Shown here: positions 1 through 64,000 of the stretch, one piece after another | Layout of the letters: the number at the start of each line of letters is the position of its first letter | Numbering within the stretch: the stretch's first letter is position 1 | Assembly: GCA_913046035.1 (NCBI GenBank) | Contig: CAJWSW010000001.1 | Span: 37,411-101,410, forward strand | Direction of reading: 5' to 3' | Source: an uncultured Alphaproteobacteria bacterium | Lineage (GTDB): Bacteria; Pseudomonadota; Alphaproteobacteria; MPNO01; UBA830 | Length of the DNA: 64,000 nt | Notes under the pieces: generated by a model | What the model saw: the letters and a program-made list of their open reading frames with translations, nothing else | Database searches by the model: none | What the model was told of the DNA's origin: nothing | Made by a program: the position numbers and the translations under genes

Positions 1-570
1 GGAGAGCCGCTTTACAACTATGAGAATGTAGCCAAAGCGCTACGCATTATTACAGACGAGGAGGGCATTAACATTTCCCGTCGCCGGATCACTCTTTCAA
101 CCGCTGGAGTAGCGCCGTTGATCCCCAAGGTTGGCAAAGAACTAGGCGTTCAGCTCGCAATATCGCTGCACGCCGTGCATGACGATTTGCGTGATGAAAT
201 TGTACCGATCAATAAAAAATATCCTATAGCCGAATTGTTAGATGCTTGTCGTTCCTATCCAAAAGCGAAAAATTCTAGAAGGATAACTTTTGAATATGTG
301 ATGTTAAAAGGCGTCAACGATACGCCAGCAGATGCGCGCGAATTGGTCCGTCTAATTCGCGGTATTCCTGCTAAAATTAATTTAATCCCATTTAATCCGT
401 GGCCCGGGGCGCCATACGACTGTTCTACCAATGACGACATTGCGGTCTTCGCTGGTATTATCAACCGTGCAGGGTATTCGTCGCCTGTTCGCACGCCCCG
501 TGGGCGGGATATACTTGCCGCCTGTGGTCAGCTAAAGACAGCCAGTGAGCGGGAGCGCAAGCACATTTAA
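1..570 (+). CDS. rlmN: 23S rRNA (adenine2503-C2)-methyltransferase, C-terminal part
   Basis: This is the 3' part of a radical-SAM methyltransferase of the RlmN family, which methylates C2 of A2503 in 23S rRNA and A37 of some tRNAs. The frame is open from the first base and begins in the conserved [10 protein letters not shown] segment, so the start codon and the CX3CX2C cluster motif lie outside the window. Family landmarks that remain are [14 protein letters not shown], the [11 protein letters not shown] segment, [11 protein letters not shown], and the C-terminal AACGQL, which carries the cysteine that is transiently methylated in this family. The TAA stop is followed by about 310 bases before argG; no clear terminator was seen. 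The identification is secure and only the N-terminus is missing. Confidence 0.95.
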
Positions 571-883
571 ATTAAGATGACCCCTATTGAGGGAAATAAT
601 GCCGCTGAAGATCCAAGAGGTTAAGTTGCATTCTCTTTGTGGCCGGAAAATTTGATTTCGATGTTTCTAAAATCCGTTTATTTTAAATGCGATCTAATCA
701 AGCCTACTGCGTGCCACGCATGAGATGGGTAGGGTTTTATGATTTTGCATTTAAATCGGTATTGTTTCTGATGCCTGTAAAAATCACACCTCGACTAACT
801 AAATGCAGGCCCCGTTGATTGCGCTAACTTGCTGGATCTGATGTAAGTCCTATACTCCTTGCGCCACAAGTTGAGAGGTTTTT
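571..883. other. Intergenic stretch between rlmN and argG
   Basis: No gene is supported here on either strand. The last 60 bases hold a candidate promoter for argG and its ribosome binding site (GAGAGG at 873-878, five bases before the ATG). The rest is AT-rich and holds no hairpin or repeat that I can support. Confidence 0.6.
829..856 (+). promoter_or_regulatory. Candidate sigma-70 promoter of argG
   Basis: The sequence shows TTGCTG at 829-834 and TATACT at 851-856, separated by 16 bases. They lie 28 bases upstream of the argG start and match the -35 and -10 consensus well. No ARG-box-like operator was recognised around it. Confidence 0.55.
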
Positions 884-2104
884 ATGGCAGGACCAAGACC
901 TGGAGAGGTCAGAAAGATTGTGCTCGCTTATTCCGGTGGGCTCGACACCTCCGTTATTCTGCGATGGCTGCAGCAGACATATGATTGTGAAGTTGTGACC
1001 TTTACTGCGGATCTTGGGCAGGGGGAAGAGGTGGAGCCGGCGCGTGAAAAGGCTGAGGCTGCTGGCGTGAAGGAAATCTATATTGATGATCTGCGAGAAG
1101 AATTTGTGCGGGATTTTGTTTTTCCTATGTTCCGCGCTAACGCCCTATATGAAGGTATCTATCTACTCGGCACGTCGATCGCTCGACCGTTAATTTCAAA
1201 GCGTCAAATTGAAATTGCTCGAGAAACTGGCGCTGATGCCGTCAGTCACGGTGCAACCGGGAAGGGGAACGACCAAGTAAGGTTCGAGCTTGGCTATTAC
1301 GCGTTAGAACCGGATATCAAGGTTATCGCACCTTGGCGTGAGTGGGACCTTGATTCGCGCACTAAACTTATGGAATTCGCCCGCAACAACCAAATTCCAA
1401 TCTCACGCGATAGGCTCGATGAACCGCCCTACTCTACGGATGCTAATCTTTTGCACATCTCATACGAAGGGAAGGCTCTCGAAGACCCTTGGGTTGAGGC
1501 TGATGAAGCAATGTATACCCGCTCGGTCTCTCCGGAGCGTGCGCCCGATATCCCCACTTATATCGAGCTCGGTTTTCAGGCGGGTGACGCGGTTAGCATA
1601 AACGGTGAAAAATTATCGCCGGCGGCGCTGTTGCAAAAACTTAATGTTACTGGCGGCGCAAACGGCATTGGGCGCATTGATATTGTGGAAAATCGTTACG
1701 TCGGCATGAAATCTCGTGGTGTCTACGAAACGCCGGGCGGAACAATCCTCGCCGCTGCACATCGCGGCATTGAGTCAATTACACTCGACCGTGGCGCTGC
1801 TCACCTAAAAGATGAGCTGATGCCGCGTTATGCTGAGCTGGTCTATAACGGTTTCTGGTTCTCTCCTGAGCGCGAGATGATTCAAGCAGCTGTCGACGAA
1901 AGTCAGAAACATGTTGATGGCACGGTCCGTCTAAAGCTGTTCAAAGGATCTGTCAGTGTTGTAGGTCGTAAGTCCCCAGTCAGCCTTTATTCGGAAGAGC
2001 ACGTCACTTTCGAAGCCGACACTGTCTACGACCAACGCGACGCGGAGGGCTTTATTAAACTAAATGCTCTGCGTCTGCGGCTTATGAACGCCCGCAAGGG
2101 ATGA
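884..2104 (+). CDS. argG: Argininosuccinate synthase
   Basis: Cytosolic enzyme that joins citrulline and aspartate with ATP to form argininosuccinate, the penultimate step of arginine synthesis. The 406-residue length is normal for the family. The N-terminal ATP-pyrophosphatase loop AYSGGLDTS lies at about residues 15-23. Further landmarks are [24 protein letters not shown] (citrulline and ATP binding) and the C-terminal catalytic and tetramerisation domain. The ATG at 884 is preceded by GAGAGG at a five-base spacing and by a good promoter. The stop overlaps the start of the EamA gene as ATGA, and an intrinsic terminator hairpin follows immediately at 2113-2138. argB lies in the same window at 14763 but on the other strand, so the arginine genes are scattered. 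Confidence 0.97.
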
Positions 2105-2985
2105 CTGATGGCACTGGGGTCTCGAGGCCCCAGTTTTTGCTTGCGGCGTTGTGGGCGCTGCTCGCTGCCGGTAGCTTCACCGTGATGATCGCGAGTGTAC
2201 GCTATATGGACGGCAAATTTGATGCGTTTGAGATTGTTTTCTTCCGCGCGCTAGTCGGAGTTTTCATCGTCATTCCGTTGGTAAGCAGATCAGGATTTAC
2301 AGCGCTTCGGACCTACCGCCTACGCATGCATTTGGTGCGGACGCTATTTGCGCTATTCGCTATGGCGACTTTGTATTATGCATTGGCTTTTATTCCAATA
2401 GCGCAGGCAGTCGCACTTACATTTCTCATACCGCTCTTCACCACTATTGCCGCGGGAACAGTGCTGAACGAAAAAGTTGGCTTCTACCGCTGGGGAGCAA
2501 CGTTAGTTGGGTTCTGCGGCGCACTCATTATTATCAGACCTGGTTTAACGGAGGTAAGTTTGCCGATCCTTTTAGCAGTGTTGTCGTCTGCCCTTTACGC
2601 TGGTGCCTGGTCCAGCGTCAAAATCTTAACGCGGACGGACTCTGCGGCTGCAATTGTTTTCTGGATGAACATTTTGATGGTGCCCTTGACTGCTATTCCG
2701 CTGATTTTTGTTTGGGTTACACCTGCACCGGAAGATGTCTTCGTGATTGGGATCATGGCTCTTTCAGGGTGGGCGGCACACTATTGCCAGGCGCGTGCCT
2801 TTGCGTCCGCCGACGCCAGTGCAGTGATGCCATTTGATTTCCTGCGCCTACCACTGGGTGCCCTCCTCGGTTATTTACTTTTCGCCGAAATTATAGACAC
2901 ATGGACTTGGGTTGGTGCGGTTGTCATTTTCCTCTCTGGATACTACACCGTTAGGCGCGAATCTTTTCGGAACCAGGGAAAATAG
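2101..2985 (+). CDS. EamA/DMT-superfamily drug/metabolite exporter
   Basis: Inner-membrane protein of the drug/metabolite transporter superfamily, 294 residues, with the usual two EamA repeats of about five helices each (roughly residues 10-145 and 150-285). The substrate cannot be told from sequence. Hydrophobic segments are evident throughout, and each repeat ends in the typical [10 protein letters not shown] or SGYYTVRRE-like segment (here [10 protein letters not shown] and [11 protein letters not shown]). The ATG overlaps the argG stop as ATGA, which suggests translational coupling. Codons 5-13 contain a strong terminator-like hairpin with a T run, so either most argG transcripts end inside this gene or the true start is a downstream TTG. 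It is related in sequence style to the second EamA protein at 57710-58561. Confidence 0.85.
2113..2138 (+). terminator. Intrinsic terminator of argG, inside the downstream reading frame
   Basis: ACTGGGG at 2113-2119 pairs perfectly with CCCCAGT at 2128-2134, with an additional T-G wobble and a short CTCGAG-containing loop, followed by five T residues at 2134-2138. It starts nine bases after the argG stop codon. It lies within codons 5-13 of the overlapping EamA gene, which is unusual for a terminator. Confidence 0.7.
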
Positions 2986-3103
2986 CCTCAGCTCAGCACT
3001 CAACGCAGTCCTAAGTCGCCTTGCTGGACGTTCATGGTCATATCCTCAAACAAGGTGCATAACTTTGATCGATTGAAGAAAATGGCGCCGGCATGGTGTG
3101 TTT

Positions 3104-3994
3104 TTATATATCGGGAGGGTCAATACCGTTCTGTCTGCAGGCTGCCACTAGTGTGTTGTGCATTAGACAAGCGATTGTCATCGGACCGACGCCGCCAGGA
3201 ACTGGCGTAATAGCCTTCGCGTGCTCCACTGCTTCTTCAAAGGCGACATCACCAACCAAACATGTCTTTCCTTTTTCTTTGCTAGAGACCCGATTTATTC
3301 CCACATCTATGACGGTTGCACCCTTTTTAATCCAGTCACCTTTGATCATTCGTGGTTGTCCAATCGCTGCAATCAGAATATCAGCGTCTCTGCATATAGC
3401 TGGGAGATTGTTGCTACGGGAATGCGCAATCGTTACTGTGCAATTTGATTCGAGTAATAGCTGCGCCATCGGCTTTCCCACAATATTAGACCGGCCTACC
3501 ACGACAGCCTTGAGGCCGGTTAAATCTCCTAGGCATTCTTTTAGCAAGATGCGGCATCCGAGCGGAGTGCAAGGCACCATGCCGCCTCTGCCAGCAGACA
3601 GAAGTCCGACATTGCGGAGATGAAATCCATCTACATCCTTTGCAGGGTCGATGGCGTCAATGACTGAGTTTTGGCTAATTTGGTTAGGAAGTGGCAGTTG
3701 TACCAGTATGCCGTTTACCGATGGGTCGGCATTGAGTTTCTTTATCGTAGCTAACAGGTCTGCTTCTGATGTGTTTCCAGGTAGGTCTTCGCCCAACGAT
3801 AGCATGCCGGCTTCAACCGTTTGTTTATTCTTGTTGCGAATATAGACTTGGCTTGCTGGATCCTCCCCGACTAGGATTGTGGCTAGGCCAGGCACAATTC
3901 CATAAGTTTCCCTTAACCGGTTGGTTTCTGCGGCAATACGTTTACGGAGACTGGCCGCAAATCTTTTTCCGTCGATGAGTTTTTCGGCAATCAT
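3104..3994 (-). CDS. folD: Bifunctional methylenetetrahydrofolate dehydrogenase/cyclohydrolase
   Basis: Cytosolic one-carbon enzyme that oxidises 5,10-methylene-THF with NADP and hydrolyses the methenyl product to 10-formyl-THF. The substrate domain shows the catalytic YIRNKNK segment near residue 51 and [10 protein letters not shown]. The nucleotide-binding domain shows [17 protein letters not shown], and the C-terminus has the signature [10 protein letters not shown]. The length of 296 residues is usual. The ATG at 3994 is chosen over an in-frame TTG one codon upstream. It follows yggT by nine bases on the same strand, so the two probably form one operon. 10-formyl-THF made here is also the substrate of Fmt encoded at 9545. 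Confidence 0.96.
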
Positions 3995-4003
3995 CAAGCT
4001 CTT

Positions 4004-4306
4004 TCAGGTGGCAATCCAGATGTAAACTTGCCGCAGAATACCATCCTTCAAAAACAATAATATAAGAATGGCGATAAGCGGTGAAAAATCGATCCCACCA
4101 AAATTTGGTAGCAGATTGCGTATCGGCCGCAGCATGGGTTCAGTAAGTCGATACAGCGTATCACCAACCATATAGATGAGGCGGTTGCCGGTGTTGATCA
4201 CATTGAAAGCAATTAGCCAACTCATGATTGCGGAGATGATAAAACACCACATATAGAGATTTACGATAATATCGAGCAGGTTGAAGATGGTGGTAATGAG
4301 TTGCAT
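4004..4306 (-). CDS. yggT: YggT-family integral membrane protein
   Basis: Small inner-membrane protein of 100 residues with two hydrophobic blocks (about residues 5-32 and 65-90) and the family signature in between, TEPMLRPIRNLLPNFGGIDFSPLIAILILLF in shortened form: PMLRPIRNLLP then GGIDFSPL. The family's function is poorly defined; it has been linked to cell-envelope shape, FtsZ or plastid nucleoid organisation in different organisms. It is the first gene of a likely two-gene unit with folD, nine bases downstream. In many alphaproteobacteria yggT is followed by folD, which fits. Confidence 0.88.
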   Translation of the reverse strand: MQLITTIFNLLDIIVNLYMWCFIISAIMSWLIAFNVINTGNRLIYMVGDTLYRLTEPMLRPIRNLLPNFGGIDFSPLIAILILLFLKDGILRQVYIWIAT

Positions 4307-4430
4307 AAAAAGGGCGCCTGTAAGTTAGTAGTTAGCAAGGTAGCGGCGGCTGGATTCTGGCGCAACCCGTTGGTGCTTATCGACCTAAATCATAGGGTCG
4401 TACTAGATGAATTCAGACCCTCCAGGTTGC

Positions 4431-4459
4431 TTGACATGAACACCCATCGTCCACATTAT
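4431..4459 (+). promoter_or_regulatory. Candidate promoter of tRNA-Ala
   Basis: A perfect -35 box TTGACA at 4431-4436 is followed after 17 bases by CATTAT at 4454-4459. The tRNA begins 30 bases after the -10 box, which leaves a short 5' leader as is normal for a tRNA precursor. Confidence 0.7.
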
Positions 4460-4488
4460 CCTGCCCATTCGCCTGTGGCCGGCACCGT

Positions 4489-4564
<76 letters not shown>

Positions 4565-4764
4565 CTATTTATCGCATGTCCCTTGTTGTTAGACACTTCA
4601 GGTTTTTGTATTCGGTAACTGATACAAAATCCAATCGGTATGGCTGGTAAATCGCTGCAGGCCCGACCGTTTGTCCATTGGCCGGACGCCAAGCTAGTTT
4701 ATTCCTTTTGTTAAGTGCAGAGGCACACCTTCTCAGATTTTACGGACGAATTTCGTTATCACCA

Positions 4765-4800
4765 TTAAAAAAAATAGGGCGGCTCGCGCGGCCGCCCTAT
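4765..4800 (-). terminator. Intrinsic terminator of the selenocysteine peroxiredoxin gene
   Basis: A perfect 10-bp stem, ATAGGGCGGC at 4774-4783 with GCCGCCCTAT at 4791-4800, encloses a seven-base loop. On the minus strand it is followed by a run of eight T residues (plus-strand A at 4767-4774). It lies 20 bases past the stop codon at 4821, the right place to end the peroxiredoxin transcript. Confidence 0.9.
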
Positions 4801-4820
4801 GGCACGTTCAGTACCGCCCG

Positions 4821-5273
4821 TCAGGAAATGGAATCCAAATCATTAATGACTTGTTCGGGGTGATCGGCGGCCTTGACCTCATCGTAGGCAAAGTGAATTT
4901 TGCCATCTGGTCCGATTAATACTGATTTCCGAGGTGCCTTCAGGCTGCCTGCTTCTGAAACACCAAATGCAATAGATGTGCTTCCATCCAAATCACTCAG
5001 CAAATCATAAGGGAAGGAGAATTTATCACGAAACGCGGCGTTATCTGCTGGGCTATCAAAAGAGATCCCCAGGATTGATGTGTTGCGGTCTTCAAAGTCT
5101 TGGATTCGATCACGGAACCCGTTGCCTTCGATCGTTCAGCCGGGTGTATCGGCTTTTGGATACCACCAAAGCAGGACGTAGCGGCCGGCAAAGTCATCTC
5201 GCGTAACTGTCTTGCCATCCTGGTTCGGGAGGCTGAAAGCCGGCGCATCGGTGCCGGTGGCGATTAGGGCCAT
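4821..5273 (-). CDS. Bcp/PrxQ-type peroxiredoxin, predicted selenoprotein (in-frame TGA = Sec46)
   Basis: Read with the TGA at 5136-5138 as selenocysteine, this frame gives a complete 150-residue thiol-peroxidase of the AhpC-TSA/Bcp (PrxQ) type, which reduces hydrogen peroxide and alkyl hydroperoxides. The N-terminus MALIATGTDAPAFSLPNQDG is typical. The active site reads YPKADTPG-U-TIEG with U at residue 46, the exact place of the peroxidatic cysteine. RDRIQDFED, ILGISFDSP, FPYDLLSD and a C-terminal KSVLIGPDGKI strand follow with no other interruption. The resolving cysteine that normally lies five residues on is Asn51. The ATG at 5273 has GGAG eight bases upstream. A SECIS-like stem-loop starts two bases after the TGA. 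A selenocysteine Prx (PrxU) is known from Eubacterium acidaminophilum and similar proteins from marine metagenomes. The alternative is a nonsense mutation, but only one stop, at that one codon, argues against decay. Confidence 0.85.
5107..5134 (-). promoter_or_regulatory. Predicted bacterial SECIS element downstream of the Sec codon
   Basis: Directly after the TGA on the minus strand, CGATC (5134-5130) pairs with GATCG (5111-5107). Inside this, an internal loop is followed by GG-AA pairing with TTCC (one C bulged) and a CGGG apical loop. The loop guanines lie 16-18 bases past the TGA. Bacterial SECIS elements lie within the reading frame just after UGA and carry guanine at the start of the apical loop, as seen here. 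SelB would bind this RNA. Confidence 0.65.
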
Positions 5274-5343
5274 TCAGAAAACTCCATTATAAATGTTAAC
5301 GATAATATTTATAACACGGTCTTTAAAAGTTCAAAATAGAGGT

Positions 5344-5369
5344 AAAAACCCGGCGCAATGCGCCGGGTT
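5344..5369 (-). terminator. Intrinsic terminator of the small zinc-finger gene
   Basis: AACCCGGCGCA at 5347-5357 pairs perfectly with TGCGCCGGGTT at 5359-5369, giving at least eight GC-rich pairs around a short loop. On the minus strand a T run follows (plus-strand A at 5344-5348). It lies 21 bases past the stop at 5391 and separates that gene from the peroxiredoxin gene. Confidence 0.85.
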
Positions 5370-5390
5370 AATGGGTGTTAGCGTTAAGTT

Positions 5391-5570
5391 TCAAACGAAG
5401 TCCGGTTCACTGCGTTTGCGACAGCGTAAGCAGAGGCGATTATGCCAACCTTCACTGGCAAATTTTTCGCCGCATGACATGCATTTGCGTTCTGTTGGTA
5501 CGTCGCTCGCGGCGCGATGCTCCATTACAAGTTCTTCACTTTCGAGCGAGCTTGTATCCGATTCACTCAT
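5391..5570 (-). CDS. Small CxxC...CxxC zinc-finger-like protein (59 aa)
   Basis: A 59-residue protein with an acidic, probably disordered N-terminus (MSESDTSSLESEELVMEH) and a C-terminal pair of CxxC knuckles, KCMSCG at residues 29-34 and LCLRCRKR at 46-53. The four cysteines would hold one zinc ion. The start ATG at 5570 has AGGGAG seven bases upstream and the gene has its own terminator at 5344-5369, so it is a real transcribed unit despite its size. I do not know a function. Such short ribbon proteins often bind nucleic acid or act as regulators, but this is inference. It is transcribed in the same direction as the peroxiredoxin gene, though the terminator lies between them. Confidence 0.8.
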   Translation of the reverse strand: MSESDTSSLESEELVMEHRAASDVPTERKCMSCGEKFASEGWHNRLCLRCRKRSEPDFV

Positions 5571-5980
5571 GTAATAGCTCCCTTGTCGTTATCGATCGTT
5601 ACTTGGTCGATAGTTGTCCCAACCACCATTTTGGTGGTGTCCCCACTTTTACGCTCTGAGACGATTAGCCTCTGTTTTGCCTGCCTATTGTTGCACCTTA
5701 AAAGATGTCTTGTTGCAGACCCAACCATTTACGCGGATTGCTGATTTAATTAACAAAATCACCCCCACCCGTAAGGGAAAAAAGACAATTATATTCAGCT
5801 AGAGCCGTTCCAACATCAAACTTTGGAGGTCGCCTCTATTTTTCCGTATAGTATCACGATTCCAACTGGGAGGGGTAGTGAATCTGCATGCTCAGCGGGT
5901 ATTTTCATGAGGATTTTTAGGCAACTGACGAAATTCTGACAATTTGCCGCAGTCGCTTTTCTCATGCATTAATCGCATTT
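5571..5980. other. Gene-free stretch upstream of the zinc-finger gene
   Basis: No convincing gene on either strand. It should hold the minus-strand promoter of the 59-residue gene. A small inverted repeat, ACCACC and GGTGGT around ATTTT, lies near 5622-5640. The region is AT-rich and several C- or G-rich tracts occur near 5760-5770 and 5870. Nothing else could be supported. Confidence 0.5.
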
Positions 5981-6403
5981 CTAAAAAGTTTGGCTATCTG
6001 GAATTGCAGCGATCGCCGCTGCGGCTACCTCAAGGTCCTGCTCCCCGGTTCCAGAGCCAACGCCAACACCGCCGATACAATGGCCGTCGATGATAATTGG
6101 CAGTCCGCCAGGCAAATTAATACGTTGACCGTCAGTCCCTAATGCGAGTTTTATATCGACACCTTCCAACAGACCGCCTGATGGCTCCCTGTAGCATGCA
6201 GCCGTACGGGCTTTTCGAAGGGATGTCTCAAGCGACATGTGAAAAGCTCCGTCCATGCGGATGAATGCAAGTAAGTTGCCGCCATTATCCACGACGGATA
6301 TACATTGCGGTTGTCCTATCTCCGCCGCTTTTTCAACGCCCGCATTCAGCACCGCAAATGCTCCCTCATGTGTAAGTTTTAGAAATGGTTTTGTTTCAGA
6401 CAT
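5981..6403 (-). CDS. GlcG/HbpS-family heme-binding-like protein
   Basis: A 140-residue single-domain protein of the GlcG/HbpS/PduO-C family (formerly DUF336). Family features are the VVDNGGNLLAFIRMDGA strand-turn-strand near residues 38-54, the KARTAA helix, the GGLPIIIDG segment near 100-110 and the glycine-rich GGVGVGSGTGEQD turn before the last helix. Members bind heme or corrinoid-like ligands or lie beside glycolate and diol utilisation genes; the exact role is seldom known. GAGG lies seven bases before the ATG. It is 58 bases downstream of an MFS carrier gene on the same strand, so it may accompany the carrier in using an organic acid or other small molecule (inference). Confidence 0.85.
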   Translation of the reverse strand: MSETKPFLKLTHEGAFAVLNAGVEKAAEIGQPQCISVVDNGGNLLAFIRMDGAFHMSLETSLRKARTAACYREPSGGLLEGVDIKLALGTDGQRINLPGGLPIIIDGHCIGGVGVGSGTGEQDLEVAAAAIAAIPDSQTF

Positions 6404-6461
6404 GACATAACCTCAGATTTTGGTCCGAACAGTCTTTCAGTTGTGAGAGGTCAACGCAACT

Positions 6462-7676
6462 CTATGTTGTTTTGACAGGCGCCGGCAACTTAATCGGTCG
6501 GTCGTTAATGCAGCAGTGAAGGAAAGCCGCTGTTGCCGAAAGCCCAATAGCGAGCCACCAGGCAGCTTCGTAGGTGCCGAAGATGTCATAAAATAATCCG
6601 CCTAAGAATACTCCGGTAAATGCACCTATCTGATGGCTTAGAAAAACTATGGCAAATAGTGTGCTCATATATCGGGGTCCAAAAATTTGGGCCACGATTC
6701 CACTTGTAAGCGGAACAGTAGATAACCACAAAACCCCCAAGATCGCGCTGAACCCAATTACCGTCACCTCATTAACAGGCAGATACAGGAAAATTAGAAA
6801 TAGCAGTCCGCGCGCGATGTATATTTGGCTCAATAGATTTCTTTTCCGCCACTTTCCGCCTGCCCAACCCGCGATAATAGTGCCGAATAGATTAAAAAGC
6901 CCGATAATGCTTATCGCCGTTGCTGCTAACCAAGGACCTGCGCCGCTATCAGTCAAATATTTGGGGAGGTGTGTCCCTACAAACTGAACCTGAAAACCGC
7001 ATACGAAGAAGCCCATAACTAACAGCCAGTAGCCGCGATGGGCGCTGGCCCTTTTGAGTGCGCTACCCAATGTTTCAGTGTCAGGTTTGGAGAATGCTGT
7101 ATCACCTGCCCATCGCATAGAATAGGCAAGCGGGACGGCTACCGCGACCATCGCCGCAAGCCCGAGGATGCCGCTCGCCCAGCCAAAACTGTCAATCAAA
7201 CCGGTCGTGGTCAGGCCGAACGTGAATTGTCCTGCCGATCCACCTCCAGTGACAATACCGAGCCATAATGTGCGTGACTTTTCTGGCGCGATCCGGCCGA
7301 CAATACCAAGCGGCAAAGTCAACCCAACCCCTGAGGCACCAATGCCGACGATCACTCCCGCCGACAAAAACATGGTTTCTGGCGTTACCGACACTGATAT
7401 AAGTGCAAGCCCTACGGTATAGAGTCCGGCAGCAAGTGCGATAACTGTTGTTGGCCGCATATATCTATCCGCGAGTGCTCCAGTAAATGGCGCGGCTATG
7501 CCCATTACAAGGTTTTGGGTTGCGATAGCGAGGGCAAACTCACTTATCCCCCAGTCCAAGTCGGTAATTATCGGATCAAGAAACAGACCGAAGCTTTGAC
7601 GCGACCCGTTCGCGATCAGCACCACCGCTGTAGCGGCAAATAAGATATAAAAAGGCGAGCGCCAGAAACTTTTCAT
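6462..7676 (-). CDS. MFS transporter
   Basis: A 404-residue inner-membrane carrier of the major facilitator superfamily with about twelve hydrophobic segments. The A-motif-like loop between helices 2 and 3 reads GALADRYMRP. The N-terminal RQSFGLFLDPI and the helix-4 GIGASGVGLTLPLGIVGR segments resemble the monocarboxylate/oxalate-formate antiporter-like branch, so an organic acid is a plausible substrate, but this is only inference. It probably forms a unit with the GlcG-like gene downstream. The upstream gene rmuC ends 60 bases before it on the same strand. Confidence 0.88.
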   Translation of the reverse strand: MKSFWRSPFYILFAATAVVLIANGSRQSFGLFLDPIITDLDWGISEFALAIATQNLVMGIAAPFTGALADRYMRPTTVIALAAGLYTVGLALISVSVTPETMFLSAGVIVGIGASGVGLTLPLGIVGRIAPEKSRTLWLGIVTGGGSAGQFTFGLTTTGLIDSFGWASGILGLAAMVAVAVPLAYSMRWAGDTAFSKPDTETLGSALKRASAHRGYWLLVMGFFVCGFQVQFVGTHLPKYLTDSGAGPWLAATAISIIGLFNLFGTIIAGWAGGKWRKRNLLSQIYIARGLLFLIFLYLPVNEVTVIGFSAILGVLWLSTVPLTSGIVAQIFGPRYMSTLFAIVFLSHQIGAFTGVFLGGLFYDIFGTYEAAWWLAIGLSATAAFLHCCINDRPIKLPAPVKTT

Positions 7677-7736
7677 TGAAATAAATTCCGGAACAGTAAC
7701 TGCTATTTACTATACTCGTTTGACGGTCAGCTTAAA

Positions 7737-8888
7737 TCAGTCAGCACTAGAATTATGTGTCTGTATTTTAGCGGCCGCCGGAATTTCGGCCATTTCGGCA
7801 CCTTCTCCCAGTTCGATCAACTCAATCTTCTCGCCGCGGGTAGCAACTTTCTTTGTAGAGGTGCTGATCTTAGCTATATCGTCCTGCGCTTGTCTAAAGT
7901 GTGTTTGCAACTTTTCAACTCTATCGTCTATACGGCCGACATCAACCAGTAACTTGCGGACTTCCGTTTGGATTAGACCAGCCTGTTCTTGCATAGAGGC
8001 ATCCTTTAGAACCGCCCGAACGGTGTTAAGCGTGGCCATAAGTGTTGTTGGCGAAACAATCCAAACTCGAGCGCGATAAGACTTGTCGACTGTCTTTGAG
8101 TGATTTGCGTGAAGTTCAGCATAAACTGCTTCGGAAGGTAAAAACATCAGTGCCGACTCTGCAGTCTCACCAGGAATGATATAGCGCGCCGCAATATCAT
8201 TTACATGTTTCAGCACGTCTGCAGAAAATTCGCGGGCGCACTGCCTTTTGCTTATCTCATCTTTGGCCGCCCGAAGCGCATGGTAACTTTCAAGCGGGAA
8301 CTTTGCGTCGATAGCGATGGCGCCGGGTGGATTGGGTAGGTTAAGTATGCAGTCGGCGCGTTTTTTATTACTGAGTGTTTTTTGAAACTCGTAGGCGGAC
8401 GGCGGCAGCGCGGCCTTTATCAAATCCTGCAACTGGATTTCACCGAACACGCCACGCGCCTGGCGGTTGGTGAGAACATCCTGAAGCTTTACTACCCGTG
8501 CTGAAAGGTCTGTGATGTTTTTCTGTGCGGCGTCTATTACTGCCAGACGTTCTTGCAACTTGATGATGGTTTCCGACGATTTGGTGCTCGTTTGTTGTAA
8601 GGTGTCCCCGACACGTTTGGTAACGTCTGCGAGCCGATCTTCTAGCGTTTTAGTGATAGCTAATTCTTGGTTTTGTAGACGTTCAGAAAGAGCTTTCTGG
8701 CTCGCCGCGTCCGCTTCGGCAATTTGCGTGAGACGGCCAGCCAGTTCAGCCTGCTGGGCTGCCAGGCGGTCTGTGTTGTGCGCGATGATCTTCGATGTTT
8801 CCTGCTTGCTGCTACGGAATAAGGCGAGTGCCGCCAGAGTCGTGGTAACAGCGGCAAATGCGAGCACAATAATTATGATTAAATCCAT
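7737..8888 (-). CDS. rmuC: DNA recombination protein RmuC homolog
   Basis: RmuC-family protein thought to limit DNA inversions by acting as a nuclease on recombination intermediates. The N-terminal hydrophobic anchor MDLIIIIVLAFAAVTTTLAA is followed by a long coiled coil (about residues 30-145, rich in Q, E and K). The conserved PD-(D/E)XK-like domain follows, with ARGVFGEIQL, KRADCILNLP, AIDAKFPLESY and SALMFLPSEAVYAEL. The length of 383 residues is usual. The frame is open further upstream to 8975, but those residues are not family-like and would run into the promoter of the divergent def gene. I therefore chose the ATG at 8888, and another ATG at 8900 is possible. It is divergent to def. 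Confidence 0.93.
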   Translation of the reverse strand: MDLIIIIVLAFAAVTTTLAALALFRSSKQETSKIIAHNTDRLAAQQAELAGRLTQIAEADAASQKALSERLQNQELAITKTLEDRLADVTKRVGDTLQQTSTKSSETIIKLQERLAVIDAAQKNITDLSARVVKLQDVLTNRQARGVFGEIQLQDLIKAALPPSAYEFQKTLSNKKRADCILNLPNPPGAIAIDAKFPLESYHALRAAKDEISKRQCAREFSADVLKHVNDIAARYIIPGETAESALMFLPSEAVYAELHANHSKTVDKSYRARVWIVSPTTLMATLNTVRAVLKDASMQEQAGLIQTEVRKLLVDVGRIDDRVEKLQTHFRQAQDDIAKISTSTKKVATRGEKIELIELGEGAEMAEIPAAAKIQTHNSSAD

Positions 8889-9011
8889 AAATCGGAGCAT
8901 ACCCTGAACTTTCGCGAATCGGACTGCATGACCGTTTGGAATAAGAGATGCTTGACCCTGCTGAGGTGAACGCATACGTAAACTTCAAAGAATTACCTTA
9001 GGTATAAACTC

Positions 9012-9536
9012 ATGGCTTTGCTGCCCATTATTACTGCTCCAGACCGACGATTAAAAAAAGTCGCGATACCTATTGAGGACGTGGATGACGAGGTGCGTTG
9101 CTTGATGGACAGTATGCTGGAAACTATGTACGCGGCGCCGGGTGTGGGATTAGCAGCGCCGCAGGTTGGCGACTTACGACGAGTTATCGTTGTAGATGTT
9201 GCCCGTGCGGGAACAGATCCAACGCCGATCTGCCTCGCTAATCCGGAAGTTATTGCCACCTCGGACGATGTTTCCGTTTTCGAGGAAGGTTGCTTGTCGC
9301 TTCCGGAGCAGTTTGCCAACGTAAAGAGGCCCAAGAGTGTATGTGTGCGATATCGCGACTACGAAAACAAGATATGTGAACAAGAGATGGACGGGTTTTT
9401 GGCAACTTGTGTCCAACATGAGATTGATCACCTCAATGGTGTATTGTTTGTGGACCATATCTCGAGCCTCAAGCGTAGTATGTTATTGCGCAAACTTACC
9501 AAAATTAAAAAATCCGCGGCCCACGCGCGGGCTTGA
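9012..9536 (+). CDS. def: Peptide deformylase
   Basis: Metallo-hydrolase that removes the formyl group from the N-terminal methionine of nascent proteins. All three family motifs are present: GVGLAAPQ at residues 44-51, EEGCLSLP with metal ligand Cys94, and QHEIDH at 135-140 with the two metal-binding histidines and the catalytic glutamate. The length is 174 residues. It begins a tight cluster def-fmt-truA with eight bases to fmt. Def and Fmt are the two halves of the formyl cycle, so co-expression makes sense. Confidence 0.97.
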   Translation: MALLPIITAPDRRLKKVAIPIEDVDDEVRCLMDSMLETMYAAPGVGLAAPQVGDLRRVIVVDVARAGTDPTPICLANPEVIATSDDVSVFEEGCLSLPEQFANVKRPKSVCVRYRDYENKICEQEMDGFLATCVQHEIDHLNGVLFVDHISSLKRSMLLRKLTKIKKSAAHARA

Positions 9537-9544
9537 GAAAGTAA

Positions 9545-10450
9545 ATGCGAGTTGCTTTCATGGGCACGCCGGAGTTCTCAGTGCCTGCGTTGTCCGCCCT
9601 GATTGAAGCCGGACACGAAATCGCCTGTGTGTATTCACAGCCACCTCGTCCTGCTGGTCGGGGGCACAAAAAGCGCCCTTCTCCGATACAAGAGCTTGCC
9701 GAGTCGCTCGACCTCGACGCGCGCCAACCGAGCAGTCTCGGCGAAAAGACCGTTCAGGCGGAGTTTTTATCTCTAAACGCGGATGTAGCCGTTGTGGTCG
9801 CTTATGGGCTTATATTGCCAAAACCGATACTTAGTGGACCAAGGCTCGGATGTTTAAATATTCATGCTTCGCTTTTGCCTAGATGGCGCGGCGCGGCGCC
9901 CATTCAACGGGCAATACTTGCCGGTGAATCTGAGACCGGCATTACTATAATGCAAATTGACGATGGGCTTGATACCGGTCCGATATTGGCGGTTGAGCGC
10001 GTACCGATTACCAAAAAGACGACGGCATCCAATCTTCATGATGAGCTTGCCAACATCGGCGCGCGATTGATTGTTGAGGTGCTATCCAATGATCTACCCT
10101 CTCCCGTTTCACAGCCAGAGGAGGGGGTGACCTATGCACAGAAGCTCGATCGTTCGGAGGGACGAATAGACTGGACAAGGGCTTCGAGCGAGATAGACCG
10201 GCGAGTGCGAGCTCTCAACCCATGGCCTGGGGTGTGGTGTGAGCTAAATAGCGAACGGTTGCAAATTTTCTCAGTAAAGCCGGTTAACGGTAGCGGTGTC
10301 CCCGGGACGGTAATTGCCGAACCGCTCATCGTTGCTTGCGGTGAAGGTGCATTGCAGATTGATCAAGTGCAACGTGCGGGTAGGTCAAAGATGCCAACGG
10401 CTGACTTCGTGCGTGGTTACCCCGTGCCAATTGGGACGGTGTTTTCATGA
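9545..10450 (+). CDS. fmt: Methionyl-tRNA formyltransferase
   Basis: Transfers formyl from 10-formyl-THF to Met-tRNA(fMet) so that translation can start. The N-terminal Rossmann-like hydrolase domain starts [16 protein letters not shown]. The catalytic triad is visible as Asn105 and His107 in [18 protein letters not shown] and the aspartate of [11 protein letters not shown] near residue 143. The C-terminal OB-fold domain has the usual RAFNPWPG-like segment (here [11 protein letters not shown]). The length of 301 residues is slightly short but complete. The stop overlaps the truA start as ATGA, implying coupled translation. Confidence 0.97.
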
Positions 10451-11223
10451 CGCGGTGGAAACTCACCGTTGAATATGACGGCAGCGCTTACGTGGGCTGG
10501 CAACGGCAGGCAAACGGTCCATCAATCCAACAGGCCATTGAAGAGGCTGTATTAAGGTTTTGTGGTGAAGACGCACGAGTGCATGGAGCCGGTCGAACCG
10601 ATGCTGGTGTTCATTCCTTGGGGCAAGTGGCCCACGTAGATATATCTAAAGCGACCGACTCTAAAACTGTTCGCGAGGCGCTCAATGCCCACATGAGCAA
10701 AGAGCAGATTGTTGTTACAGAAGCGATAGCCGTACCAATGGACTTTCATGCTCGCGTCTCTGCGGTTGAGCGGAGCTATCGTTATCGTATTTTGAACCGC
10801 CGACCGCGCCCAGCGATTGAAGCGGGCCGTGTTTGGCATGTGCCATTACTTCTCGATGAAAATGCTATGCATGAGGCGGCGCAAAATCTGGTCGGACGCC
10901 ATGATTTTACAAGTTTTCGAGCCGTGATGTGCCAGGCTAAATCGCCGGTTCGGACGCTCGATGAATTACGGGTCACCCGGACCGCAGATGAGATCCATAT
11001 CCATGCGCGCGCACGGTCATTTTTGCATCATCAGATCCGTAATTTTGCCGGCACGCTGGCGCTGGTTGGATTGGGAAAATGGAAGGCTGATGACGTGTCG
11101 GCGGCGCTGGCCGCGAAAGATCGATCTGCCGCGGGCCCGACCGCGCCGCCGGAAGGTCTATACCTTGTAGCTGTTAAATATCCAAAGATTGATCTACCTC
11201 ATATGCCCGAATACCCGGAATAG
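10447..11223 (+). CDS. truA: tRNA pseudouridine(38-40) synthase
   Basis: Isomerises uridines 38, 39 and 40 in the anticodon arm of many tRNAs. The signature [18 protein letters not shown] carries the catalytic Asp52. The [10 protein letters not shown] strand, FTSFRA and the C-terminal [14 protein letters not shown] segment are all in place. The length of 258 residues is normal. The start overlaps the fmt stop by four bases. Its last 25 bases overlap the end of the convergent membrane-protein gene at 11199-11789, so the two transcripts are antisense to each other at their 3' ends. Confidence 0.97.
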
Positions 11224-11789
11224 AGGGATTGCACTATCACGTTAAGAGCGAGTGCAACAAAGAAGTCTATTGTAACGATCATAACCGCTATGGGCGCGCG
11301 TATATCTAGCATAGTCGATGCGATAAAACTTTGATATATTAGGATCGCAATCACCGAAACGAGAATAACAAACCCTGTAACATGTGGAGGAACAGCTCCA
11401 CTTGCTACCAGCGTCCGGACAAACAAAAAGAGAAACACTTGCAAAACGATGGCCCAGTTCCATGCAGCGATGAACTGAAAATACTTGCTAAACCGGCCAA
11501 GCTTGCTGGTAACGTATATCATGATAAGTGGAAAGATTGTCCAGCCGATAACATATGCCGATGTTTCAACAGCTAAAATACGAAAGCTTCCTGCTTCAAC
11601 TGGTTGTTCTGTGAATTTAAGGAGTACTAATGTCGCGTATGTGGGAAGCGCGACAAGGGATGCGTAGAATGAAATCCAGAACGATTCTTGTGTATTGGCA
11701 AAATATTTTGAAGCGGTGCTATCAAATTTAGCGAACCGGAAGGCTCCGTAAATCGAGAGTAGTACCTCTCGTTTGGAGACTCTAATCAC
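11199..11789 (-). CDS. Multi-pass membrane protein of unknown function
   Basis: A 196-residue protein with about five hydrophobic segments (near residues 38-58, 75-100, 110-135, 138-160 and 165-188), so an inner-membrane protein. I do not recognise a named family or any catalytic motif. The start overlaps the end of dapE by four bases on the same strand, so it is translated from the dapD-dapE transcript. Co-transcription need not mean a role in lysine synthesis. The 3' end overlaps truA convergently. Confidence 0.75.
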
Positions 11790-12946
11790 GTCGCTGCAAT
11801 ATCGGTGAAGTATCCGGCAAGAATGGACGTATAGATATCGGTCAGGGTGCGGATATCTGAAACAGCGATGCGTTCATCTACCTTGTGCATGGTCTGGCTG
11901 ATAAGTCCAAATTCCGCTACTGGACAAAAATTCTTAATGAATCTTGCGTCGGAGGTGCCTCCTGATGTGCTTAGTTCCGGTGTTACACCAGTCGCCTTTT
12001 CCACTGAACTTGTGATTAACGCGCTGAAGTCGCCTGGGGGCGTAAGGAAGGCTTCACCTGATACACGGATGTCAAGATCATATTGTCCCCCAACGGCATC
12101 ACATTGCGTGTGTAGCCATTTAGTAAGCTCTTGACTGGTGTGGAGGTCATTAAATCGGATGTTGAAGCTAGCCGTCGCCTGCGCGGGGATAACGTTGGTG
12201 GCTGGGTTCCCAGTATCTACCGTAGTCAGCTGTAGGCTGGACGGCTGGAAATGATCCGTGCCCTGGTCTAGCTCGTGGGATGAGAGCGCGTCTAACATTT
12301 TTACCAGACGCGGCAGCGGGTTGTCAGCTAGGTGCGGATACGCGGCATGCCCCTGTACGCCGGTCACTTTCAAATGCCCCGTCAGACTGCCCCGACGCCC
12401 GATTTTGACCATGTCTCCCAGATTGTTCGGGTTCGTTGGTTCACCCACAAGGCAAACGTCAATCAACTCGCCTTGTTTTTCCATCCAGTCGAGCACTTTC
12501 TTAGTGCCGTTTATTGCAGGGCCTTCTTCATCGCCAGTAATGAGCAAGCTAATGGAGCCCGCAACATCACCTTTAACCAGAATTCGGCTGACGGCCTCCA
12601 CGAAAGCAGCTATTGCGCTTTTCATATCGGTTGCGCCACGGCCATAGAGAATGCCATCGATTATTTCGCCTCCAAAGGGATCCACGGACCATGCGTCGGT
12701 ATTTCCTAAAGGCACCACATCGGTATGCCCAGCGAAACAGAAATTGGGACCTTTGTCACCGCGGCGGGCGTACATGTTAGCTACGTCCGGCGTGCCATTT
12801 TCTGAGAACGGCAACCGATAACAAGCGAAACCCAGCTCCTCTAGCGCAGCCTGCAATACATTTAATGCACCAGCGTCTTTTGGGGTCACACTAGGACAGC
12901 GAATTAATTCTTGAGCAAGTTCGACGGCGTCAACGATGACAATCAG
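11786..12946 (-). CDS. dapE: Succinyl-diaminopimelate desuccinylase, unusual start codon
   Basis: Zinc amidohydrolase of the M20 family that removes succinate from N-succinyl-LL-diaminopimelate in lysine and cell-wall synthesis. Metal-site motifs are [19 protein letters not shown] and [13 protein letters not shown], then GEPT and the C-terminal QTMHKVDER. The conserved N-terminus [16 protein letters not shown] continues upstream of the first standard start (GTG at 12889) back to the dapD stop, yet no ATG, GTG or TTG lies there in frame. A CTG at 12946-12944 overlaps the dapD TGA as CTGA, in the manner of coupled ATGA starts, and is the start I use; ATT or ATC just after it are alternatives. 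With CTG the protein has 386 residues, normal for DapE. The gene is surely real; the start is uncertain. Confidence 0.9.
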
Positions 12947-13800
12947 TCCCTAAGTAGGTCATTAATAGAAGTCTTAGATCGCGTCTGTTCGTCAACCTGC
13001 TTGACTATAACAGCGCAATACAGGCTTGGACCTTCGCTTCCATCGGGCAGCTTTTTGCCTGGCATCGACCCAGGCACAACTACTGAGTAGGCTGGAACAC
13101 GGCCGGATGTGACCTCGCCGGTTTCGCGGTTTACGATCTTGGTTGACTGGCCCAGAAAGACACCCATCGATAAAACCGCGCCTTTTTCCACAATTACACC
13201 CTCGGCGACCTCTGACCTCGCACCAATAAAGCAATTGTCTTCAATGATAACAGGATCGGCCTGCAGGGGTTCCAGCACACCACCGATGCCTGCACCGCCG
13301 GAAATATGGCAGTCTTTTCCAATCTGCGCACAGGACCCAACTGTGGCCCAAGTGTCCACCATCGTGCCGGTATCTACGTAGGCACCTAAGTTAACGAAGC
13401 TAGGCATTAGTACGACGCCGGGCGCTAGGTAGGCAGAACGGCGCACGGTGCAATTTGGTACTGCTCGGAAACCCGCACTACGGAATTTTGCGCTATCCCA
13501 GCCAGCAAATTTTGATGGCACCTTGTCAAACCAAGGGCTGTCGCCGATTCCGGGAAATGATGGGCCGCCTGGCAACGGCGTCATATCGAAAATTCGAAAA
13601 GACAACAACACCGCTTTTTTTAACCATTGATTTACCGTCCAGCCATCAGAGTTTTTTTCTGCGACGCGAAGCCTGCCAGAGTCCATCCCTTCAAGCGCTG
13701 CGTCTATAGCATCACGCAACTCACCTTTAGTATTTGGAGAGATATTTTCTCGATCCTCCCATGCATGATCGATCAATTGTTCGAGTGCGGTGTCGCTCAT
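12943..13800 (-). CDS. dapD: Tetrahydrodipicolinate N-succinyltransferase
   Basis: Transfers succinyl from succinyl-CoA to tetrahydrodipicolinate in the lysine/diaminopimelate pathway. The C-terminal half is a left-handed parallel beta helix made of hexapeptide repeats (about residues 105-235), with the family segments [30 protein letters not shown] (partly quoted: [20 protein letters not shown]) and [21 protein letters not shown]. The length of 285 residues matches the family. The TGA stop overlaps the likely CTG start of dapE, so the two are coupled. Confidence 0.97.
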
Positions 13801-13869
13801 TACTCTTTCACTTTACCAGGTTGGAATTCGCTAAGAATATATAGGAATTCCTGCTGCAGTGAAAACTAC

Positions 13870-14565
13870 TTAGGCGCGATTTGTCACACCACGTAACCAC
13901 TGGGGAAGATCGTCTGTGATGTAGTCGATGTAACTGGTGTCCGTAATGCGCTTTGCCCAGTCGGTATCGGTGCGAACCCAAACAGTTTTCATTCCCATCT
14001 CCGCCGCAGGTTTCAGGTTGCCGGGTATGTCTTCGACCATAATCGCACGTGCAGGGTCAATATCGTGGAGTGAACATAGCCGACGATATGAAACAATAGC
14101 TGGTTTGGGTACAAAATCGGCGTCGTTGATGTCAAAGATACCGTCAAAATATTCGGTGATCCCAATACGCTTCATCACCTCACGGGTGTGTTCGGTGAAG
14201 GCATTTGTATAAATAAATTTGCGCCCACCTAGACCCTTTAAGATCCCTGCGAGTTGTGGATTAGAAGTGACATCCGTGAGGTCCAGTTGGGACAGGTGAC
14301 TAATATATTCTTGAGGATCGAGGTCGTGTTCGACCATCAGCCCCCTTAGTGTCAACCCATGGGTACGGAAATATCCTTTCTGGATGCGCCGTGCTTCAGC
14401 CCGATCAACGTTAAGGAAATCAGCAATAAATGATCCCATAAGATCGTCTATCTCGGCTAGCATCTTGGGAGTGATGGGGTAAAGGGTATTGTCCAGATCG
14501 AAAATCCAGACGTTGATATCTTCAATGTCTTGGAAGGACGCGCTTAGCGATGCGATTTTGTTCAT
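13870..14565 (-). CDS. HAD-family pyrimidine 5'-nucleotidase
   Basis: A 231-residue HAD-superfamily hydrolase of the SDT1/pyrimidine 5'-nucleotidase type (IA variant). Motif I is FDLDNTLYP with Asp23 as nucleophile and Asp25 as acid/base. Motif II is the YTNAFTEH segment with Thr and Asn. Motif III is a lysine in DFVPKPAI, and motif IV is VEDIPGNL. The cap-domain segment YFRTHGLTLRGLMVEH is typical of this subfamily. It is upstream of dapD by 69 bases on the same strand, an order found in many alphaproteobacteria. It would dephosphorylate UMP, CMP or related phosphates; the in vivo substrate is unknown. Confidence 0.88.
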   Translation of the reverse strand: MNKIASLSASFQDIEDINVWIFDLDNTLYPITPKMLAEIDDLMGSFIADFLNVDRAEARRIQKGYFRTHGLTLRGLMVEHDLDPQEYISHLSQLDLTDVTSNPQLAGILKGLGGRKFIYTNAFTEHTREVMKRIGITEYFDGIFDINDADFVPKPAIVSYRRLCSLHDIDPARAIMVEDIPGNLKPAAEMGMKTVWVRTDTDWAKRITDTSYIDYITDDLPQWLRGVTNRA

Positions 14566-14762
14566 TTGATTAGCTTGGCTTTTAATTCCTGGGTTAATGG
14601 ATTTGTTCGAGTTTCACGAAGAAACTAGTCGCCTGTGATGTTAAAATTATTTTTGAACCTGCCGCAAATTAAACACCTGACCCGTCAGATCGAAATTGAA
14701 TCTCGGTTCCTAAAAAAACACTTCCTGCAGTGATTTATCGACCGAAATGGTCTTGTACGTAT

Positions 14763-15692
14763 TTACTCTTTCTTGGCTCGGATCATTGTGCCAGCCCCGT
14801 GTTCGGTAAAAATTTCGAGAAGCAAAGCATGCGGTACACGGCCGTCCATAATGACTGCCGCCTCAACTCCGTTCTCTACTGCTTTTAGGCAGGTTTCTAT
14901 CTTTGGGATCATGCCGCCAGAAATCGTCTCGTTTTTAATCAACAACTGTGCATTTCTCGCCGACATATTGGTCATTAGATCACCCTTCTTGTCGAGCACG
15001 CCCGCGACGTCTGTGAGCATTAGCAGACGTGTCGCGCCAATAGCACCAGCAATTGCACCTGCTGCTGTATCGGCATTGATGTTGAACGTTGTGCCGTTTC
15101 GACCGATACCAAGCGGGGCGATCACTGGAATCATTTTGGAGCTTGCAAGGGTGTCAAGGACTTCCGTGTTTACGGCGTAAGGTTCGCCGACAAAACCCAA
15201 GTCGATTGTCTCCCGCTTATTTGGGGGTGTCTTGCGTGTGTGCTCAAGTTTGCGGGCCTGGATCAAATTACCATCCTTACCGGATATGCCAACGGCGGTG
15301 CCACCAGCATCGTTTATCGCAGTAACGACTTCCTTGTTAATTGATCCGGCCAAAACCATTTCAACGATATCGACAGTACGTTTATCTGTTACCCGGAGTC
15401 CGTCAATAAATTCGCTCTTAATTTTCATTTGATCGAGCATTCTTCCGATCTGCGGACCGCCGCCGTGGACAATTACCGGGTTAATACCAACTTGTTTAAG
15501 CAATACGATATCGCTGGCGAATTGCTCTGAAAGTGTTTCGTCGCCCATTGCGTGGCCGCCATACTTTACGACGAATGTCTTGCCGCCAAACTCTTGAAGA
15601 TAGGGCAACGCTTCAGTGAGTGTTTCAGCTGTGCGCAGTAATGACCTGAGCCCAGTGATATTTTTTAAACCGTTTTTTTTATTCGTTGCCAT
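14763..15692 (-). CDS. argB: Acetylglutamate kinase
   Basis: Phosphorylates N-acetylglutamate, the second step of arginine synthesis, in the cytosol. Amino-acid kinase fold landmarks are [44 protein letters not shown] and [15 protein letters not shown] near the C-terminal half, ending with MLTDVAGVL and GGMIPKI. The length of 309 residues is normal. The ATG at 15692 is preferred because AGGGA lies six bases upstream; another ATG two codons earlier lies too close to it. It follows engB by about 50 bases. A short 4-bp stem with seven T residues near 14712-14732 downstream may help termination but is weak. Confidence 0.96.
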
Positions 15693-15741
15693 CGGCATTC
15701 CCTGGATAAATTTATCCCAAGATAGTTGTTGGGGATGGCAT

Positions 15742-16398
15742 TTACCGGATATCGGCGATTATTGCCAGTTCGGTGCGCAAGGTTTCAATACCTTCTTTTT
15801 TTGTTGAACTAGTCCTGATGATCATCGGGTGCGCAGCGACATGCTTTGCGATGAGCTTTAGGGTGTTTTTAATTGTGCGCTCGAGCGCGGCGGGCTTTAC
15901 CTTATCGCATTTTGTGAAGACGATCTGGTAAGATACGGCAGCTTCGTCGAGATCCTTCATCACTTCGATGTCCTTGGATTTGAGGCCGTGCCGGGCATCT
16001 ATCAGCAAACAGACGCGACGCAGGGATGGCCTGCCGCGAAGATAGTCGAAAATGAGGCGTGTCCAACGCCGGATTTCGGTCTTGGATGCTTTAGCGTAAC
16101 CGTATCCAGGGAGATCGGCGAGGATCAAGGCATCTTTTAGCTGAAAAAAATTTATCTGTTGCGTCCGCCCTGGCGTGTTGGAGACGCGGGCGAGGGCCTT
16201 ACGATCCGTTAGTGCATTAATGAGGCTTGACTTGCCCACATTTGACCTCCCGACAAATGCAATTTCTGGCAGATCGGGTTTTGGCATGCTGCAGTAGTCG
16301 GGGGCGCCGGAGATGAATACACAGTCCTGCGCAAATAACCAACGCCCGCGCTCCAGCAGCTTTGCAGATAATTTTAGTGCGTCCGGGTCATCGTTCAT
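15742..16398 (-). CDS. engB: Ribosome-biogenesis GTPase EngB/YsxC
   Basis: TrmE-Era-like GTPase needed for assembly of the large ribosomal subunit. All G motifs are present: G1 [15 protein letters not shown]2 TPGRTQ, G3 DLPGYG, G4 TKCDK and G5 TSSTKKEG. The length of 218 residues is typical. It follows yidC by 22 bases, in the rpmH-rnpA-yidD-yidC-engB order usual for this class. Confidence 0.96.
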
Positions 16399-16420
16399 GA
16401 CCGGGCTCCGTCGATCTAAT

Positions 16421-18394
16421 TCAGCGGCGTTTTCGTTGGCGCCGGGTTTTGCCCTTGGCCTTACTTTTCGCCTTTGCTTTCGTTGCGTTTGCTGCAGGAT
16501 CCGGCTGGTGAGCGGTTTTACCGCTCTCGTTTGCCTTTGCAGCGTTACTCTTTTTGTTCCCGCGCGGCGGCGCTTTAGGAGGCTCAGCGTTTATTGTCTC
16601 TCCCGATGCAGATACGCCCATTTGGCGCATGATAAGCCATTGCTGGCCGATCGATAATGTATTGTTCCATGCCCAATAAATCACGAGCCCTGCAGGAAAG
16701 CCACCAAGGAGGAAGGTGAAAACGATTGGCAGTACCATGAAAATCTTTTGCTGCATTGGATCAGCCGGTTGCGGGTTCAACTTTTGCTGTAGGAACATCG
16801 TTAGGCCCATGATGATCGGCCAAATTCCAATATTTACGATGGCTAGCGCCGGAGGCACATCCCACGGGAAAAGCCCAAACCCGATTAGAAGACCCAGCGG
16901 GTCTGGTGCTGAGAGATCCTGGATCCAACCAAAAAACGGAGCGTGACGCATTTCGATTGTTACAAAAAGCACTTTGTATAATGCGAAGAACACCGGGATT
17001 TGTATCAAAATCGGAAAGCAGCCGGACATGGGATTGGCGCCTTCCTTTTTGTACAATTCCATCATGGCTTGGTTTTGGCGCTGACGGTCGTCCTTATACC
17101 TTTCTCGAATTTCCGTCATTTTCGGTTGTAACTTTTTAAGGCGGCTCATTGAGCGATACGACTTGTTGGCAAGTGGGAAGAACAAGATCTTGATCAACAC
17201 CGTTAGCAGTAAGATGGCGAGACCAAAATTGCCTAGGATCCTGTTAAAATATTCAATAGCGTAGAAAATTGGCTTGGTCAGGTAATAAAACCATCCAAAA
17301 TCTACTAGCTTGTCGAACACGGGTAGGCCTAATTCGTCGCGATAGGAATCCAATAGCCGAACTTCTTTAGCACCCGCGAAGAGGCGTGTTCTATATTCGC
17401 CTGACTGCCCAGGTGCGAGAACATTTGCCGATGCCAAATAATCTGCCTGATATTTTTCCTTTACACCACGGGGTGCGCTGTGGACCCAGCGTCCCTTATT
17501 TTCGGTCTTTTGGTCCGGAACGAGCGCTGTAGCAAAATACTTGGCCGTAATGCCGATCCAATTAGTCTGGCCGTCTGGCGCGATCACGCCACCTTCTTCA
17601 TCTTGGATTGAGCTGTAGCTCTCCTCTTGCAGAGTTCCGTTGATAGCTCCCGTCATGCCCTCGTGCAAAATCCAGAAGCCTGATGTCTCTGGTGTGCCCG
17701 TCAACGAAATAAGGCCGTATGGGTTTAGCGTTACAGGCTTTTTACTGTCATTTTTTACCGCTTGCCTAATTGAAAACATGAAATTTTTGTCTAAAGACAC
17801 CGTTTGACTAAACACAATGCCTTGTGGATTTGTCCAACTCAGCGTTACCGGGGAGCCGACCGATAGTGTTTCTCTATCTGCGGTCCATACAGTATCAGCA
17901 TCTGGTACGGTAATACCCGCTGTCTGCGAAACCCAGCCAAACTGGGCGTAATACGGGTTATCTGTACCTAATGGCGAAAGCAGAAGAATATTTGGGCTAT
18001 CTTTTTTTATGGTTTGGCGATAGCTAAGTAGTGTCAGATCATCAATTAATGCGCCTTTTAAGCGAACAGAACCAATCATGCGATCAGTGATGATTTTTAC
18101 CCTTGGTAAAGAATTTAGAACTGTTTGCCTGTCAATACCCAGTTCAGAAGACGGACGGCTCGCAATGGGGGTGTTGGTTCCAGTGGTGGGAGCAATACCA
18201 GATGCGCCTGGCATGGGGGCGGGCGGAGGAGAAGCTCTCTCAGATGCCGAAGTGCTTTGCTGCATCTGCTGTGTTTTTTGCGTTTCTTTTATGACACGTT
18301 CTTTTTCCAGTCTGGGTGCTTCTACAAATAGTTGAAAGCCTAGCAAGATCGAAACGCTTAGAACGATCGCCATAATGAGGTTGCGTTGTTCCAT
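16421..18394 (-). CDS. yidC: Membrane protein insertase YidC
   Basis: Inserts and folds inner-membrane proteins, alone or with SecYEG. The protein starts with a signal-anchor helix (NLIMAIVLSVSILLGFQLF), then a periplasmic beta-supersandwich domain of about 300 residues. The five-helix insertase core follows from about residue 370, with FGWFYYLTKPIF, LLTVLIKILFFPLANKSYRSM, NPMSGCFPILIQIPVFFALYKVL and the conserved arginine in the first core helix region. At 657 residues it is longer than E. coli YidC; the surplus is a low-complexity, strongly basic C-terminal tail (A, K, R and P rich from about residue 600). Such tails bind ribosomes in some organisms. It lies three bases from yidD. Confidence 0.97.
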   Translation of the reverse strand: MEQRNLIMAIVLSVSILLGFQLFVEAPRLEKERVIKETQKTQQMQQSTSASERASPPPAPMPGASGIAPTTGTNTPIASRPSSELGIDRQTVLNSLPRVKIITDRMIGSVRLKGALIDDLTLLSYRQTIKKDSPNILLLSPLGTDNPYYAQFGWVSQTAGITVPDADTVWTADRETLSVGSPVTLSWTNPQGIVFSQTVSLDKNFMFSIRQAVKNDSKKPVTLNPYGLISLTGTPETSGFWILHEGMTGAINGTLQEESYSSIQDEEGGVIAPDGQTNWIGITAKYFATALVPDQKTENKGRWVHSAPRGVKEKYQADYLASANVLAPGQSGEYRTRLFAGAKEVRLLDSYRDELGLPVFDKLVDFGWFYYLTKPIFYAIEYFNRILGNFGLAILLLTVLIKILFFPLANKSYRSMSRLKKLQPKMTEIRERYKDDRQRQNQAMMELYKKEGANPMSGCFPILIQIPVFFALYKVLFVTIEMRHAPFFGWIQDLSAPDPLGLLIGFGLFPWDVPPALAIVNIGIWPIIMGLTMFLQQKLNPQPADPMQQKIFMVLPIVFTFLLGGFPAGLVIYWAWNNTLSIGQQWLIMRQMGVSASGETINAEPPKAPPRGNKKSNAAKANESGKTAHQPDPAANATKAKAKSKAKGKTRRQRKRR

Positions 18395-18397
18395 GAC

Positions 18398-18643
18398 TTA
18401 GCGCTCGTCCCTTTCAGGTACGGGATCAAATCCGCCCCTTGTCCATGGATGGCATCTGCCAATCCGTTTCATCGCCAACCACCCGCCACGCCGGGCGCCG
18501 TGCTCACGTATAGCTTCGAGAGCATAGCATGAACAACTCGGGTAAAATCGACAGGTTTGTGGTAGGACTGGTGACATAAATACCTGATAACCACGCACCG
18601 CGCAGGTCAGCAAATTTTTGGGTAGTTTTTTTAATTGATCCAT
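18398..18643 (-). CDS. yidD: Membrane protein insertion efficiency factor YidD
   Basis: Small amphipathic membrane-associated protein (81 residues) that aids YidC-dependent insertion. The signature [14 protein letters not shown] with three close cysteines, the [14 protein letters not shown] segment and the final GGFDPVP are all present. It sits between rnpA and yidC with a three-base gap to yidC, its normal place. Confidence 0.95.
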
Positions 18644-18692
18644 GCCGTCCCATTTTTAAATGCGCCCAGTTTCGAGCGTCATTGTACTTATG

Positions 18693-19046
18693 TTATTTGC
18701 GAAGCGCGCCAAGTTTTTCAAGGCCGGTTTTCAGGTCTTCTCCTAGCGCTAAATAATTCCTTCGCAGCGTCTCTTTGCGGCCGATTAGCACGATGTCATA
18801 TCCCGTAGAGGCGGAATGAGGCAGTATTTCTTCTGCAATAGCCCGGAGACGCCGGCGTGCACGGTTGCGCTCGACAGCGTTTCCAACACGCTTACTTACT
18901 GTTACTCCGTACCGTGTGCCGTTTTTGACCGCTCGATCGTCAAGTGGTTGAGGAGCAGCCTGCAGTACAATACCCGCCGTGACCCATTTTCGATTTGCCG
19001 AGGCAATTCGCAGAAACTGCCTTCGGTTTCTCAGGCGCTCGATCAT
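18693..19046 (-). CDS. rnpA: Ribonuclease P protein component
   Basis: Basic protein subunit of RNase P, which matures the 5' ends of tRNAs. The conserved core is ERLRNRRQFLRI, the RYGVTVSKRVGNAVERNRARRRL block with the RNR motif, and GYDIVLIGRKET. The frame stays open upstream into rpmH, but the family begins at MIERLRNR, so the ATG at 19046 is chosen. This gives 117 residues and a 13-base gap to rpmH. Confidence 0.94.
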   Translation of the reverse strand: MIERLRNRRQFLRIASANRKWVTAGIVLQAAPQPLDDRAVKNGTRYGVTVSKRVGNAVERNRARRRLRAIAEEILPHSASTGYDIVLIGRKETLRRNYLALGEDLKTGLEKLGALRK

Positions 19047-19059
19047 CGCGCCGCTGCAA

Positions 19060-19194
19060 TCACGCGGATAGCCGCTTACGACCTCTGGCACGACGACGGG
19101 ATAAAACCCGACGACCTCCCACGGTTTGTTTGCGCGCACGAAATCCGTGCCGCCGCTTACGCACTAGAACACTAGGCTGGAATGTACGTTTCAA
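19060..19194 (-). CDS. rpmH: 50S ribosomal protein L34
   Basis: A complete 44-residue L34, very basic, starting [20 protein letters not shown] after the initiator and ending RKRLSA. The start is a TTG at 19194, with GGAG six bases upstream; no ATG fits. A promoter with TTGACT and TTATAC lies about 40 bases upstream. It opens the conserved rpmH-rnpA-yidD-yidC-engB-argB row. Confidence 0.95.
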
Positions 19195-19234
19195 GGTTTT
19201 CTCCGGTTTTCTGAGGTAGAAAAACTCGCCCGGT

Positions 19235-19262
19235 GTATAAAGTTTTGGACTTGCCAAGTCAA
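19235..19262 (-). promoter_or_regulatory. Candidate promoter of the rpmH operon
   Basis: On the minus strand TTGACT (19262-19257) and TTATAC (19240-19235) are separated by 16 bases. The -10 box lies about 40 bases from the rpmH TTG start. This is the expected strong promoter for the ribosomal protein and RNase P genes. Confidence 0.6.
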
Positions 19263-19481
19263 CGAAAGTGCGAAAAGGGCGTAATCCGCCAAAATGCCGC
19301 TATTCAGTTTATGCTGTTGGATACCGGATCGTATCCTTGTGGTATAAAAAAAGTATCTAATTATGCACAGAGCTTACGTTCTACGAATTAAAAATTCAAA
19401 ATTTAATGCAACGATTTTCTCGTTTTTTTACGCCATTTTCTGCTGGGAACATGATTGTAAGCTTTGTCGGGAGGCCGGTGA

Positions 19482-20240
19482 ATGGTAGGAACGAGAGGTC
19501 CTTGGAATGGCGCAGAGGTGGAGAAAAACATTTTCTCGTTCGCACGTTTCTTTTTATTTTTGCTGTTTGTCAGCGGATTTGTAGCTTTCGTCATTTTCGA
19601 CGTATACCAATACATTTCTTTCGATGTCCTCAAAGCCAATCGTTTACAGTTGCAACTCTGGGTTTCTAACCATGCCGCTATCGCTGCCGCGGCCTTTGTG
19701 GTAACGTATGCGTTAGCAGTGGCATTTTCCTTGCCTGGTGCGGTTCTTATAACCCTCACTGGCGGGTTTTTGTTTGGTCCTTATTTTGGAACCGTTTACG
19801 CCGTGATTGGAGCAACCATCGGCGCAATTTGTATTTTCCTAGCAGCTAAATACATTTTTGGTGACTTTTTAGAGGCAAAAGCTGGCCCCCGGGTAAAATG
19901 TATGGAAGCTGGGTTTCGCCAAAACGAGCTGAGCTATCTTCTCATTCTTCGGCTAGTGCCTTTATTTCCCTTCTGGTTGGTTAACCTGGTCGCGGCATTT
20001 CTGCGCGTTAGCCTGCGGAACTACGCAATTGGTACGGTTCTTGGCATTATCCCTAGTACCTTTGTGTACACATTGGCTGGCGACAGAGCTGGTGCTTTAT
20101 TAAACGCAGAAGAGAACCTAGGTCTTGAGATTATATTTGAACCGCGTTTCCTCACCCTCATTTTTGGTTTGATAGTTCTTGCGTGCATCCCAATCGTCTA
20201 CAAGAGCATAAAGGGGCGGAAAGATGTTCCGAATACTTAA
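19482..20240 (+). CDS. TVP38/TMEM64 (VTT-domain) membrane protein
   Basis: A 252-residue inner-membrane protein of the DedA/VTT family. The family core is visible: LPGAVLITLTGGFLFGPYFG, then GATIGAICIFLAAKYIFG, the RLVPLFPFWLVNLVAAF re-entrant segment and GIIPSTFVYTLAGD. About five or six hydrophobic segments cover it. VTT proteins are linked to lipid scrambling and membrane homeostasis; this one's substrate is unknown. GGGAGG lies seven bases before the ATG. It is followed after 32 bases by a pyridine-nucleotide disulfide oxidoreductase, a pairing (and even fusion) that recurs in bacteria. Confidence 0.9.
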   Translation: MVGTRGPWNGAEVEKNIFSFARFFLFLLFVSGFVAFVIFDVYQYISFDVLKANRLQLQLWVSNHAAIAAAAFVVTYALAVAFSLPGAVLITLTGGFLFGPYFGTVYAVIGATIGAICIFLAAKYIFGDFLEAKAGPRVKCMEAGFRQNELSYLLILRLVPLFPFWLVNLVAAFLRVSLRNYAIGTVLGIIPSTFVYTLAGDRAGALLNAEENLGLEIIFEPRFLTLIFGLIVLACIPIVYKSIKGRKDVPNT

Positions 20241-20272
20241 CCGGCCTGAGGTTTTATAATAGGTTTCATCAT

Positions 20273-21697
20273 ATGCCGAACCAAATCTTCGTTGATATCT
20301 GCGTCGTAGGCGGTGGCTCAGGCGGTCTCTATGTCGCCGCCGGCGCATCCCAGATGGGCGCCGATGTAGCCTTAATAGAGAGCGGCAAGATGGGTGGGGA
20401 TTGTCTCAACCACGGCTGTGTACCTTCCAAGGCGTTAATTGCTGCCGCTCACACTGCGCATACCATCAAATCTGCAAGGCGTTTCGGTATCGAAGCCGCT
20501 GAGCTTAACATAAATTTTAAAGCAGTACACGATCACATCCACGGGGTGATCGGCAAAATCGCGCCGCAAGACTCTGTTGAACGATTTGAAGGTCTTGGGG
20601 TGAAGATAATTAAGGCGCGCGGGAGATTTGTTGGCCCAACTGAAGTTCAGGCTGGTGAGACCACTGTGAGGGCGAAACGTATCGTCATTGCTACAGGGTC
20701 GCGCGCTAGTATACCGCTTATCCCGGGTCTGGATTCAGTTCCGTTTCTTACTAATGAGACGATTTTCAGCTACACTAAATCGCCTTCAAAGCTGTTGATC
20801 ATTGGCGGCGGAACCATTGGAAGTGAATTAGCTCAAGCATATTGTCGACTCGGTTGTCATGTGACGATATTGGACATCGCGAAGATACTTAACAACGACG
20901 ACCCAGAACTAACCGAAGTAGTGCGAACTCGTATGCTAAAAGAGGGCGTTGTATTCCGTGAAGAAATAGAGATCATGAGCGTTCAAAAGGCTGGTTTAGG
21001 GGTGGCAATAGACATAAAGGACAATGGGAAAATAGAGCGTATAAACGGTTCTGACCTACTTGTTGCTGCGGGCCGCGTGCCTAATCTGGACGGTTTGGAG
21101 CTGGAAAAAGCGGGAATCGAATATGACCGTCATGGTATTAAAACAGATAAGCGTTTGCGGACGTCTAATAGCAAAGTTTTCGCAATTGGCGATGTCGTCG
21201 GCGGCTTTCATCTAACACACGTTGCTGCCTATCATGCTGGGGTCGTGCTTCGTAATGCGCTGTTCCGTTTACCCACCAAGGTCAATTATTCAGCGTTGCC
21301 TCGGGTAACCTACACAGATCCTGAAATCGCGCACGTCGGAATGACGGAGGCACAGGCACGGAAGAAATTCGGTGATATTAGAGTGCTTCGTCATCCCTTT
21401 GCTGAGAATGACAGAGCGCAGGCTCAATCCGATATAGATGGTCTTGCAAAAATCATTACCAATTCAAAGGGTAATGTTGTTGGTGCATCTATTGTTGGTC
21501 CGCAAGCGGGTGAGCTTATTCAAAGTTGGATCTTGCTAATAAAGAAAAAAATGAAGATTGGCACAGTCGCCGGACTTATTATCCCTTATCCGACCCTGGG
21601 CGAGGTCAATAAGCGCGCGGCGGGAAGCTTCTACACTTCAAAGCTTTTCAGCGAGAAGACAAAACAATTCGTCCGGTTACTTCTCAAATTAGGTTGA
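20273..21697 (+). CDS. FAD-dependent pyridine nucleotide-disulfide oxidoreductase (mercuric-reductase-like)
   Basis: A 474-residue flavoprotein of the dihydrolipoamide dehydrogenase/mercuric reductase family. The FAD motif VVGGGSGGLYVAAGA is at the N-terminus, the redox-active disulfide is GGDCLNHGCVPSKAL, the NAD(P)H motif is IIGGGTIGSELAQAY, and the second FAD motif is SKVFAIGDV. The C-terminal dimerisation domain lacks the usual His-x4-Glu of lipoamide dehydrogenases as far as I can see (it ends IPYPTLGEVNKRAAG, with PYPT in place of HAHPT) and has no vicinal Cys pair as in MerA. So it is a relative with unknown electron acceptor. Frame is open further upstream, but ATG 20273 gives the right N-terminus. 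It follows the VTT gene by 32 bases. Confidence 0.9.
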   Translation: MPNQIFVDICVVGGGSGGLYVAAGASQMGADVALIESGKMGGDCLNHGCVPSKALIAAAHTAHTIKSARRFGIEAAELNINFKAVHDHIHGVIGKIAPQDSVERFEGLGVKIIKARGRFVGPTEVQAGETTVRAKRIVIATGSRASIPLIPGLDSVPFLTNETIFSYTKSPSKLLIIGGGTIGSELAQAYCRLGCHVTILDIAKILNNDDPELTEVVRTRMLKEGVVFREEIEIMSVQKAGLGVAIDIKDNGKIERINGSDLLVAAGRVPNLDGLELEKAGIEYDRHGIKTDKRLRTSNSKVFAIGDVVGGFHLTHVAAYHAGVVLRNALFRLPTKVNYSALPRVTYTDPEIAHVGMTEAQARKKFGDIRVLRHPFAENDRAQAQSDIDGLAKIITNSKGNVVGASIVGPQAGELIQSWILLIKKKMKIGTVAGLIIPYPTLGEVNKRAAGSFYTSKLFSEKTKQFVRLLLKLG

Positions 21698-21919
21698 GGT
21701 CTCGGCGCTATGCAAAATTGTTCCTATGCACTCGTGAAGATCAACGCTACTGTTGCGCTGGTTGGGTTCTATCAAAGTACCTATTGCGATAGGATTTTTG
21801 CTCGTTTTGGCGTCCTAAGCTCTGAATTTGATTGATTGCGCTATCAGGCAGGTCGTTGCTCCCTGGGAGCTGACTAGTTATTTATTATTTAGTATTACGT
21901 ATAAACGGCGAGGCTTAAC

Positions 21920-22108
21920 ATGACTAATTTCTCAAACTGGATTTTAGGCTTTTGCGCCGCGATTATGGGTGTGGCCGGGCTATTTGTTGCTTCCCATGCC
22001 GGCGACGGGGTCGGGTACTGGGGCGGATTGGCTATTTTTTTATTCGCTGTCCTTTTTGTGTTTTTCCTTATCCGGACCACCCTCGACCATGAAGAGGAGG
22101 GCCACTAA
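21920..22108 (+). CDS. Small two-helix membrane protein (62 aa)
   Basis: A 62-residue protein with two hydrophobic helices (about residues 6-26 and 33-52) and an acidic, His-containing tail ending DHEEEGH. GAGG lies six bases before the ATG, which supports translation. I recognise no named family; short proteins of this build are widespread in alphaproteobacteria. Its TAA stop at 22106-22108 overlaps the TAG stop of the convergent MFS gene at 22105-22107. Confidence 0.65.
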   Translation: MTNFSNWILGFCAAIMGVAGLFVASHAGDGVGYWGGLAIFLFAVLFVFFLIRTTLDHEEEGH

Positions 22109-23259
22109 CTTTTGGTCTTATCTTCCCGCCCAACCAGCGTTGCTAGCAAAAACGCTCCTCCGCCGCCTCCCGCCGATAGTAAGATCATCATATAAAATGC
22201 TCCACCCCCATAGGTATCGTAAAGCCAGCCCGTAATCAGCATCATTAGTCCCATAACGAGACCAATTGCGAGCCCTGAATAGAGACTCTGCGCAGATGCG
22301 GACATATGTTCTGGTACCGTCCGTAAAATAAAATGTATCGCCGCAAGATGTGCGGCACCAAATGTTAAGCCGTGCAGCCATTGGGTCGCGAACAGCACTG
22401 TTATATCTGTTGAGCTGCCGAGTATCGTCCAGCGCAGTAGGCCCGCTATCGCTGCAATCCACATTAATTTGATTGGCGTTAGACGCGCTAAAACCGACGC
22501 GGAAAATGCGAAGAGGATTATTTCCGCAACTACACCCTCCGCCCACAAAACGCCAATCAGGGCGTCTGATATTCCCGCTGAGCGCCAGTGAATTGTGCCA
22601 AAAACATACAGTACTGCGTGGCTTGATTGTAAAAGGCTGACTGACAAAATAAAAATTAAAAACTGCCTTTGTCTCATCAGCGTGAATGCTGGGAAACGTG
22701 CGTCAGAAGCTTTTTGGGGGTCACGCGCTGATCGCTCTGGGAGACTGCAGCTGGCGATGAAGGCGGCAATCATAGCGGCCACAATCATCCAAAGGATTAC
22801 CGCATCGCCGCTTCTCTCAACAACCCAGCCTCCAACATATGCGGCAAGGATGAACGTTATTGATCCCCAAAGCCGCACACGGCCATAATTAAACCCGTGT
22901 TCCACCGACGCTCGCGAGGCGAGATTTTCGCCTAACGGGATCAATGCCATGAACATAGCGCTTGCTAGGATATTTATAAAAAAAAGAGTCCAGAATTCTT
23001 CTGCGAGGCCAAATAGCGCGTAGGTGAATACTCCCCCGGCGGCCGAGATCATGATAATTTTTTTGTGCGCGCCAGACTTATCTGCAAAGTGTGCAATGAA
23101 AGGATTAGCAAAAGCTCGGATCCAGACCCCAACCGACAGGATTAGGGCGATCTCCGCTGCGCTAAGGCCCCGAAATTCAAGCCAAGCAGGCCAAAATGGC
23201 AGATGGATGCCAACGGCCAAAAAAATCGCGGCATAATATATAGAAAAACGAGTTGCCAT
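22105..23259 (-). CDS. MFS transporter, HcaT/MFS_1-like
   Basis: A 384-residue carrier of the major facilitator superfamily in the MFS_1-like (HcaT/LacY-related) branch, judged by the N-terminus RFSIYYAAIFLAVGIHLPFWPAWL and the ANPFIAHFADKSGAHKK loop, both characteristic of HcaT-type 3-phenylpropionate permeases. About twelve hydrophobic segments are present and the middle loop is short. GAGGAGCAGT directly precedes the ATG. The substrate is unknown; an aromatic acid is possible because of the family and the catabolic operon 280 bases away on the other strand, but that is inference. Confidence 0.85.
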   Translation of the reverse strand: MATRFSIYYAAIFLAVGIHLPFWPAWLEFRGLSAAEIALILSVGVWIRAFANPFIAHFADKSGAHKKIIMISAAGGVFTYALFGLAEEFWTLFFINILASAMFMALIPLGENLASRASVEHGFNYGRVRLWGSITFILAAYVGGWVVERSGDAVILWMIVAAMIAAFIASCSLPERSARDPQKASDARFPAFTLMRQRQFLIFILSVSLLQSSHAVLYVFGTIHWRSAGISDALIGVLWAEGVVAEIILFAFSASVLARLTPIKLMWIAAIAGLLRWTILGSSTDITVLFATQWLHGLTFGAAHLAAIHFILRTVPEHMSASAQSLYSGLAIGLVMGLMMLITGWLYDTYGGGAFYMMILLSAGGGGGAFLLATLVGREDKTKS

Positions 23260-23541
23260 ACTGCTCCTCGATGTAGCAGCTGTACCTTTGACATGACACC
23301 CATCTTTTTCAAAAGAAAGCGCGATTTGGTTCTTGTGTGTTTTTGGATCTAAATCGGAATATGTAAACAGTTTTGTAATGGCTACGATTCGTTACACTGA
23401 AACACTTAAAAAGCACTTGAGACCACCATCATCAGTGAACAGAAACCTATCGACGGCTGCAGTTCGATCTCGATTAATCTGGATTGTGTTTGTCGTCCAT
23501 GATAACGGAAAGAAACAAGAAATTTAATTTGGGGAATAAAC

Positions 23542-25293
23542 ATGCCAACCAAGGCAATCAAGGTCGATAGTGCTGCCGAGGCCTATCTAACGGTCCTTAA
23601 AGACCGCGAAGTTGATTACTTATTTGGTAATGCCGGGACAGATTTCCCGTCAATCATAGAAGGCCTATCAAAATCGCTTGCGGGAGGTGGAAGCGCGCCA
23701 ACACCAATCACTGTTCCACATGAAAATTTAGGTGTTGCGATGGCGCACGGTTATTATGTGTCAACCGGGCGGCTCGCCAGTGTAATGGTGCATGTGAACG
23801 TCGGCACCGCTAATGCAATCTGTGGTATTATGAATGCGTCCCGCGAAAACGTTCCAATATTGATGACATCGGGCCGCACCCCGTTGACTGAAGAAGGCTA
23901 CGACGGTTCACGTTCCCTCTATATCCACTGGGGTCAAGAGATGTTTGATCAGGCGGGTTTAATGCGTGAAATGGTTAAATGGGATTATGAGCTCCGAAAT
24001 GTAAAACAGATCGAAACCGTTGTGGACCGTGCAGTAAGTGTCGCTATGTCGGAGCCCCGGGGCCCGGTTTACCTGTCACTACCGCGAGAGGTGCTTGCCG
24101 AGAAGCCAGGCGATTTTAGCTTTCAGTCGCCATCCCGTCGCGTTGCAGCGCATGGTTCGGCGCCCGATCCAGCTGCACTCGACGAGGCCGCGCAAATTCT
24201 TACTTCAGCCAAAAACCCTCTTATAATTACCGCTAGCGTTGGGCAGAACCAGGCAGCTGTACCAGCGTTAGAGTCTCTGGCAGAGCGCTATGCGCTGCCC
24301 GTTATTACCTATCGACCAAGATATGTGAACATATCTTCTGATCATCCAATGCATATGGGGTATGAACCAGGCGCCTACTTACCGACAGTGGATGCTGTGC
24401 TAGTTGTTGATTGCGATGTGCCTTGGATCCCCTCTCTGCACAAACTGAATCCCGATGCCAGCGTAATCCACATAGGTGCCGACCCGCATTTTGAAAACTA
24501 CCCCATCCGTGGCTTTCCATGTGATCTCGCAATCCGAGCCAGCGCAGTTACAGCTCTGCCGCAACTCGAGAAAGCCATGAGCGCACACGAAAAATCTACA
24601 AACGCCAAGATTGATGCTCGGCGAGAGAAAATCGGTGAGGTTAAGAGTGAGCAGGCCGCTGCCAACAAGGCGCGAATTGAAAAGATTGTTTCTGGCACAG
24701 CCGCGATGGACAATGCTTGGGTAGCTCACTGCATTGAGCAGCTCAAGGAAGACGATGACATTCTCGTCTCGGAATCCCAGCTGGCGCTTGCTAATTTGTC
24801 GCTGCGCAATCCCGGCACATATTTCGGAACAAGCCCGGCGGGCGGACTTGGATGGGGACTGGGTGCTGGCTTGGGCGTAAAGCTGGGAGACCGGGCCAAA
24901 CGCGTCTGGAACGTTGTCGGCGACGGTTCTTATATGTTCGGCAATCCAACCCCGGCGCATTTCGTGTCCAGTGCCTACGACCTACCGGTCCTAACCGTTA
25001 TCTTGAATAACAAGATGTGGGGATCGGTGCGGAAGGCAACGCTCGGTCTATATCCGGAAGGGTCGGCTTCCGGCGCCAACCAGGCACCCTTGACCTATCT
25101 TGAACCGGCACCTGAATATCATAAAATTGTAGAGGCGTCAGACGGCTATGGCGAAGAAGTGAGAGATCCCCGCGATCTTCCCGCGGCACTTGAACGCGGT
25201 ATGAAGGCGGTTGATATCGACAAGAAAACCGCGGTCATCAACGTCCACACTACCTACGATGATGCCGCCGCCAAGGCGGACGCGGTGCGCTGA
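23542..25293 (+). CDS. Thiamine-diphosphate-dependent enzyme (acetolactate-synthase/benzoylformate-decarboxylase-like)
   Basis: A 583-residue enzyme with the three-domain build of the ThDP decarboxylase/synthase superfamily. The N-terminal pyrimidine-binding domain has PHENLGVAMAHGY with the catalytic glutamate that activates ThDP. A middle Rossmann domain follows with NPLIITASVGQNQAAV. The C-terminal domain has the ThDP motif VVGDGSYMFG that ends in ILNNKMWG (GDG-x-NN). The FAD-binding features of true acetolactate synthases are not evident, and the reaction is unknown. A GGGG-rich ribosome site precedes the ATG. Its stop overlaps the next gene's start by one base (TGATG), so it is coupled to the PaaK-like ligase. 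A CoA-ligase or acyl-adenylate partner suggests that it makes or cleaves a 2-oxo or aldehyde intermediate (inference). Confidence 0.88.
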   Translation: MPTKAIKVDSAAEAYLTVLKDREVDYLFGNAGTDFPSIIEGLSKSLAGGGSAPTPITVPHENLGVAMAHGYYVSTGRLASVMVHVNVGTANAICGIMNASRENVPILMTSGRTPLTEEGYDGSRSLYIHWGQEMFDQAGLMREMVKWDYELRNVKQIETVVDRAVSVAMSEPRGPVYLSLPREVLAEKPGDFSFQSPSRRVAAHGSAPDPAALDEAAQILTSAKNPLIITASVGQNQAAVPALESLAERYALPVITYRPRYVNISSDHPMHMGYEPGAYLPTVDAVLVVDCDVPWIPSLHKLNPDASVIHIGADPHFENYPIRGFPCDLAIRASAVTALPQLEKAMSAHEKSTNAKIDARREKIGEVKSEQAAANKARIEKIVSGTAAMDNAWVAHCIEQLKEDDDILVSESQLALANLSLRNPGTYFGTSPAGGLGWGLGAGLGVKLGDRAKRVWNVVGDGSYMFGNPTPAHFVSSAYDLPVLTVILNNKMWGSVRKATLGLYPEGSASGANQAPLTYLEPAPEYHKIVEASDGYGEEVRDPRDLPAALERGMKAVDIDKKTAVINVHTTYDDAAAKADAVR

Positions 25294-26465
25294 TGTCTTT
25301 TCCTGTCGATGCCGTGAATATGCAGCTTGAAAAGCTGGCAAAGCATCCATTCTATGAGGGGCGTGTGCCTTCGAGCGTCGCCGATGCAGAAGACTTTGCC
25401 GCCAATGTGCCGCTTATGAGCCGGACCGAACTGGTTACGGAAATGAATAAAACGGGTTACGGTGCATTTGGCGGCGGTAATCCGGTGCGCATGAATCTTA
25501 GCCCTATGGGCTCTTCGCTCGTCCCCGTGATGCAGACGAGTAGTGACCTCGATTATCTTATTACAGCGGCTCGAACGCATCTAGATGCTTGCGGCGTTGG
25601 TCCTGGCGACGTGTGCGCAGTAACTTTTGGCTATCACATGTTCGTTGCCGGCCTATTCTACCAGTCACAGATGGAAGCCCATGGCGTGCCATGTATTCCG
25701 CTCGGTCCCGGCGAAGTAGAACGCACCGTCGAAGTCTGCACTCAGCACGATGTAACTGTGCTTGCGGGTAATCCTTCCTTCTCGTTAAAGCTGATCGAGC
25801 ATGGACTGAAACCGCCAAAGGTGTTCTTTGCTGGGGGCGAGGCATTTACCGGCAATCCGAAGCTCTATGGTGCGGTGCGTGCGGCGATGCCGGATACCTT
25901 GCTAGTGGATTCGTTCTCGTTATCGGAATTCTTGCCTGTAGCGCGGACCTTTCCCGGCGGTGAGGGTGTGCATGTGTTCGACGAACTGGTGTACGCAGAG
26001 GTGGTCGAACCCGGAACCGGTGAACGGTTGGGGGATGGTGAGCGGGGTGAGCTGGTGTTGACCCATTTGAAGAAAGAGGCGCAGCCGCTGCTGCGATATC
26101 GCACTGGCGATCTAACTATTCGCCAGACCACGGAACCGCTTCACGGACGCACAATAAACCTGCCGCGCGTCGTATTTGGCCGCACCGATGACATGGTCAA
26201 AGTAAAGGGTGTAAAGGTCTACCCGTCGGAACTCCGTAGCGTTTTGCTAGGTCTCGATGGGCCAACCGGTCGATATCGCCTCACTGTGTCAGCGAAAGAC
26301 GGCGGTGGTGACCGCCTTGCGCTCACTTTGGAGGGATCTGGCGGAGATGGTGTGTCTGAAGAAATTGCCCGGCGCTTTAAGAGTCAGACTTTGATTTCGG
26401 TAGATGAAATTACATTTAAAGAAATTGTTGAAGAGGGCCTCACGGTCGTGGACACGCGAAGCTGA
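25293..26465 (+). CDS. Phenylacetate-CoA-ligase-like (ANL superfamily) protein
   Basis: A 390-residue member of the adenylate-forming superfamily nearest to PaaK-type ligases, which make aryl-CoA thioesters via acyl-AMP. Visible are the GDVCAVTFGYHMFVAGLFYQ and GVPCIPLGPGEVER segments, SFSLSEF as an A5-like motif, LRYRTGDL as the A8 hinge-region motif, and RTDDMVKVKGVKVYPSEL leading into the C-terminal domain. The phosphate-binding loop, SSGTTGKP in PaaK, reads LSPMGSSLVP here, so it has lost the usual Gly-Thr-Thr-Gly-Lys pattern. It may use another mechanism or act without ATP. It is coupled to the ThDP enzyme and lies 19 bases before the lipoate-ligase-like gene. Confidence 0.82.
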   Translation: MSFPVDAVNMQLEKLAKHPFYEGRVPSSVADAEDFAANVPLMSRTELVTEMNKTGYGAFGGGNPVRMNLSPMGSSLVPVMQTSSDLDYLITAARTHLDACGVGPGDVCAVTFGYHMFVAGLFYQSQMEAHGVPCIPLGPGEVERTVEVCTQHDVTVLAGNPSFSLKLIEHGLKPPKVFFAGGEAFTGNPKLYGAVRAAMPDTLLVDSFSLSEFLPVARTFPGGEGVHVFDELVYAEVVEPGTGERLGDGERGELVLTHLKKEAQPLLRYRTGDLTIRQTTEPLHGRTINLPRVVFGRTDDMVKVKGVKVYPSELRSVLLGLDGPTGRYRLTVSAKDGGGDRLALTLEGSGGDGVSEEIARRFKSQTLISVDEITFKEIVEEGLTVVDTRS

Positions 26466-26484
26466 GAGAGGGGAACAAACCACC

Positions 26485-27594
26485 ATGACCGATGCGCCAT
26501 GGCGACTAATCGTTGATAACAATTCCTATGCAGATTTTTCGGTATCGGTTTCGCCAGCCGTCGAAAAAGCTCTAGTTGGCGGCGAATCACCGCCAACGAT
26601 TTATCTCAATATCTTTGACCGGGATTCGATCACCATCGGCGTCAATGAAGACCCGGAGCAAGTGCTTGATTTGGATTTCTGTCATAGTAACGACATTGAT
26701 TTTCGGCGCCGTGTAAATGGTGGCGGCGCCATCTATACCGGCACAGGTTCCGCTTTTATGGTCTATTTTATTCCCACGACGCATCCAGATGTACCGGAGA
26801 CCACCGCGGAGGCATTTCCAAAAATTCTTACAGCATTTGCTGAAACGTTATCAAAGCAGTTCGGGTTTCCCGCGGAATATCGGCCGCTGAACGACGTGCA
26901 GGTCGAAGGACGTAAATTGGTGCCTACCTCCCTTAAGATCGAAAACGGGGTCATGACGTTTCGCTTTGTGGTTAATGTGAAGGAAATGAATACCGCGTTC
27001 GCCGGTGCCGCGATGCCTATGCCTCCCGAAAAAGTACAGGACAAGGTGCATAAGGACCTGCAGTCGCGCTTTACCTGCCTAGAACGCGAGGCAGGACGCT
27101 GCATTTCAGCGGGCGATCTGGAGCAGATGGCGCGCGTCGCCGTTGCCCATACGTTCGGCGAACCGACACTCGAGTTTGGTCAGCTGACCGATGTCGAACG
27201 CACTTACGCTGAGGAATTCCGTAGCGTGTACGATAATGATGAGTGGCTTTTTGGCAAATCCGAGCGCAATCGGTTTCGCGCCGACACACAACCCGACGAT
27301 ACCGTTGGATATGGACGCGAAAAGGCCGTCGGGGGCATGCTTTGGGCAACGCTTGTAGTGCGCAACGGCAAGGTATTACATGCCATCCTGAATGGCGATT
27401 GGCACCCTCGGCCGATAGGCAGCGTTGGCTGGTTGGAAGACGCGCTTAAAGGTGTGGATGCGACCCAGGAATCCGTTCGCAAAACCATCACCTCTTTCAT
27501 GCAACGCGACGACGTAGAATTTGCTAGCGTTGAAATAGACGACTTGATGGCTGCATTTGGCAAGGCGTTGAATAGCCAAAAGCCTGTTAGTTGA
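26485..27594 (+). CDS. Lipoate-protein-ligase A-like acyltransferase
   Basis: A 369-residue protein of the biotin/lipoate A/B ligase family. The N-terminal catalytic domain shows SITIGVNEDPEQVLD, the RRVNGGGAIYTGTGSAFMVY segment (family pattern RRxxGGGAVYHD) and NDVQVEGRKLVPTSLK, where the lysine of GRK matches the active-site lysine. The last about 100 residues resemble the small accessory domain of LplA. The HD of the usual GGGAVYHD is TG here. The ATG at 26485 is chosen over upstream codons that overlap the ligase gene. It lies in a row with the ThDP enzyme and PaaK-like protein, not near a lipoylated dehydrogenase or glycine-cleavage gene, so its acyl substrate may be unusual. Confidence 0.82.
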   Translation: MTDAPWRLIVDNNSYADFSVSVSPAVEKALVGGESPPTIYLNIFDRDSITIGVNEDPEQVLDLDFCHSNDIDFRRRVNGGGAIYTGTGSAFMVYFIPTTHPDVPETTAEAFPKILTAFAETLSKQFGFPAEYRPLNDVQVEGRKLVPTSLKIENGVMTFRFVVNVKEMNTAFAGAAMPMPPEKVQDKVHKDLQSRFTCLEREAGRCISAGDLEQMARVAVAHTFGEPTLEFGQLTDVERTYAEEFRSVYDNDEWLFGKSERNRFRADTQPDDTVGYGREKAVGGMLWATLVVRNGKVLHAILNGDWHPRPIGSVGWLEDALKGVDATQESVRKTITSFMQRDDVEFASVEIDDLMAAFGKALNSQKPVS

Positions 27595-27816
27595 CCCAGA
27601 CACGCGATGTCTAACTTATACAGCGCGAGCCCAAGCGTGCGTTTTGAAACTCGATCTGGAGGCAGCGGTCGCTAACTCGTAACGGATCAGTTGGCCTCGA
27701 GAGGCGCCATCCAAGACTTTTAAACGGCGCGGCGCATCCGCTTCAACTTGCCGAGCAAACAGCAAAACGGCAATATCGTGGCGGGCAGAATCAAGGGCGT
27801 GTGGGGAATTTAGGAT

Positions 27817-28587
27817 ATGGGCGTCGTAGTAATTGACCGTCGGGACGATGGAATAGCGCGGGTCGTAATTAATCGGCCCAATAAACGGAACGCGCTCAAC
27901 GACGAAGTGCGGCATGCGTTGATTGCCGAGCTGCCAGTTCTGCTGAGTGATGAAACCGTGCATGCACTTGTGCTGACAGGTGAGGGTGGCCATTTCTGTT
28001 CGGGTGGCGATATTGCGAGCATGGATGGTTTGGACAGCAGGGGAGCGCGTGCTCGGATGAAAGACAATCACACTATCGTTAGGCTATTAGCGGAGTCTGA
28101 AAAGCCTGTTGTGACTGCCGTTGAGGGGTATGCCGTTGGTGCCGGCGCGGGTCTCGCGATGTTGGGTGATACCGCAGTGATTGCTGACAGCGGCACCATT
28201 GGTTTCCCCTTTTTTCGTGTCGGCCTGATCCCAGATTACGGCATCCTGCATACCCTGCCGCGCCGCGTGGGTGGAGCGAAAGCACGACAGGTGTTACTGT
28301 ATGCCCAGATGGTCAAAGCCTCCGATGCGGTTGCCTGGGGGCTGGCGGATGAACTGGTTGCTGACGGTAAAGCCGAGAGAGTCGCTATCGAACGCGCGCT
28401 GACCTTGGCGCAAATGCCGCCCCTCGCTTTTGCTATTGCCAAACAGCAGCTGGGCCTTGCTCCGGTAAAGCTTGAGGAAGCGCTGGAGATGGAGGCGCTG
28501 GCACAAGCTGGGTGTTTCGGTGCAGATGAATTCCTTGAGGGTTCCACCGCGTTTATGGAAAAACGCAATCCCGTTTTTCGGAAATAG
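27817..28587 (+). CDS. Enoyl-CoA hydratase/isomerase
   Basis: A 256-residue crotonase-fold enzyme that hydrates or isomerises a CoA thioester double bond. The oxyanion-hole segment HFCSGGDIASMDG near residues 63-75 and PVVTAVEGYAVGAGAGLAMLGDTAVIA with the second set of glycines are typical. The following GFPFFRVGLIPDYG carries part of the active site; the usual catalytic glutamate of the hydratases (in a position like PEV or PEIG) appears as LIPD, so acid-base chemistry may differ. AGG lies close to the ATG. It starts a second group with the flavoprotein three bases downstream and the hydroxyacyl-CoA dehydrogenase after that, the classical order of beta-oxidation-type steps. Confidence 0.88.
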   Translation: MGVVVIDRRDDGIARVVINRPNKRNALNDEVRHALIAELPVLLSDETVHALVLTGEGGHFCSGGDIASMDGLDSRGARARMKDNHTIVRLLAESEKPVVTAVEGYAVGAGAGLAMLGDTAVIADSGTIGFPFFRVGLIPDYGILHTLPRRVGGAKARQVLLYAQMVKASDAVAWGLADELVADGKAERVAIERALTLAQMPPLAFAIAKQQLGLAPVKLEEALEMEALAQAGCFGADEFLEGSTAFMEKRNPVFRK

Positions 28588-28590
28588 GTT

Positions 28591-29574
28591 ATGGCCGACC
28601 AAAAATTTCGCACACGCATTACTGATTTGTTCGGGATCGAGCACCCCATCGTCTGTGGAGGTATGATGTGGCTAGGAGACGCCGAATATACCTCGGCAGT
28701 CGCACGGGCCGGTGGGATCGGGTTCATCACGCCAAGATCGTTTCCTACGCCGGAGGATTTCCGCGAGCAACTTCGGAAAGCACACGATCTATCGGATGGC
28801 AAGCCTTTTGGAGTGAACCTGTATATATCCGCGCGGTCAGAAGCAAATCAGATGCTGCAGATATTTCTTGATATTGCTATCGAAGAGCGTGTGAGGTTCG
28901 TCGAAACCGCGGGTTTCTCGCCAAAGGAATTCATGCCAAAGATCAAGGATGCCGGGATGACTGTGATGCATAAATGCACGACACTTCGACATGCGCGGTC
29001 AGCGCAGAATGCTGGTGTTGACGCTGTTGCGATCCTCGGCGCTGAAGCTGGAGGCCATCCAGGGATGGATATGATTGGTACGATGGTGCAGGGCGCGGTC
29101 GTACCGCAGGAACTAGATGTACCGGTCGTGTTAGCGGGTGGTATGGGGACGGGTCGACAGCTTGTTGCGTGCCTTGCATTGGGTGCTCACGGTATGCTGG
29201 TTGCTACCCGCATGGTAGTGGCGGCTGAGATCTGGGCGCATGAAAACTATAAAAAACGCCTATCTGAGCTCGGCCCTAGTGATACAAAGATTATAATGTC
29301 AATTTTCGGTGATAATTCCAGAGTAATTGGGAACCACTCTAGCGAAGCCGTTCTATCGCTGGAAGCAGAGGGTAATAAAGACTATGAAGCATATCGGCCT
29401 TATGTTCAGGGAAATTTACAGAGGAAAGCCTATGTCGATGGTGATTGGACGAGGGGCACGATGTCGGTTGGGCAATCGGTAGCTTTTGCTGGCGAAATAG
29501 AGCCGGTGGGAACAATTATCGACGGGATCATGGACGAGGCGACGGTTGTCCGTGAGCGTCTTAATCGATTTTAG
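28591..29574 (+). CDS. Nitronate monooxygenase-like (NPD) flavin enzyme
   Basis: A 327-residue TIM-barrel FMN protein of the 2-nitropropane dioxygenase/enoyl-ACP reductase II family. The N-terminal GIEHPIVCGGMMWLG, GGIGFITPRSFPTPEDF, the AILGAEAGGHPGMD phosphate-binding segment and VVLAGGMGTGRQLVACLALGA are characteristic. Members oxidise nitronates or reduce enoyl thioesters, and the family name alone does not choose between these. In this row, with an enoyl-CoA hydratase three bases upstream and a hydroxyacyl-CoA dehydrogenase downstream, a role on a CoA ester is plausible (inference). Confidence 0.88.
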   Translation: MADQKFRTRITDLFGIEHPIVCGGMMWLGDAEYTSAVARAGGIGFITPRSFPTPEDFREQLRKAHDLSDGKPFGVNLYISARSEANQMLQIFLDIAIEERVRFVETAGFSPKEFMPKIKDAGMTVMHKCTTLRHARSAQNAGVDAVAILGAEAGGHPGMDMIGTMVQGAVVPQELDVPVVLAGGMGTGRQLVACLALGAHGMLVATRMVVAAEIWAHENYKKRLSELGPSDTKIIMSIFGDNSRVIGNHSSEAVLSLEAEGNKDYEAYRPYVQGNLQRKAYVDGDWTRGTMSVGQSVAFAGEIEPVGTIIDGIMDEATVVRERLNRF

Positions 29575-29583
29575 ACCCGGCTC

Positions 29584-29609
29584 GCCAACGCTGGCTTGCG
29601 CTGGCTTTT
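29584..29609 (+). terminator. Possible intrinsic terminator after the NPD flavin enzyme
   Basis: GCCAACGC at 29584-29591 pairs with GCGCTGGC at 29598-29605 with one mismatch around a TGGCTT loop, and four T residues follow at 29606-29609. It lies ten bases after the stop codon. The stem is imperfect and the T run short, so this may be a weak or partial stop before the dehydrogenase gene. Confidence 0.45.
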
Positions 29610-29698
29610 CCCTACTTTTGGCCATTTGGAAATAATCCCGTCAGGGTTGCGGAACGAGAAAAGGCCAGGGCGGACTGAACAAAAGAAAGGAAAGGACG

Positions 29699-31225
29699 AT
29701 GGCGCAAGACGTCAATTCACCCCACTACACCATTGGCGTCATCGGCACTGGCACAATGGGGCGGGGCATCGCTCAGATTTCTGTCGCCGGCGGCTTTAAG
29801 GTTAAGATCTTCGATTCGGAAAAGGGCGCAGCCCAGAAGGCGGAAGAGTTTATTCATCGGATGATTAAACGGTCTGCCGAAAAAGGACAAATCAGCGAAA
29901 TAGAAGCAGAGGCTGCGAATGCACGCCTAAACATCGTAGAAAGCCTTGCAGATTTCGCTGACTGTAGCCTTGTGATCGAGGCAATCGTCGAAAATCTCGA
30001 CATTAAACGCGCGGTTTTTTCTGAGTTGGAAGGTATCGTTGCCGAGGATACAATCCTAGCGTCGAACACATCATCGCTTTCAGTTACGCAGATCGCGGCA
30101 GGCTGCGAAAAGCCTGACCGAGTGGCTGGGTATCACTATTTCAATCCCGTGCCATTGCTGAAAGTGGTTGAGGTCGTCGATGGCCAGATGACAGCACCCT
30201 GGGTGGTTGACAAACTGGGTGTAATTGCTCGCAAATGCGGCCACGAACCGGTGCGCACGCGGGATACGCCCGGTTTCCTGGTCAATCACGCCGGACGTGG
30301 CCTATACACCGAGGGCGCGCGTATCCTTGCCGAAGGTATTGCCGAACAGCATCAAGTAGACGACGTGCTGCGCGAGGGGGGGGCTAATTTCCGCATGGGA
30401 CCGTTCGAGCTGATGGATACCACCGGTCTCGACGTGTCTGGCGTGGTTATGGAATCGATCTACGAACAGTTTTACCACGAGCCGCGTTTTAAGCCCCAAG
30501 CGTTCATCCGTAACCGCATGGCCGCTGGACTATACGGCCGCAAGGTTGGACAGGGTTTCTACCCCTACGAAGACAACAGGAAGGTTACACCTGACGAAGT
30601 CGAAGTTCCTACTGATCGGCCTGATAGCGTTTGGGTTGGACCGGAGGGACACGACAGTACCAAGTTGCTGGCAGATTTTCTGAAAGACCACGTTGAGGTC
30701 GAAACCGGTGCCAAGCCATCGGCTAGGGCGATATGTATGGTCGCGCCGCTGGGTCGTGATGCGACGATGACGGCCATCGATCTCGGTATCGAGGCAGAGC
30801 GCACGGTCGCGGTTGATACGCTCTTTGGGCTTGACGGCAGGCGAACCATGATGACCACCAGCGTCACGGACGAGGGCGTGCGCGATTTGGCGCACGGGGT
30901 CCTTGCAGGAGATGGCGGCAAGGTGACCGTAATACACGATAGCCCTGGTTTCATTGCTCAGCGAGTGATTGCGACTATCGTAAATATTTCTGCTGAAATT
31001 GCACAGATGCGTATTGCGACGCCGGTGGATATTAATAAAGCGGTAAAGCTTGGCCTTGCTTATCCGCAGGGACCCCTGGAGTTTGGCGATACGCTGGGAC
31101 TAGGAAAAATCCTCGCCATCCTTACGGCAATGTACGATTTTTATGGCGATCCCCGCTATCGGCCAAGCCCCTGGCTGACGCGCCGCGCACGCCTCGGTAT
31201 TTCGCTTATGACGCCCGAGGCATAA
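29699..31225 (+). CDS. 3-hydroxyacyl-CoA dehydrogenase, PaaH/PaaC-like two-domain form
   Basis: A 508-residue NAD-dependent dehydrogenase. The N-terminal Rossmann domain has GVIGTGTMGRGIAQIS, then ASNTSSLSVTQIA and GYHYFNPVPLLKVVEVV, with the catalytic HF/N arrangement of the HADH family as HYFNP. A first C-terminal helical domain follows from about residue 190, and a second copy with PGFIAQRVIATIVNISAEI and PQGPLEFGD ends the protein with DPRYRPSPWLTRRARLG. This duplicated C-domain build is that of PaaH/PaaC, which oxidises 3-hydroxyadipyl-CoA in phenylacetate breakdown. No paaABCDE ring-epoxidase genes are in the window. It would fit oxidation of a dicarboxylyl-CoA derived from a ring or branched acid (inference). 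Confidence 0.9.
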   Translation: MAQDVNSPHYTIGVIGTGTMGRGIAQISVAGGFKVKIFDSEKGAAQKAEEFIHRMIKRSAEKGQISEIEAEAANARLNIVESLADFADCSLVIEAIVENLDIKRAVFSELEGIVAEDTILASNTSSLSVTQIAAGCEKPDRVAGYHYFNPVPLLKVVEVVDGQMTAPWVVDKLGVIARKCGHEPVRTRDTPGFLVNHAGRGLYTEGARILAEGIAEQHQVDDVLREGGANFRMGPFELMDTTGLDVSGVVMESIYEQFYHEPRFKPQAFIRNRMAAGLYGRKVGQGFYPYEDNRKVTPDEVEVPTDRPDSVWVGPEGHDSTKLLADFLKDHVEVETGAKPSARAICMVAPLGRDATMTAIDLGIEAERTVAVDTLFGLDGRRTMMTTSVTDEGVRDLAHGVLAGDGGKVTVIHDSPGFIAQRVIATIVNISAEIAQMRIATPVDINKAVKLGLAYPQGPLEFGDTLGLGKILAILTAMYDFYGDPRYRPSPWLTRRARLGISLMTPEA

Positions 31226-31259
31226 TCAAGTTACCGGGAGTCCGTGCACGGCTCGAGTG

Positions 31260-31312
31260 ATTGGCAACACTCCTGATGTTTACATTATAAAAACTACCAG
31301 AGTGTGGCCAAT
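31260..31312. repeat. Imperfect 13-bp inverted repeat between convergent genes
   Basis: ATTGGCAACACTC at 31260-31272 matches the reverse complement of GAGTGTGGCCAAT at 31300-31312 with one mismatch, around a 27-base AT-rich spacer. It lies between the dehydrogenase gene and the convergent asparaginase-like gene. It could fold as a transcript end hairpin on either strand or be a protein site; no T run follows either arm. Confidence 0.6.
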
Positions 31313-31403
31313 AATAGCGTGAGAAAGCCGCCGCCGGAAAAGGTAGCCGTTGTTAAATACGTCGGTGAACTGTCGAAAAAGATATGGGTATCAGTAATTC
31401 TTC

Positions 31404-33101
31404 TTAATGCGTGTCAAACACCGTTTGGTAGAGATCTAATCGTTCCTGAATTGCGCCGGTTTCTGCTTCGGTCGGGGCTAACGGATCAACGGCCGGCGGC
31501 AGCGCGCCGAATTTCAAGAGGCAAGCAATCAGTGTCAGCCGAGCTTTTGTTGATGTTAGGTTGCTCCCGCCAAGAAACACGCCCGCGCGGGCGGAGAAAC
31601 CCTCATTGTTGCCTCGTCCAACGCGGACCACCGGCATCCCGCTATAGACCGCCTTTGTCATCAACGCATTGCGCTGGGCGTTGGTCATGGAACCGTATGG
31701 CGACTGCCCTTCTACCACGAACCCCGCCAGCGGGGCATTAGCGAGGTTGTCCTCTATTTGGGCTATAAGATCGACCTCCCGCTCCGGGCCTGATTCCGCG
31801 GCTTCCTGGCTATAATTGCCCTCCTTGGTAATAGTAACTTTCGGGATCGCAGATCCGAGCAGTTTGCCATCGCGATCTTTGACCGCGACATCGACCGCCT
31901 TCATCCCGCTCCCAGATTTCGTATAGCCGATGACGCTGAGTGGTAGGCGGGTGCGGTTTACATCCGACTGATAGGTATGCTTTGCGCCTGGCAGATATGT
32001 CAAGATCGGCGGCATTCCATGTCGTACCGCGCCCAGCAGTCCACCATGCCCGCCGGTGGCAACATAGCCCCCGGGACGGGCCTCGCCTTTCTGGACTTCC
32101 CGCGATGCGAAGATTTGCTGTTCTTGGATGACTACGGTGCCGGCACGGTTTCTACCGTCGCCGCCCTCCCAGACCCGGGACGTAATGTAATCGATCGAAT
32201 CTACAAGGTTCTTGGGTCCGTCATTGCTGATCTCGCCATGCGTCCGTTGGGCGGCATTGCCGCAGACTGGCAGTGTAGTATCGAGAATTAGGTTGAGCCA
32301 GTACAGCGTTTCTTCTATCCGCGGGCTACCCTGGGTCCAGATAGCGCCGAGATAGTCGCCGCTATCGAGAATGTCTTGGATGTTGTTAACCATGCGTGCC
32401 ATCCAGTCGCGTGACGGGGAACTTGCTAAATGCACGGGTCGGTAAGCAAAGAAATCCCGGCCCATCATCTCCGGTTCAATATCGCCGTCGCCTACGTCGG
32501 TGCGGGCATGAGCTGACTGCCCTTTTGTATACCCGCCTGACGGCATGATGCGGAAGAAGTCAACATCTGCACGCCGCGATGCTAGGTTACCCGTACCATC
32601 CTCTGCGATACCAAAGCGGTCAATTTCTTCAAAAATACGAGATCCGTCTGGATAATAAGCCTGGCGAGATTTGTTTGCTGGCGCGCCCGGAAAGGCGCAA
32701 TCATCCTCCCATGCGCTGCCGTCTGCCTGAAAGGCCATGTATGGCATTGGGTAGAGACCGTCGTCGGGTGACAATTCGATTCTGTAGGCGGGTATATCGT
32801 CGTCTGACTGCCTTTCCGTTCGAAAAGTACCAGAGGTATCTACGTATCCGTCGGGAGGGCCATAAAGATCTGCCGCGTCAGACTCCAACGGATGGGCGCT
32901 AAACTGTTCCACATAGACTGTAACCGGAGCCGCTAGACGTTGCGGCCGCAGCACGTCGTATCTCGGCTTGCTGCCGTCTGGATTTGTTTTGACGGAAAGG
33001 CCGCGCGCGGCGCGTGCCTTGTTACTGGTGACTAAAGGCGGTGAATTGCTGATCGTTGCGTTTGAGCCAGAAAGATATGCAATACGCGGTTTGCTGGTCA
33101 T
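31404..33101 (-). CDS. Divergent asparaginase-like protein (565 aa)
   Basis: The second half resembles the asparaginase/glutaminase superfamily. The segment IWTQGSPRIEETLYWLNLI aligns with the THGTDTMEET motif of type I/II asparaginases, then PVCGNAAQRTHGEISNDGPKNLVDSI matches the usual ...SADGPLNLYNAV segment (partly quoted: ISNDGPKNLVDSI), and the C-terminus GVFLGGSNLTSTKARL resembles the final family segment. The catalytic Thr-Asp pair reads Ser-Pro here, and the first catalytic loop, normally TGGTIA, reads SGSNATIS. A large N-terminal part is rich in D, P and Y and unlike standard asparaginases. The true reaction may therefore not be asparagine hydrolysis. GGAGAG precedes the ATG by five bases. 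No signal peptide is evident. It is divergent to tkt and convergent with the dehydrogenase. Confidence 0.72.
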   Translation of the reverse strand: MTSKPRIAYLSGSNATISNSPPLVTSNKARAARGLSVKTNPDGSKPRYDVLRPQRLAAPVTVYVEQFSAHPLESDAADLYGPPDGYVDTSGTFRTERQSDDDIPAYRIELSPDDGLYPMPYMAFQADGSAWEDDCAFPGAPANKSRQAYYPDGSRIFEEIDRFGIAEDGTGNLASRRADVDFFRIMPSGGYTKGQSAHARTDVGDGDIEPEMMGRDFFAYRPVHLASSPSRDWMARMVNNIQDILDSGDYLGAIWTQGSPRIEETLYWLNLILDTTLPVCGNAAQRTHGEISNDGPKNLVDSIDYITSRVWEGGDGRNRAGTVVIQEQQIFASREVQKGEARPGGYVATGGHGGLLGAVRHGMPPILTYLPGAKHTYQSDVNRTRLPLSVIGYTKSGSGMKAVDVAVKDRDGKLLGSAIPKVTITKEGNYSQEAAESGPEREVDLIAQIEDNLANAPLAGFVVEGQSPYGSMTNAQRNALMTKAVYSGMPVVRVGRGNNEGFSARAGVFLGGSNLTSTKARLTLIACLLKFGALPPAVDPLAPTEAETGAIQERLDLYQTVFDTH

Positions 33102-33464
33102 CTCTACTCTCCTGGTTTATTTTTTTGATTCGTCTAACGGTAAGGGTGATGGCTGGGCAACGTGTCTGCCGAGTTGGTCGAGAGCATGTGTTAATGCGGC
33201 GGGATTATGCTAGTAGCTTTTGCGTCGGTCTCAGTACTATACCGTTCTCTGCACCAGTAACTATCATAACCCTCGTGATTTAATTCTACGCGTCGTGTTG
33301 ACCTAGAGTCGAATCTTGAAATTTTGAGAACGCTGACGATTCGGTTGCAGGGGGTTGAAACAAACTACAGGGCATATAAATTGCGATAGTTTGCTTTGGT
33401 GAGGTTGAGACCATACGAAAATCGCGTAACATTGATCTTCTTCACTCGCCGCTGCTGCACAATA
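33102..33464. other. Intergenic stretch between asparaginase-like gene and tkt
   Basis: It should hold two divergent promoters. No gene, terminator hairpin or recognisable RNA was seen. The reading frame of tkt stays open back to 33396, but the extra residues are not family-like. Confidence 0.5.
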
Positions 33465-35495
33465 ATGGGCTATCCCGTCACCGTATTTTACGCCGACCAG
33501 AATGAAGACTGCATCTTGCCGAAATTAAAGAACGTTGATCACGCTCAACTCGCTAATGCCATCCGCGCTCTGTCCATGGATGCTGTTCAGGCCGCCAATT
33601 CGGGCCATCCTGGAATGCCGATGGGCGCTGCTGACATAGCGACAGTGCTTTTCACAAAATACCTTAAATATGATCCTGCTGATCCAGACTGGGCTGATCG
33701 GGACCGCTTCGTGCTGTCCGCCGGGCACGGCTCAATGCTCCTTTACTCTTTGCTATATCTTACGGGATATGCGGATATGACAATTGATCAGCTAAAAAAC
33801 TTCCGTCAATGGGGATCGAAGACAGCAGGCCATCCCGAATACGGCGAGTCTGGTGGCATCGAGATGACTACCGGACCGTTGGGGCAGGGAGTTTCGACGG
33901 CTGTAGGCATGGCCATCGCCGAGCGGTCGATGAACGCTCGCTACGGCGATGATCTCGTAGATCACCACACCTGGGTGATTGCGTCGGACGGTGACCTTAT
34001 GGAGGGTATAAGCCACGAAGCGGCATCGCTTGCGGGGCATTTAGCGTTGCGGCGCCTGGTTGTTCTCTATGATGATAATGGAATTTCTATCGACGGCAGC
34101 ACAGACATGTCGTTATCCGATGACGCGCTTTGTCGATTTGAGTCCTACGGCTGGAATGCCCAGCGCTGTGACGGACATGATATAGATTCGCTGTGTGGTG
34201 CAATTGATGCTGCACTCAAATCTGCGAAGCCCTCGATTATAGCTTGCCGTACTACTATCGGTTACGGATCGCCGACTAAGTCGGGGACCGCAGGATCGCA
34301 TGGTTCCCCGCTTGGTGAGGAAGAGATAGCAGCGACACGTGAGGTTTTAAATTGGCACCATGAGCCGTTTGTCATTCCGAACCAAATTCTTGACTGTTGG
34401 CGGTCCATTGGAGGCCGGGGTTCGAAGGCGCGGAAAGATTGGTTCGACCGTCTGACTAAGTCCAGCAAGCGCCAGGATTTTGAACGTGCTATGTCTGGAA
34501 AATTGCCCGTGGGATGGGAACAGACTTTGATCGATGCTAAGAAATATTTTTCGGAGGAAAAACCAAAGATCGCGACCCGCGCCTCTTCCGGCAAGACGCT
34601 GGACTTTGTTACACCCTCCGTTCCTGAGATGATCGGCGGTTCCGCTGATCTGACTGGGTCTAACAATACGAAGGCAGAGGGCTTTGAAGGTCTATTGCCG
34701 CCGGACTATGCCGGGCGCTACATGCATTACGGGGTGCGTGAGCACGGGATGGCCGCAGCGATGAATGGTATGGCACTGCATGGCGGTGTGATCCCATATT
34801 CAGGCACCTTCTTGATCTTTTCCGATTACCTTCGCCCTTCACTTCGCCTTGCGGCATTAATGGGGATCCGGGCAATACACGTGTTGACGCATGACTCTAT
34901 TGGTCTGGGTGAAGACGGGCCTACGCACCAACCAGTTGAACATTTGGCAGCCTTGCGTGCGATCCCAAATGTTAACGTATTTAGGCCGGCTGATGCAGTC
35001 GAGGTTGCAGAATGCTGGCAGCTAGCGCTTGAGACACAGCACGGCCCGTCCGTGCTAGCGCTTACACGTCAGAGCTTGCCGACGTTGCGCATGGACCACA
35101 CTACTGAAAACCTGTCGGCTAAGGGCGCATACGTACTGGCTGATGCTGACGGCGATCGTGCCGTGACCATCCTGGCCACTGGATCAGAAGTTGAGATAGC
35201 TATTGCAGCCCGCTCGTCGCTTCAGGCGGATGGTGTTCCAACCGCTGTGGTGTCAATGCCCTGTTGGGAGATGTTTGCCGCCCAGGACGATGCGTATCGC
35301 ACATCGGTATTGGGCGACGGTGTTCGGATCGGTGTCGAGGCCGCGATGCAATTCGGGTGGGAACAATGGATCGGCGCAGAAGGTGGGTTTGTGGGTATGA
35401 CTGGCTTCGGGGCGTCCGCCCCCGCCAGCACGTTATATGAGAGATTTGGGATTACGGTGGATGCCGTCGTTGCTGCGGCGAAGGAAAGGCTCTAA
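33465..35495 (+). CDS. tkt: Transketolase
   Basis: ThDP enzyme that moves two-carbon units between sugar phosphates in the pentose phosphate pathway. Landmarks are [49 protein letters not shown], the ThDP motif [20 protein letters not shown], the pyrimidine-binding domain with [17 protein letters not shown] and [14 protein letters not shown], and [19 protein letters not shown]. The start is uncertain: ATG 33465 gives 676 residues, a TTG at 33516 would give the shorter N-terminus usual in the family, and neither has a strong ribosome site. It starts the tkt-gap-pgk row typical of alphaproteobacteria. Confidence 0.95.
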
Positions 35496-35558
35496 AGCGG
35501 TCGTGTCCTGCCAAACATAGAAATAGTCGGAAACAGTAAGTTTAACGGAGGGACATCT

Positions 35559-36569
35559 ATGGTGACTCGGGTTGCGATTAACGGCTTTGGCCGCATAGGA
35601 CGGCTGACGCTGCGTGCGGCGTTAGAGTCAGGCCGTAAAGATATAGAATTTGTAGCTATTAATGATCTCGGTTCGACTGAGATGAACGCGCTGCTTCTTC
35701 AACGTGATACTACGCATGGACCTTTAGCTAAGAGAGTGAAGGCTACTGCAACCGGAATCAACGCCGGAAACGGCGTAATGAAAGTGTTTTCCGAACGTGA
35801 TCCTGAGAACCTGCCTTGGGATAGGTTAGGGATAGACGTTGTTCTTGAGTGCACCGGGATATTTACAAAACGGGATATGGCCGAGAAACATCTGAAGGCG
35901 GGTGCAAAGAAAGTTCTGATTTCTGCGCCTGGAACAGGAGAGGATCTAACCGTTGTTTATGGGGTCAATGATCATAAGCTGCGCAAGTCACACACAGTGG
36001 TGTCGAATGCATCGTGCACCACTAATTGTCTGGCCCCTGTGGCTTCAGTTATGCACAAGGCATTTAATATTCAGCAAGGCTATATGACAACAATTCACGC
36101 CTATACCGGTGATCAGCGTATCCTTGATACATTACACAGCGACCCACGCCGCGCTCGCGCAGCGGGACAGTCGATGATCCCAACTTCAACGGGTGCCGCA
36201 AAGGCAGTTGGTTTGGTTCTGCCGGAACTTAACGGAAAGTTGGACGGTACCTCGATAAGAGTACCGACTCCTAATGTCTCGGTTATTGATTTCACTTTTA
36301 TTCCGAAAAAGAAAACAACGGTCGACGAGGTAAATGCTGCGGCCATTAAGGCTTCGCAATCGAAGAGGCTCAAAGGCATTCTCAACATTAATGAAGCGCC
36401 GCTGGTTTCTTGTGATTTTAACCATGACCCTGCGTCTTCTACCTTCGATGTCACCCAAACGCAGGTAGTGGATGGCAAGCTTGTTCGCGTCGTAAGCTGG
36501 TATGATAATGAATGGGGATTTTCCAATCGCATGCTAGATACTGCTGCAGCAATGGGTAAGTTAAAATAG
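35559..36569 (+). CDS. gap: Glyceraldehyde-3-phosphate dehydrogenase (type I)
   Basis: NAD(P)-dependent glycolytic enzyme that makes 1,3-bisphosphoglycerate. The N-terminal NAD-binding segment VAINGFGRIGRLTLRA and the active site SNASCTTNCLAP with Cys153 are clear. TIHAYTGDQRILD and the end segment SWYDNEWGFSNRMLD are also present. The length of 336 residues is normal. GGAGGG lies six bases before the ATG, a strong ribosome site that fits a highly expressed gene. It lies between tkt and pgk. Confidence 0.97.
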   Translation: MVTRVAINGFGRIGRLTLRAALESGRKDIEFVAINDLGSTEMNALLLQRDTTHGPLAKRVKATATGINAGNGVMKVFSERDPENLPWDRLGIDVVLECTGIFTKRDMAEKHLKAGAKKVLISAPGTGEDLTVVYGVNDHKLRKSHTVVSNASCTTNCLAPVASVMHKAFNIQQGYMTTIHAYTGDQRILDTLHSDPRRARAAGQSMIPTSTGAAKAVGLVLPELNGKLDGTSIRVPTPNVSVIDFTFIPKKKTTVDEVNAAAIKASQSKRLKGILNINEAPLVSCDFNHDPASSTFDVTQTQVVDGKLVRVVSWYDNEWGFSNRMLDTAAAMGKLK

Positions 36570-36606
36570 GTATCCAATTTTCCTGTCATATCGGCCTTCC
36601 CACTCA

Positions 36607-36630
36607 ACCCCCACATTAGCTGCTGGGGGT
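36607..36630 (+). promoter_or_regulatory. Intercistronic hairpin between gap and pgk
   Basis: ACCCCCA at 36607-36613 pairs perfectly with TGGGGGT at 36624-36630 around a ten-base loop. No T run follows, so it is not a standard terminator. It may protect the 3' end of a processed gap message or pause transcription before pgk. Confidence 0.45.
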
Positions 36631-36677
36631 GCCGACGTCGATAAGTATGGAAGGCTTGGGTAAGGGTGGGGTCGAAA

Positions 36678-37865
36678 ATGTTTAAGACCATTGATCAGCA
36701 TGATGTATCGGGTAAAAAGGTGTTGGTTCGTGCCGATTTAAATGTTCCGATGCATGATGGCGTGGTAACCGATGCCACCCGCCTTGAACGGCTCGCGCCA
36801 ACAATCATAGAACTGTTGGATAGAGGCGCGCTGGTGATCATTACGTCGCATTTCGGTCGGCCTGAGGGTGAGCGAAGATCCGAGATGACCATGGCAACAC
36901 TCTGTGGTCCGCTTTCTGATGTTTTGGGAGGGCGTAATGTCGTCTTTGCTGATGACTGTATTGGGCCAGAAGCGAGAAAAGTGATCGATTCGGCTACAGG
37001 CAGCGATGTGGTGCTTCTTGAAAATCTCCGGTTCCACGCTGGAGAAGAGGATAATGACGCGGCCTTTGCAAGCAAATTGGCATCGCTTGCTGATATTTAT
37101 GTGAACGATGCGTTTTCGGTCGCACATCGTGCGCATGCTTCGACAGAAAAACTGCCGAGGTTGCTGCCTAGTGCTGCGGGCCGTTTGATGCAGGCGGAGT
37201 TGGCTGCGCTCAATTCCGCACTTGGCAGTCCGGAGCGTCCCGTTGGTGCAATTGTTGGTGGAGCGAAAATCTCGACCAAGCTCGATCTGCTCGAAAATCT
37301 TGTCAAAAAGGTAGACATGCTTGCGATTGGCGGCGCGATGGCGAATACTTTCCTTTATGCGTTGGGTACTGATGTTGGGAAGTCTTTATGTGAAGCCCAG
37401 ATGCGGCCTACCGCGCTAAAGATACTTGGCATCGCTGATCATGCGGGCTGTGAAATCATCCTGCCGTCAGACGCGGTGGTCGCTACCGAACTCGCTGAAG
37501 GGGTCCCAAGTCAAATAGTGCCAGCAACGGCTGTTCCCTCCGATATGATGATCCTCGATATTGGTCCGGGCAGCGCTAATGCGCTCGCTGCTATGATGGG
37601 CGATTTAAGAACGCTGGTTTGGAACGGCCCACTAGGTGCATTTGAGGTCGCGCCGTTCGATGCTGGCACAGTAATGTTGGCAAAGGTTGCCGCCGATCTA
37701 ACCCGATCGGGCTTTTTGAATACGGTCGCTGGCGGGGGCGATACTGTCGCCGCGCTCGCTGCCGCGGATGTGGTTGATGAATTTTCTTATGTTTCAACTG
37801 CAGGTGGAGCGTTTCTCGAATGGATGGAAGGTAAGGAGCTTCCTGGCGTGAAAGCACTTGATTAG
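36678..37865 (+). CDS. pgk: Phosphoglycerate kinase
   Basis: Makes ATP from 1,3-bisphosphoglycerate in glycolysis and runs in reverse in gluconeogenesis. Family segments are VLVRADLNVPMHDG, ITSHFGRPEG, LLENLRFHAGEE, VNDAFSVAHRAHAST, VGGAKISTKLDLLENL and the C-terminal nucleotide part WNGPLGAFE with VAGGGDTVAAL. The length of 395 residues is standard. The ATG at 36678 follows a G-rich ribosome site; an upstream GTG at 36666 is less likely. It follows gap by 108 bases with a hairpin in the gap. Confidence 0.97.
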   Translation: MFKTIDQHDVSGKKVLVRADLNVPMHDGVVTDATRLERLAPTIIELLDRGALVIITSHFGRPEGERRSEMTMATLCGPLSDVLGGRNVVFADDCIGPEARKVIDSATGSDVVLLENLRFHAGEEDNDAAFASKLASLADIYVNDAFSVAHRAHASTEKLPRLLPSAAGRLMQAELAALNSALGSPERPVGAIVGGAKISTKLDLLENLVKKVDMLAIGGAMANTFLYALGTDVGKSLCEAQMRPTALKILGIADHAGCEIILPSDAVVATELAEGVPSQIVPATAVPSDMMILDIGPGSANALAAMMGDLRTLVWNGPLGAFEVAPFDAGTVMLAKVAADLTRSGFLNTVAGGGDTVAALAAADVVDEFSYVSTAGGAFLEWMEGKELPGVKALD

Positions 37866-37956
37866 ATTCGCTGTAAAATGTTCGCCTAGTCACTCCGGCG
37901 ATGCTTCGTTAAGCGAACTGCTCTGAGTCTTCTCACCTTAATTTATCTACCGATGC

Positions 37957-38682
37957 TTAGCTTCTCGCATTTGCCGCAATAAAAGTTTTGATTTCCGCGT
38001 CGGTCATCGCCCCGGGAAACATTTCTGCGCGCATGGCAACCCGCTGGGCGCTAATGTCTTTGATCGCATCCTTCATCCGCGTTAGTTCCTTTTCGGTGTT
38101 AATTAAATTTACGCAGATTTTTGCCTGTTCGGCGTAATGGTCTTTTTCATCCTCATAAATGATATTCATGGCTTTCGCGGTCATATCGTTGACGGTGCTG
38201 CCGGACAACTTCGCCCCCTCTCGGAAAAGGCGGGCGCCCCCGCCTTCAGTGAAGCCAACCGCCGCCCGCGTCAGTTCGTCGTTGACATAGCTGCGGCGGA
38301 GATCCCCAAGTTTTTTTTCTTCCTGGAGTTGCACTGTGTCTTCCGCGGCGATCGGTCGGCCCATTACGTGTTCGAGGATATCGGCTAACATAACATAGTG
38401 ATTGAACTCCTCCGTAAGTTGGGTGAGCAAAAAATGGTATTCGTGCCGGTCTATAGATTTGTCAATTTCTGGAAACCGGTCGACAAGCTCCTTGAGTTCG
38501 CGGTGCAAACCGTTAAAGAACCCATCGACCGGATGGAGTTCTTTCCATAGCTGCGCTCTCAGGTAAAACGCGTGATCATCTTCGGTTGCATCTTGGTAGT
38601 ACCGCCTTGCGATTTCGCCTTCGCATTCCCAGTAGGGCCATGCAACGTCTACAAGTGTTTCTTCGATATTCTTCTTCATCAT
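37957..38682 (-). CDS. Ferritin-like, probable di-iron helical protein
   Basis: A 241-residue, mostly helical protein with two ExxH motifs, EEFNH near residue 90 and EKDH near residue 180, plus further glutamates in EGEIARR and ELHPVDGFFNGLHREL. This pattern fits a four-helix bundle with a carboxylate-bridged di-iron site, as in ferritin-like oxidases and rubrerythrin relatives. I cannot place it in a named family. It has no signal peptide or membrane segment. It is divergent to, and only about 110 bases from, an SdhA-like flavoprotein with a small [2Fe-2S] protein, which could supply electrons (inference). Confidence 0.7.
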   Translation of the reverse strand: MMKKNIEETLVDVAWPYWECEGEIARRYYQDATEDDHAFYLRAQLWKELHPVDGFFNGLHRELKELVDRFPEIDKSIDRHEYHFLLTQLTEEFNHYVMLADILEHVMGRPIAAEDTVQLQEEKKLGDLRRSYVNDELTRAAVGFTEGGGARLFREGAKLSGSTVNDMTAKAMNIIYEDEKDHYAEQAKICVNLINTEKELTRMKDAIKDISAQRVAMRAEMFPGAMTDAEIKTFIAANARS

Positions 38683-38794
38683 TGCCTCAAGGTTGAGCTC
38701 TATTCCTGCAATTTTAGCAACCCCCTATTTTTTACGCCAGATTGCGAAAGCGCAAAGGATCCGCGAATATACCAAGGACAGGAGTTTTATAAAA

Positions 38795-40489
38795 ATGATT
38801 CATCTTGAAACTGACGTGCTTGTTGTAGGCGCTGGAGGCGCTGGCATGTATGCAGCCATTGCGGCCGCGCGTAATGATGCAGATGTCATACTAGCGGATA
38901 AATCGATGATTAGTCGTGGCGGCGCCACCATAATGGCGCAGATGACAACAGCGGCTGCGCTTGGCGAGCAAGAGCCTGACAGCTGGGAAAAGCACCTTAA
39001 TGACACTCTCGATGCCGGCCGTGGTCTTTGTAATGAAGAGTTATCAGGCATCTTGTGCAGAGAAGCGGTTGATCGGATCCATGAAATGGATGATTGGAAG
39101 GTCGGCTGGGCGCGGAAAGATGGCAAAATTACTGGCGTAATGGCACCTGGTCACAGCGTACCCCGCTGCGTCTATGTTGATTTTTTGAACACTGGCCCGG
39201 CGGTGGCGAAATGCCTGCGTACGCAGGTGGCGCGTGCAAACAGCGTTATGCGGGTTAGCGGACTTGCGATCAACGATATTGTTGTTGATGACGGGATTGT
39301 CGTCGGCGCGGTCGGCTGGAACATAGAGGACCAAACGCCGGTAACTATCGCGGCTAAAGCGGTTGTACTGGCGGCGGGTGGGCTGACGCGGCTTTATGCT
39401 CGCAACAGCGCATCGGTAAATATGAATGGAGACGCCTACGCCATGGCACTCCGAGCCGGCGCCGATTTGATCGATATGGAATTTCCCCAGTTCTTTCCAA
39501 TTGGGCATCTCGCACCACGCCTCGTCGGAATGGACCCAATAATGTGGGATCCGTTTCGTTACAAATTAGGCGGGCGTCTATTTAATGCCGAAGGTAAGGA
39601 GTTCCTCCACCGGTATGGAGGCGAAGATGCAGAAAAATACACCACTACACGCGATATTATTTCATATGGGATAACAAAAGAAAACGAGGCTGGGCGAACC
39701 ACAGAAAATGGTGGCGTGCATCTTAGTTTTCAACACATTCCCGAGGAACAGCTGCGCAACGCGTTTGGCCCTGTGATTGATAAGCTTGCGAGTAACGGTA
39801 TCGATTTAACTAAGCGGACCATCGAAGTGTCACCTATTGCCCATTACCACATGGGTGGGATACGGGTAAATGAACAGATGGAAACCAGCGTCCCGGGACT
39901 TTATGGTGCCGGCGAAGCAGTAGGCGGTGCCAATGGTGCCAACCGGCTTTCAGGCAACGCAATCCCGGAAGCGTTTGTGTTTGGTGAACGGGCAGGACGA
40001 TTTGCTGCGGGCTACGCAAACGGCCGTAAGCAGGGCTGGTCGGATATGGGCGCAGAAGAACATCTTGACCGGCTTGACGCTCTTACAGGGCGTCAGACTG
40101 ATGCGAACGGCGAGCTCTCGGCGCTAGGCGAAATGTGGGCTGAACTGCAGACATTGATGTGGGATAAAGTTGGCGTGCTGCGAACAGAAGTAAAGCTTAT
40201 GGCTGCCCTTGCACGTATCCGCGAAATGCGGCCGGAACTCGAGGCAATCACTCCGACTAATGATGCGGAATTCAATCTTACCTTGCAAGACTGGTACGAC
40301 CTGCGCTCAGCCCTGCTGACGGCAGAGTCAGTTGCGCTCGCAGCGATTAATCGGACTGAAAGCCGCGGTGCGCACCAACGCGAGGACTACGAGGAAATCG
40401 ATCCTGCGCAATCCCATAACCAGCGTCTGCAGCTCGACCGAAATGGTAGCTTAGTGTCTGATTATCTCTCAGTAGGGCGCGCCGCATGA
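38795..40489 (+). CDS. SdhA/FrdA-like FAD-binding reductase subunit
   Basis: A 564-residue flavoprotein of the succinate dehydrogenase/fumarate reductase/aspartate oxidase family. The FAD dinucleotide motif is VLVVGAGGAGMYAAIA; VVLAAGGLTRLY, IAHYHMGGIRVNEQME and GGANGANRLSGNAIPEAFVFG are the other signatures. The histidine that links FAD covalently in SdhA (SHTVAAQGG) is absent from the matching SRGGATIMAQM segment, so FAD is probably held without a covalent bond. GGAG lies ten bases before the ATG at 38795. Its stop overlaps the following ferredoxin gene by four bases. No membrane anchor or full-length SdhB follows, so it is unlikely to be the respiratory enzyme. Confidence 0.85.
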   Translation: MIHLETDVLVVGAGGAGMYAAIAAARNDADVILADKSMISRGGATIMAQMTTAAALGEQEPDSWEKHLNDTLDAGRGLCNEELSGILCREAVDRIHEMDDWKVGWARKDGKITGVMAPGHSVPRCVYVDFLNTGPAVAKCLRTQVARANSVMRVSGLAINDIVVDDGIVVGAVGWNIEDQTPVTIAAKAVVLAAGGLTRLYARNSASVNMNGDAYAMALRAGADLIDMEFPQFFPIGHLAPRLVGMDPIMWDPFRYKLGGRLFNAEGKEFLHRYGGEDAEKYTTTRDIISYGITKENEAGRTTENGGVHLSFQHIPEEQLRNAFGPVIDKLASNGIDLTKRTIEVSPIAHYHMGGIRVNEQMETSVPGLYGAGEAVGGANGANRLSGNAIPEAFVFGERAGRFAAGYANGRKQGWSDMGAEEHLDRLDALTGRQTDANGELSALGEMWAELQTLMWDKVGVLRTEVKLMAALARIREMRPELEAITPTNDAEFNLTLQDWYDLRSALLTAESVALAAINRTESRGAHQREDYEEIDPAQSHNQRLQLDRNGSLVSDYLSVGRAA

Positions 40490-40854
40490 GCACGCAACCT
40501 AAGTCAGTAGCCGTCACTATTCAGCGCGGTGCACCCGGTGTTGAGGGTCACACCGAGACTTTTGATGTGCCATATCGAGAGGGTATGTCAGTGCTTGATG
40601 CGGTGGTGTGGATCAGGACAAATGTCGATTCCTCAATCGCGTTTCGTTATAGCTGTGTCAACGCCAACGCCTGCAAGGAATGTATGGTCTCTGTTAATGG
40701 CAAAACCGAGTATGCCTGTACAGCGAGGCTATCAACCGAGAGCACGACTGTTGGTCCGCTAACTAACAAGACGCTAATTCGCGATCTCGTAACGGATATT
40801 GTACCTCCAAAGGAAAATCTGCGTGCAATCCTTGCAGCGCGCGACGGAGGTTAG
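40486..40854 (+). CDS. Half-length SdhB/FrdB-like [2Fe-2S] protein
   Basis: A 122-residue protein that matches only the N-terminal plant-type ferredoxin domain of succinate dehydrogenase iron-sulfur subunits. Cluster ligands are Cys57, Cys63, Cys66 and Cys78 (C-x5-C-x2-C-x11-C), in SCVNANACKECMVSVNG and YACTARL. The C-terminal domain with the [4Fe-4S] and [3Fe-4S] clusters is missing and the gene ends cleanly with its own stop, so this appears to be a natural short form. It overlaps the flavoprotein gene as ATGA, so the two are probably made in fixed ratio as a two-subunit reductase. Confidence 0.85.
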   Translation: MSTQPKSVAVTIQRGAPGVEGHTETFDVPYREGMSVLDAVVWIRTNVDSSIAFRYSCVNANACKECMVSVNGKTEYACTARLSTESTTVGPLTNKTLIRDLVTDIVPPKENLRAILAARDGG

Positions 40855-40955
40855 GGTCTCTATAATGTTTGCTGTGTTCTTTAACCGAGCAGGCATCGCT
40901 ATATTTTAAATGCCGCTCGACGTTCGAAACGTAATTTCAAGAAGGTTTCGGGGAC

Positions 40956-41975
40956 CTAGGTTTCGGCTTCCAACATTTTGGTCACCACCCGTCGCGCTTG
41001 CAAAACCCCGGCATCTGCATTGATGTCAATGCCTTCCCAATGTCGGCCCGCACTATCAATATTTCGCTGCTGCGCGGCAAGTATGTCTACGTCTTCACCG
41101 AAAGCAGTCTGTGCGGCATTGGCCAAAAATTTTGTTAGTTCAGTGTCGTCAAGGCGATAGTTACGCGCATGGTGCCAGAAATAATGACAGGAATCGTTGG
41201 TTTCTGGGGTTATGGTGTGGTTTGAGTAGACCGTGATACCCTCGTTGCGATTTCCGTCTTTTGCGCCAGTGCCTGCATTAGCACACCCCGCGTCGATCAC
41301 AACATGGGTAGGTGCTGTCCAACTAATAAGTTGCCACCGGTCAACATTCCCAAGAAAATTACCTGCGGTGGCGAACATAGCAGGTGGCTTCTTGTCCATG
41401 ATCCATCTCTCGATACGGACCTGGTCGGCATCGCGATATGTATGCAGTGGTGCATCAGTAACGCCGTCGGCGCCAAGAGTTGTCGCATGCACAAATTGCA
41501 CATGCGATAAATCAAGCAGATTGTCGACAAGAAGTTGGTGATTACCCTGGACGTGGAAGTAGCCTGAATTAGAAATCCAGTTTGGATCATCATTCCAGTG
41601 ATAGTCAGGTATTGTACTAGGGTCTGCCTTATCTGGATCACCTGGCCAGATCCAGATATAGCGGTATCGTTCTACAATCGGATAAGGCCGTACACTTGCG
41701 TTGGGCGGTACACGTTTTTGTCCTGGCACTGAGACACAAGTTCCTGTTTTATCGAATTCCAACCCGTGATAGCCACATTGTATCTTGTCGCCGGTCCGCT
41801 TACCTAGTGATAGGGGAAGATGCCGATGGCAGCACCGATCTTCTAAAGCGGCGGGCGCACCATTGCTATCTCTGAAGACAACAATAGGGTCGCCACAAAT
41901 AGTACGACCAAGTAGATTCCCTGTAAGTTCGTGACTTTCAGCAGCGACGTACCACGCGTTTTTTATGAAAATCAT
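40956..41975 (-). CDS. Rieske-type aromatic-ring-hydroxylating oxygenase, alpha subunit
   Basis: A 339-residue oxygenase of the vanillate O-demethylase/phthalate-dioxygenase-like type. The N-terminal Rieske [2Fe-2S] site is RCCHRHLPL (Cys48, His50) and CGYHG (Cys67, His70). The catalytic domain has the mononuclear iron motif NLLDLSHVQFVH with the bridging Asp and a histidine pair. Family members demethylate methoxy aromatics or hydroxylate rings and need a separate reductase, which is not adjacent. The start overlaps the molybdenum hydroxylase gene by four bases, so both are translated from one message. Confidence 0.9.
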   Translation of the reverse strand: MIFIKNAWYVAAESHELTGNLLGRTICGDPIVVFRDSNGAPAALEDRCCHRHLPLSLGKRTGDKIQCGYHGLEFDKTGTCVSVPGQKRVPPNASVRPYPIVERYRYIWIWPGDPDKADPSTIPDYHWNDDPNWISNSGYFHVQGNHQLLVDNLLDLSHVQFVHATTLGADGVTDAPLHTYRDADQVRIERWIMDKKPPAMFATAGNFLGNVDRWQLISWTAPTHVVIDAGCANAGTGAKDGNRNEGITVYSNHTITPETNDSCHYFWHHARNYRLDDTELTKFLANAAQTAFGEDVDILAAQQRNIDSAGRHWEGIDINADAGVLQARRVVTKMLEAET

Positions 41976-44290
41976 CCTGAATTTTCCATTATCATTTCCA
42001 CAACACGTTTCGGTTCAATAGGAAGGTCGCGTATGACTATGCCGAATTCCGACAGTGCATCGTCAACTGCGGATGCGATTGCTGATGTGACCGGGATTGT
42101 TCCACCTTCGCCTGCACCTTTGACACCCAGCGGGTTGAGAGGTGTTGGGCTTTCCATGTGAACGATTTCGAAGCTCGGAACTTCGGGAGCGGTTGGCAGA
42201 AGGTATTCACCAAAATTAGTCGTCTGCGGTTGGCCTTGTTCGTCGTATACCATCCTTTCAAATAACGCACTGCCGAGACCGTGAGTAGCGCCGCCGGTGA
42301 TCTGGCCCTCGACGATCGTTGGATTTATAAGCTTGCCGCTATCGTGCACGATGACGTAGTTCATTATTTTAACATGCCCGGTTCCAGGGTCTACCTCGAC
42401 TTCTGCGACATGCACGCCATTACAATAAGTTAGAGTTGGTGGACTGAAATTGGCGGTGGCTTCCATCCCGGGATCCACGCCGCCCGGCAGTGAAAAACCT
42501 GGCATACCCTGTACCGCGCGGGTTACATCGCCCAGGCTAACTGACATATCAGGAACGCCTCGGACCGAGATACGGCCCTTAGCGATTTCTAGGTCTTCCT
42601 CCGGCGCTTCCATCATGTGTGCAGCAACTTTTAATGCCTTTTTGCGTACCTCTAGGGATGCCACGTGGACTGAGGATCCCGCCGTTACCGCTTGACGGCT
42701 GGCAAAAGCGCCGAGGCCAAGAGACACGGAGCCAGTATCGCCAGTGACGACTTCGATGTCTTCGATATCTATTCCTATCTGCGAGGCGCACACTTGCGCC
42801 AGAGCCGTTTTTAGGCCCTGGCCCTGATCTGTCGCGCCCGTATAGATAACGATCTTTCCGGAAGGCTTAACGCGTACGGTAGCGGATTCGAAAGGGCCCC
42901 GACCCGTGCCCTCTACATAATTTGCAATTCCAATCCCTAAATAGCGTCCTTCGGCACGAGCCTTGGCCTGCCGCGCGCGAAAATCGTTGTAGTCAGAACG
43001 CTCTAGTGCGGCATCCAGCGCTGCTGGGTAATTTCCAGAATCATATGTCATGGTCGCGCCGTCACGCGTTTTGATCTGAGTGTCGTATGGCATCGCCTCA
43101 GTGGGTATGAGGTTTCGGCGCCTGACCTCCACCCTGTCGATATTTAACTCGCGTGCGATCCGGTCCATGAGGCGTTCCATGGCAAATGTTCCTTGGGGTC
43201 GGCCGGCACCGCGCACAGGTGTAACCGGGGTCATATTGGTGAGTGCCATTTTGACATCTAGCGACATTGTCGGCAGTTCGTAGGGACCCAGGAAATTTGT
43301 TGCCGCGTTATATGGTAAATTTACCCCATATGGGGTGTAGGCGCCATGGTCGTGCGCCATGCTGCCTCGCACTCCCAGAAGATGTCCATCCACGTTGACG
43401 GCGACCTCCAGGTCCCAGAGCTGGTCGCGCTCCATCGTGGCAGAAGTGAAATGCTCTCGCCGGTCCTCAACCCACTTTACTGGTTTGCCCAGCTGCATGG
43501 CTGCGATTGGGATTGCGACCTCTTCTTGATAAAAAACGAATTTCGGTCCAAAGCCACCGCCGACGTTTGGTGTTACTACTCGGATGCTGTCTTCTGGCAG
43601 GTCTAATAGCTCGACGAGGATGGATTGTGCCCGATGTGCCATTTGGGTTGCTGACCATACGGTCAACTTTCCATCGTGTTCGTTTAGCCGTGCAGCGACG
43701 CCGCGGCACTCAATGGCATGGCCTAGACCCTTGTGTTGGTGAAGTGTTTCGCGAAAGATATGTGCAGCGTCGGCGAATGCGCTATCGACATCGCCATAGG
43801 AGAGCGTAAAGCCCGCAACGTTATTATCTTTTAGTTCGTTGTTAGCTTTGGGTGCGCCGTCTTCTAGCGCGGCAACGTAGTTAGAGGAAACGGGTAATGC
43901 GTCATAGGATACGTCGACGAGTGCTGCCCCGTCTTCCGCGCTGTAGGGGGTTTCAGCGATTACCATTGCAATTGGCTCGCCCACATAACGAACTTCGCCG
44001 TCCGCGAGGACTGATGGGCTGGCTGACAGTTTTAATGCGTTAGAAGGTTGTTCGACAGGCATTACTGTGTCGGTAAGAAAGTCACGCAAATCATCGAGTG
44101 TGTAAATAGTGACAACGCCATTAGCTGCGAGCGCTGCCATTGCGTTTATATTAGTGACTTTTGCATGCGCGAAGGGGCTACGTACAAAAGCGGCATAAAG
44201 CATGTTGGGGAGGTGAATGTCGTCTAGGTAACGCCCTTTCCCTCTTAATAAAGCGGGATCCTCTACGCGTTTTATCTTTTCGCCGAACAT
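41972..44290 (-). CDS. Xanthine-dehydrogenase/CO-dehydrogenase-type molybdopterin-binding large subunit
   Basis: A 772-residue molybdenum hydroxylase large subunit. The N-terminal aldehyde oxidase hammerhead domain starts KRVEDPALLRGKGRYLDDI. The molybdopterin domains show GGGFGPKF, PVRGAGRPQGTFAMERLMD, GATDQGQGLKTALAQ and VKGAGEGGTIPV with the catalytic glutamate. The CO-dehydrogenase form-I loop AYRCSFR is not present, so aerobic CO oxidation is unlikely. The FAD medium subunit and [2Fe-2S] small subunit that normally lie beside it are missing here. ATG 44290 has AAGGAG ten bases upstream. It is coupled to a Rieske oxygenase gene, so an aromatic or heteroaromatic ring could be the shared substrate (inference). 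Confidence 0.9.
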   Translation of the reverse strand: MFGEKIKRVEDPALLRGKGRYLDDIHLPNMLYAAFVRSPFAHAKVTNINAMAALAANGVVTIYTLDDLRDFLTDTVMPVEQPSNALKLSASPSVLADGEVRYVGEPIAMVIAETPYSAEDGAALVDVSYDALPVSSNYVAALEDGAPKANNELKDNNVAGFTLSYGDVDSAFADAAHIFRETLHQHKGLGHAIECRGVAARLNEHDGKLTVWSATQMAHRAQSILVELLDLPEDSIRVVTPNVGGGFGPKFVFYQEEVAIPIAAMQLGKPVKWVEDRREHFTSATMERDQLWDLEVAVNVDGHLLGVRGSMAHDHGAYTPYGVNLPYNAATNFLGPYELPTMSLDVKMALTNMTPVTPVRGAGRPQGTFAMERLMDRIARELNIDRVEVRRRNLIPTEAMPYDTQIKTRDGATMTYDSGNYPAALDAALERSDYNDFRARQAKARAEGRYLGIGIANYVEGTGRGPFESATVRVKPSGKIVIYTGATDQGQGLKTALAQVCASQIGIDIEDIEVVTGDTGSVSLGLGAFASRQAVTAGSSVHVASLEVRKKALKVAAHMMEAPEEDLEIAKGRISVRGVPDMSVSLGDVTRAVQGMPGFSLPGGVDPGMEATANFSPPTLTYCNGVHVAEVEVDPGTGHVKIMNYVIVHDSGKLINPTIVEGQITGGATHGLGSALFERMVYDEQGQPQTTNFGEYLLPTAPEVPSFEIVHMESPTPLNPLGVKGAGEGGTIPVTSAIASAVDDALSEFGIVIRDLPIEPKRVVEMIMENSG

Positions 44291-44572
44291 GGTTCCTGTT
44301 CTCCTTCTAGGATAGAAGAATAACTGTCCTGGCACAGCGCGTCATCTCATGGCAGGAGAAAATTGAGCTGTGGATCCGAAGGTAAATTTCCTTTGTTAGA
44401 AGTCTACGCGATTTAGCGGGTGGTCGGATCTCGGTTAGAGTAGCCGTTCGAAAGCTAGTTTATAGGGTGTGTAGGGTATAATCATCCGCCGCAGTATTTT
44501 GATCAACGTGCGGATTGGACACGAGTTCGCAAAACCCTTGCATGCGTGCTCGTCGCAATTCATGTTTGGAGC

Positions 44573-45118
44573 ATGTCTGATGTATCAAAACTCAATGGCC
44601 CGACTATTTGGCAGGTACCTGAAGGGGATAACCGCGAGCGGCTGACTTGCCCGGATTGTGGCTTTATCAACTATGAAAATCCAAAGATTGTGGTTGGCGC
44701 CGTCTGTACCTGGGAGGGCAAGTTGCTCTTGTGTCGGCGTGCCATTGAGCCGCGACGTGGGTTTTGGACTATTCCCGCCGGATACATGGAGTTGAATGAA
44801 ACGGCTGAAGCGGGTGCTGCTCGTGAAGCAAAGGAAGAGGCCTGCGCAGATATTGATATCGATGGCCTTATTGGGGTCTACACGATTCCCCGGATTAGTC
44901 AGGTCCAGCTAATCTATCGCGCGGTCTTGAGAGGCGGCTATTTTGCGGCAGGCGATGAGACTGAAGAATTGGATTTGTTTGATTGGGATAAAATCCCTTG
45001 GGAAGATTTGGCTTTTCCTTCCGTCAACTGGTCGCTTTGTCACTGGCACGAAATAGCGGAAGCAAAAGTTTGGCCTCCATTTTCAAATCCGCCTGGCCAA
45101 GACGGCAATTACCTCTGA
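44573..45118 (+). CDS. NUDIX hydrolase with zinc-ribbon-like N-terminus
   Basis: A 181-residue Nudix protein. The Nudix box is complete: [21 protein letters not shown] fits GX5EX7REXXEEXG except that the last glycine is Ala. Before it, [21 protein letters not shown] is a short ribbon that lacks a second Cys pair but is common in one NudC/ADP-ribose pyrophosphatase-like branch. The likely substrate is a nucleoside diphosphate derivative such as ADP-ribose or NADH, but this is not certain. The frame is open nine codons further upstream; ATG 44573 is chosen because the family starts here. It is convergent with the lyase gene at 45149. Confidence 0.87.
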
Positions 45119-45148
45119 AAAAAATCCCGGGCCGTATCTCGAATCATC

Positions 45149-46069
45149 TTAAGCCTCCAGTTCAACTGGAGGGAAAACGCCGGCCTTCCCGATCATGGCG
45201 GGTACAGCGTGCCCCAACTGTTCGCCGATCCACTCTCCAGTTTCAATCAATTTGTCGTTTCGTATTCCCGTCTCAATACCCATGCGAGTGAGCATATAGA
45301 CCAAGTCCTCAGATGGGACGTTGCCGGTTGCGCGGGGTGCGAATGGGCAGCCACCAATTCCCCCTACGGAGGCATCAATAGATCCAACGCCAGCCTCTAC
45401 GGCCGCGTAGCAATTCGCAAGCCCAGTGTTACGGGTATTGTGAAAATGCGCACGGAAATTGGCATTTGGGGCGATCTCCATAACAGCGGAGAACAGATCA
45501 GCAACCTGGCTGGGCACAGCGCAGCCGATGGTATCGGCTAGGGCAATTTCATAGGTGTCATTCCCTGCGACGCGCTCAACTAGCCTAGTTACCTGTTCCG
45601 CCGGAACTTCGCCTTGAAAAGGGCAACCGAAAGCTGTGGATATCGTAAGCGAACATCGCACACCGCTTTTTTTTGCTTCCGCAGCTATGTTTTCGTACAC
45701 GTTAACAGCCTGCTCGACGGTCGTACCCTGGTTTTTCTGGCTGAAGGTGTCAGAGGCGACGAGCGCATAATTTACTTCTTTGCAACCTACTGCCAATGCG
45801 CGGTCAAGGCCGCGTTGGTTTAAAACCAAACCTATGTATGTCACGCCGTCATCGACTGGCAGTGCGGCAAACACTTCTTCTGCGTCTGCCATTTGCGGGA
45901 CGCGCTTAGGGTTGACGAAGCTGACTGCCTCTATCCGTTTGAGCCCCGCATCGCAGAGCTTAGAAATGAATGCCACTTTGGTGCTGACATCAAGGATTTC
46001 TGACTCATTCTGAAGTCCATCACGGGGGCCGACATCGATAATTTCTACACTCTTCTGAATCTTTGCCAT
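45149..46069 (-). CDS. Hydroxymethylglutaryl-CoA lyase
   Basis: A 306-residue TIM-barrel lyase of the HMGL-like family that cleaves 3-hydroxy-3-methylglutaryl-CoA to acetoacetate and acetyl-CoA. Signatures are IIDVGPRDGLQNE, EAVSFVNPKRVPQMAD, the DTIGCAVP metal-site strand, HFHNTRNTGLANC and GGIGGCPFAPRATGNVPSED with the catalytic cysteine. It follows an MFS carrier gene by 45 bases on the same strand; a CaiB-type CoA-transferase is divergent to that carrier. Together these could take up a branched dicarboxylic acid, activate it to the CoA ester and cleave it (inference). Some relatives cleave other short 3-hydroxyacyl-CoA esters. The 3' end holds a perfect 9-bp palindrome at 45154-45172. Confidence 0.92.
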   Translation of the reverse strand: MAKIQKSVEIIDVGPRDGLQNESEILDVSTKVAFISKLCDAGLKRIEAVSFVNPKRVPQMADAEEVFAALPVDDGVTYIGLVLNQRGLDRALAVGCKEVNYALVASDTFSQKNQGTTVEQAVNVYENIAAEAKKSGVRCSLTISTAFGCPFQGEVPAEQVTRLVERVAGNDTYEIALADTIGCAVPSQVADLFSAVMEIAPNANFRAHFHNTRNTGLANCYAAVEAGVGSIDASVGGIGGCPFAPRATGNVPSEDLVYMLTRMGIETGIRNDKLIETGEWIGEQLGHAVPAMIGKAGVFPPVELEA

Positions 46070-46114
46070 TCTTGGACCCCCTTTTTGTTTTCCTTATCAT
46101 TAACATAACGCAAT

Positions 46115-47326
46115 TCACTCACTGTTGGCATTGCGTTCCATTGGTCGCGTTATTAACGACAGCACGACGCCTACACCCGCCATGGAAGCGACAAGCCAGA
46201 TGACTTCGCTCCAGGCACCGGTTCCAGCCCGAACAGTAGCCATGGCCGGGGGGCCAAACAGCATTCCGGCGTTGGTGCCCATCACCATCAATCCGTTCAT
46301 GGTACCGATTTGAGATGGCGCCGGCGTATAGACTGCAACCGAACCCACCGCTGCTGCCGGGATCATCCCACCAAATATACCGAATAATAGCGCACAGCCG
46401 AGCCTCGCGCCCTCTCCTATCGATCCGGAGAACACGCCCAATTGCGTTATTCCCATGCCAAGCGCGCCAGCAAATAGTAGGCACCAGCTTGGCATGGCGC
46501 GGCCCATCGCCCATGCGGACATCCAATTGCCACCGGCGTTGAAAAGCAGAATAATCGCTGGCACCGCCGCTGCAAGCAGCGTTGAGGCGTCGTACGTCTC
46601 TCGCATATACGTCGGCAACCAGGCCATCATCGAAATATGTTGTGCCGCGTACATCGCGAAACACGCCGCGACCAAACAAGCTCCTCGCTGTTTAAAACAC
46701 GTAATCACGTTATACAGCAGTTTGTCTCCACCGCCTCTGGCGCCGCGGCGACGCCAACCGTTGGTAACGAAAAACGCCAGCGCTGCCCAGAAAACAGTGA
46801 GCATCGCATTGGCAAGCCAAAGGGTTCGCCAGTCCGATATGCCTAGTATAAGGGCACTACCGATAAGCATTCCGGCAAATCCTATCGGCACGTATGAAGA
46901 CCAGACACCAAGAGCCCATTTTCGGTCTTTGGTTGAGGTTACGTGGGTAATTATGCCCGCGCCGGCCACCGTCGAAGCACTGAAGCCGATTCCCTCGATG
47001 AAGCGCGATAACAACATGGCGTTCGCTGAAACCGCAAAGGCGCCAATAAGGCTGCCCGCCGCGATGGTCAAAAGACCGATTACCAACACAAAACGTTGGC
47101 CAATGCGGTCACCGATTGTCCCGGAAATCAATCCAAGCGCGAATCCCGTAAACGAGATCATTGAAGCGATCCAACCACCCATTACCAGGCCTGCATCTAG
47201 CTCTCTCATTATGAGAGGGAGCGCTGGCGGTAGCTTACCGAGATGGCAGGCGGCGATTATACCCCCACCAAACGCAACCCACATAACTCCCCATTGGGTT
47301 CCATCGCTCTGAGTCGGATTCGACAT
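46115..47326 (-). CDS. MFS transporter, probable organic acid carrier
   Basis: A 403-residue major facilitator superfamily carrier with about twelve hydrophobic segments. The helix 2-3 loop reads GTIGDRIGQRF, and the middle loop is short and basic (NGWRRRGARGGGDK). It lies in a two-gene unit with the HMG-CoA-lyase-like gene 45 bases downstream, so uptake of the acid that feeds that lyase is the simplest idea. The substrate itself cannot be read from the sequence. Confidence 0.85.
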   Translation of the reverse strand: MSNPTQSDGTQWGVMWVAFGGGIIAACHLGKLPPALPLIMRELDAGLVMGGWIASMISFTGFALGLISGTIGDRIGQRFVLVIGLLTIAAGSLIGAFAVSANAMLLSRFIEGIGFSASTVAGAGIITHVTSTKDRKWALGVWSSYVPIGFAGMLIGSALILGISDWRTLWLANAMLTVFWAALAFFVTNGWRRRGARGGGDKLLYNVITCFKQRGACLVAACFAMYAAQHISMMAWLPTYMRETYDASTLLAAAVPAIILLFNAGGNWMSAWAMGRAMPSWCLLFAGALGMGITQLGVFSGSIGEGARLGCALLFGIFGGMIPAAAVGSVAVYTPAPSQIGTMNGLMVMGTNAGMLFGPPAMATVRAGTGAWSEVIWLVASMAGVGVVLSLITRPMERNANSE

Positions 47327-47409
47327 TTACTATCATTACTTGTTCGCCTTGACCCTTTCATACGCGTCAGCGACGATAACGAAAAGTCAAAAGACGGAGT
47401 ACATAGAGG

Positions 47410-48624
47410 ATGGGTACCGAGGCTGCACCACGTTCCGGACCGTTAGCAAATATTCGCGTTATTGAAATGGGTACTATGATCGCAGGCCCATTTTGTGGGC
47501 AATTGTTTGCTGATCACGGCGCCGAGGTTATCAAATTGGAACAGCCTGAGGTCGGCGACCCAATGCGGCAATGGGGAAAGGAAAAACCTCATGGAAAAGC
47601 TCTATTCTGGCCAGTACTCGCGCGTAATAAACTCTCTGCGACGCTTAATGCGCGTGAAGAAGATGGGCAACTTCTGGTAAAAAAACTTGTCGAAGGCGCT
47701 GATGTGCTGCTCGAGAATTTTCGGCCCGGAACGATGGAAAAGTGGGGGCTTGGCTTTGAGGAACTTTCTGCCATCAACCCAAAGCTGGTTATGATCCGTG
47801 TGTCGGGGTTCGGGCAAACAGGCCCTTATGCAAAGCGAGCAGGCTATGGCGCTATTGGGGAGGCAATGGGCGGCCTTCGCTATACAACCGGCGACCCATC
47901 GCTACCGCCTAGCCGTGCTGGTATATCGATAGGAGACTCACTAGCCGCAACCCATGCTTGTCTAGGTGGCATGATGGCGTTGCATCAGGTGCGGCTCACG
48001 GGCAGGGGGCAGGTGGTTGATGCGTCGATATACGAATCCGTACTCAACATGATGGAAAACACTGTCACGGAATACGATGTCGGCGACTATATTAGAGAAC
48101 GAACAGGCTCATTTTTGCCTAAGATCGCGCCGTCGAATGTGTATCCGACAAAAGAAGATGTCTGGCTTGTCATAGGCGCAAATCAAGATTCAGTTTGGGC
48201 GCGTATGGCGGAAGCCATGGGACATCCTGAATGGGCGACAGATGAACGCTTTGCTACTCATCAGGCACGCGGAATCAACCAGATTGAGTTGGATGAGATC
48301 ATTTCCGATTGGACAAGGCATTTCGCTGTTGCCGATTTGGAAGTGTTGTTGAATGAACACGGTATTCCTAACGGCAAAATCTATCGGGCGCCGGAAATGA
48401 TGGAAGACCCCCAGTTTCAAGCACGGGAAAGCATTGTCCGTGTCGATCATCCGGAATTTGGAAACATCGCCATGCAAAGTGTGACGCCTAAGTTTTCGGA
48501 AACCCAGGGCGCTGTTCGTCATCCGGGGCCGGCTCTGGGCGAACACAATGATTACGTCTGGGGCGAGGTCGTCGGGAAGTCTGTTGATGAGATCGTTAAT
48601 TTAAAGGACCGCGGAGTAATATAG
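47410..48624 (+). CDS. CaiB/BaiF-family CoA-transferase
   Basis: A 404-residue class III CoA-transferase. The N-terminal segment IAGPFCGQLFADHGAEVIKLE binds CoA. The catalytic aspartate is in the GISIGDSLAATHACLGG segment near residue 180, and the RVSGFGQTGPY and GRGQVVDASIYES segments are typical. These enzymes move CoA between acids such as succinate, oxalate, carnitine, mesaconate or itaconate. It is divergent to the MFS-lyase unit, so activation of the imported acid is a reasonable guess. AGAGG lies just before the ATG. Confidence 0.92.
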   Translation: MGTEAAPRSGPLANIRVIEMGTMIAGPFCGQLFADHGAEVIKLEQPEVGDPMRQWGKEKPHGKALFWPVLARNKLSATLNAREEDGQLLVKKLVEGADVLLENFRPGTMEKWGLGFEELSAINPKLVMIRVSGFGQTGPYAKRAGYGAIGEAMGGLRYTTGDPSLPPSRAGISIGDSLAATHACLGGMMALHQVRLTGRGQVVDASIYESVLNMMENTVTEYDVGDYIRERTGSFLPKIAPSNVYPTKEDVWLVIGANQDSVWARMAEAMGHPEWATDERFATHQARGINQIELDEIISDWTRHFAVADLEVLLNEHGIPNGKIYRAPEMMEDPQFQARESIVRVDHPEFGNIAMQSVTPKFSETQGAVRHPGPALGEHNDYVWGEVVGKSVDEIVNLKDRGVI

Positions 48625-49162
48625 CGAGGCGAAAGAGGGCCCATACTGAACACCGGCAAGGAACAACTCAATGCCTCCGCCACGGGCGGAACTATACGGA
48701 CGAATTATGAATCGGTAATCGGCTGTACATCGCGGAAGGGCACGAAGCAGAGGAGATCACTTGCGCCGTTCTCTGAAGCATTGAGGTTTCAGCCTTTGCT
48801 TTCCAAACCCCTCGGTTCGTGCGTTCGTAACAAGTTCGAATACCCGCTATAGGCCGAATACGAGAAAAGCGAAGTCGTGGTGCTCTGCGACTAGGTCTTC
48901 GAACCCTGGGAAAAGTATTAGTTCACGCCAACACTGAAATGTCAAACAGGATAGATGTGGCAGCTGAGGTTTCGATGCGATCTTTGTCCAGCACCTTCAA
49001 CCAGTTTTCTGCCAAAACGGTTTGCAGACGGATAATTCCCCGGGAAGTAGCGGGTTCAAGCATCTCTCACGATGAAATGATGGTTCTAGCGACGACAGGT
49101 AGCGCATCAAAAATGTTTTGATAGAATGTTGTTCACTGGGTTCGCATTCGGAAGGAACAAAG
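48625..49162. other. Long stretch without a supported gene
   Basis: About 540 bases with only short, non-conserved frames on both strands. A small stem (TCCGCC and GGCGGA around ACG, 48676-48690) lies just after the CoA-transferase gene but has no T run. The stretch could be a decayed gene or a long leader of the cyclodeaminase gene; I cannot tell which. Confidence 0.4.
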
Positions 49163-50242
49163 ATGACGTTACTTCTCTCCAACGACGACATTGAACACCT
49201 ACTTGTAATGACGGAACTTATTGATGTTCTTGAAGTTTCGTACCGGGAGCTGGCAAAGGGGCGCGGTGGCAACCGGTTGCGCTCCGATATCGTAACGCCG
49301 ACTTCATTGCGGGAGGATGGCCTTTACGCTCTAAAATCGATGGATGGTGTGATACCAAAATTAGGTGTCGGAGCGATACGCATTAATTCCGACATCCTTA
49401 CCTTTCCCCAGGTCGGCAATCAGATGCGCCGGGTAAAAGTGCCCGCTGCGCCAGGCAAACGCTATGTTGGGTTGGTACTTCTGTTCAGCACACATACGGG
49501 TGAACCCTTGGCGATAATGCCCGACGGTGTGATGCAGCGTGCGCGGGTTGGAGCGACAAATGCGATCGCTGCAAAATATCTATCGCGGGAGGATGCAACC
49601 GTGTTGGCTGTTCTTGGTTCCGGGTGGCAGGCTGGTGCACAGGTCATTGCCCATGCGGCGGTTCGGGAACTGACAGAGATCCGTGTATTCAGTCCTAATC
49701 CCGACAACCGTAACGCCTTCGCTAAAGAGATGGCGGAAGAGACAGGGCTTCCGGTACATGCCAGTGACTCCGGAGAGGAAGCCTGTCGGGGTGCCGGGCT
49801 GATTGCTTGTGCAACAAATGCCGTTCAGGCTGTGTTCGCCCGTGACTGGCTCGAACCCGGCATGCATATCGGCACAGTCCGGCCCGGCGCAACAGAGGTG
49901 GATAAACGCGCTTGGGACGATATAGATATCTTTGCGCTGCTGGATCACGACGATAATGCACAGATGATTTATACCCACGGCGTTTTAGTCGGTGAGGATA
50001 GGGTTGGGAAATACGGTGTCGATCACGATGACTGGCACGCCTCCCTTCCATCTTTGCCGGAGATAATCAGCGGTCAAAGAGACGGTCGGACGGCCGACGA
50101 ACAGGTGAGTTGCTTTTTGAACAATCTCGGTATGGGATATCAATTCGCGGCCGCAGGATATCTAGTTCATAAGAAGGCCCTCGAAGCTGGGGTCGGCAAC
50201 GACCTGCCCACAGACTGGTTCACCGAAACCGTTCACCCCTGA
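49163..50242 (+). CDS. Ornithine cyclodeaminase/mu-crystallin family protein (copy 1)
   Basis: A 359-residue NAD(P)-dependent enzyme of the OCD/mu-crystallin family. Segments include the substrate site SDIVTPTS...YALKSMDG, QRARVGATNAIAAKYL, the dinucleotide motif VLAVLGSGWQAGAQVIAH and RVFSPNPDNR, then HIGTVRPGATEVDK. Family members deaminate ornithine to proline or reduce cyclic imines such as pyrroline- or piperideine-2-carboxylate, and sequence alone does not decide. GGAAGG lies eight bases before the ATG at 49163; the open frame further upstream is not family-like. It converges with a second family member whose gene ends 21 bases away. Confidence 0.9.
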   Translation: MTLLLSNDDIEHLLVMTELIDVLEVSYRELAKGRGGNRLRSDIVTPTSLREDGLYALKSMDGVIPKLGVGAIRINSDILTFPQVGNQMRRVKVPAAPGKRYVGLVLLFSTHTGEPLAIMPDGVMQRARVGATNAIAAKYLSREDATVLAVLGSGWQAGAQVIAHAAVRELTEIRVFSPNPDNRNAFAKEMAEETGLPVHASDSGEEACRGAGLIACATNAVQAVFARDWLEPGMHIGTVRPGATEVDKRAWDDIDIFALLDHDDNAQMIYTHGVLVGEDRVGKYGVDHDDWHASLPSLPEIISGQRDGRTADEQVSCFLNNLGMGYQFAAAGYLVHKKALEAGVGNDLPTDWFTETVHP

Positions 50243-50263
50243 AGGCAAAAAATTTAAGCGGTT

Positions 50264-51328
50264 TTAACCGATGCCGTACTGATCCGCCGCCAGCCATTCG
50301 CGCGGAATAATGCGATTGGTGTTGTCTCCCTCCGCCATTTTACTTTGGATTAGCGCGCCGGCTGCCGCAAACTGCATGGCGAGGCCGGTGTTGTTTTTGT
50401 AGTAAATAATGTTGTCTGGGGCGGATTTTACTTGGGCGCGCCCGGCGAATATTTCTCCCAAAACGTGAACATTCTCTTTTTTGACCAGCCCGGCCTCGAG
50501 GGGTTCTATCAGTTCGATCTGCTTGTTCGAATATACGCTGTCCCAGTCGTTAATCACGATATCGGACGCGCGGATAAAAGTTTCGTTGTCCACCTCGCGC
50601 CGGGTGGCGGTTGGATCCGAATTTACGATAGATATGACCATCTGGCCGTTGCAAAGCCATTCGCCCCTCAGCACCGGCGTAGTAGTATTAGTTGCGCAGC
50701 ATACAATATCCGATCCCTCCACCACTGTACGCGCATCCGATACCGGAATAATCTCTGCATCCAGGTGTTGCATATCATGGATCCAGTTGCGCACATGGTC
50801 GGTGTTCGGGCTAAAAAGCTTTATCTTTTCGATCTTACGAACAGCGCTTATTGCCTCCGCATGGGCCCGGGATTGCCGGCCGGTTCCTAACAATCCGAGG
50901 ATCGAAGCATCCTCTCGCGCGATTTCATTGACCGCGGCGCCGGTGGTTGCACCTACTCTTATTCCACTGACATGGGATTCGTGCATAAATGCGACAGGTT
51001 CGGAGGTCTTAATGTCGTAGAGGATAACCACGGTCCAGTTTACGGGTTCCGGATTTCGCATCGAACGGCGCCCGCTGTCATATGCATTGTCGTCAATAAT
51101 ATGAGTGCCGGCTCGGACGCAGGCCAAGCCGAAACTGGGCGCGGCGCCCACGTGGACGTTGGCGTAGTAGCTTTTTTCCTTATCGCCGTTTTCGATCGTG
51201 TATCGGACGCGGGGTAGGCTGATTGCGGTTTGGTCTGCAAAATCCTGAAAGCAAACCCGCATTGCGTCGATGCATTCTTTCATGTCTAGGTGACGGCGTG
51301 CGTCTTCGTCCGTGATAATGATGGCCAT
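50264..51328 (-). CDS. Ornithine cyclodeaminase/mu-crystallin family protein (copy 2)
   Basis: A 354-residue member of the same family as the convergent neighbour. It has SYYANVHVGAAP, SHVSGIRVGATTGAAVNEI, ILGLLGTGRQSRAHAEAI and KLFSPNTDHVRNW. The ATG at 51328 has GGAG upstream and lies 13 bases after the tctB stop, so it is the last gene of the tctC-tctA-tctB row. An open frame extends 71 codons upstream through tctB but is spurious. Co-expression with a carboxylate carrier suggests that its substrate, or the product that it makes, is an imported acid (inference). The two copies are clearly diverged, so this is not a recent tandem duplication. Confidence 0.9.
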   Translation of the reverse strand: MAIIITDEDARRHLDMKECIDAMRVCFQDFADQTAISLPRVRYTIENGDKEKSYYANVHVGAAPSFGLACVRAGTHIIDDNAYDSGRRSMRNPEPVNWTVVILYDIKTSEPVAFMHESHVSGIRVGATTGAAVNEIAREDASILGLLGTGRQSRAHAEAISAVRKIEKIKLFSPNTDHVRNWIHDMQHLDAEIIPVSDARTVVEGSDIVCCATNTTTPVLRGEWLCNGQMVISIVNSDPTATRREVDNETFIRASDIVINDWDSVYSNKQIELIEPLEAGLVKKENVHVLGEIFAGRAQVKSAPDNIIYYKNNTGLAMQFAAAGALIQSKMAEGDNTNRIIPREWLAADQYGIG

Positions 51329-51341
51329 ATGTAACTCCGGG

Positions 51342-51827
51342 TTAGAATTGACCGCCAAACACCCAGCCCTCAAACACCTTGTATCTAAGCAGCTGTTCGA
51401 AAACGATCCAGGTAACAGCGGTAATGGCGATTGCGCCGATTGTGGTTTTTCGCCAGGGCATCCGGCCTTGGAGGCGCATGAATGCAATAGTGTATATCGG
51501 TATTGCCGCAATAAATCCGATGATAGCAACGAGGCCGACAAAGCTCGCTACCCACAACGCAGGGATAATACCGCTGCGGGCAGATCGATCCGTTTCGGTG
51601 GAAGAGCTGTCCAGTGGTTGGCCGGATAGGATTTCATGAAGGGTCCGACCGATCCCCGTTTCCGTCTGTGCAACGATATCAATCAAGGTAAGAATAACTG
51701 CTGTCCAGCCGATCAGCATCGGTATCGTATGAGCGCGGCCATCATAAGCATGGCTCCAGACAAGAAAGGTAGCCGCCACAGCCAAACCCACAAGAGCGGG
51801 TATTATTCGCCTGAGCTGCGGGCTCAT
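51342..51827 (-). CDS. tctB: Tripartite tricarboxylate transporter, small membrane subunit TctB
   Basis: A 161-residue protein with four hydrophobic helices (about residues 8-24, 34-50, 87-110 and 125-145), as in TctB of TTT-family secondary carriers. Pairwise similarity in this family is low, so the call rests mainly on size, topology and its place directly after tctA with a four-base overlap. It would form the membrane complex with TctA. Confidence 0.85.
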   Translation of the reverse strand: MSPQLRRIIPALVGLAVAATFLVWSHAYDGRAHTIPMLIGWTAVILTLIDIVAQTETGIGRTLHEILSGQPLDSSSTETDRSARSGIIPALWVASFVGLVAIIGFIAAIPIYTIAFMRLQGRMPWRKTTIGAIAITAVTWIVFEQLLRYKVFEGWVFGGQF

Positions 51828-53326
51828 GATTTACCCCGCTTGAAGGGGCGGCGGCCGAAGGCAAAGCGGAGGCCCGGCAACGCAAGACATAAGGCTGTAA
51901 CGATAAACAGCAGAAGGGAAATCTCCCGTGTAAAGAAAATCATCCAATCGCCGTCTGCCATAGCGATCGATTGATGGTAACTTCGCTCGGCTAGTTCCCC
52001 TAGCACCAGCGCGATTACCAATGTAATTCGCGGAAATCCATACCGGATCATCAGAAACCCGATAACACCGAATACCATCGCCAGAACGACGTCACCGAAC
52101 TCGCCTTTAAGCGCATAGACCCCCACCAATGCCACTGCGACAACGGCGGGGACTAGAATGTTTACGTTGACCCGCGTGATCATCGATAGCTGGCGCGCCA
52201 CTATTATGCCGATCAAAGAGGCTAGGACTGTTGACGCTGTCAGCGCCAATATGATGCTGATGACGACGTTTTCTTCTTCGATCAGCAACATCGGGCCTGG
52301 TTCAATGCCGTGAAGAATAAGCACACCGAGAAAGATAGCTGATTCTGCGCTTCCAGGAATGCCGAATGAGAGGGTTGGAATCAGTGATCCTCCATCCTTT
52401 GCATTGTTCGCCGACTCAGGTGCAATAACGCCTTTAATGTTGCCTTTCCCGAAAGTTTCCCGGTCCTTTGCGGTCTGAACGGTGGCGGTGTAGGCAAGAA
52501 AGGATGCAACGGTTCCGCCGACGCCCGGGAGCGCACCTACGAAGGTGCCGATCGCCGATCCTCTCAGCAGGATTGCCCAGTTACGATATACTGACGCAAC
52601 GCCTGACCAAACACCACTGATCTTTCCGGACGCCTCTTTAGTCGCAACCGTCCCTCCCTTAACCGTGAGGTTTATCATCTCAGAAAGGGCGAACAATCCG
52701 ACGAGTGCCGGCACCAACGGGATGCCGTCATATAGATATTCTATATCGGCGGTAAATCTGTACCCGCCGCTGACGGCATCGTATCCGACAAGGGCCAGCA
52801 TCAAACCGAATAGTGCACTAATTAACCCGCGCAGAAAAGCACCACCGGTCGAAACCGCAATCGCCGATAGTCCGAGTAAAGCCAACATGAAGAATTCAGG
52901 CGGACCGAAAGATAGGACAATCAGTTTTGCGACAGGAATTATCGCGATCAGCGTAAAGACGCCGATCAACCCTCCTGTGGAGGATGCTGCTGCCGCGGCA
53001 CCGATTGCCATACCGGCTTTTCCTTGTTGCGCGAGCGGATAGCCGTCGAAACAGGTAGCAGCATTTGGCGCAATACCAGGTGTATTCAATAGGATCGCAG
53101 CAACTGAGCCACCGAAGGATGTCGCACCCATCACCCCGCCGACCATGGTTATTGCAAGCCAGGGCTCCATTCCAAATGTAAGCGGCATAAGGAGCGCGAT
53201 TGCCGTTGTCCCGCCAAGACCTGGGACGGCGCCGAATATAAGTCCTACGAAGACCCCCAGAAACAGGTACAGAGTGCCCTCTAGCGTAAACAGGAGGGAA
53301 AGCCCCGAGCTGACAGCTTCAAACAC
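51824..53326 (-). CDS. tctA: Tripartite tricarboxylate transporter, large membrane subunit TctA
   Basis: A 500-residue inner-membrane protein with about eleven or twelve hydrophobic segments. The TctA signatures are GLIFGAVPGLGGTTAIALLMPLTFGM (N-terminal, partly quoted: GAVPGLGGTTAIALLMPLT), ILLNTPGIAPNAATCFDGYP and the inverted-repeat counterpart GTFVGALPGVGGTVASFLAY followed by TLSFGIPGSAESAIFLG. It uses the ion gradient to drive uptake of the acid delivered by TctC. It overlaps tctB by four bases and follows tctC by 77 bases with a strong hairpin between. Confidence 0.95.
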   Translation of the reverse strand: MFEAVSSGLSLLFTLEGTLYLFLGVFVGLIFGAVPGLGGTTAIALLMPLTFGMEPWLAITMVGGVMGATSFGGSVAAILLNTPGIAPNAATCFDGYPLAQQGKAGMAIGAAAAASSTGGLIGVFTLIAIIPVAKLIVLSFGPPEFFMLALLGLSAIAVSTGGAFLRGLISALFGLMLALVGYDAVSGGYRFTADIEYLYDGIPLVPALVGLFALSEMINLTVKGGTVATKEASGKISGVWSGVASVYRNWAILLRGSAIGTFVGALPGVGGTVASFLAYTATVQTAKDRETFGKGNIKGVIAPESANNAKDGGSLIPTLSFGIPGSAESAIFLGVLILHGIEPGPMLLIEEENVVISIILALTASTVLASLIGIIVARQLSMITRVNVNILVPAVVAVALVGVYALKGEFGDVVLAMVFGVIGFLMIRYGFPRITLVIALVLGELAERSYHQSIAMADGDWMIFFTREISLLLFIVTALCLALPGLRFAFGRRPFKRGKS

Positions 53327-53365
53327 TGGAGGTCTTCATCGCAAGGGAATTAACATGAAATGAGA

Positions 53366-53393
53366 GCACGACCAGTAGTTGGGCTGGTCGTGC
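53366..53393 (-). promoter_or_regulatory. Intercistronic hairpin between tctC and tctA
   Basis: GCACGACCAG at 53366-53375 pairs perfectly with CTGGTCGTGC at 53384-53393 around an eight-base loop. It starts ten bases after the tctC stop. Only a weak TCTCATTT follows, so it is more likely a partial terminator or a 3' stabiliser that lets the binding protein be made in excess of the membrane subunits. Confidence 0.7.
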
Positions 53394-53403
53394 GATCAGA
53401 TAT

Positions 53404-54354
53404 TCAGCCCTTTTTACCGAGTGCTGATTTGTACTTCAGATAAAACTTCAACACCTCATCAACACGTTTCGCAGTTTCTTCTGACCCTGCGGGCAGAAAA
53501 GGGCGTTTTTTGGTTTTGGCTTTAAATTCTGGATCCGCCATCGCCTTCAGCATTGCTGTTTCCAATATCTTGATCCGATCTACCGGAACGCCAGGTGGTC
53601 CACCGACAAGACGTTCAAGGCTCATACCTTCGAGTTCGGGGAAACCAGCTTCGCGCGCGGTCGGGACACCCGGGAAGCTGCTTTTCTCCTCGAAAGTTGC
53701 AAGGACTCGAACATCACCCGCTTGATGATATTTCCGGACCGTGGTGACAAGAGTATAGACAGCATCTCCGTCACCGCGGATTGCTGCAAGGATGAACTGC
53801 TTGGAGCCCTTATATCCGGTTAGCATTTTGAAGGGGATGCCCATTACGGTCGAGGCAACGGCACTGGCGGTATAACCGGTTGATCCGAAACCAGTGGTCG
53901 TGATCTTCATCGGCCGATTGAGTTTTTTTACGTCCGCGAGTGACTTGATTTTGCTCTTTGATCCAACCATCAGGATGTAGGTGCCTCGGGCCAGCCGCGA
54001 AACCCAGCTTACTTTCCCGAGATCATAATTGACCTTTTCGCCGAGAAGAGGGGGGATAGCCATCCCGGGAATATTAAACACCGCGATGGTATGACCGTCG
54101 GGTTTGGAACGGAATAATTGCGAAATGCCCTTTCGGCCGCCCGCGCCTGAAACGTTCTTCGGAACGACATTCACCTTTTTAGGGAGATATTTCTCCATGT
54201 AGGGCGCGATGGCGCGAACGGTGCGGTCAAATCCACCTCCAGCGCTATAGGGGATGATGAACGTGATGTCTTTGTCGGGAAACGCTTGAGCGGCTCCCGG
54301 AAGGGCCACGCCCAGAGTTAGAGCAGCTGCAATTATTGTTGATTTGTATGCCAT
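53404..54354 (-). CDS. tctC: Tripartite tricarboxylate transporter substrate-binding protein (TctC/Bug family)
   Basis: A 316-residue periplasmic binding protein. The N-terminus MAYKSTIIAAALTLGVALPG with cleavage after AAQA is a clear Sec signal peptide. The mature part starts FPDKDITFIIPYSAGGGFD, the family ligand loop; VSRLARGTYILMVG and TGFGSTGYTA follow. GGGAGG lies eight bases before the ATG at 54354; the frame upstream of it is not family-like. The ligand is unknown; citrate, tricarballylate, aromatic acids and amino acids are all known for Bug proteins. It is the first gene of the tctCAB-OCD row. Confidence 0.94.
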   Translation of the reverse strand: MAYKSTIIAAALTLGVALPGAAQAFPDKDITFIIPYSAGGGFDRTVRAIAPYMEKYLPKKVNVVPKNVSGAGGRKGISQLFRSKPDGHTIAVFNIPGMAIPPLLGEKVNYDLGKVSWVSRLARGTYILMVGSKSKIKSLADVKKLNRPMKITTTGFGSTGYTASAVASTVMGIPFKMLTGYKGSKQFILAAIRGDGDAVYTLVTTVRKYHQAGDVRVLATFEEKSSFPGVPTAREAGFPELEGMSLERLVGGPPGVPVDRIKILETAMLKAMADPEFKAKTKKRPFLPAGSEETAKRVDEVLKFYLKYKSALGKKG

Positions 54355-55062
54355 TATTCGAACCTCCCTAGCCATTGGTTTTTTGCACGAAGAAAGATTA
54401 CTTCGATATCGGAGTTTCGCCAAGACGGCTTTCAACATTTATACCGTGCTTCTGGGAGCACTAGAGTATAAGTGCTAGCAAAGGTGAAACGCATCTGGCT
54501 ATAGTCCAGATATCGGCAGGTTCGTTGAATAACAGCCATCCGGCGACCCTGACGATAAGTAGGCGGAGGAAATCGAATGGGACAACAATGCTTATGTTTG
54601 CGGTGGCTTAGGCTTTGGTGATGAGGCAGATACCGACCGTGCCGGTTATGCCAACGTTGATTAGAAGCGAAAGGTCGGAGGCGGATGGAGGACCCACTAT
54701 ATCGCATCTAAAATTTTTGCCAAAGGGCACATAAAGGTATGCACTCACAGCGCAGCCGCGATCACGTTTCCGGTCGATGTTGGTTTTTGATGCAGATAGT
54801 TGAACAGGCGTAGGAGACAGTGCCGCCCGTGACAAATGTGTGCTAAAGCCGATCTCATCGAACCCCAGCCGCAAAGTGGCGATCCCGGCAGCGATGGGCC
54901 TATTAGGTCTCGGATGAATAGAATTTGAGAGGACGTGTAATCGGTCGATTGGGCGTAAATCAGAACTATCATTTTAGACCAAACGACTACTGCAAGCAGT
55001 ATCTAGCCAATACTGCACAGGTCAGTCTTTACTCCGGACACCGACGTCGCCGGCGGTTCAGG
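54355..55062. other. Long intergenic stretch upstream of tctC
   Basis: About 700 bases without a convincing gene. The part next to tctC must hold its promoter and contains three related half-sites at 54446-54476. A minus-strand candidate promoter (TTGGCG and TAATCT, 17 bases apart) lies near 54385-54412 but is weak. The rest has only short frames on both strands; remnants of a gene are possible but not recognised. Confidence 0.45.
54446..54476. promoter_or_regulatory. Three AGTGCT/AGCACT half-sites upstream of tctC
   Basis: GTGCT (54446-54450), AGCACT (54457-54462) and AGTGCT (54471-54476) form two adjoining inverted repeats with 6- and 8-base spacers about 100 bases before the tctC start. 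The second repeat encloses AGAGTATA, the complement of a TATACT -10-like box on the minus strand. This is the pattern of a repressor or LysR-type operator, but no regulator gene lies nearby. Confidence 0.4.
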
Positions 55063-55683
55063 TCAAGTCAGTCCTATCATTACGTGTTTTTGGAACGCTG
55101 GTCGGGCGCACATGGCTTTATACCAGCGTTTTAGGTTACCAAATTCTTCGCGTTCGATCGGCAGTTCGTACCATCGATAGGCAAGAGGCGCGATGGGGAT
55201 ATCCGCCATCGTAAACCGGTTACCGCCGACGTAGTCGTTGCGCGATAGATGATCGTCCAGGATTGCCCATTTACTCGCCCACGAATCGCGTGCGGCGTTA
55301 ATGACATCCATGTCGCGTTCTTCAGGCGGTTTTCGGATCAGGCCGTGAAACACCGGAACCATATCGCCTACTAGTTCGGTCAGCTGCCAGTCCATCCACA
55401 TTTCACACTTGGCGCGGTCGCCGGGATTGGTTGGAAAGAGGGAGCCCATGCTGTGTTTTGAAGCGAGATACCGGACGATGGAGTTAGATTCCCACAGCAC
55501 AAGATCATCGTCGATGATTGTCGGAATACGGCCATTGGGATTTAGCGATAGATAAGACGCTTCATGGTTCTTACCAAACGGTCCGCCGACGTCCTCACGT
55601 TCGTATTCAATTCCAATTTCATCAAGTATCCAAAGTGCTTTCATCACGTTAGACGAATTTGCCCTTCCTTTTACTAAAAGCAT
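55063..55683 (-). CDS. Glutathione S-transferase (tandem copy 2)
   Basis: A 206-residue GST. The N-terminal thioredoxin-like domain has the catalytic serine in GRANSSNVMKALWIL, LNPNGRIPTIIDD and the glutathione-binding LWESNSIVRYLA. The all-helical C-terminal domain has VGGNRFTMADIPIAPLAYRW with the N-capping motif. It is closely related to the upstream copy at 55805-56431, so the two arose by tandem duplication. It would conjugate or otherwise use glutathione on an unknown compound; the row of genes also contains a gamma-glutamyltransferase. Confidence 0.92.
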   Translation of the reverse strand: MLLVKGRANSSNVMKALWILDEIGIEYEREDVGGPFGKNHEASYLSLNPNGRIPTIIDDDLVLWESNSIVRYLASKHSMGSLFPTNPGDRAKCEMWMDWQLTELVGDMVPVFHGLIRKPPEERDMDVINAARDSWASKWAILDDHLSRNDYVGGNRFTMADIPIAPLAYRWYELPIEREEFGNLKRWYKAMCARPAFQKHVMIGLT

Positions 55684-55804
55684 TTATTTCTCCTCTACCT
55701 GCGGATGCTGGTCTTACTTTCACCATGACCGGGGTTTTAGGCCGATCTATGGGACCATTCGTACGAGCAGCAAAGGTTGACAATGGTAAACCCGCAGAAA
55801 ATGC

Positions 55805-56431
55805 TTACTGCATCCCGATATCAATAATGTGTTTGCGAAATGTCTGCCGCGCGCAGATTTCGTCGTACCAACGCCTAAGATTTGGATAATTTTCACGTTC
55901 TATATCCAGGTTAAACCAACGAAAGGTGATGGGCGCAGCCGGTATATCCCCTATCCCAAAAGTACTACCTGAAAGATATTTGTTATCTCTAAGCCAGTTT
56001 TCGAGTATTCCGTTTGCCTTAGCCCAACCGTCTCGGGCGGCGTCGATTTTTGCAAGATCGCGTCTTCTTTCTGGGGTTCGGATAAGACCCTGATATACAG
56101 GTACATGTGATACTGCAAGCGTAGATGACGCCCAGTCCATCCATCGAGAGGCGTTTGCGCGTTTTTGAAGATTTTTCGGCCATAGCGTGGTCCCGTTACC
56201 GTGTTTGTCTGCCAGGTATCGCACTATCGTATTTGATTCCCATAATATGAAGCCGTCGTCATCAATCGTCGGAACCCGACCATTTGGGTTCAAAGAAAGA
56301 TACTCTGCTGTATCATTGCCGCCGTACGGGCCGCCTAAATCTGCACGTTCATAAGGTATATTGAGTTCTTCACATACCCACACCACTTTCTGAACATTTG
56401 ATGATGTGGCGCGTCCTAATATCTTCAACAT
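55805..56431 (-). CDS. Glutathione S-transferase (tandem copy 1)
   Basis: A 208-residue GST with the same layout as its neighbour: GRATSSNVQKVVWVC with the catalytic serine, LNPNGRVPTIDDD, LWESNTIVRYLADKH, and a C-terminal LSGSTFGIGDIPAAPITFRW segment. It lies 12 bases after the RlmI-like methyltransferase gene on the same strand and 121 bases before the second copy. Shared segments are spread over the whole length, which supports duplication and not domain shuffling. Confidence 0.92.
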   Translation of the reverse strand: MLKILGRATSSNVQKVVWVCEELNIPYERADLGGPYGGNDTAEYLSLNPNGRVPTIDDDGFILWESNTIVRYLADKHGNGTTLWPKNLQKRANASRWMDWASSTLAVSHVPVYQGLIRTPERRRDLAKIDAARDGWAKANGILENWLRDNKYLSGSTFGIGDIPAAPITFRWFNLDIERENYPNLRRWYDEICARQTFRKHIIDIGMQ

Positions 56432-56443
56432 TAACAGATATCC

Positions 56444-57664
56444 TTAATCGATTTGCAAAAATAGGCACTTCAGATAAGCGCTTTCTGGGAGGGCAGGATG
56501 GACCGGATGATCGGGCCCCGCGCCCCCAGTATGCAGAATGCGCCCATTGCGTTTTGCGTCTCTAAGACCGCGATAAATCTGACTATTGAATAATGCTGTG
56601 TCCACATGTTGTGAACAAGACGCGATGCAGAGAACACCGCCTGGCTCCACTAGTGATGAAGAGAGTCGTGCCAGTTTACGATATCCCTGTAGGCCAGATT
56701 TGAGACCTTTGCGGCTTTTTACAAATGCAGGCGGATCTGCAATTACGATACCAAAGCGTTGATTGTTTTTTTTGAGGGTTTCCATCGCTGTAAATGCATC
56801 AGCCCTCTCAAACTTGCAAACACCTGATACGCCAGCCGCTTCGGCTGACCGGGTTGCTAGATCTAGTGCCGCATGGGAACGGTCAACACAAATCACATTG
56901 CTCGCGCCCGCTACGGCAGCTGAAATTCCGAAACCGCCAAGGTAGCTATATAAGTCTAATATGGGTTTTCCCATTGCTAGGGAGGCGACACGTACACGAT
57001 TTTCTCGATGATCAAAAAACCAGCCTGTTTTTTGTCCTCCGATAAGGTCTGTTAGAAACTCAATCCCATTTTCCACTACCCGCGTCGTAGTTGATACATG
57101 ACCTATAATAGTTGCCGGGTTGTCTTCCATTCCTTCCAAGCGTCGCGCTGCCCCCTGTCTCTGAACTACGATACCTTTTGGGGAGCATGTTCTTTGTAAT
57201 GCTTGAACGATATCATTTGCCATTAGATCCATGCCAGCTGTATTCAGTTGGACAACTAAGCTTTCGTCGTAGCGATCGACAATAAGTCCTGGCATTCCGT
57301 CGGCTTCGGCATGCACCAGTCGGTAGAACGGTCGGGCAAAGAGGCGGTCACGCAGATTCATTGCATTAGAAAATCGACCCACAAGCCAATCTGCGTTGAT
57401 ATCGATATCTGGATGCCGCTCGAGAATCCGAGCGCTGATCAGCGAATGGGGATTAAACATTGCGGCCCCCAGAAAACGCCCATGCGTATCATTTAGTGCG
57501 ACTATTGTGCCGGATTTTAATTCCCTCAGTTCGGACGTCATGTCAATTTCATTGGAATAAGCCCAGGGATGACCACTAGCGATGCGCTTATGCATCCCTG
57601 GGCGGAGAACAGCTTTGGGGCGAGTGCTAGCTGAGATTTTTTGAGGCCTTGCCATACCGTTCAT
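56444..57664 (-). CDS. Class I SAM-dependent rRNA methyltransferase, RlmI-like
   Basis: A 406-residue protein with an N-terminal PUA domain (HKRIASGHPWAYSNEI and RFLGAAMFNP, about residues 20-95), a central EEHEE-like region and a C-terminal Rossmann methyltransferase domain with LDLYSYLGGFGISAA as the SAM loop and IADPPAFVKS as the catalytic motif IV. CSQHVD near the end holds the family's cysteine. RlmI makes m5C1962 in 23S rRNA; whether this homolog has the same target is unproven. Order on the strand is ggt, EamA, this gene, GST, GST. Confidence 0.9.
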   Translation of the reverse strand: MNGMARPQKISASTRPKAVLRPGMHKRIASGHPWAYSNEIDMTSELRELKSGTIVALNDTHGRFLGAAMFNPHSLISARILERHPDIDINADWLVGRFSNAMNLRDRLFARPFYRLVHAEADGMPGLIVDRYDESLVVQLNTAGMDLMANDIVQALQRTCSPKGIVVQRQGAARRLEGMEDNPATIIGHVSTTTRVVENGIEFLTDLIGGQKTGWFFDHRENRVRVASLAMGKPILDLYSYLGGFGISAAVAGASNVICVDRSHAALDLATRSAEAAGVSGVCKFERADAFTAMETLKKNNQRFGIVIADPPAFVKSRKGLKSGLQGYRKLARLSSSLVEPGGVLCIASCSQHVDTALFNSQIYRGLRDAKRNGRILHTGGAGPDHPVHPALPESAYLKCLFLQID

Positions 57665-57709
57665 GGCGGGAGTTTACAGGGTACGCATTAGCGTTCATAT
57701 GGTCAGTTT

Positions 57710-58561
57710 TTATCCGGACCTCTTTGCTTCACGCACCGTGCTGTAGTAGCCAGTGGCGAAAATAATCAGTGCGCCCGCAGCGGTCCATGCATCAAGCACT
57801 TCTGTAAATAGTATCCAGCCTAGCGCCACAGAAAATGGTAGTCGCATGAAATCAAAGACAATTACGAAACTGGCATCGCCTACTGCCAAAGATCTGGTGA
57901 TGCAGTAATGCGTGGCATATCCGGTGATTCCCAACCCAATCATTGCTGGCATGTCTGCCCATGCTGGTGTTTGCCAAACGAAAGCGGCAGGGATAGCCGA
58001 ATAGATCAGAATGGTAACGCTCATATAGAAAACCACTGTGCTGCCGGATTCGGTGTTTGAAAGAAGCTTCGTCACGACGTGGGCGCAAGAATACAGGAAT
58101 GCCGCAAGAAGTATTGAGAGTGTCCCAATGTTTAAAGGTATAATGCCTGGCCTAATGATAATTAACGCGCCGGCAAATCCGACCAGAATAGCGACCATCC
58201 TGTGGCCACCGATGCGTTCACCGAGAAGTGCTGCTGCAATGATTGCCGTGAACAAAGGTGATGTGAATTGGAGTGCTGCGACGTCGGCAAGAGAGATTTT
58301 TGTAACGCCGAAGAACCACGCCACGTTTCCGCTGTATAGGAAAGCGTTGCGTATTGCGTGTGTCCCCAAACGTTCAGTACGGAAAATCGCTTTGCCCTGG
58401 CGGACCATTGATGGCGTCATAAGGACTAGGTTGATTACGTTCCTGAGAAAGATCATTAAGAGAACCGAATAGGTGGGCAGGTAGCGGATACAGATAGCCA
58501 TAGCGGTCAACGCACCTGCCGCTGCAATCATCCACCAGGCTCCTTTAGCTGCATTGCTCAT
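57710..58561 (-). CDS. EamA/DMT-superfamily exporter
   Basis: A 283-residue inner-membrane protein with ten hydrophobic segments in two EamA repeats. [22 protein letters not shown] ends the first repeat and the last segment is AAGALIIFATGYYSTVREA. It is related to the exporter at 2101-2985: both share IIIRPG, the AxSALYAG/ILLAAFLYSCAHVVTKLL region and the closing GYY-TVRE pattern. It lies two bases after ggt, so they are one unit; export of a small metabolite tied to gamma-glutamyl compounds is possible (inference). Confidence 0.87.
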   Translation of the reverse strand: MSNAAKGAWWMIAAAGALTAMAICIRYLPTYSVLLMIFLRNVINLVLMTPSMVRQGKAIFRTERLGTHAIRNAFLYSGNVAWFFGVTKISLADVAALQFTSPLFTAIIAAALLGERIGGHRMVAILVGFAGALIIIRPGIIPLNIGTLSILLAAFLYSCAHVVTKLLSNTESGSTVVFYMSVTILIYSAIPAAFVWQTPAWADMPAMIGLGITGYATHYCITRSLAVGDASFVIVFDFMRLPFSVALGWILFTEVLDAWTAAGALIIFATGYYSTVREAKRSG

Positions 58562-58563
58562 CC

Positions 58564-60264
58564 TTAGTCTCCTATAGCGATGCCTTCGCGCCGGCTGTCC
58601 GCACCGCCATCGAACCCCTGTGGTGTAATGCGGATTCCTTGCAAACCGCTATTCAGAACTCTGATACGAACCTCGTGTTTTAATTGTCGGAGTGCGTCGG
58701 CTCTTTTCGTGACTTCTGTGTCTTTTTCGAGTTCCGTCGCGCCATTACGATTAACATGGTTCGGTAAATCGATGGCTGACTGCATATCAAGATTCCAGTC
58801 TATAAGTCCGACAATCGCCTTCACCACATACGCAATAATACGCGATCCGCCCGGGGATCCGATCGTCGCGAATAGTTCCCCGTCCTGGTCAAAGATCAGC
58901 ATCGGCGACATTGAGCTGCGCGGTCGCTTGCCGGGCGCAATGGCGTTCGCTGTAGGCTGCTTGATAGATTGCGGAAGGTGAGCGAAGTCGGTCAATTGGT
59001 TATTCAACAAAAAGCCTCGCACAAAAAGGTGGCTGCCGAACGCCCTCTCAATTGACATAGTTAAGCTTACAGAATTGCCCTGGTTATCTACCACTGAAAG
59101 ATGAGATGTGGATGGAAAGCCCTCGCGATTGTCCGATAAGCGTCTTCCGCTGACGGAGCCAGGTGGCTGGCCGGGCAAAGCCTTGACCATGGTTGAACTG
59201 GCGGAGATTTGCCGAGACCTGCTTCTTAGGTAGGAGTCGTCCAACAATCCTAGTACCGGCACCTCCACAAAATCCGGATCGCCGATGTACTGTCCGCGGT
59301 CGGCATATGCCAGACGGCTGGCCTCTGAGATGAAATGTATAGCCTTGACAGAGCTCGGTTGTAATTTTGGCATGTCGAAAGGTTCCAGAAGACCAAGGAT
59401 CTGCAGCACTGTCAGTCCACCTGATGTTGGTGGTGGCATGCCGCAAACGCGGTATTTTCTATAGACCCGACAAAGAGGACGACGTTTTTTTGCAGTGTAT
59501 TGTGCGATATCGGCGACGGTCATTTTAGCTGCGTTGCGACGTGCGTTTTTTACCGCGGTGGCAATATCTCTCGCAATTACACCAACGTAAAACGCATCTG
59601 GTCCGCCTGCTGCGATCCTGCGCAGAGTGTCGGCTAATGCTGGATTGCGCAAGCGGTAGCCGACCGGTAGTGGTTCTCCAGAAGGTGTATAAAAATAGTT
59701 TCTCGCAGCATGAAACCTCTTGAGGTCTTGTGCAGACTTGATCATGGCGTTTAAACGCGGGGAAACTGCGAAACCCTCTTCTGCAAGCCGAATTGCGGGC
59801 TCGAACAAACGCCACCAGGGTAATTTACCGTGATCGCTATGAGCAAGTGCGAGCATGCGGATTACACCTGGGATGCCAACTGCGGCGCCGCCCGCGCTGA
59901 TATCGGAGAACGCGCGGCGCTTGCCATCAGGACCTTGAAAAACACCAGCTGAGATTGCCAATGGCGCGGTTTCGCGGCCATCGTACGCTTCGACCTTTTT
60001 CGTCTTCTTTTGGAAATGCATAAGAAATGCGCCTCCACCGATACCAGAACTTTGTGGTTCCACCAAGGTCAACACAAGCTGGCTGGCGATAGCTGCGTCA
60101 ACGGCGCTGCCTCCGGCTCGCAAGATTTCGCGCCCTGCTTCTGATGCTATGGGGTTGGCGGTCGCAATCATGTGCCGTCGGGGTAATTCGGGTTTTGTTG
60201 CGCAAGCGACCGCGATTACCGTAAGGCCCGAAAAAAGCAGAACTTTTAATATCGTCGGTTTCAA
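58564..60264 (-). CDS. ggt: Gamma-glutamyltransferase, predicted lipoprotein
   Basis: A 566-residue Ntn hydrolase that cleaves the gamma-glutamyl bond of glutathione and related compounds. The N-terminus is a lipoprotein signal peptide with the lipobox IAVAC at residue 21, so it is anchored in the envelope and not free in the periplasm. SSGIGGGAFLMHF and YDGRETAP are large-subunit motifs. Self-cleavage would expose Thr386 in PSTSHLSVVDNQGNSVSLT, and GSPGGSRI near the end completes the active site. The start is a TTG. It leads the row EamA, methyltransferase, GST, GST. Confidence 0.93.
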   Translation of the reverse strand: MKPTILKVLLFSGLTVIAVACATKPELPRRHMIATANPIASEAGREILRAGGSAVDAAIASQLVLTLVEPQSSGIGGGAFLMHFQKKTKKVEAYDGRETAPLAISAGVFQGPDGKRRAFSDISAGGAAVGIPGVIRMLALAHSDHGKLPWWRLFEPAIRLAEEGFAVSPRLNAMIKSAQDLKRFHAARNYFYTPSGEPLPVGYRLRNPALADTLRRIAAGGPDAFYVGVIARDIATAVKNARRNAAKMTVADIAQYTAKKRRPLCRVYRKYRVCGMPPPTSGGLTVLQILGLLEPFDMPKLQPSSVKAIHFISEASRLAYADRGQYIGDPDFVEVPVLGLLDDSYLRSRSRQISASSTMVKALPGQPPGSVSGRRLSDNREGFPSTSHLSVVDNQGNSVSLTMSIERAFGSHLFVRGFLLNNQLTDFAHLPQSIKQPTANAIAPGKRPRSSMSPMLIFDQDGELFATIGSPGGSRIIAYVVKAIVGLIDWNLDMQSAIDLPNHVNRNGATELEKDTEVTKRADALRQLKHEVRIRVLNSGLQGIRITPQGFDGGADSRREGIAIGD

Positions 60265-60375
60265 AATTTTTGACTATTATAAATTGGATAGGGTTATTTT
60301 CGTATATCCTTTCGCAGGTGCGAAAAAGAGGGTAAAAGACAGTTTTTTTGTTAGATGGGCCCACGGAAGGCGACA

Positions 60376-61230
60376 ATGAGTACTCCAAGCCGGATTAAAC
60401 GGATTACAGCGCCGGAACTGTCCGCGCGCAAGGGTAAAGAGCCAATTGCGGTTCTTACAGCGTACACAGCACCGATGGCTCAGTTCCTCGACGAACATGT
60501 CGATTGTCTTTTAGTCGGCGATTCGTTGGGCATGGTAGTTTACGGCCTTGATACCACACTAGGTGTCTCATTAGATATGATGATTAATCATGGTGCAGCC
60601 GTCGTGCGAGGCTCGAACCACGCTTGCGTGATAGTAGACATGCCTTTTGCTAGTTACCAAGAGTCATCGGAACAAGCCTACCGAAATGCAGCGCGAATAA
60701 TCCAGGAAACGGGCGCGGATGGCGTGAAGTTAGAAGCTGGTTTGGTATTAGCCCCTACAATTGAGTTTTTAGTGCGGCGTGGCATCCCTGTTATGGGGCA
60801 TGTCGGCCTTATGCCGCAATCTGTCAACACTTACGGTGGCTTCCGTGTCCAAGGAAAGGAAACGACAGTGGCTCGCCAGGTAATTGATGACGCCCGCGCG
60901 GTGTCCGATGCGGGAGCTTTTGCTATCGTGATTGAGGGAGTGATGGAACCGGTCGCGCGTGAGGTTACAAACGTTGTTCCAGTGCCGACGATAGGCATCG
61001 GGGCATCTGTTGACTGTGACGGTCAGGTCTTGGTTGCAGAGGATTTACTTGGGCTTTTCAGCAATTTCACTCCGAAGTTCGTCAAACGCTACGCGGAGCT
61101 GGGTATCGATATTTCGGCAGCTGCCGCCAAGTATGCCGAAGATGTCCGAGCCCGGCGATTTCCCAGTCCCGAACACTGCTTCGGAGCACCAAAAACTAGC
61201 GGCGCAGAGGTGCGGCAACTCAAATCCTGA
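60376..61230 (+). CDS. panB: 3-methyl-2-oxobutanoate hydroxymethyltransferase
   Basis: First enzyme of pantothenate synthesis: transfers hydroxymethyl from 5,10-methylene-THF to 2-oxoisovalerate to make ketopantoate. TIM-barrel signatures are [28 protein letters not shown] with the metal-binding aspartate, [27 protein letters not shown] and [20 protein letters not shown]. The length is 284 residues. GGAAGG lies about seven bases before the ATG at 60376. It forms a two-gene unit with panC, eight bases downstream. Confidence 0.97.
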
Positions 61231-61238
61231 TTGGTGTT

Positions 61239-62126
61239 TTGAACCATTCTGAGAGCGAAATAAAACAACCCAAACCATTGAAAGTTATTAGAACAGCTTC
61301 AGAAATGCAGAGCGTAGTTCGCGCCGCCCGCGGAGATCGTATGGTCATCGGGTTGGTTCCTACAATGGGCGCGCTTCACGCCGGACATATTTCACTAGTT
61401 CATCGCGCACGGAAGGAGTGTGGGCTGATAATAGCGAGCCTATTTGTCAATCCCATACAGTTTGGCGCGAATGAAGATTTCGATTCTTATCCACGTGATC
61501 AAGAGCGTGATTTTGGCATATTTGAACGGAATGGTGTGGATATTGTTTACGCACCGGCAATCGACGTGATTTATCCAGACGGTTTTGGAGTCACGGTGAC
61601 TGTCTCTAAATTGACCGAATGCCTTTGTGGGACCAAGCGACCAGGCCATTTCGATGGGGTGACGACTGTCGTATCCAAATTATTCGAACATTGCCAGCCG
61701 GATTGTGCATATTTCGGCGAGAAGGACTATCAGCAATTAAAGGTTGTTGAACAGATGGTGAATGAGCTTGATTTGCCCATACGGGTCGTTGGAGCGCCAG
61801 TTATACGAGAGCGCGATGGCCTCGCTATGTCATCGCGGAACACTTACCTCAACGAAACGGAGCGGCGGATCGCCCCAGCATTATTCAGAACGATGCGTAC
61901 GGTTGCTATTCGCCTGTCCAGAGGAGCTGAACTTGAGTCGCAGTGCGAGTGGGGCAATGATGCACTGCTTGCCGCCGGCTTTGATAGGATTGATTATTTT
62001 GAGGTTTGTGACGGCCAAACTCTTGAGCGTGCGAGAGGTTACCGGCCTAGCTTACGAATATTTGCGGCAGCGTGGTTACGTGAAACACGTCTCATAGACA
62101 ATCTTGCGGCAGATGAAATAGATTAG
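61239..62126 (+). CDS. panC: Pantothenate synthetase
   Basis: Joins pantoate and beta-alanine with ATP to form pantothenate. The nucleotidyltransferase motif is VPTMGALHAGHISLV (HxGH), then SLFVNPIQFGANEDF, FDGVTTVVSKLF, FGEKDYQQL and the KMSKS-like MSSRNTYL. The length of 295 residues includes a short N-terminal extension. Only TTG starts are available near the right place: TTG 61239 or TTG 61278, the latter giving the usual MKVIRTASEM-like N-terminus. The coordinate given is the longer form. Confidence 0.95.
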   Translation: MNHSESEIKQPKPLKVIRTASEMQSVVRAARGDRMVIGLVPTMGALHAGHISLVHRARKECGLIIASLFVNPIQFGANEDFDSYPRDQERDFGIFERNGVDIVYAPAIDVIYPDGFGVTVTVSKLTECLCGTKRPGHFDGVTTVVSKLFEHCQPDCAYFGEKDYQQLKVVEQMVNELDLPIRVVGAPVIRERDGLAMSSRNTYLNETERRIAPALFRTMRTVAIRLSRGAELESQCEWGNDALLAAGFDRIDYFEVCDGQTLERARGYRPSLRIFAAAWLRETRLIDNLAADEID

Positions 62127-62650
62127 AGGCTTACTCGGGTCCTACCCAGTTCTATCCTCGCAATTATTAAAAAAAGGTAGGTGTGGCTGTTAGAGGCATA
62201 ACAAATAATTCTGAGCTACTCCAAAATAAACCCAACATCGTACGACAGCTCGTCGAGTGGTTTGTTACCTTGAGCTTATAAACCAAGATCAGTTGCGCAT
62301 TCTACCATCAATCCAACAAAATAAGTGGCAACATAAATCGTGGTGGGATAAATCTATTGCGATTTCCATCAGTACAGTTCGTCGGACGCGTTTAGAAGTT
62401 CAGTACACGCGGTCGAAAGCGCATCAAACAGCTGGTGCCGCAGCTGCAGAGATAACTAAACGTGATATCTCGGCTGGTTCTACCCAATATTAATAGGGCG
62501 ATCAAAGTCGAACTTCAGCCGGTGGTGTCCTGATTGGCAATGTCTTCCCGTCACAAAGGCAACTTTCGCGCATCGTCTGTATCTTAACCGTCTGAACAGA
62601 TAGGACGTAAACCCCTGCCGAATTAGACTTTCTGATACTACAGGAGTGTT
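62127..62650. other. Gene-free stretch between panC and the lipoprotein gene
   Basis: Convergent ends of two units. A plus-strand frame at 62257-62493 has no ribosome site, no family resemblance and a poor composition, so I do not call it. No terminator-like hairpin with a T run was found. Confidence 0.45.
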
Positions 62651-63841
62651 TTAACGGACGTAGAGATGGATCTCGTTAGTTGCGGCCGCACTGCTCGTCA
62701 GTGCCGATAACCTTACTCGATCCAGTGGAAGTCCCATGTCGGACAGGGATCGCAGAACTGTTTCGGCGTTCTTTTTTGAAGAACTAGCCGAGAGGGCCAC
62801 CCGCGCGGCGTTGCCCTGGTTGGGAGCTACTGCAACAAGATCGAACATGGCGTTTGGACGCCGCTGGAGTGCTCGACTTATTGCCTGATAAAGCGGCTGT
62901 TCGTACTGAACGTTAGCGCGGTCAAACCGAATTACGACCAATGGACGACGCTCAGCGGCGGGTCCTATCGGCGATGATGCAAAACCGCTGCTAGCGGTTG
63001 GCGCGGCAGATGAAAATGCGCGATTACCAAGACTTGATCCGAGCATCTCTCCATTTTTAATAGCGAGCGCAAGGGTCGTAAGGTTCGTCCGCTCGGTTCC
63101 AAGGTAATTGCTTTGACGCGATATGTCCTCACTAAGTTCATTAAGCAACCTGTCGATTAGCACCACCGTGCGATTTACCTGGTCTTCAAGGATTGCAAGC
63201 TGACGGTGGTCTTCATCGATTGCGCCGGATAGGCCGTAAGCGGCGCGACTTGTTTCCAACAAATATGCAGACAAAGTAGAAGTGCTGGCCACACCATTGG
63301 CTAGCTTGTTCATCTGGGCAATATCATTTTCGACCTTGGCCAGGTTTGCCTGCGCAACATCCCATTTTTTCACCAATTCTGGGTTCCCAGGCGTCGTGCC
63401 AACTTGGAGTCGTGAATTGATAGCGCCGACGGTCGTATGATAATTTTGAGAATTTTGGATCGTTAGTTTTCGGATTGATTGAAGTTGGGTGTTCTGTTGG
63501 CTTATTTGTGATTGTAACCTCTTCAATTCACCGCGGATTTCAATAACGCGCTGTCCTACATATGTTCCGGTGGTTGTTCCTTGAGAGACTTTCGGCGGGA
63601 TAAAATTTGTCCGACCAAGAGCAGGTGGTGGTGTAAGCGACAATGTCGGTTGAGCGTTAGACTCGGCCCGTGCAGGAGGTATATTAGTTTTGATGTTTTG
63701 TTTGGCTGTCGGATTTTCGCCGGTTAGTGTGGGAAACAATCCGTCTGATACAAAAGAGCACCCGCCGAGCAGGATACCGATCATGACGACAATCGAACTA
63801 TTTTTTACTGTATTCGATCGGGTTTTTCTAATACGGGCCAT
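62651..63841 (-). CDS. Coiled-coil lipoprotein of unknown function with OmpA-like end
   Basis: A 396-residue predicted lipoprotein. The N-terminus has basic residues, a hydrophobic stretch and the lipobox LGGC with the lipidated cysteine at residue 28. A Pro- and Ser-rich linker to about residue 90 is followed by a long helical region (about 100-270) with Q-, N- and L-rich heptads, so probably a coiled coil. The last 100 residues alternate strand- and helix-like segments (VVIRFDRANVQYEQPLYQAI, RVALSASSSKKNAETVLRSL, NEIHLYVR) as in the OmpA/MotB peptidoglycan-binding fold, though the key Asp and Arg of that fold are not clear. ATG 63841 has AAGG eight bases upstream; the frame runs 21 codons further but without family sense. 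A cell-envelope role is likely (inference). Confidence 0.7.
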   Translation of the reverse strand: MARIRKTRSNTVKNSSIVVMIGILLGGCSFVSDGLFPTLTGENPTAKQNIKTNIPPARAESNAQPTLSLTPPPALGRTNFIPPKVSQGTTTGTYVGQRVIEIRGELKRLQSQISQQNTQLQSIRKLTIQNSQNYHTTVGAINSRLQVGTTPGNPELVKKWDVAQANLAKVENDIAQMNKLANGVASTSTLSAYLLETSRAAYGLSGAIDEDHRQLAILEDQVNRTVVLIDRLLNELSEDISRQSNYLGTERTNLTTLALAIKNGEMLGSSLGNRAFSSAAPTASSGFASSPIGPAAERRPLVVIRFDRANVQYEQPLYQAISRALQRRPNAMFDLVAVAPNQGNAARVALSASSSKKNAETVLRSLSDMGLPLDRVRLSALTSSAAATNEIHLYVR

Positions 63842-64000
63842 GGTAAAGGCCTTACCCCCATTTATTTCATTTTTCTCGGGTCCAAACCAAAGCGTGATAA
63901 ACAACTTGCAGAGGTCGTCAAACAGATTACTTGGCTAAACCTAATATATAATACTTTAACGAGTAACCGCCGACAAGCCGATTGTATTGGGCAATGAAAG

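Follow-up and report, generated by a model that had tools for sequence, protein, structure and literature searches.

A probable bacterial SECIS element just downstream of an in-frame UGA in an alphaproteobacterial Bcp/PrxQ-like peroxiredoxin gene

Introduction

Selenocysteine (Sec)-containing peroxiredoxins (Prx, COG1225) have been represented by 43 sequences from the Sargasso Sea (PMC1088965) and by 253 sequences in the GOS selenoproteome (PMC2398784). As presented in the Prx sections of those two reports, these proteins resemble the product of the gene described here in their PF00578 domain, their TxxU motif (TPGU), their largely marine bacterial origin and a bacterial SECIS element following the UGA; in these sections the Prx sequences are pooled and no Prx SECIS is set out pair by pair. 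For bacterial SECIS (bSECIS) elements, the limits given in a 2026 review comprise an apical loop of 3 to 9 nt, an upper stem of 4 to 16 bp, a distance of 16 to 37 nt from the UGA to the loop and a minimum free energy (MFE) of -7.5 or lower, with a G among the first two loop bases that is often followed by G or U (PMC13188914).

The element reported here lies within all of these limits, with a loop of 7 nt whose second base is G and third base U, a stem of 6 bp, and 21 nt between UGA and loop (a 15-nt linker plus the 6-nt 5' arm); the energy limit is reached in the window (-11.0 kcal/mol) and in 87 of 94 sequences compared, and missed by the other 7. It shares loop size, stem length, the G2-U feature, spacing, energy and position directly after the UGA with the bSECISearch consensus model, but differs in that the CGUGA part of its loop is invariant (94/94) and that a lower stem usually closes around the hairpin. 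In contrast to the pooled Sargasso and GOS Prx sequences, a single orthologous group (>80 genes) and a paralogous group here converge on one specific consensus hairpin whose loop, CGUGAY, is nearly invariant; Rfam returned no SECIS family match for it. We regard the element as a further, well-supported example from the TxxU peroxiredoxin selenoproteins, a family known since 2005.

Results

A peroxiredoxin gene with an in-frame UGA at the peroxidatic position

The window, a 64,000-nt stretch of an uncultured alphaproteobacterial genome, carries the following features around the gene:

4821 to 5273, minus strand: gene for a predicted Sec-containing Bcp/PrxQ-type peroxiredoxin of 150 aa (ATG at 5273-5271, final stop TGA at 4823-4821)
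5136 to 5138, minus strand: in-frame UGA, codon 46, predicted to encode selenocysteine in place of the peroxidatic Cys (TPG-U)
4774 to 4800, minus strand: intrinsic terminator (10-bp stem plus U-run), 20 nt past the full-length stop

An AhpC-TSA domain (Pfam PF00578) spans residues 7-127 and thus runs across the TGA (E = 4.7e-30; 104.5 bits against a cut-off of 26), and the PxxxTxxU motif is present as PKADTPGU, with U at the peroxidatic position. By sequence the protein belongs to the same family as Bcp/PrxQ (bacterioferritin comigratory proteins; PDB 5iph, 3gkk): U lines up with the TPGCT Cys in Bcp structures (TPGCTTEG), and with TGC in the Cys orthologs L129 and L133. This Cys we take, from established knowledge of the family, to be the peroxidatic one. 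Unlike Bcp/PrxQ, the window protein has Sec and no Cys (TPGUTIEGN), whereas many alphaproteobacterial Cys homologs read TPGCTKEAC; 46 of the 94 aligned Sec sequences are likewise Cys-free. The protein scored below the NCBIfam cut-offs for both PRK09437 (108.6 versus 140) and PrxU (NF040737; 35.4 bits versus a curated 270).

Two side observations concern the same genome. Upstream of the gene, on the minus strand at window positions 5394-5572, a short frame encodes a small, possibly zinc-binding protein with two CxxC motifs. Elsewhere, an ordinary Cys Bcp-type peroxiredoxin (L056, G000:C34:22615-23064) is approximately 40% identical and lacks the hairpin.

The UGA is shared by relatives and followed by sequence under selection

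Among 97 genomes searched, the genome itself and 20 others of its order had an ortholog carrying a single TGA, placed at the aligned codon; those in the 20 other genomes were 57-79% identical. Among 80 loci recovered by scanning contigs of named genomes, the codon was TGA in 78 and TGC in 2, and when a class-wide sample was searched with a Cys ortholog as seed, matches at E < 1e-35 were TGA genes only. Removal of duplicates left a comparison set of 94 distinct Sec genes, nine of which belong to a paralogous group.

Such a TGA might have arisen by sequencing error or by mutation in a pseudogene, or be the genuine stop of a truncated protein, and the genome is indeed a draft in 127 contigs. Yet one and the same codon is common to 94 distinct homologs from many assemblies, chromosome-level ones and that of Thioalkalivibrio sp. 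HK1 included, and purifying selection persists past the TGA, where substitutions relative to eight relatives are mostly silent (pN 0.13-0.24 versus pS 0.76-0.87). Placement of the terminator after the full-length stop further favors transcription across the UGA as far as the full-length end of the gene. We consider the probability of an error or true stop to be negligible.

The relatives are mostly metagenome-assembled, and their organism labels may be wrong. Sec-peroxiredoxin genes on contigs labeled Phycisphaerae, SAR324, Flavobacteriales and Gemmatimonadetes (L085, L103, L105 and L109) look alphaproteobacterial and are possibly misbinned; copies with gammaproteobacterial labels look more credible, one being on a chromosome-level assembly (L115) and another in Thioalkalivibrio sp. 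HK1 (L127).

Other genomes of the order also hold a second, diverged group of Sec-peroxiredoxin-like genes:

L048, 2224-2295: diverged Sec-peroxiredoxin-like group
L050, 2154-2225: diverged Sec-peroxiredoxin-like group
L053, L055 and L039: diverged Sec-peroxiredoxin-like group

Its members carry the motif PRAFGxN-U (PRAYGGG-U in L055), without the Thr of TxxU. Hairpin and loop are retained unchanged in kind in the diverged paralog, at 37-45% identity. Additional TGAs suspected in these paralogs were rejected as ordinary terminal stops, and L049, of the same group, has an early TAG.

A conserved hairpin replaces the stem first drawn

The conserved element comprises a core hairpin and a lower stem:

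5102 to 5120, minus strand: SECIS core hairpin (5' arm GGGUUC 5120-5115, loop CGUGAUC 5114-5108, 3' arm GAAUCC 5107-5102)
5092 to 5131, minus strand: whole SECIS with lower stem (UCGAAG 5131-5126 with CUUUGA 5097-5092; MFE -11.0 kcal/mol)

The six-pair core is complete in 90 of the 94 Sec genes and has five pairs in the remaining 4, so that 99.3% of core cells are paired, and it appears in the MFE folds of 85/94. Unguided, RNAalifold returned the same core helix together with four lower-stem pairs, GAAG/CUUY, which are the inner and best-kept part of a lower stem that is less uniformly conserved than the core (86.6% of cells paired, with changes on both sides at three pairs). When core and lower stem were shifted by a single column, the share of paired cells fell from 92.9% to roughly 60% or below. 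The apical loop reads CGUGAUC, CGUGAUA, CGUGACC or CGUGACA in 94/94, its 5' part CGUGA being common to all. Of seven orthologs added later and kept outside the alignment (A1), six formed 6/6 core pairs and one formed 5/6.

A SECIS-like stem-loop had been proposed at 5107-5138 by the first-pass annotation, built from a CGATC/GATCG stem enclosing a smaller GG-AA/TTCC stem with a CGGG apical loop. The letters are present on the minus strand as described (TGA 5138-5136, CGATC 5134-5130, GATCG 5111-5107, and GG, AA and TTCC around CGGG), and the proposal was right in placing a hairpin directly 3' of the UGA and in expecting a G early in its apical loop. The pairs it named do not hold: the conserved 5' arm begins approximately 14 nt further downstream, the conserved loop is CGUGAUC with its G at the second position in place of CGGG, and the interval, though close to the true location, omits the 3' arm at 5107-5102.

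That this first pairing is itself the SECIS draws some credit from the outer stem folding when 44 nt alone are supplied, an input that thus returns the wrong stem, at -6.8 kcal/mol (z +0.85), a value matched by 158 of 200 shuffles. CGATC and GATCG can pair because both carry the palindrome GATC, any two copies of which pair, and conservation among Sec homologs is wanting: the first word varies (CCATC, CGGTC, CAATC and others), so that the second pair (columns 6-31) forms in just 24/91 relatives, and 77.1% of outer-helix cells are paired. A covariation score as high was reached by 111 of 500 shuffles, the stem occurs in the MFE fold of 1/94 relatives, and the pairing as first drawn has an energy of -5.2 kcal/mol, whereas the optimal structure of the 48 nt beginning with the TGA reaches -11.0 kcal/mol. 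Tested on 94 sequences, the CGATC/GATCG stem with its CGGG loop performed no better than chance and was rejected; we regard it as a very improbable SECIS.

The folding energy of the conserved element in the window was by itself not significant (z -0.58), and since this stability is ordinary for the base composition, a folding program applied to the window alone could not settle the pairing.

Silent sites point to selection on the RNA

Compensatory evidence for the core consists of a G-C to A-U double change in L083 and of one-sided changes that remain paired (G-U to A-U or G-C, and U-A to U-G). Variation in the core pairs is slight or absent, which limits covariation, so that the argument for the element rests more on the synonymous-codon null and on a peak of silent-site conservation than on double substitutions.

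These two lines of evidence bear on whether the hairpin could be a by-product of protein conservation without any RNA function, a view for which the high conservation of the amino acids of the GFRDRIQ motif speaks. When synonymous codons were drawn anew according to codon usage within the family, the full core hairpin survived in a mean of 16 and a maximum of 29 sequences over 300 trials versus 90/94 observed; every other 6-bp stem stayed below 30% of the 94 sequences. Excess codon homozygosity in the 85 orthologs was 0.40 at codons +6 to +12 versus 0.067 +/- 0.10 elsewhere, the window starting at +6 being the highest of all 7-codon windows, and this peak is present even though synonymous differences to close relatives past the TGA are near saturation (pS 0.76-0.87). 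Silent positions are fixed exactly at the hairpin, with TTC (+7) in 85/85 and, despite the existence of six Arg codons, CGT (+8) in 85/85. Furthermore, Cys genes that retain FRD lose the hairpin: the two Cys orthologs found (L129 and L133) form 0/6 pairs and more distant Cys peroxiredoxins 2-3/6. An origin of the hairpin in protein conservation is accordingly most unlikely. The fixed CGT codon supplies the C-G-U with which the apical loop starts, suggesting that the sequence of the loop is recognized as well as its shape.

The element appears specific to its gene. A covariance model built from it (R1) found no second convincing copy in the genome and only Prx-type genes in five relatives, and is thus gene-specific and not a general SECIS finder. 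Scanning with a 19-nt pattern with mismatches gave little beyond background apart from the gene itself, and no relative turned up among the viral contigs scanned.

Discussion

We propose, with a probability of roughly 0.93, that a bacterial SECIS element with the core GGGUUC/GAAUCC lies immediately downstream of UGA codon 46 in the mRNA of a Bcp/PrxQ-like peroxiredoxin, where Sec delivery by SelB is expected. What is observed here is the gene with its conserved UGA, a hairpin and loop kept among relatives, and the genes of the Sec machinery; SelB binding, Sec insertion and peroxidase activity are what these lead us to infer. The C-terminal winged-helix domain of SelB would be expected to bind the apical loop CGUGAUC, and the complex of SelB, GTP and Sec-tRNA-Sec would deliver Sec at codon 46, placing a selenolate at the peroxidatic position. 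With no further Cys in the window protein, reduction of the enzyme should depend on an external thiol.

The host appears equipped for this decoding. Its genome contains tRNA-Sec (76.4 bits; anticodon tca according to ARAGORN), a selB gene above the cut-off that encodes the C-terminal winged-helix domain (PF09107), and selA and selD. Among sampled genomes, selB was above the cut-off in 22/22 with a TGA gene of this group versus 14/75 without one, an association whose Fisher p of 1e-12 is descriptive only given that the sample is structured by kinship; within the order, selB is also found in most genomes without the Sec-peroxiredoxin gene. A genuine hairpin beside a UGA that is read other than as Sec, for instance by near-cognate readthrough to Trp or Cys, is hard to reconcile with the full set of Sec genes in the same genome or, subject to the same confounding by kinship, with the distribution of selB; UGA moreover serves as the normal stop of the very same gene. 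We judge such a reading extremely unlikely, and retain selenocysteine insertion at codon 46 as the preferred one.

For this widespread Sec-peroxiredoxin group, the pairing of the predicted SECIS is now fixed. The 94-sequence consensus, together with the codon-based null, can be used to find and annotate genes that standard gene callers cut at the UGA, and the invariant loop gives SelB binding assays a defined target. The case also illustrates that a by-eye stem built on a palindromic word can land close to the true location and still be incorrect.

This genome may encode few selenoproteins besides the Sec-peroxiredoxin. No in-frame TGA was present in the formate dehydrogenase alpha match above cut-off (G000:C8:16693-18741) or in the selD and CMD/AhpD-type matches of the genome, where the SelW family had no match, and a codon-usage scan of the window for further TGA-interrupted genes gave no other convincing candidate. 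From the lack of TGA in those selD, formate dehydrogenase and CMD/AhpD-type matches and the lack of SelW, it could be speculated that the Sec machinery is kept chiefly or only for the Sec-peroxiredoxin and, in some relatives, the PRAFGxN-U paralog, and that SelB of this lineage reads a sequence-specific SECIS with the invariant CGUGA loop, a combined proposal that we consider doubtful.

The machinery genes of the host are themselves partly clustered: selA and selB adjoin on one strand (L017, 8775-12100), with tRNA-Sec just downstream of selB (G000:C17:24616-24707). The selD gene lies within an open frame of 781 aa (G000:C26:25643-26560), an arrangement that would be in keeping with the Ndh-SelD fusions known from marine data.
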